A stretch of DNA of 20,023 nt, taken from a virus. Positions within the stretch are counted from its first letter, which is position 1. The number at the start of each line of letters is the position of its first letter. The notes under the pieces were generated by a model. It ran no database searches. It saw only the letters and a list, made by a program, of their open reading frames with translations, and was not told the origin of the DNA. The translations under genes were made by a program, and so were the position numbers. Positions 1 through 20,023 of this stretch are shown in pieces. The stretch covers positions 1 through 20,023 of the IMG/VR virus record IMGVR_UViG_3300042385_001830; one strand, 5' to 3'.

Positions 1-551
1 GGTTTTCTAATCCACACAACATCTTCTGGTTTGAGAATTACTTTTGTGCCATTGCGCATATCAACTTCAAAACCTGAAACAAATCTTTTCGGACAAGGTA
101 TTGGAGCAGTGTGTTGCGGTGGCAAAAGTTGCAGCGCAATTAGCTGACCATCTCTGCCTCTTACTTTTTCAATGAATGCCCCACGGGACGACATAAGCAA
201 TTGAGATGAGAGCCTGTATCTAAAAACAAATGAGTTCTCACCCATGTTTGATTTGGTGTTTAGTAAGTTGAGGATGCTCTCATCTGACTCTCGAATAATT
301 TTTCCATTTGGACTATTGTTCTCCCGCAAAATAGCTGGCAATCTTGATTGATTTCCTGCAATTGCATCTATGCACCTATTAACCCAAGTTACCTTTTGGA
401 AACCTTCACGGTACGCTCTTTCAATATCCCACGAGTCCCTGTAGGGCTTACCAACCATTGAAGGGTTGAACGCAACCGGCGCTCCTGGTCCAAGTGCGGA
501 CTTTTGTTGCGACTGGTCAACTGACTTATTTTGCGATGGGTTCCAAGGCAT
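1..551 (-). CDS. HK97-family portal protein, N-terminal part (cut by window edge)
   Basis: The reading frame is open from an ATG at 551 down to base 1 (183 codons) with no stop, so only the N-terminal part is present. Portals form the dodecameric ring at the capsid vertex through which DNA is packaged and to which the neck attaches. The translation has features of the HK97 portal family: a segment VNRCIDAIAGNQSRLPAIL near residues 55-73 and a region near residues 95-150 with FRYRLSSQLLMSSRGAFIEK, then GQLIALQLLPPQHTAPI. A GGAG ribosome-binding site lies 12 bases before the ATG and overlaps the end of the upstream membrane-protein gene, so the two genes probably form one minus-strand transcript. 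Capsid protease and major capsid genes would be expected beyond the left edge. The family call is from motif memory, not a search. Confidence 0.8.
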   Translation of the reverse strand, partial: MPWNPSQNKSVDQSQQKSALGPGAPVAFNPSMVGKPYRDSWDIERAYREGFQKVTWVNRCIDAIAGNQSRLPAILRENNSPNGKIIRESDESILNLLNTKSNMGENSFVFRYRLSSQLLMSSRGAFIEKVRGRDGQLIALQLLPPQHTAPIPCPKRFVSGFEVDMRNGTKVILKPEDVVWIRK

Positions 552-560
552 TATGTACTT

Positions 561-782
561 TTACTCCATCCCAAGTAAGATTCCGACTGCACCACAAGCA
601 ACACCAAAAGTAATAAAACCAGCTGGTGGAGATATTAAAAATGTTCCTACGCTCACAAACAGTATAAATGAAGCAATCAATATGTTGGCGATGGTATTCC
701 TTTGGGTCATTTTTGAAGCAAAAATGCCTATTGCTTTTGTCATTTTTTGAAACTTTTTTTCGCTAGGATTAGCTTGTGCCAT
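561..782 (-). CDS. Small two-helix membrane protein upstream of the portal
   Basis: This 73-residue protein has a charged N-terminus rich in Lys (about residues 1-28) followed by two hydrophobic stretches, about residues 29-50 and 54-71, separated by a short SPPAG turn. It is therefore predicted to be an integral membrane hairpin. It ends 9 bases before the portal start and is probably cotranscribed with it. Size and topology would suit a holin-like or other small phage membrane protein, but there is no lysin beside it and no motif that decides the function. Its start faces the terminase start 40 bases away. No strong Shine-Dalgarno is visible. Confidence 0.6.
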   Translation of the reverse strand: MAQANPSEKKFQKMTKAIGIFASKMTQRNTIANILIASFILFVSVGTFLISPPAGFITFGVACGAVGILLGME

Positions 783-822
783 AGTAATCTAAACTTAGCA
801 CGACTAATCGACTTGGACGACA

Positions 823-2127
823 ATGACAAACTGGCAAAAAGTTTTAGAATACCTAGAACCAAGAAAACCTTATTTTTGCCCTGAAACGCCATCTATTACC
901 CAGAAAGTATTCCTAAGAACATATGCGCTAGAAGCGTTTTTTGGAGGTGCTGCTGGTGGTGGTAAGAGCAGTGCTCTGCTTATGGCGGCAATGCAGTATG
1001 TGGATGTGCCAGGTTATTCGGCCATTCTTTTTAGAAGAACATATTCGGACCTTTCTCTTCCTGGGGCCCTCATGGACCGATTCAAATCATGGGTCGGCGG
1101 GGTTGAGGAGATAAGTTGGAACAACAACACATATGTGGCAACATTCCCATCTGGGGCAAGAATCTCATTTGGTTACCTAAATAACACCAACGACTACCTC
1201 AGATACAAGGGTTCCGAGTTCCAGTTTATCGGTATGGACGAGGTGACTGAAATACGTGAGTCTGATTACAGGTATTTGTTTTCCAGACTTAGAAGACCCA
1301 AAAGTGGCGAGCTCTCCAAGGTCCCACTGAGAATGCGTTCTGCATCAAACCCTGCCCCCAACTGGGTTAGGCAGAGATTCATAGTTGAAGGAGTGGATGC
1401 TGGAAGAATTTTTGTTCCATCTCTTCTTACCGACAACCCAGGTGTTGACCCAGAATCATACAGACAGGCGCTCGCAGCTCTTGACCCAATTGAAAGAAGA
1501 CGATTGGAGGAGGGTGACTGGTGGGCCACAACCCTAGGAAGCCTTTTTGACAGAACATCCTTTGTGATAATTGACCAATCAGAGGTCCCTCCAGTTGGCG
1601 GGAATGCTAGGGCTGTTAGGTTCTGGGACCTTGCTGCAACAGAACCTTCTGGTAGCAACCCAAACCCTGACTGGACCGTAGGAACATTGGTGCTGTATGA
1701 CTCCGGGGTTGCCTATGTCCTAGATGTCAAAAAAGCAAGGGTAAAGGGCGACAAGGTTGAGCAAATGATAGCCCAAACCGCAGCGGAAGACGGGCCAAAT
1801 GTGTCAATCAGAATGGAGCAGGAACCAGGCTCCTCCGGCAAGGCGCTGGTTGACCAATACGCAAGATATATACTCCAGGGTTATGATTTCATGGGAATTC
1901 GCTCAACTGGTGACAAACTAACTAGGGCTCGACCGTTCGCTGCAGCCGTAGCCAACGGGAATGTCAGGGTTGTGCGTGGTCCATGGTTGAGCGATTGGCT
2001 TGACGAAATGTCATCCTTTCCTGAAGCCTGTGACCACGATGACCAGGTTGACTCGGCTGTTGGAGCTTTTACATTTTTAGCTGGTTTGGGCTTGCCTTAT
2101 CGTCGTCCTACCAGTATCATCATCTAA
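823..2127 (+). CDS. terL: Terminase large subunit (ATPase-nuclease packaging motor)
   Basis: This 434-residue protein drives DNA translocation into the procapsid and cuts the concatemer. The ATPase domain shows a Walker A motif GGAAGGGKSS (residues 41-50), a Walker B segment FIGMDE with catalytic acid, and a coupling motif SASNP. The RNase H-like nuclease domain shows its acidic residues in VRFWDLAATE, in the MEQEPGSSGK segment and in DHDDQVDSAVGAF near the C-terminus. Length is normal for TerL. The ATG is chosen because it gives a standard N-terminus ahead of Walker A; the ribosome-binding site (GGA about 7 bases upstream) is weak. The gene is divergent from the portal gene, with only 40 bases between the minus-strand gene start and this ATG. 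No small terminase subunit is recognisable beside it. Confidence 0.95.
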   Translation: MTNWQKVLEYLEPRKPYFCPETPSITQKVFLRTYALEAFFGGAAGGGKSSALLMAAMQYVDVPGYSAILFRRTYSDLSLPGALMDRFKSWVGGVEEISWNNNTYVATFPSGARISFGYLNNTNDYLRYKGSEFQFIGMDEVTEIRESDYRYLFSRLRRPKSGELSKVPLRMRSASNPAPNWVRQRFIVEGVDAGRIFVPSLLTDNPGVDPESYRQALAALDPIERRRLEEGDWWATTLGSLFDRTSFVIIDQSEVPPVGGNARAVRFWDLAATEPSGSNPNPDWTVGTLVLYDSGVAYVLDVKKARVKGDKVEQMIAQTAAEDGPNVSIRMEQEPGSSGKALVDQYARYILQGYDFMGIRSTGDKLTRARPFAAAVANGNVRVVRGPWLSDWLDEMSSFPEACDHDDQVDSAVGAFTFLAGLGLPYRRPTSIII

Positions 2128-2160
2128 TACAGATTACACCCCTATTAAAAAAGAGGAAAA

Positions 2161-2685
2161 ATGGATACTGAAGTAATTTTTAATGCAGAGCAGTTGGCCG
2201 CCCAGGTTTCGGAAATATCCAAGAAACTTATGGATGTTGATAGGAATTTTTCGGCCGCCAGGGAACAGGGCGTAGATATTGAAGAATTGTGTACATCTCT
2301 CACGATTTTGAATTTTCTCAAGCAGGAAATTTCATCCGTCTACGACACGGCTGCAAAAATAGTTGCGGACAAGATGGGCTCCGTCCCAATGATTTCCTTA
2401 GGTGATGGAACCACTATTGAAAAGAAATCTGGTAGTGACCGCAAATCCTGGGACCACGATGGACTAGCATCAATCGTTACACGTAGGCTCGTTGAGATGT
2501 CAACCGACCTTGACTCAGGTGAAATGAATTCGACCATTGACGACATCGCTTCTCAGCTGCTACGTTTTGTCCAGCCCTCTTATTGGCGAATAAAAGAATT
2601 ATCAAAAATTGGTATCAACGCAGACAATTACTGTCAGGTTTCAGACGAAGTAAAAACAAGCATAATTATCCGAAAGGCAAAATGA
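2161..2685 (+). CDS. Unknown phage protein heading the recombination module
   Basis: This 174-residue protein has a good ribosome-binding site (AGAGG) before its ATG. The N-terminal half (residues 1-75) looks helical and may form a coiled coil. The middle carries a charged segment, EKKSGSDRKSWDHDGL, around residues 88-103, which resembles a motif in hypothetical phage proteins found next to recombinases and exonucleases; I recall the pattern but cannot name a family. It overlaps the Rad52-type gene by four bases (ATGA), so translation is probably coupled and a role with the annealing protein or nuclease is plausible. No enzyme motif is visible. Confidence 0.7.
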   Translation: MDTEVIFNAEQLAAQVSEISKKLMDVDRNFSAAREQGVDIEELCTSLTILNFLKQEISSVYDTAAKIVADKMGSVPMISLGDGTTIEKKSGSDRKSWDHDGLASIVTRRLVEMSTDLDSGEMNSTIDDIASQLLRFVQPSYWRIKELSKIGINADNYCQVSDEVKTSIIIRKAK

Positions 2686-3350
2686 TGAGCAACGAAATTT
2701 ATCAACTTTTTACAGAACCATTCCCACAAGAAATGGAGCGCACACTCAATAAGGGTGGAACTTCTTTGACCTACATCCCAGTTAGCGAAGTGGTTAACAG
2801 GATGAATAAGGTTGTTGGTGTTGGAAAATGGTCGCTGAAAGTCCAAAGCTTTGTTGAAATTGGTGACTCAGTCGTCGCACATGTGACAGTGGTTGCAACC
2901 ATTGATGGCGACGAAGTCACTAGGGACGGTGTTGGTGGCCAAAAAATCAAGCGGATAAAGGCAACCGGTCTTGCTGTTGATTACGGCGATGAGGTAAAAG
3001 GTGCAGTGTCTGATGCATTCAAAAAGGCTGTGCAAACATTTGGAATCGGTTTGTATCTTGCTCGAAGCGAAGACGCAATTGAAATTGAGCAGGTAATGGA
3101 CGCTGAGGTTTTGCGACCTGCGGAACCAGTAGATACCGAGAAGCTTGAGATGTGGAGCAAATTCATGTCAATGACAAAAAAAATGACACCAGAACAAAAA
3201 ACAACTCTTCGTAAAGATTGGGAGACATATAGCAACAATGCTCCGGTGCCAAGCAACGCAGCCAGTCTCACAAACGAGCAGATGATTTTCCTTATTGAGA
3301 CTGTTGTAAAAATTGAGTTCAATGGGCAGTTGGCATCGGAAGCAAAGTGA
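2682..3350 (+). CDS. Rad52/Rad22-family single-strand annealing protein
   Basis: The start is placed at the ATG-ATG pair at 2682 rather than at upstream in-frame starts, because it overlaps the preceding stop and has AAAGG just upstream; this gives 222 residues. The protein matches the Rad52/DdrA annealing fold in pattern: a start like LTYIPVSEVVNRMNKVVGVGKWS, alternating beta strands (VVAHVTVVATI), then RDGVGGQ and the helix GDEVKGAVSDAFKKAVQTFG ending in GLYLAR. Such phage annealing proteins coat single strands and pair complementary DNA during replication and recombination. It overlaps by four bases with the downstream Cas4/RecB-type nuclease, the usual partner that would generate the single strands. 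The C-terminal part (after about residue 135) is a low-conservation helical tail. Confidence 0.85.
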   Translation: MMSNEIYQLFTEPFPQEMERTLNKGGTSLTYIPVSEVVNRMNKVVGVGKWSLKVQSFVEIGDSVVAHVTVVATIDGDEVTRDGVGGQKIKRIKATGLAVDYGDEVKGAVSDAFKKAVQTFGIGLYLARSEDAIEIEQVMDAEVLRPAEPVDTEKLEMWSKFMSMTKKMTPEQKTTLRKDWETYSNNAPVPSNAASLTNEQMIFLIETVVKIEFNGQLASEAK

Positions 3351-4132
3351 TAACCACCACTGAACTGCCATACGAGCTACCTCCGTACTTATCACCATCT
3401 TCAATATCAACGTATGTTCAATGTCCATTGAAGTACAAGTACTCCAGGGTTAATAAGCTCTCAGAACCACCAACAGAAGCAACGCTGATGGGTAATTTTG
3501 TTCACGATGTCCTTGAGTATTTTTATCTAAATGTTGAACCAGTAAACAGGGGTGTTGCTACATTAAAAAATGTTAGTTCCTCTGTCTGGACAAGTGGAGA
3601 ATGGGAAGAAAAAGTCACTCCGTTTATAAAAGATGGACTGAACACTTTTAGGTGGAACTCCTGGTGGTGTCTTGAAAATATTTTTAAAGTTGAATCACCG
3701 GTTGACGTAATTCCGTCTGGAGTGGAAACTGAACTCAACGGAAGTATTGGCGGTTTCAACATCAAGGGATATATTGATAGGTGGTCAACCATTGATGGGC
3801 TGACAACAATTTCTGATTACAAAACAGGAAAAACTCCAAAAGCTAGATATGTCGGAGACAAATTTACTCAGCTGCTGATTTACGCAATAGTTTTGGCGGA
3901 TACAAAAGATGTCAAAATAGACCTAGTCGAGCTTCTGTACCTAAAAGATGGAACTAAATTTTCTCAAAAATATACAGAAGAAGATGCTGAAAAGGTATCT
4001 AAAATGGTTGAGGATGTTGGAATCAAAATAGGAAATTCTTTTGATGCAAATCAATGGGAAGCAATACCTGCCGTTCTCTGTAACTGGTGTTATTTCAAGC
4101 GAGACCTATGTGAATATTGGAATAAAAAATAA
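3347..4132 (+). CDS. Cas4/RecB-type PD-(D/E)XK exonuclease with Fe-S cysteines
   Basis: This 261-residue protein starts at a GTG overlapping the previous stop (GTGA). It shows the RecB/Cas4 nuclease signature: LSPSSISTYVQCP at the N-terminus, GNFVH with His53, an acidic residue in GYIDRW (Asp144), the core ISDYKTGK (Asp157, Lys159) and QLLIYA, the usual motif QxxxY. Four cysteines, Cys26 and Cys245-x2-Cys248-x6-Cys255, match the [4Fe-4S] arrangement of Cas4 and AddB-type nucleases. No helicase domain is present, so it should act as a stand-alone exonuclease. With the adjoining annealing protein it forms a phage recombination pair. There is no CRISPR array or other cas gene, so a CRISPR adaptation role is unlikely. 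Confidence 0.88.
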   Translation: MITTTELPYELPPYLSPSSISTYVQCPLKYKYSRVNKLSEPPTEATLMGNFVHDVLEYFYLNVEPVNRGVATLKNVSSSVWTSGEWEEKVTPFIKDGLNTFRWNSWWCLENIFKVESPVDVIPSGVETELNGSIGGFNIKGYIDRWSTIDGLTTISDYKTGKTPKARYVGDKFTQLLIYAIVLADTKDVKIDLVELLYLKDGTKFSQKYTEEDAEKVSKMVEDVGIKIGNSFDANQWEAIPAVLCNWCYFKRDLCEYWNKK

Positions 4133-4141
4133 GGAGATTAA

Positions 4142-4681
4142 ATGAATACCGTTTATCACATGATGAGCGATGACGCTTTTGCGCACTTGGTTGCTCAGGA
4201 CATAAAAAACAACGTAAACGATAATCAGCGTCAGTTCTTGCGTGAGTCGCAAAATTTAAAACGCTGGTCTAGGTGTCTTGATGCTCTATTGTCAAACCTT
4301 AATGAGCAGGTAGAAGAAATAGAAGGCGACATGGAGTCTGATACGGAGCAGTATTCTGCACTTGGGGAGGATGGGTCCAAGCTTCTTGCAGAATCAATGC
4401 ATCATTATCTTGGGCAAAAACGCAAGATTGAAAAGTTCAGGGGCCATGTGTTGCGAAAGTTAAATGAAGTAGCCGAGTTTATTTCCATGCCTGAGGATGG
4501 AGTTTCGTCGGAAGATGACATATTGATTATGTGTAGGCAAGCTATAATCAGGCATAGAAAAGAACTAAACGAAAACGATATTGAGCCGACTCCATATGAC
4601 GAGGCTTTGTGGGAAGTTCTAAATGGCCGATGGAATTTTGAAGAAATCGAATACGACGAGGCAAACTTAATTGAGATATAG
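4142..4681 (+). CDS. Acidic helical protein of unknown function
   Basis: This 179-residue protein has a strong AAGGAG ribosome-binding site directly after the nuclease gene. It is predicted mainly helical, with a Glu/Asp-rich central stretch (about residues 55-72), a basic helix near residues 90-105 and an acidic C-terminus. No catalytic motif, membrane segment or known family is recognised. Its place between the recombination nuclease and the HNH gene suggests an accessory DNA-metabolism role, but this is only context. Confidence 0.7.
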   Translation: MNTVYHMMSDDAFAHLVAQDIKNNVNDNQRQFLRESQNLKRWSRCLDALLSNLNEQVEEIEGDMESDTEQYSALGEDGSKLLAESMHHYLGQKRKIEKFRGHVLRKLNEVAEFISMPEDGVSSEDDILIMCRQAIIRHRKELNENDIEPTPYDEALWEVLNGRWNFEEIEYDEANLIEI

Positions 4682-4973
4682 GTCTGCTAAAAAAGAAAAA
4701 GAATATGTCGAGAGGAGAAAGCTCGTCGTTCGACTTCTAGAAGAAAAACCATGGTGCGAAGCATGTCCGGTTTTTGCTGAACACGATGAAAAAAAAATGT
4801 ATAAACGCAATCAATCATCCGACTTGCATGAACTCAAACGACGCTCCCAGGGCGGTTCAATTTTAGATGAAGAAAATATAATTTGCGTTTGCAGACCATG
4901 TCACACGAGAATAGGAAATTATCCCCAACTAGCTTTTGACTTGGGTTTAGCAAAGCATGGCTGGGAAAATTAA
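4671..4973 (+). CDS. HNH endonuclease
   Basis: This 100-residue protein starts at a TTG overlapping the previous gene by 11 bases, with GAGG about nine bases upstream. It has a basic N-terminus followed by a zinc-ribbon HNH fold: Cys29-x2-Cys32, the segment DLHELKRRSQGG with His53, Asn69 in EENII, then Cys74-x2-Cys77 and His78 in CRPCHTRI. HNH enzymes nick or cut DNA using a divalent metal. Small phage HNH proteins often assist the terminase in cohesive-end packaging; they can also be free-standing homing nucleases. Here the gene ends a plus-strand run that includes terL, which slightly favours packaging. It is followed 23 bases later by a strong terminator. Confidence 0.85.
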   Translation: MRYRSAKKEKEYVERRKLVVRLLEEKPWCEACPVFAEHDEKKMYKRNQSSDLHELKRRSQGGSILDEENIICVCRPCHTRIGNYPQLAFDLGLAKHGWEN

Positions 4974-4996
4974 CATCCCGCTGTTTTTAGGGTAAA

Positions 4997-5033
4997 AAAA
5001 AGCACCTCACCCATATCGGATGAGGTGCTTTTT
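4997..5033. terminator. Bidirectional intrinsic terminator between convergent genes
   Basis: A perfect stem pairs 5001-5009 (AGCACCTCA) with 5021-5029 (TGAGGTGCT), and flanking A4/T4 runs extend it to 4997-5033 around an 11-base loop. An A-run on the left and a T-run on the right make it work in both directions. It lies between the HNH gene ending at 4973 and the convergent minus-strand gene ending at 5049, as expected for a shared terminator. Confidence 0.92.
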
Positions 5034-5048
5034 ATAATTAAAGCTTAT

Positions 5049-5396
5049 TTAGCTCTCAACCGTGAATGCAACTGTCATGTTTGAACCAGCGGTGCTTGAA
5101 CCAACAGCTGAGACATCGAGGCTCACGAGGTCACCTTCAGCGAAGTCGCAGTTGACTGCAGTAAGCGTGCCTGCGTCTGAAGTTCCTGCTGCTGCGATTG
5201 AGAAGGCTGCTGCTACATCAGAACCGACTTTAAGGTCTGCGGTAAGTGCTGAACCTACTGGGGCTGTGGTGACTGCGACGGTAGCGCCAGTGATAACACC
5301 AGCAAACGGCATAGCCATCGTGACGATGCTGCTTGTTGCTAGTCCACCAGGAATTGTTAATGTGATGGTTGTCGGTGCGAGTATTGCTGTTGACAT
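5049..5396 (-). CDS. Small beta-rich protein, probable virion surface (decoration or fibre) protein
   Basis: The ATG at 5396 has an AGGAG site five to six bases upstream, which decides against longer in-frame starts. The 115-residue product is rich in Ala, Thr, Val, Ser and Gly, has very few charged residues and is predicted to be all-beta. The pattern TAPVGSALTADLKVGS followed by FAEGDLVSLDVSAVGSSTAG resembles a beta-sandwich module that I recall from phage fibre, spike and capsid-decoration proteins. There is no signal peptide. It is the only minus-strand gene between two plus-strand blocks, with its own promoter-like element and a shared terminator, so it should be expressed independently. 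That unit structure would suit an abundant structural protein or an acquired gene. The exact virion role is not established. Confidence 0.75.
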   Translation of the reverse strand: MSTAILAPTTITLTIPGGLATSSIVTMAMPFAGVITGATVAVTTAPVGSALTADLKVGSDVAAAFSIAAAGTSDAGTLTAVNCDFAEGDLVSLDVSAVGSSTAGSNMTVAFTVES

Positions 5397-5401
5397 TTTT
5401 G

Positions 5402-5458
5402 CTCCTATATTGAATTGGGTACAAAAAAAAGTATACATGAGGCAGTTTGATTTGAATA
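5402..5458 (-). promoter_or_regulatory. Promoter and ribosome-binding site of the minus-strand beta protein gene
   Basis: Reading the minus strand, a -10-like TATACT lies at 5435-5430 and is followed by a T-rich start region and AGGAG at 5406-5402, leading to the ATG at 5396. A weak -35-like TATTCA lies 17 bases upstream at 5458-5453. The -10 and the ribosome-binding site are convincing; the -35 is poor, so an activator or phage-specific factor may be needed. Confidence 0.5.
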
Positions 5459-5540
5459 GAACTGCACAAAAAATTTGTTTATATTTAACGTTTTTTATAT
5501 TTGGTTTTGGTGTATTGTTGTAATCCTTAGGACCGTTATA

Positions 5541-5769
5541 GGCGCGAGGGCCGGGTGCACGAAGCAAAGTGTGGCACCCGGTTCTTGCGTGTAAACAATT
5601 AATAGAATTCCTATATTTATTACCAGTTTCTATAAATATAGTTTGGTATAAAATTTCCTCATACGACTTAGTGAGGGGGTGGTCCATTTCTAAACGGGAA
5701 ACCGTTGCAAGAAATATCCTTTACTTGGATTTGCCACTGTGGAAAAAAATCACAGTGGCTTCTTGCTTT
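5541..5769 (+). ncRNA. Candidate structured RNA: five tandem hairpins ahead of the RuvC operon
   Basis: Five perfect inverted repeats occur in about 220 bases with no credible gene. H1 pairs 5542-5558 with 5574-5590 (17 bp, four of them G-U with G always on the 5' side). H2 pairs 5611-5620 with 5632-5641 (10 bp, AU-rich). H3 pairs 5657-5661 with 5672-5676 and extends by U-G pairs. H4 pairs 5693-5697 with 5702-5706 and is capped by a GAAA tetraloop. H5 pairs 5733-5741 with 5751-5759 and is followed by a T-rich run. The wobble direction and the GNRA loop point to transcription on the plus strand. It could be an independent small RNA ending at H5 or a cis-acting leader of the plus-strand operon beginning at 5789. 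No clear promoter is seen upstream and no known RNA family is recognised. Confidence 0.5.
5733..5769 (+). terminator. Terminator-like hairpin (H5) just upstream of the RuvC gene
   Basis: A perfect 9-bp stem GCCACTGTG/CACAGTGGC encloses an A-rich 9-base loop (5742-5750) and is followed by TTCTTGCTTT. The T-run is interrupted, so it may be a partial terminator or attenuator. It ends about 20 bases before the GTG start of the next gene. Confidence 0.45.
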
Positions 5770-5788
5770 ATGGTGTAGTTTTAATTAA

Positions 5789-6307
5789 GTGAATAGAAAG
5801 ATAATAGGGCTGGACCTATCGCTTACTTCGACCGGGTGGTCATGCGATGGTGAATACGGTGTCATATCTTCAAAGAATAAAAAAACGCAAAGACTTGTTG
5901 ACATATCAAGCGAAATTTTAGAAAAATGCTCAAAACATCAAGTTGACACTGTCGTAATTGAGGGTTACTCTTTTGCGTCCAGAAGTGGACAGGCCTTCTC
6001 CATAGGTGAGCTTGGCGGGGTTGTTAGATTCTGTTTACTGAAATCCGGTTTTGAGTTCGTAGAGGTTCCACCCACCGTTAGGGCAAAATTTGCAACCGGT
6101 AGGGGTAATGCGGCCAAATCGGAAGTTGTTTCATCCATATCTGCAAAAACGGGAATCGTCTGGAGTGGCCCCGGAGCGGACGATATGTGTGATGCCTGGA
6201 TTTTAGAAGAAATAGGTTTGGTTCACTATGGACAACAGCGGTTTGATTGGCCTAAACTAAACATGTCAGCGCTTGAAAGCCTTGACTGGACACCAACTAC
6301 TAGGTAA
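5789..6307 (+). CDS. RuvC-type Holliday junction resolvase
   Basis: This 172-residue protein has an RNase H-like resolvase core: GLDLSLTSTGW at the N-terminus with Asp9, VVIEGYSF with Glu58, and GADDMCDAWIL with Asp131/132 and Asp135. This acidic constellation and the length fit RuvC-like crossover junction endonucleases, which cut branched DNA before packaging. The start must be the GTG at 5789, since an in-frame TAA directly precedes it and the first catalytic motif begins at residue 7. No Shine-Dalgarno is visible before it, so initiation may be leaderless or depend on the structured upstream region. It is the first gene of a plus-strand run reaching the right edge. Confidence 0.88.
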   Translation: MNRKIIGLDLSLTSTGWSCDGEYGVISSKNKKTQRLVDISSEILEKCSKHQVDTVVIEGYSFASRSGQAFSIGELGGVVRFCLLKSGFEFVEVPPTVRAKFATGRGNAAKSEVVSSISAKTGIVWSGPGADDMCDAWILEEIGLVHYGQQRFDWPKLNMSALESLDWTPTTR

Positions 6308-6317
6308 AGGAAAAACA

Positions 6318-6656
6318 TTGAGCAGAAATAGCCCGATTAGCCAGGTCGAAGTTGAAGAAGAGCTCTTGCGTCTCGTCTCTGCCCTTGAAACAGAAACAGA
6401 AGCATTTGAGACTCTTGCGGTTGATGCCGCAAAAAAAGAAGCAGCCTACAGGTCAAACTGGGCAAAATCATACCTTGGAGCAAAGGGCTCAATTAGAGAA
6501 CGAGAAGCATGGGCTGACTATCAAATGAATGACGAGAACTACGATTACAAAATATCGGAAGGTCTTGTAAAAGCAAAACGAGAACAGCTCTTGTCTCTTC
6601 GTACATCAATAGATGCTCTTAGGACGCTCAACGCAAATGTCAGGGCGCAGGTATGA
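6318..6656 (+). CDS. Coiled-coil phage protein of unknown function
   Basis: I place the start at TTG 6318, ten bases after the resolvase stop and preceded by AAAGGA, rather than at an ATG inside the resolvase gene. This gives 112 residues. The protein is almost entirely helical and highly charged. Heptad-like Leu spacing at residues 10-35 and again at 80-110 suggests a coiled coil. A segment AKSYLGAKGSIREREAWADY in the middle resembles small hypothetical proteins common in phages, with no assigned function. It overlaps by four bases with a 36-codon gene. Confidence 0.7.
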   Translation: MSRNSPISQVEVEEELLRLVSALETETEAFETLAVDAAKKEAAYRSNWAKSYLGAKGSIREREAWADYQMNDENYDYKISEGLVKAKREQLLSLRTSIDALRTLNANVRAQV

Positions 6657-6763
6657 GGCTGAGCAGGAAAAACAAAAAGTTGTTCCCAGAAAAACTTACA
6701 AACGACAAAACTTATTCATTCTCAATACTTAAAAACAAAGAAAAAACAAAGAAGAAGAAATGA
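6653..6763 (+). CDS. Very basic 36-residue peptide coupled to both neighbours
   Basis: An ATG at 6653 overlaps the previous stop (ATGA), and the TGA at 6761-6763 overlaps the next ATG at 6760 in the same way. The frame therefore exactly bridges two genes that are otherwise separated by 103 bases. CAGG or AGGG just upstream can serve as ribosome-binding site. The peptide has 14 Lys/Arg and 3 acidic residues and ends in a lysine run. It could bind nucleic acid or a partner protein. The double ATGA coupling is the main evidence that it is a gene; A-rich sequence could also yield such a frame by chance. Confidence 0.5.
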   Translation: MRLSRKNKKLFPEKLTNDKTYSFSILKNKEKTKKKK

Positions 6764-7539
6764 CCGAAAACATACATCCGTCACTATCTGGAATGACAAT
6801 ACCGATAAGTCAATTGCGTCAACTTGAGAACAATCCACGACGTGGAGATGTTGGTGCGATTATTTCCTCTTTTAAAGAATTTGGACAAGTAACCCCAATA
6901 GTCGTTAAAGACAATGGCGATTCAACATTTACTGTCATATCTGGAAACCACAGACTTGCGGCTGCAAAACAAATGGGATGGACAGAGCTTGCTTGTATTG
7001 ATTTTGACGGAAGTGACAAATCCGCAATTGCATTTGCGCTTGCCGACAACAAGACATCAGAGCTTGGTGAGACAGACCAATCAATGTTGATAGAAATGAT
7101 TAACAGTATTTCTTCCGAATACGCTGAGCTTTTTGACAATCTAGGTTGGGACGATTTTGAGATAGCTTCACTTTCGGTGGACGAAATAAGAAGTTCAAAA
7201 AACGACAATCGTTCTGGTTATGTGGCTCCGCCAGAAGTAAATCCTTTCAAGCCGCAGAATGAAGTTTCTCCATCTGTGGAGAAAAACGCAAATGATGAAA
7301 ACATCTATGTTGCTTCAGACGAAGTAAACGAGATGGAAGCTGTAACCCGTGGGAGCTCTGCTGTAAATATGAAGGGCGGAGAAAAAGCCGTGGTTCAATA
7401 CACACTTGTTTTTGATGACTCAACACAACAGCGTGACTGGTACGACTTTATTCGCTACATACGAAATGACCCTGGATATATCGGCGACACTACAGCTGCA
7501 AAGCTTGTTGACTTTATTCGTTCTCATGCGGACTTCTAA
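6760..7539 (+). CDS. ParB-like (ParB/sulfiredoxin-fold) protein, first copy
   Basis: The first ~100 residues of this 259-residue protein form a ParB N-terminal domain: NNPRRG (24-29), EFGQVTPIVV (40-49) and SGNHRLAAAKQMGW (61-74). In ParB the GxxR motif binds nucleotide, and relatives of this fold can act as NTPases or nucleases. A helical region follows (to about 140). A hydrophilic linker (about 145-200) leads to a C-terminal domain of about 60 residues with QYTLVFDDSTQQRDWYDFIRYIR that I do not recognise. There is no ParA beside it and no centromere-like repeats, so plasmid-style partition is unlikely. The stop overlaps the start of the PAPS-reductase-like gene (TAATG), indicating joint expression. 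Confidence 0.85.
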   Translation: MTENIHPSLSGMTIPISQLRQLENNPRRGDVGAIISSFKEFGQVTPIVVKDNGDSTFTVISGNHRLAAAKQMGWTELACIDFDGSDKSAIAFALADNKTSELGETDQSMLIEMINSISSEYAELFDNLGWDDFEIASLSVDEIRSSKNDNRSGYVAPPEVNPFKPQNEVSPSVEKNANDENIYVASDEVNEMEAVTRGSSAVNMKGGEKAVVQYTLVFDDSTQQRDWYDFIRYIRNDPGYIGDTTAAKLVDFIRSHADF

Positions 7540-8702
7540 TGCCTAGGCAGCGGATGTTTTTGTCAATGTCATGTGTTGATGCTGCGCGCGAGAGAATGCG
7601 TCACATATACGACACCTTTGACACTGTATGCATACAGTTTTCGGGTGGCAAAGATTCAACAGCAATACTTTACTTAGCAAAAGAAATACACGAAGAACGT
7701 AATCTTGGGCCGGTAAAAGTTATTTTTCGAGACGAAGAAATGCTGAGCCCGACAATTGTGAAGTTTGTTGAAGAAGTCAGAAACTACGACTGGGTTGACA
7801 TGGAGTGGTACTGCTTGCCAATGGGTACAGACGTTTGGGTGCTTGGGAGACGGCAATATTGTTTGCTCTGGTCGGCTCAGCGTGCTAGAGAGGGCCGCCT
7901 AGCCAGAGAGATGCCGGAATGGGCCATAACCGCAGAAGACTTCGGTCTGGACTCCAACAAACCAATACCCCAGACGATTGACTACTACACGATGCAAGGT
8001 AAAAAGGGAAAAGTTGCATTCGTGATGGGCGTTAGGGCAAATGAATCAATGATTCGTTATCGCTCACTGGTGCAGAAACTTCATGAGAATTATATAGTTG
8101 TACCGTATCGTTCAAAACGAAATATACCGCTTCGTTTTGCAAAGCCAATTTACGACTGGACAACCGATGATGTTTTTAAATTCATTGTCGAAGAGCACGG
8201 TGCAACATATTGCGAGTACTACGACCTAGCTTCATCAACAGGAAGCAACACCCGTGTGGGAATACCTTTACACGCAGTCGCTGTTAGGCGAATAGGAGAT
8301 GTGGTTGCAACGGAACCAGAATTCTATGACCGACTTTGGGAAATATTTCCACACCTAGATGCCCAGAGGAGAGTTTGGCCAGACTACGACATAGAGATGG
8401 TCATAATGCGTTATGCAAAAAGTGGGTGGGATGGGGTCAGGCGGTGCATTGAAGAAAACATCCTTACAAAAGGTTTGGCCCAGCGAGCTTTTTCCTATTC
8501 CGCAGATTTCCGCAGGAAGAGTATGAAAGAACCGCTCTCCTACCCTGTCCATTGGCTGATTAGAAATCTTTTAATGCACGAATTTATTGGAACTTCTCCG
8601 CACCCGATTGGACCAGGAACAAAGGCTTACTCACTTGCAATGAAAGAAGCCTCCGAACTTGCTGACATGGACTCCCTTGACATAACCGACGAGAAAATGT
8701 AG
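7539..8702 (+). CDS. PAPS reductase-like PP-loop ATP pyrophosphatase (IbrA/DndC-like superfamily)
   Basis: This 387-residue protein carries the PP-loop SGGKDS at residues 35-40, which binds ATP pyrophosphate. It also has family segments FRDEEMLSPT, GVRANESMIRYRS (substrate-side arginines) and KPIYDWTTDDVF. The layout matches the PAPS reductase-like group that includes IbrA and, more distantly, DndC, rather than assimilatory CysH. The ECG(I/L)H catalytic-cysteine motif of CysH and the paired cysteines of APS reductases are absent, so sulfate reduction is unlikely. Adenylation-driven modification of a nucleic acid or small molecule is a reasonable inference. It is embedded between two ParB-like genes, which recalls the ibrA-ibrB pair of enterobacteria. 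The substrate is unknown. Confidence 0.85.
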   Translation: MPRQRMFLSMSCVDAARERMRHIYDTFDTVCIQFSGGKDSTAILYLAKEIHEERNLGPVKVIFRDEEMLSPTIVKFVEEVRNYDWVDMEWYCLPMGTDVWVLGRRQYCLLWSAQRAREGRLAREMPEWAITAEDFGLDSNKPIPQTIDYYTMQGKKGKVAFVMGVRANESMIRYRSLVQKLHENYIVVPYRSKRNIPLRFAKPIYDWTTDDVFKFIVEEHGATYCEYYDLASSTGSNTRVGIPLHAVAVRRIGDVVATEPEFYDRLWEIFPHLDAQRRVWPDYDIEMVIMRYAKSGWDGVRRCIEENILTKGLAQRAFSYSADFRRKSMKEPLSYPVHWLIRNLLMHEFIGTSPHPIGPGTKAYSLAMKEASELADMDSLDITDEKM

Positions 8703-8711
8703 GGTTTAGAG

Positions 8712-9269
8712 ATGACTGATTCTCCAATAAATAATGTTTCTTGGGTTGAAATTGAGAAGCTGAAGCCAGCCGACTGGCGGTCCACTCATACTCTTAAACC
8801 AGACCTGAAGGTTCTGGCCGGCTCAATATTGGATTTTGGCTGGACTAGCCCAATTGTTGTTCAAAAAGATTCATTCAAAATAATTGATGGATTCCATAGG
8901 TGGGTGTGCGCTCAGTCAGAACAAATAAAGAAGATGAGCAATGGCATGGTTCCTATTGTGATTGTCAATGTTGATGAGATAGATGCAATGCTCATGCATG
9001 TGAGGCTCAATCGAGGCAGGGGTGATGTCGTCACCAAGCACCTATCAAACCTTATTCGCTCAGTTGTGCATTCAAAGAAGTACTCAATTGAGCAAATAAA
9101 AGACCTGCTAACTATGAGTAATTCTGAAATTGCAGCAATGGTTGACGGAACGGTTATCAAGCAACGAAAAATAAAAGAACACACATACTCGAGGGCATGG
9201 GTACCAATTGAGGCTCCAAGCCAGCCAGAAATGCCCTCCCTTGAGCGTCCTCCAAACGCCGACAGGTAA
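8712..9269 (+). CDS. ParB-like protein, second divergent copy (IbrB-like)
   Basis: This 185-residue protein starts nine bases after the PAPS-reductase-like gene, with AGGG upstream. It has a ParB-type fold with altered motifs: LAGSILDFGWTSPIVV (35-50) and IIDGFHRWVC (57-66), with the usual NPR segment replaced by ADWRSTH. A helical C-terminal region (about 100-160) contains SIEQIKDLLTMSNSEIAAMV, possibly a helix-turn-helix-like element, and a YSRAWVPIEAPS motif ends the conserved part. It is clearly diverged from the first ParB-like protein rather than a recent duplicate. The arrangement suggests both ParB-like proteins work with the intervening enzyme. Confidence 0.8.
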   Translation: MTDSPINNVSWVEIEKLKPADWRSTHTLKPDLKVLAGSILDFGWTSPIVVQKDSFKIIDGFHRWVCAQSEQIKKMSNGMVPIVIVNVDEIDAMLMHVRLNRGRGDVVTKHLSNLIRSVVHSKKYSIEQIKDLLTMSNSEIAAMVDGTVIKQRKIKEHTYSRAWVPIEAPSQPEMPSLERPPNADR

Positions 9270-9298
9270 GTTTCGGCTTTATTGCGGTGGCTGGTGTA

Positions 9299-9315
9299 AA
9301 ATACTCCTAGTATTT
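9299..9315. promoter_or_regulatory. Perfect inverted repeat overlapping a -10-like sequence before the structural operon
   Basis: AAATACT (9299-9305) and AGTATTT (9309-9315) form a perfect 7-bp inverted repeat around CCT. It overlaps a TAAAAT -10-like hexamer at 9297-9302 and lies just upstream of a GGAGG ribosome-binding site and the ATG at 9331. It could be an operator or a short RNA hairpin controlling the start of the neck/tail operon. No convincing -35 is seen. Confidence 0.35.
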
Positions 9316-9330
9316 GACCCGGAGGTCCTA

Positions 9331-9603
9331 ATGAATTTTCCGTCGGATGTAGAGGATGAAGAGCTTACAGAAGAAGCTGTGGATGTTATTCCAGAGCTTG
9401 AGGAGACAGGAGCCGAACTGGTTCCTGTGCCAACTCCTGCCCCACAAAGAAAACCAGCATGGTGGAGACGGGCTGTTGCGTATTCGGCAAGAAGACTGGC
9501 AGACAGGGTTCAGTTTGGTCGTGGCGCAAGACAAAGGACCCAGGCTGGCGAAGGTCGCAATTTAGCCGCGGAGGCAAGAGGCCGGATAACTGGAAGGGGC
9601 TAG
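9331..9603 (+). CDS. Small bipolar-charge protein of unknown function
   Basis: The start is set by a strong GGAGG site five bases before the ATG at 9331, giving 90 residues. Residues 1-29 are strongly acidic, residues 30-43 are proline-rich (VPVPTPAPQ), and the rest is Arg-rich (WWRRAVAYSARR and several RGAR/GRG segments). It looks largely disordered and could bind DNA or a partner through its basic tail. It opens the structural run, seven bases before the connector gene. No family is recognised. Confidence 0.65.
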   Translation: MNFPSDVEDEELTEEAVDVIPELEETGAELVPVPTPAPQRKPAWWRRAVAYSARRLADRVQFGRGARQRTQAGEGRNLAAEARGRITGRG

Positions 9604-9610
9604 TTCAAAC

Positions 9611-10468
9611 ATGCTAGTCAGCTTACCCGAATTAAAAACATACATGGACATCTCTCTTACCCAGAGACAAGAAGATGCCGTCGAGATGATACTTCTTGGT
9701 TTGGAGAGTGAGCTTGAAGCTTTTCTTGGAAGACCAGTTACGCAGAATGAAGTAACCGAGGAGCATGTAATCCCTTCGTACTTCCAGGGCGTGCCAGCAA
9801 CATCTTTTTTTTATGACCATAGCCTGAGTTCGACCGATGATGGTATTAATTATATTCAGCCATCACAAATAATTTATGCAAGAAATTCACCAATAACAAA
9901 TGTAAAAAAGGTTACTCTTGCAAATTTGGCTTCCATTCCAGTCAATCTCGCTGAAGCAATGCAAAAAAAAGCCACGATAACATCTGCTTCGGCTAGTGGT
10001 TCTTCGGTCGTTTTTACCGCAGACAACGACTTCACCATTGGTCAGAGAGTTACAGTTTCAAACATCAATCCTTCGACTCTCCAGATTAGCGGATTAGAAA
10101 TAACAGCAGTAACTTCAACAGCATTTACAGTTGGTGATGCTGCTGGAGCCACCGGTTCATATGTATCTGGTGGCTTAGCCACTGCCACAGGCAATGACTA
10201 CACTGTGCATAGATACGGTATTGAGCTTTATAGAGGATTCCCAAATGACGTCGTAAGCATTACTTACACCGGAGGGCTTGACGGCTCTGCCATAAAAATG
10301 TTTAAGTTAATGATTCTGAGAGCTGCTTCTCGAGAAGTTCAAAACATGCACGACGATGTTGTTGGACTAAAAGATTTAAATACAAGAAATGTTGCACCTC
10401 TTGAAACAGGGTTCCTTGAAAAAGAATTAGCAGCAATGAAGTCTTACAAGAGAAGACGAATTGCATAA
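9611..10468 (+). CDS. Head-tail connector (gp6/gp15-type adaptor) with an inserted beta domain
   Basis: This 285-residue protein begins with helices typical of connector adaptors (LVSLPELKTYMDI, then EDAVEMILLGLESELEAFLGRPV) and ends with a helical region containing KMFKLMILRAASREVQNM. These proteins form the ring below the portal in the neck. Typical adaptors are shorter. The extra length is mostly a beta-rich insertion at about residues 121-195, with IGQRVTVSNI and ITAVTSTAFTVG, followed by a Gly/Ala/Ser-rich return. A similar module appears in the tail protein at the right edge. It overlaps the next gene by one base (TAATG). Confidence 0.75.
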   Translation: MLVSLPELKTYMDISLTQRQEDAVEMILLGLESELEAFLGRPVTQNEVTEEHVIPSYFQGVPATSFFYDHSLSSTDDGINYIQPSQIIYARNSPITNVKKVTLANLASIPVNLAEAMQKKATITSASASGSSVVFTADNDFTIGQRVTVSNINPSTLQISGLEITAVTSTAFTVGDAAGATGSYVSGGLATATGNDYTVHRYGIELYRGFPNDVVSITYTGGLDGSAIKMFKLMILRAASREVQNMHDDVVGLKDLNTRNVAPLETGFLEKELAAMKSYKRRRIA

Positions 10469-11064
10469 TGGATTCTCCAAGACAGATTTACCGCTCTTTA
10501 AAACTTGACACTGATTTTGATAAAAAATCATTGTTAAAAGTAATTGGGGAATTTAAGGCTTTAGAGAATTCTATTGATTCTATTGGCTCAAGCAGGCCGG
10601 GTGGTTCACGAGTTGAATTTGAACCAGACTTTTCCGAAGCCTACGAAATGCTTGCGGAAATAGGCACCAGGGGTTCATTTACTTCTCCAGTATTTCCGGT
10701 TTTAAAAAAACAGGTACAGGCAATGAATGCTGCAAACTTCGCAACAAACGGATTGCCTGTTGGTGGCTGGAAACCACTTGATGCAAAGTATGCTGCATGG
10801 AAATCAATACGTTTTCCAGGTGCCCCAACAATGGTTAGGACTGGCGCATTGATGGAGTCACTGACCATAACACCATTAGTTCAAAATGAAACAGCAACAT
10901 CTTTTGAAATTGGCACAGCAATACCTTACGCAAGATTTCACCAAACTGGAACTTTTAAAATGCCAAAAAGACAAGTTGTTTACGAACCAGTTGGTTTTGC
11001 TGAATTTGCAAGTGGGATAGTTGCTAACTATGTTGCCGGTATAAGCAAGGTTCCTGGTGTCTGA
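10468..11064 (+). CDS. Neck/tail-completion protein (Mu gpG- or HK97 gp10-like)
   Basis: This 198-residue protein has the signature of the virion morphogenesis group: WKPLDAKYAAWK, then MVRTGALMESLT (about residues 118-129) and IPYARFHQTGTFKMPKRQVV (about 152-171). In HK97-type gp10 and Mu gpG proteins these segments form the core of the neck or tail-completion protein joining head and tail. The N-terminal 60 residues are less conserved. Its place directly after the connector adaptor and before the terminator-like gene agrees with this. Confidence 0.82.
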   Translation: MDSPRQIYRSLKLDTDFDKKSLLKVIGEFKALENSIDSIGSSRPGGSRVEFEPDFSEAYEMLAEIGTRGSFTSPVFPVLKKQVQAMNAANFATNGLPVGGWKPLDAKYAAWKSIRFPGAPTMVRTGALMESLTITPLVQNETATSFEIGTAIPYARFHQTGTFKMPKRQVVYEPVGFAEFASGIVANYVAGISKVPGV

Positions 11065-11660
11065 TGCCTGCAGAAGTTATGTATGGACCACAGTATGCAA
11101 AGCAGTTCGTTAACGAATATTTGATATCCGAGATGCCTACTAGGCTGAATCGTTATAGGAACTCATGGAATCTCAGCACAAGTGAGCTTCCGGATATAGA
11201 GGATATATTTGCCTATGAACCATTGGCTATGGACAAATGGCCAACAATAATAACTGTTGCATTGTCAACAAAGTCTTTAGCTCGTACTGGATTCAGCTCA
11301 ACAAACAATCCTGAATACAATGTTATTTACGCAATGCGCACATATGTGTGGGCACGTAGCGACGGCGCTCAAGACACCACCCTGATGAGAGACAGGCTCA
11401 CTACGGTTGTTAGGTCTTCTCTGATGGACCATCCATGCTTGCAAAGGTCAAACCCAGAGAGAGAAGCATTAATCGAAGAATCCTCGATTAATGAAGAGTA
11501 CTCCGAATTAACCCTACTAAAAGGCGACAGATATCTTGCTGGTGCATATATTTCTTATGATTTGAGAATTGAAGAAACGATAGAAAGAGACAATCTGGGT
11601 GTGGTTTCAGAAATTGACCTTGAATGGCAAAGTCCTTCAAGTTGGTATCTAAATGAGTAA
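11064..11660 (+). CDS. Probable tail terminator / neck protein
   Basis: This 198-residue protein shares one base with the previous stop (TGATG). Its pattern, an N-terminal helix (YAKQFVNEYLISEMPTRLNR), strands such as WPTIITVAL and NVIYAMRTYVWA, a central helix with MRDRLTTVVRSSLM, and a C-terminal strand AYISYDLRIEE, resembles tail-terminator and neck proteins that cap the tail tube. Position between the gp10-like protein and the sheath gene is where this protein normally lies. I do not see a decisive motif, so the call rests on order, length and predicted fold. Confidence 0.6.
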   Translation: MPAEVMYGPQYAKQFVNEYLISEMPTRLNRYRNSWNLSTSELPDIEDIFAYEPLAMDKWPTIITVALSTKSLARTGFSSTNNPEYNVIYAMRTYVWARSDGAQDTTLMRDRLTTVVRSSLMDHPCLQRSNPEREALIEESSINEEYSELTLLKGDRYLAGAYISYDLRIEETIERDNLGVVSEIDLEWQSPSSWYLNE

Positions 11661-11991
11661 TTTTGAAGAATTGGGCGAGGAATACCCGGTTTTGCCACAA
11701 AGATTTGCTGGAATGATTCAGGTAAAAAACATATCTGGACGGACTGTGGTGGCAGACTCTGAGGGCAACTACATGTCTCCTGACTCCTACGCGGCAGTTA
11801 ACCCATTTGATATTACGGTAATCAAGCAGATATCTAAGGGCATTTTCCAATTAATCGAATTTTCGGTGGACGATAGCGATTTCTCCCTAAGGGTTGTCGT
11901 CAACAAAATACTAAAAAAACAAAAAAATAAACCAGAAAGTATTTTTTCGGGCGGGCGGTCTCCTCATGGGAAATGTTGTCCGACACGCTAA
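11653..11991 (+). CDS. Small unknown protein between neck genes and sheath
   Basis: This 112-residue frame overlaps the preceding gene by eight bases. Residues about 20-80 look like a compact beta-rich domain (MIQVKNISGRTVVADSEGNYMSP). The C-terminal stretch after the lysine-rich KKQKNKPES looks unlike a folded protein (SGGRSPHGKCCPTR). That may mean a disordered tail or a frame disrupted in the A-rich run at 11910-11930. A structural role is suggested by context only. Confidence 0.55.
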   Translation: MSNFEELGEEYPVLPQRFAGMIQVKNISGRTVVADSEGNYMSPDSYAAVNPFDITVIKQISKGIFQLIEFSVDDSDFSLRVVVNKILKKQKNKPESIFSGGRSPHGKCCPTR

Positions 11992-12116
11992 TATATATAG
12001 GTAGCTTAGAAATAAAGTTTGTAAAAATGAGTTGCCAAAAAGGTTCTACTATGGTGGTATCATCGCTATGGTTAAAGAACTTAAGAAATTCTAGGCAAAA
12101 ACCAAAGGAGTAACAA

Positions 12117-13580
12117 ATGGCGGGCATCGTACTCACCACGGCAGTAAGAACAGGTTCGGTAGCTACTACTGCTTCACCTACATCGACTTTGTTTCTAGCT
12201 GGTGTAACCGAAAAAGGTCCAGAGGGTGATGCAAAGTTAATCACCAGTCTTTCCGATTACAACGCAATATACGGCGGATACACATCTTCTGGTTATGTGC
12301 ACGAATCAGTACAAATGTTCTTTGAAGAAGGTGGCTCACGAGCCTATATTTCAAGAGTAATCCCATCTGATGCAACAAGTGCATCCTGTGCAGTTCCAGG
12401 TACCTCTGGAACATCCATAACCCTGATTGCTTCGGGCGAAGGCACATGGCCGCACTCGGGAGTTCTTGAAGTAGAAGTCACCCAACCAACAGCAGGAACA
12501 AATGCCAGAGTTCGTATTTTCTCAGACGATGACCTTGTCTACTCAACTCCAACCTGCACAACAAGAGCTGAGTTGGTTGATGAAATCAACAATAGTACAG
12601 TTGCGGCCCTATATGTAACAGCTGTGGCTGGAGCAAACAATACGCTTCCAGCAGTAGTTACGTCCGCATCTAGATTGGTATTCACCTCAGGAAGCGACGG
12701 AACTACGGTCACAGACGCAAACGTCTTAACCGCCATTGATGCTTTCATCCCAACACTTGGACCTGGTGCTGTAGCAGCTCCCGGATTTTACACACAAACT
12801 GTTTATGAGGCATTGATTGCCCACGCAAAAACAAACAATAGAATTGCTTTGCTTGGTTTTGACAAAGACGACACGGTTAACGATGTTTTGAGCGTAACTT
12901 CAACCTACGAAGATAGCGATGGTGCCGAAAGCGCCGCATGGTTCTATCCTTGGGTAAAAATCCCAAGAGGCAATTTGACAATTTCTGTTCCCTGCGAAGC
13001 CTATGTTGCTGCCAAGAGAGCTGCAGTGCACAACCTGCTTGGCTCATGGAACGCGTATGCAGGCATCAAGAGTGTTGCACGTTTTGCAACTGGAGTTCAG
13101 ACAACAATTTCATCAACTCAGTCTGATGCTTTGAACCTTGTCTATATCAACCCAATTAGAATTATTGCCGGAACTGTAAGAATTTATGGTGCACGTTCAG
13201 CTTCGTCAGATACAGACAACTTTAGATATATTAACGCCAGAGAAACACTCAATGATATAGTTAATCAAGCCCAGATGGGGCTTGAATCACTTGTGTTCTC
13301 GGTGATTGACGGCAGAGGAAGTTTGTTCGGCGAGGTTGCAGCCGTGCTAATCAATGTGCTTGACCCAATTGCAAAATCTGGTGGACTGTTTGCGTTGTAT
13401 GACGGAAACGGAAAACTTATTGACTCTGGTTACACAGTTCAGGTCAATGACGCAATCAACCCAATTTCACAGCTTGCCACGGGAGTGGTTAAAGCTAAGG
13501 TCGGCGCAAGAGTGTCAAGCATAGGTGACACTATTGAAGTCGAAATCACAAAATCAAACCTTACAGCTTCGCTAGGTTAA
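12117..13580 (+). CDS. Contractile tail sheath protein
   Basis: This 487-residue protein starts after a strong AGGAG site. The N-terminus (GSVATTASPTSTLFLAGVTE, YGGYTSSGYVHESVQMFFEE, GGSRAYISRV) and the C-terminal half (NLVYINPIRIIAGTVRIYGARS, FRYINARETLNDI, LFGEVAAVLINVLDPIAKSG) have the conserved pattern of phage tail sheath proteins. The middle (about residues 80-200) is a beta-rich surface domain typical of sheath proteins and variable among phages. It forms the outer contractile cylinder. It is followed by the tube gene 16 bases later, the usual pairing. Confidence 0.95.
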   Translation: MAGIVLTTAVRTGSVATTASPTSTLFLAGVTEKGPEGDAKLITSLSDYNAIYGGYTSSGYVHESVQMFFEEGGSRAYISRVIPSDATSASCAVPGTSGTSITLIASGEGTWPHSGVLEVEVTQPTAGTNARVRIFSDDDLVYSTPTCTTRAELVDEINNSTVAALYVTAVAGANNTLPAVVTSASRLVFTSGSDGTTVTDANVLTAIDAFIPTLGPGAVAAPGFYTQTVYEALIAHAKTNNRIALLGFDKDDTVNDVLSVTSTYEDSDGAESAAWFYPWVKIPRGNLTISVPCEAYVAAKRAAVHNLLGSWNAYAGIKSVARFATGVQTTISSTQSDALNLVYINPIRIIAGTVRIYGARSASSDTDNFRYINARETLNDIVNQAQMGLESLVFSVIDGRGSLFGEVAAVLINVLDPIAKSGGLFALYDGNGKLIDSGYTVQVNDAINPISQLATGVVKAKVGARVSSIGDTIEVEITKSNLTASLG

Positions 13581-13596
13581 ACGGAGGAAAATTATA

Positions 13597-14058
13597 ATGT
13601 CTAAACATTCCCAGCGTCAAATATTGGCAAAAATTTCACCGGTTCTTCCAACGGTCCATCCAGAACTTACTGGATATTTTGCCCAAGTTTCGGGTGGGGA
13701 GATAACCGCCGCCGTAGAAAAAATCTATGTCGGTGGAGAGAAGTTTCCTGAACTACTTTGTGCCCCATCCGAAGTCGGAGACATTACTCTAACCAAGCAC
13801 TGGGATGATTTGGAGAGGGGAACCTTGAATAAGCTTCGCCAGTTTGTTGGTGTAGCTTTTTATAATGTGACTATTTTTTATCTAAACTGTGATGTTTCTT
13901 CGGGTAAGCCTGACAGGGCATACGCAAACTGCCTCTTGGTCGGCATGACAGAGCCAGATGGAGACTCTTCTTCTGGTGCTCCAGCAACATTTGCGCTCAC
14001 GTTCTCAGTGAACAAGGGTCCTGCAGATGTCGCTCTTGATACTTACTCGTTCGCATAA
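13597..14058 (+). CDS. Tail tube protein
   Basis: This 153-residue protein follows the sheath gene and has a GGAGG site eight bases before its ATG. Length and pattern match gp19-type contractile tube proteins: GYFAQVSGGEITAAVEKIYVGG, then PSEVGDITLTKHWDDLERGTLN and an alternating strand pattern ending in FALTFSVN. Tube proteins stack as hexamers around the tape measure and form the channel for DNA. Order sheath, tube, chaperone, tape measure supports the call. Confidence 0.9.
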   Translation: MSKHSQRQILAKISPVLPTVHPELTGYFAQVSGGEITAAVEKIYVGGEKFPELLCAPSEVGDITLTKHWDDLERGTLNKLRQFVGVAFYNVTIFYLNCDVSSGKPDRAYANCLLVGMTEPDGDSSSGAPATFALTFSVNKGPADVALDTYSFA

Positions 14059-14103
14059 AAACACATCTGCCACTAGGCATTGGGCGTGTGCTAGATTTTG
14101 GGC

Positions 14104-14589
14104 ATGACAGAAAAATCAGCTCCTAAAGAAATTCAAGAAGAAACTATACTCAATCAATTAAAGTCCGTTATTGCCAAAAAGGTGGAGCGGGCAGAAGTTT
14201 TTATTGAGGTTCCAGAACGCCCAGGCGTTAAGTTGCTCGTCAGTCCAAATGTCACCCAGCAGCAAATGAGGGCGTGGCAGAAACAGTGTGGCGGAGATTC
14301 CCCGAAGGGAATGGATGCAACAAAGTTTGCTTGTACTGTTGTGGGTCAAACCACAAAAGGCGTGTTTTTAAACGGCGAAGAAGTTCTTGATGATGGATGG
14401 CCATGCACATTTGGTTCATCCATAATCCTAGCCATGACAGAAACAACAAAAGCGGTTCCAGACGCAGTTCAGAAATTTTTTGGCTTGGATGCTCATGCTG
14501 AGGCAGCAGCCCTTGCAATCATTGAAGCTTGTGGCTTTGGCGACACAATAACCGCGGAGGCTACAGAAAACCCTACGAAGCGGTCATAG
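14104..14589 (+). CDS. Tail assembly chaperone, zero-frame product
   Basis: This 161-residue protein starts at ATG 14104; an alternative TTG lies two codons upstream and there is only a weak GGG before the ATG. It lies between tube and tape measure genes, where the gpG-type chaperone sits in most long-tailed phages. The N-terminal half has charged helices and a short beta segment (GVKLLVSPNVTQQQMRAWQ); the C-terminal part is helical. It should bind the tape measure during tail assembly. A second frame continues past its stop through a slippery site (see the fusion entry). Confidence 0.8.
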   Translation: MTEKSAPKEIQEETILNQLKSVIAKKVERAEVFIEVPERPGVKLLVSPNVTQQQMRAWQKQCGGDSPKGMDATKFACTVVGQTTKGVFLNGEEVLDDGWPCTFGSSIILAMTETTKAVPDAVQKFFGLDAHAEAAALAIIEACGFGDTITAEATENPTKRS

Positions 14590-14759
14590 AGGAACTTTCC
14601 GAAGACCCTCGAGTGGCCGCAGCAGCCAGGCTTGGCGAACTGTGGGGAACAGACCCAATCGTAATACTTAACTCGGAACCAGATGAGTGGTTGATTAGGT
14701 ATGCGTGCGCAAAAGTAATTGAGGCAGACCGTAAACGTGCGGAGAGCGAATCACGCTAA
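14104..14759 (+). CDS. Tail assembly chaperone, -1 frameshift fusion product
   Basis: The downstream frame is open from 14526, just after a TGA at 14523-14525, to the stop at 14757-14759, and it overlaps the zero-frame gene by about 60 bases. A -1 slip at AAACCCT would join residues 1-157 of the first frame to 61 residues of the second, giving about 218 residues. The added part (starting YEAVIEELSEDPRV and including DEWLIRYACAKVIEADRK) is helical, as in gpGT-type extensions. The downstream frame has no good ribosome-binding site or start of its own, which supports fusion. The event is inferred, not shown. Confidence 0.8.
14568..14574 (+). other. Programmed -1 frameshift slippery site AAACCCT
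   Basis: In the zero frame the bases read A-AAC-CCT, an exact X-XXY-YYZ heptamer, so both tRNAs can re-pair with AAA and CCC after slipping back one base. It lies inside the short window where both frames are open (14526-14589), 13 bases before the zero-frame TAG. Confidence 0.8.
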
Positions 14760-14797
14760 ACTAGGTGTGTCCTCCTATTGTTATTCTGAGGTAATCC

Positions 14798-17700
14798 GTG
14801 GCTGACGCACGCGCAACAATCAAAATAAATGTAACCACAAGCAAGAAAGATTTTGCGTCTGCGCTTGCACAGGTGAACGCACTTAATGGCGCAATGGGCG
14901 ATGGTTCAACAAATTCTAATAAATTTAGCAAGTCTCTAAATAAGACAAGTTCCTCTTTTGCGTCTTACTCCGGTGGAGCAGTGGGTGCGGCTAGAGCAAC
15001 AAAGAATTTCAACAACCAAACGATGACATCAACCAAACTCTTGGGTTTTTTGAACAAATCCACAAGAGCACTATTTTGGACTGTTATTGCGTTGGGCATA
15101 GAATTTGTAATAACAGCTGCAACATTGGCATCGGTTAATGCGTTATATACACTTGGAAGATTAACGGTTAAGGCGTATCAGGCTTCCCTAGGGTTACTCG
15201 CCGGAGCACTTGCGTCGGTTACTGCGGCGATTGGAATAGGACTAGCTGCATTTCAGGAATACCAAGCAGCAATGACGGCATTTAGTTACAAGGGAGTTAG
15301 CGACCTTGGTGATGGAATGGAACAGTCGTCAAGCGCAATGAGGAATTTTGCGAAAGATACTTCTCTTGCGACAATGGGTGTTGTTGCATTGAGTCAAGCC
15401 TATACAGCAATGGCAAAACAGGCACCGGTTGGAGCCGCTCAAAGAAAAGCACTTTCTGGGGCACTTGATTTTACGACTACTGCAGAAGACCCTAAAAAAG
15501 CATTCCAAAGCCTTTCTCAGTTCATTGGTCTGGTAACAAAAGCAAAAAAGGTTGATTCAAAAGCTACAGCAGCCGCTCAGGCTGTTAGTCCTGAGTTTGC
15601 AAAAGCTGTTGCCGGGCAAAAAAACAAATCATCAAGCTCGATACTTGCAGCTCTTTCGAGTGGGCAACTGGCCAGCAGTGCAGGTGTGGGCGGAAACTAC
15701 AAGATGCAAGAAACACTTGTTGGTCAGTTCCAGATGTTTATGACGGATATAGTTGTTCAACTAACCGATTTTGGTAGAAAACTTTTAGAACCAGCAAAAG
15801 ATGTTCTTGAGTCTTTTTATAAAAATTTTAGAAATATGTTTAGAAGAACTGAAGGAATAATAAGCGGTTTTGCAACAGGAACAATGTTGCCCGGTTTAAT
15901 AACAATTGGAAACACAATTGAAAATTTTGCCGTAAAACTCCTAAGGGAATATTTGCCCAAAATAAGCGGCGGAGCCAACTGGCTAAGAAAAACGTTTTTT
16001 GACCTTAGGGCATCTTTTGCGCAATTTGCTAATTCTTTGGATAAATTTAGAGCTGGTTCAAAAATAATAATTGATACATTTGCCGGACCAATACTTGCAA
16101 TATTTAAAGGGTTTGGCAGAAATGCCGAACAACTTGGGTATCTTGCGGAAGACAACAAAGAACAGTTCTTAAAATGGGGAAATGCTCTTGAGGGTTTGAT
16201 ATTCTCATTTTTTGATTTCTTTGCTGCAATGAAAGTGGCATTTACGGAAGCTCTTCCCGTGCTAACTCAAGTCGTAAACGGCATAGCGGCACTAGTTCGT
16301 GGACTATCTGCGGTTATTGGTCTTACCGGGAAACTTGGTGGAGGCGGTGGAAAGAGTGGCACCACTGATGCTGGAATGGGTCCTATTTTATCCTCCGCAG
16401 TAACAATGGGTTTGTTGTATGCGGGTATCAAGGGTAGACGTCGTTACAGAGGACGCGGTGGAATCGGTGCAAAGACAGGACCTTCCACTGCGAGTAAATA
16501 TGGGTATCAGCAAGCCGCCTTATATCAACCACTATCACAATCATTATTTGGAGAATTTGGTTTTGGCTCAGCCAGAACTAGAATTACCGATGCGTTTACA
16601 TCTGGAAGAAGTTTTAGAACAAAAATGTCGGGAGGAATTACAGCCGCTATGAGCGGTAATCCTTTGTCTGTTTCAAATCAGGGGGCAATTACGGCAACCG
16701 AAATGTACAGAACTCAAACTGGTAGAAATAAAAATACCGGAATGACCAAAGCAATGAAAGGAATGTTTGACCCATTTACCGGAAAAGAAATAACCACTAA
16801 AACGGAACTAAGAGCAGCAAAAGCCGCAAGAAAATCTTTAAGCAAGCTCACATATAAACAACTAGCAAAAGCTGCAAGAACTGGGGAGCTGGGGGACTTG
16901 AGTACCAGAGCTTCTGGACCCGGTTATCAAGACGCAATGAGTGGTATCACAAACCCACTTACTGGAAAAACCGTAACTGGCAGACAAGCAGCAGTTTTTG
17001 GTATGAAACAAAAATTTGGCGGTGCAATGGCGGGCAGGACTGAGGCTATTCAGGCTGGGTTAAGAGGGTCTTTTACTCCTGGTCTTGGCATGCTTGGTTC
17101 GATGGTTACGGCTTCTGGTGTTACTTCAAGAATAGGGAACGACACGGCTCGAGCTGGAGTTGACATGGGTCTTGCTGGTTCGTATTTTGGCAAAAGGGGA
17201 GCGATGATAGGCGCTGGTGCCGGCGTACTTTCAAAGACAACTAATTACGCAGCTGGAGCAATAGCTGGTGGTGTTACTGGTGCACAAATTTCCACAATGC
17301 TTACGGCTGGATTGCCACCTCAGGCTCAAGCAATTGGAAAAGCTTTGGGTTTTGCAATAGGAACTGCAGTCGGAATATTTACAGTTCAATCAAGAAGGAA
17401 AAAAATTGCTCAAGGTATTGCTGACGATATGGTTAGGGCAACAGGGGCAAAATCCATTGAAGCGCTTCTTAACGACCCCACCCTAAGCACTTTATCCGCT
17501 ACATCAAAAATTGATAGAGACAAAAAAATATACAACAAAGCAATAGAAATGTCTCGTGCTGGCTCAGGAGATAGTGCTGTTAGGGACTACCTACTCAAAT
17601 CTGGCGTAATAGATAAAGACCAAGCAAAAGCTATTGATATGAACGATGGTGCTTTTATAAATCAACTTGAATCTAATAGCACGGCTTTGGCAATGCAAGG

Positions 17701-19180
17701 TGACGCTTACAAAAAGTTTGAAAACAATGTAAATGCACTCACTTTGGCCACTGGTAAATCAAGAGCCGAAATATTCAAATTAGCCAAAACGACCGGCGTG
17801 GACCTTTTTGACTCATCAAGGTCGGTGATTGACAATTTCACAGACATGGGCTTAGCAATGAGACAAACAGCCGACAGTATCAAGAATGCGATTCAGGACA
17901 TAAGAACTACAGCCTTAAATGAGTTGGACAAAATCAGAGCAAAACGTGACGCATTCGATTCTTTGAAATCAAGTGAAAAAGATTTATTAGACCTTGGTTC
18001 TGGTGCAACCCAGGATGATTTTGCGAACTATGAAAAAACAATGTCCGACTATGTTTCATCGATGTATCCAGACGACACCAAGAAACAACTAGAAGTTTTC
18101 AAAAGTTTTGCAGACGGTTCAATGTTTACAGACCCCACATCTCCATTTTTTGGGAATAAAGGCCTACAGAACGCATACACAAAAACTGAAAATATCGGTG
18201 GTCGTTTGTACAGTGGACAAAGCAACGCACAGGTTGCATTTGAAACAGCAGCTTCAGGATATGCCTCAAAAATTGGAACACCAGGAATAAGCGGATTAAT
18301 GGGTCTTGGCGATTTTCAATTCAAAAGAGGTGATATTGCCGGAAACCGTTTTAGTGAGGGAATTGCATCAGCAATAACCGGTGGGACATTTGACCAAGAA
18401 GGGTTTGAAAAATTCCTATTATCTGGAGATATGGCAAATGTAAATACTGGCGCAGAAATTGTAGCGCTGATGAATAGTAAATTTGGTACACAGTTTACCC
18501 AAGACGATGCAAAAACTTTTGAGACCACAAACAACATGCAAGCAGCAATACTCTCTGGAAGCCTTGACAAAATAGCAGGAGAGTTGCATCAACAATTCTT
18601 GGATGCTATTGCTTCAGGATTTGACTCAAGCCCAGAATGGTGGGAAACGCAACCACAATGGTGGACGGATATGCTTGCTGCTGGTTTTGTTAAGCCAATG
18701 GATACAAGTAGTCCAAGAAGGGGAATGATTGGGGATACGTCAACCTCAAGGAATTTGAGTAGAACGCTTTCCGCACATTCTCGATTTGATTCAGCATTAA
18801 CTGGTTCAAGAAAGATAACAAGCGCTTTTAGGACCACGAGTCTTGGTTCTCCAAGTTCCGACCATGCAGCCGGAAGAGCTTATGACCTCACCGGCCAGAA
18901 CCTAGGCCAGTACGCAAAAATGATTTCTGACTCTGGAGGGTTTGCGGAGTTCCATGGTTCCGCTAGTTCTAGACACCTGCATGTTGTTCCACCACTTGGA
19001 GACACGAGTACGACAAGGGTGTCGTCTAGGAATGGCTCGTCGTCTGGTGGTGGTGGGGTAGCCGTAGCTCCGGTAACGGTCAATGTTTATGGAGCTCAAA
19101 ACCAGTCTCCACAAGAAATAGCAAGACAAGTAATTCAAGAAATTGAAAAAGCGCAAAGAAATTTCAGAGAAAGATACTAA
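14798..19180 (+). CDS. Tail tape measure protein with C-terminal M15-type peptidase signature
   Basis: This 1460-residue protein begins at GTG 14798 after GAGG. It is the largest gene, follows the chaperone pair, and sets tail length. Hydrophobic segments occur at about residues 90-150, 465-510 and 800-865, as usual for tape measures that enter the membrane. There are Gly/Ser-rich linkers, a strongly basic stretch near residue 547 (GRRRYRGRGG), and long Lys-rich helical parts. Near the C-terminus, residues 1355-1363 (DHAAGRAYD, with His1356 and Asp1363), Glu1384 and RHLHV (His1393, His1395) fit the zinc ligand pattern of M15-type peptidoglycan peptidases. A cell-wall cutting role at infection is inferred. 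The final ~55 residues form a Gly/Ser linker and a helix. Confidence 0.93.
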   Translation: MADARATIKINVTTSKKDFASALAQVNALNGAMGDGSTNSNKFSKSLNKTSSSFASYSGGAVGAARATKNFNNQTMTSTKLLGFLNKSTRALFWTVIALGIEFVITAATLASVNALYTLGRLTVKAYQASLGLLAGALASVTAAIGIGLAAFQEYQAAMTAFSYKGVSDLGDGMEQSSSAMRNFAKDTSLATMGVVALSQAYTAMAKQAPVGAAQRKALSGALDFTTTAEDPKKAFQSLSQFIGLVTKAKKVDSKATAAAQAVSPEFAKAVAGQKNKSSSSILAALSSGQLASSAGVGGNYKMQETLVGQFQMFMTDIVVQLTDFGRKLLEPAKDVLESFYKNFRNMFRRTEGIISGFATGTMLPGLITIGNTIENFAVKLLREYLPKISGGANWLRKTFFDLRASFAQFANSLDKFRAGSKIIIDTFAGPILAIFKGFGRNAEQLGYLAEDNKEQFLKWGNALEGLIFSFFDFFAAMKVAFTEALPVLTQVVNGIAALVRGLSAVIGLTGKLGGGGGKSGTTDAGMGPILSSAVTMGLLYAGIKGRRRYRGRGGIGAKTGPSTASKYGYQQAALYQPLSQSLFGEFGFGSARTRITDAFTSGRSFRTKMSGGITAAMSGNPLSVSNQGAITATEMYRTQTGRNKNTGMTKAMKGMFDPFTGKEITTKTELRAAKAARKSLSKLTYKQLAKAARTGELGDLSTRASGPGYQDAMSGITNPLTGKTVTGRQAAVFGMKQKFGGAMAGRTEAIQAGLRGSFTPGLGMLGSMVTASGVTSRIGNDTARAGVDMGLAGSYFGKRGAMIGAGAGVLSKTTNYAAGAIAGGVTGAQISTMLTAGLPPQAQAIGKALGFAIGTAVGIFTVQSRRKKIAQGIADDMVRATGAKSIEALLNDPTLSTLSATSKIDRDKKIYNKAIEMSRAGSGDSAVRDYLLKSGVIDKDQAKAIDMNDGAFINQLESNSTALAMQGDAYKKFENNVNALTLATGKSRAEIFKLAKTTGVDLFDSSRSVIDNFTDMGLAMRQTADSIKNAIQDIRTTALNELDKIRAKRDAFDSLKSSEKDLLDLGSGATQDDFANYEKTMSDYVSSMYPDDTKKQLEVFKSFADGSMFTDPTSPFFGNKGLQNAYTKTENIGGRLYSGQSNAQVAFETAASGYASKIGTPGISGLMGLGDFQFKRGDIAGNRFSEGIASAITGGTFDQEGFEKFLLSGDMANVNTGAEIVALMNSKFGTQFTQDDAKTFETTNNMQAAILSGSLDKIAGELHQQFLDAIASGFDSSPEWWETQPQWWTDMLAAGFVKPMDTSSPRRGMIGDTSTSRNLSRTLSAHSRFDSALTGSRKITSAFRTTSLGSPSSDHAAGRAYDLTGQNLGQYAKMISDSGGFAEFHGSASSRHLHVVPPLGDTSTTRVSSRNGSSSGGGGVAVAPVTVNVYGAQNQSPQEIARQVIQEIEKAQRNFRERY

Positions 19181-20023
19181 ATGGCTATCTCTAGAACCAG
19201 ACGCTCTGTATCCACATCAATAATAGTCGGAGACAGAAAGCCGGGAACGGTCGTATCTACCGGCACATTAATACGCTCAATGTATCAAGCCAACATTAAT
19301 GGACAAACCCAGACCGCACTTAGCTATGAATTCCCCTTTGGTATATCAACATTTACCCATGATGGAGCTGGGGTTCTGTATACAGAAATTCCAAGACCTT
19401 TAAATCTTCCACTAGTTGACGCAACCTCCCAAAAACTTGAAAGATGTAGTTTTGAATTTTTATTAGCCATCCCATATGACTCGCTTAACGCTTCGGTCGA
19501 TTCACATATTGTTCTTTTGCAGGATTTTGCTACTGACGCACGACCCGTTAACTTCCTAAATGTGCATTCTGCTCTAGCTTTAAAAACATGGAATATAGAT
19601 TCAATGTCATTTCAGGTAACAAGAGTAAATCGGAATGGGCAAGCAACAGCAGTTACCTGCAATATTTCATTGGTTGAATACCTTGCAAGAACAAATGAAA
19701 GATTTGTTACATTGCCAAAGTTTACCTACACGATACCAAAAGGAACAGGTTTGGCTGGAGGTACTGGAAGTGGTTCTGGCGTTGCGAGCGTTACTGGCAA
19801 CGTCGCAACAATAGAAGGAGAAGTTGGCGGAAAAGTTAAAATTACTACTGCAACAAATCATGGACTTAAGAAGGGAGATAAGGTAAAAATTCAAATGACT
19901 GCTAATTTACCCGACGACATAAAAAACCTTCACAAGGTTGAATTTGTGTATGAAATATCCGAAGTTTCTCCCACGACATTTAAGTACAATAATCCAACCA
20001 GTGGACTTCGTGTGCCTTATACT
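19181..20023 (+). CDS. Tail/baseplate protein, N-terminal part (cut by window edge)
   Basis: The ATG directly follows the tape measure stop, and 281 codons are open to the window end. Residues 1-190 include GVLYTEIPRPLNLPLVDA, SFEFLLAIPYDSLN and a strand-rich segment FQVTRVNRNGQATAVTCNISLVEYL, a pattern seen in proteins just after the tape measure in contractile tails (baseplate hub or tube initiator, often with LysM). No LysM is visible in the part present. A Gly/Ser linker (about residues 190-206) leads to a beta module at about 207-277 with NHGLKKGDKVKI and ISEVSPTTFKY, similar to the insertion in the head-tail connector. Confidence 0.65.
   Translation, partial: MAISRTRRSVSTSIIVGDRKPGTVVSTGTLIRSMYQANINGQTQTALSYEFPFGISTFTHDGAGVLYTEIPRPLNLPLVDATSQKLERCSFEFLLAIPYDSLNASVDSHIVLLQDFATDARPVNFLNVHSALALKTWNIDSMSFQVTRVNRNGQATAVTCNISLVEYLARTNERFVTLPKFTYTIPKGTGLAGGTGSGSGVASVTGNVATIEGEVGGKVKITTATNHGLKKGDKVKIQMTANLPDDIKNLHKVEFVYEISEVSPTTFKYNNPTSGLRVPYT

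What the first reader, a model, noticed from the sequence alone, without database searches (positions are those of the whole stretch)
5541..5769. Unannotated structured RNA made of five tandem perfect hairpins
In a 392-base intergenic gap, five perfect stems lie in series: 17 bp (5542-5558/5574-5590), 10 bp (5611-5620/5632-5641), 5 bp plus wobbles (5657-5661/5672-5676), 5 bp with a GAAA tetraloop (5693-5697/5702-5706) and 9 bp followed by a T-rich run (5733-5741/5751-5759). In the first stem all four wobbles are G-U only on the plus-strand RNA; on the minus strand they would be A-C mismatches. The GC-rich first stem stands out from AT-rich surroundings. This is seen directly; that it is a functional small RNA or a leader of the RuvC operon is inference. 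I recognise no known family.
Basis: seen in the sequence. Interest (0 to 1): 0.75.

Follow-up and report, generated by a model that had tools for sequence, protein, structure and literature searches.

The report
Phage small RNAs antisense to ribosomal RNA
The five hairpins belong to two separate phage small-RNA genes; one begins with a 17-base tag exactly complementary to a universally conserved, functional part of the bacterial large ribosomal RNA and the other carries a match to the end of the small ribosomal RNA, and many unrelated phages carry such tags, which suggests that phages make RNAs that bind their host's ribosomes.

Summary
All five hairpins are real (z = -6.0), but they are not one RNA and not a RuvC leader. 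They split into two small-RNA genes, each with its own -10 element, followed by a RuvC gene that looks leaderless. RNA A (~5525-5592) is an unpaired 17-mer, CCTTAGGACCGTTATAG, plus a strongly covarying 17-bp hairpin. The 17-mer is the exact reverse complement of 23S rRNA 1914-1930 (helix 69 to 71, the subunit-bridge region). RNA B (~5657-5768) carries 15 contiguous pairs to the 16S 3' tail (anti-Shine-Dalgarno). In this phage family RNA A always sits between HNH and RuvC. The same 23S site recurs in unrelated phages: a T4-like group; 3'UTRs of capsid and reductase genes; Vibrio and Staphylococcus phages; and, at adjacent helix 70/71, cultured E. coli, Enterobacter, Klebsiella and Hafnia phages, several of which carry both the 23S and the 16S complement on one RNA. 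Control 23S regions show no such enrichment. Best reading: a widespread, undescribed class of phage small RNAs that base-pair with host ribosomal RNA at subunit-interface sites. The target is well supported; the effect (probably interference with subunit joining, initiation or assembly) is inferred.

The parts
5513..5518 (+). -10 element (TATTGT, consensus TANNNT) of small RNA A; places +1 at about 5525
   Evidence: Aligned relatives show TATTGT/TAAACT/TACACT/TACTCT/TAGAAT/TAATGT/TATCGT at the same distance from the antisense block. No consensus -35 at 16-18 nt; a conserved CTTTCAGTATT lies about 22 nt upstream in many relatives.
5525..5541 (+). 23S-complementary 5' segment CCTTAGGACCGTTATAG, exact reverse complement of E. 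coli 23S 1914-1930
   Evidence: nearly invariant in family A; unpaired in the fold of RNA A
5542..5590 (+). 17-bp hairpin of RNA A (5542-5558/5574-5590)
   Evidence: covariation, 11/17 pairs with double changes, 0/500 shuffles
5525..5592 (+). small RNA A, probable extent (5' antisense tag plus hairpin; 3' end not determined)
   Evidence: conservation and fold; self-contained in L065, L077, L100, L104 where RuvC follows 74-118 nt after the motif
5611..5641 (+). AT-rich 10-bp inverted repeat upstream of RNA B; not conserved in more distant relatives
5647..5654 (+). -10-like element (TATAAAAT) of RNA B
   Evidence: relatives have TACTCT/TAACCT/TATGAT/TAATCT/TACAAT at the corresponding place
5657..5768 (+). 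small RNA B, probable extent
   Evidence: z -5.0; pseudoknot and terminator stem supported by covariation in relatives
5672..5686 (+). TGAGGGGGTGGTCCA, 15 contiguous pairs (with G-U) to the 16S 3' tail UGGAUCACCUCCUUA
   Evidence: -25.5 kcal/mol, 0/200 and 0/300 shuffles; the core GGTGRTC is conserved in all relatives
5693..5706 (+). GAAA-loop hairpin of RNA B
   Evidence: corresponding hairpin in relatives shows double changes
5707..5766 (+). closing stem GCAAGAA/TTCTTGC (5707-5713/5760-5766) enclosing the terminator-like hairpin 5733-5759
5776..5781 (+). -10 element TAGTTT directly before the RuvC start codon
   Evidence: TAGNNT 6-7 nt before GTG/ATG in all RNA-bearing lineages, no Shine-Dalgarno
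5789..6307 (+). RuvC-type Holliday junction resolvase gene, next gene but not part of the RNAs
   Evidence: PF02075, NF000711 6.5e-11, predicted fold matches RuvC
4671..4973 (+). HNH endonuclease gene upstream; RNA A lies between it and RuvC
   Evidence: HNH upstream in 80 of 81 testable loci, RuvC downstream in 79 of 79

Best explanation
The region encodes two phage small RNAs that base-pair with host ribosomal RNA. RNA A starts at about 5525, presents an unpaired 17-nt antisense tag and ends in a stable hairpin; the tag pairs with 23S 1914-1930 (loop and 3' strand of helix 69 and the strand leading into helix 71). RNA B has a 12-15-nt stretch that pairs with the single-stranded 3' tail of 16S rRNA (anti-Shine-Dalgarno). 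Shown here: sequence, conservation, structure, complementarity and its recurrence in unrelated phages. Inferred: both RNAs are transcribed during infection, bind free 50S and 30S subunits (or assembly intermediates), and so hinder subunit joining, initiation or maturation, tuning or shutting off host translation.
For: Exact 17-nt complement in the intergenic gap, to an almost universally conserved stretch of the Rfam bacterial LSU consensus. The tag is unpaired in the fold and sits 7 nt after a conserved TANNNT. In viral contigs the motif has at least 119 hits against 24 for a scrambled version and 5 for another universal 23S antisense 17-mer. Beyond family A it occurs in a T4-like group not near RuvC and in about 14 further lineages, of which 9 extend the complementarity by 3 or more nt (expected 5% each; P = 3.6e-9); L149 reaches 28 nt with one G-U. 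In nine lineages the tag lies 7-33 nt after a stop codon on the coding strand, mostly before a terminator-like hairpin. The neighbouring 23S region gives more cases (34 nt in L265; 24 in L263; 23 in L258) and cultured phages, whereas three other 53-nt 23S regions give 0, 1 and 1 non-rRNA hits. RNA B: 16S-tail pairing beats shuffles in all lineages tested, 0-17 of 300. In Jilinvirus phages, KA2-1, TS33 and AH01 one RNA carries both complements.
Against: No expression or binding data. Helix 69 is buried in 70S ribosomes, so only free 50S or precursors could be bound. Phage structural genes in the window have ordinary Shine-Dalgarno sequences, so a general block of initiation would also hit the phage. 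The 16S match overlaps what a strong ribosome-binding site would look like, and three lineages are only weakly significant (L009, L041, L036). Among lineages with long 23S matches, L083, L111 and L146 lie where neighbouring genes run the other way.
Confidence: 0.66

Rival explanations
1. RNA A is a guide RNA of a split RNA-guided nuclease: HNH plus RuvC (as in IscB/Cas9) programmed against host 23S rRNA genes, so that the phage cuts every rrn operon.
For: In family A the RNA is always between HNH and RuvC; 5' guide-like layout followed by a hairpin; HNH has a weak IscB-model match (E 0.0076, far below cut-off); the RNA's own locus lacks the bases that flank the site in 23S.
Against: The same 23S tag occurs in phages where no RuvC/HNH is near; RuvC is a canonical resolvase by profile and fold; HNH and RuvC are adjacent without any RNA in relatives such as L016 and L027; several lineages differ from the exact complement only by G-U-compatible changes and carry terminator-like hairpins.
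Confidence: 0.06
2. RNA A and B are cis-acting leaders or attenuators of the RuvC operon.
For: They always lie directly upstream of RuvC in this family; terminator-like hairpins and, in B, a Shine-Dalgarno-like stretch followed by GTG.
Against: RuvC has its own TAGNNT element 6-7 nt before its start codon in all RNA-bearing lineages; units A and B occur independently; the 23S tag occurs in phages away from RuvC. Micro-ORFs after the B motif are not conserved (MVHF, MIRSGG and others).
Confidence: 0.08
3. The 16S complement of RNA B is merely a strong ribosome-binding site of a tiny leader ORF, or conserved for the RNA's own structure, and only RNA A contacts rRNA.
For: An SD-like stretch next to GTG occurs in B; hairpin 3 can sequester GAGGGGG in the window; only 7-10 contiguous pairs in several relatives.
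Against: The pairing runs 12-15 bp through and past the would-be start codon, is conserved in every lineage with a single-base bulge allowed, and in unrelated phages appears next to a 23S antisense on the same RNA.
Confidence: 0.35
4. The 23S match is a DNA-level feature (attachment site or homing-endonuclease site) rather than an RNA-level one.
For: The 23S segment 1914-1936 overlaps the I-CeuI recognition sequence (from memory); in Jilinvirus phages the related RNA lies beside an integrase gene.
Against: Conserved promoter spacing, covarying hairpin on one strand, coding-strand orientation 9/9, no copy of the family A RNA motif in 84,980 bacterial and archaeal genomes, presence in phages with no integrase next to it (TS33, AH01).
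Confidence: 0.05

Closest known systems
Synthetic peptide nucleic acid against helix 69 of 23S rRNA (Kulik et al. 2017, as cited in PMC7038079)
   Same: Antisense to 23S helix 69; inhibits E. coli growth
   Different: Synthetic oligomer, not a natural phage RNA; no hairpin, no gene
Phage-encoded base-pairing small RNAs (known for mRNA targets; general knowledge)
   Same: Short phage RNA with an unpaired antisense segment and a terminator-like hairpin
   Different: Target here is ribosomal RNA at a universally conserved site, not an mRNA
Box C/D and H/ACA guide RNAs of archaea and eukaryotes (general knowledge)
   Same: Small RNAs with antisense segments to functional rRNA sites, including helix 69
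   Different: No C/D or H/ACA boxes seen; bacteria lack these guide systems; no modification enzyme nearby
IscB/IsrB with omega RNA, Cas9, TIGR-Tas (PMC12045711)
   Same: HNH and RuvC genes beside a structured RNA with a guide-like 5' end
   Different: RuvC here is a canonical 172-aa Holliday resolvase and HNH a separate 100-aa protein; the tag occurs without them in other phages; no Rfam match to HEARO
GOLLD, ROOL, OLE and other Rfam phage or bacterial RNAs
   Same: Structured non-coding RNA in phage genomes
   Different: No Rfam match at any useful threshold; far smaller

Membership tests
Any Rfam 15 RNA family | covariance-model score above gathering threshold | tested here: not met
   (best: RsaF, 17.4 bits against a threshold of 60)
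Antisense small RNA class against 23S helix 69-71 (defined here) | unpaired segment of at least 17 nt complementary to 23S within 1906-1980 | tested here: met
Antisense small RNA class against 23S helix 69-71 (defined here) | own promoter or 3'UTR location, followed by a stable hairpin | tested here: met
   promoter by sequence only
Antisense small RNA class against 23S helix 69-71 (defined here) | physical binding to 23S rRNA in infected cells | not testable with these tools
   needs RNA-RNA ligation or pull-down
IscB/omega RNA-type RNA-guided nuclease | RuvC domain of IscB/IsrB/Cas9 type | tested here: not met
   best matches are bacterial RuvC resolvases; no IscB or Cas9 among the listed best fold matches (Cas12f only at rank 26)
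IscB/omega RNA-type RNA-guided nuclease | RNA-directed DNA cleavage | not testable with these tools
   needs a biochemical assay
RuvC operon leader or riboswitch | co-transcription with RuvC as its 5' UTR | tested here: inconclusive
   sequence evidence against: TAGNNT directly before the start codon in all RNA-bearing lineages; transcript mapping not available

The most novel reading that the evidence does not exclude
Phages of many unrelated groups encode small RNAs that attack or reprogramme the host ribosome by base-pairing with both subunits: with the 16S 3' tail and with the 23S bridge helices 69-71, either on one RNA (Jilinvirus, L015-type) or split over two adjacent genes (this window).
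Probability: 0.5. Interest if true: 0.95.

Novelty: categorically new. Interest (0 to 1): 0.87.

Why it matters
Phage takeover of translation is thought of mainly in terms of proteins, tRNAs and mRNA features. A recurrent class of phage RNAs antisense to the ribosome's subunit interface would be a new takeover mechanism, would explain conserved non-coding gaps in many phages, and would point to natural antisense inhibitors of a site already used for synthetic antisense antibacterials. It is directly testable because cultured E. coli phages (ECO1230-10, HeidiAbel_Bas97) carry a version. My literature search covered only open-access papers, so earlier description elsewhere cannot be excluded.

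Tried and rejected
RNA-guided nuclease reading (attractive because HNH-RNA-RuvC is invariant in family A): dropped after finding the tag in phages away from RuvC and a canonical RuvC fold. Idea that the A/G variation in the tag tracks host 23S position 1923: exact C1923 was found in only 5 of 84,980 genomes, so a G-U pair is the simpler reading. Idea that phage mRNAs are leaderless and so escape a Shine-Dalgarno block: only RuvC looks leaderless, structural genes have Shine-Dalgarno sequences. Search for the RNA A motif in bacterial genomes: none. 16S-tail antisense as a general 16-mer motif in viral contigs: the hits looked like coding sequence or chance matches. Longest contiguous pairing of RNA B to the whole of 16S/23S is often not significant; the 16S-tail claim rests on the a-priori site and on duplex energies. 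Scattered single 17-mer hits without extension (L090, L166, L177) are at chance level. Literature searches on phage RNAs antisense to rRNA returned nothing relevant.

Full report
What is there. The five stems are all present at the stated coordinates and the region folds far better than shuffled sequence (z -6.0). No Rfam family matches. The window is a 20-kb viral record whose terminase is closest to Gordonia phages (42%), so an actinobacterial host is likely but not shown.

Comparative evidence. RuvC as query brought in 80 viral loci. The most conserved part of the gap is not a stem but the block just before the first stem, TAATCCTTAGGACCGTTATAGG. CCTTAGGACCGTTATAG (5525-5541) is the exact reverse complement of E. 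coli 23S 1914-1930, the loop and 3' strand of helix 69 and the strand leading into helix 71 (helix names from general knowledge). The Rfam bacterial LSU consensus shows the site is close to universal. The probability of a 17-nt match between a 400-nt gap and 23S is about 1e-4 before conservation is considered (own calculation).

Two genes, not one. Hairpin 1 covaries strongly (11 of 17 pairs with changes on both sides) and occurs on its own in L065, L077, L100 and L104. The downstream hairpins form a second unit: in relatives its 5' end pairs with the loop of its terminator-like hairpin as a pseudoknot, supported by covariation, and in L015-type phages it stands alone between HNH and RuvC. Each unit has a TANNNT element at the expected distance, and RuvC has TAGNNT 6-7 nt before its start codon. 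These promoters are inferred from sequence; the generic sigma-70 scan finds none. RNA A folded alone leaves the antisense tag unpaired.

Recurrence. The 17-mer (two degenerate positions) hits at least 119 stretches of viral contigs; a scrambled version with the same degeneracy hits 24, and another universal 23S antisense 17-mer hits 5. About 85 loci are family A, always between HNH and RuvC where this can be seen. A second group of 11 hits plus L149 and L161 lies in T4-like phages far from RuvC, with flanking hairpins that differ while the tag stays fixed. Of 14 further lineages 9 extend the complementarity by at least 3 nt (P = 3.6e-9; without the three lineages where neighbouring genes run the other way, 6 of 11, about 6e-6 by hand). 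Nine lineages from the several scans carry the tag 7-33 nt after a stop codon on the coding strand, mostly followed by a terminator-like hairpin; by the look of the proteins the genes include a major capsid protein and a ribonucleotide reductase (not run through a family search). Scans of the neighbouring 23S segment found more, including 34-nt and split 23+13-nt complements.

Cultured phages. Vibrio phages such as qdvp001 (22 of 24, both differences G-U-compatible), Staphylococcus phages SpP and DH5 with Arcanobacterium phage TPWB06, Jilinvirus phages of E. coli, Enterobacter and Salmonella, Klebsiella KA2-1, Hafnia TS33 and Pantoea AH01 all carry antisense to 23S 1907-1980. Three control regions of 23S of equal length gave 0, 1 and 1 non-rRNA hits.

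The second target. RNA B carries 15 contiguous pairs to the 16S 3' tail in the window, and every lineage keeps a 12-15-bp match at the same place, six of the nine lineages tested besides the window at no more than 1 of 300 shuffles. In Jilinvirus phages, KA2-1, TS33 and AH01 the same 16S complement follows the 23S antisense on one RNA. The window would thus have split over two RNAs what those phages keep on one. This is the less secure half of the claim, since a strong ribosome-binding site gives part of the same signal.

Mechanism. Shown by sequence: tag, structure, conservation, target identity, recurrence. Inferred: transcription, binding, effect. Helix 69 and helix 71 form bridges to the small subunit and are exposed only on free 50S subunits or precursors (general knowledge), and a peptide nucleic acid against helix 69 inhibits E. 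coli growth (PMC7038079). The likeliest effect is therefore interference with subunit joining, initiation or 50S maturation. Why the phage gains from this is open; its own structural genes use Shine-Dalgarno sequences.

Rivals. A split RNA-guided nuclease is disfavoured by the canonical RuvC fold and by tags in phages where RuvC is not near; a RuvC leader by the separate RuvC promoter; a DNA-level site by orientation, hairpins and promoter spacing.

Noticed in passing
L083 2624-2640, L146 (minus strand orientation, about 2952), L111: 22-25-nt identities to 23S 1912-1936 where neighbouring genes run on the strand that carries the sense 23S sequence, so these could be rRNA mimics rather than antisense.
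   Followed up: partly
L265 about 510-565, L258 about 3640-3740, L263 (reverse strand, about 2090-2170): Long or split antisense to 23S 1920-1977: 34 nt in L265, 13+23 nt separated by a hairpin in L258, 24 nt inside a terminator-like hairpin beside a tRNA gene in L263.
   Followed up: partly
L015, L026, L053 (unit B between HNH and RuvC): AACTCGACAAGG, complementary to 23S 1941-1951 with G-U-compatible changes only, directly precedes the 16S-tail complement.
   Followed up: partly
window 5776-5789 and RuvC starts in the RNA-bearing lineages: RuvC appears to be leaderless (TAGNNT then 6-7 nt then GTG) throughout this phage family, while other window genes have Shine-Dalgarno sequences.
   Followed up: yes
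window 6239-6253: 15-nt exact antisense match to 23S 783-797 inside the RuvC coding sequence; about 0.05 expected by chance over the whole window.
   Followed up: no
window 5049-5396 (minus strand): 115-aa Ala/Thr/Val-rich protein without Pfam, PHROG or NCBIfam match between HNH and RNA A, divergently transcribed; possibly a decoration or fibre protein.
   Followed up: no
window 4671-4970: HNH protein has a weak, below-cut-off match to the IscB HNH region (NF040563, E 0.0076).
   Followed up: yes
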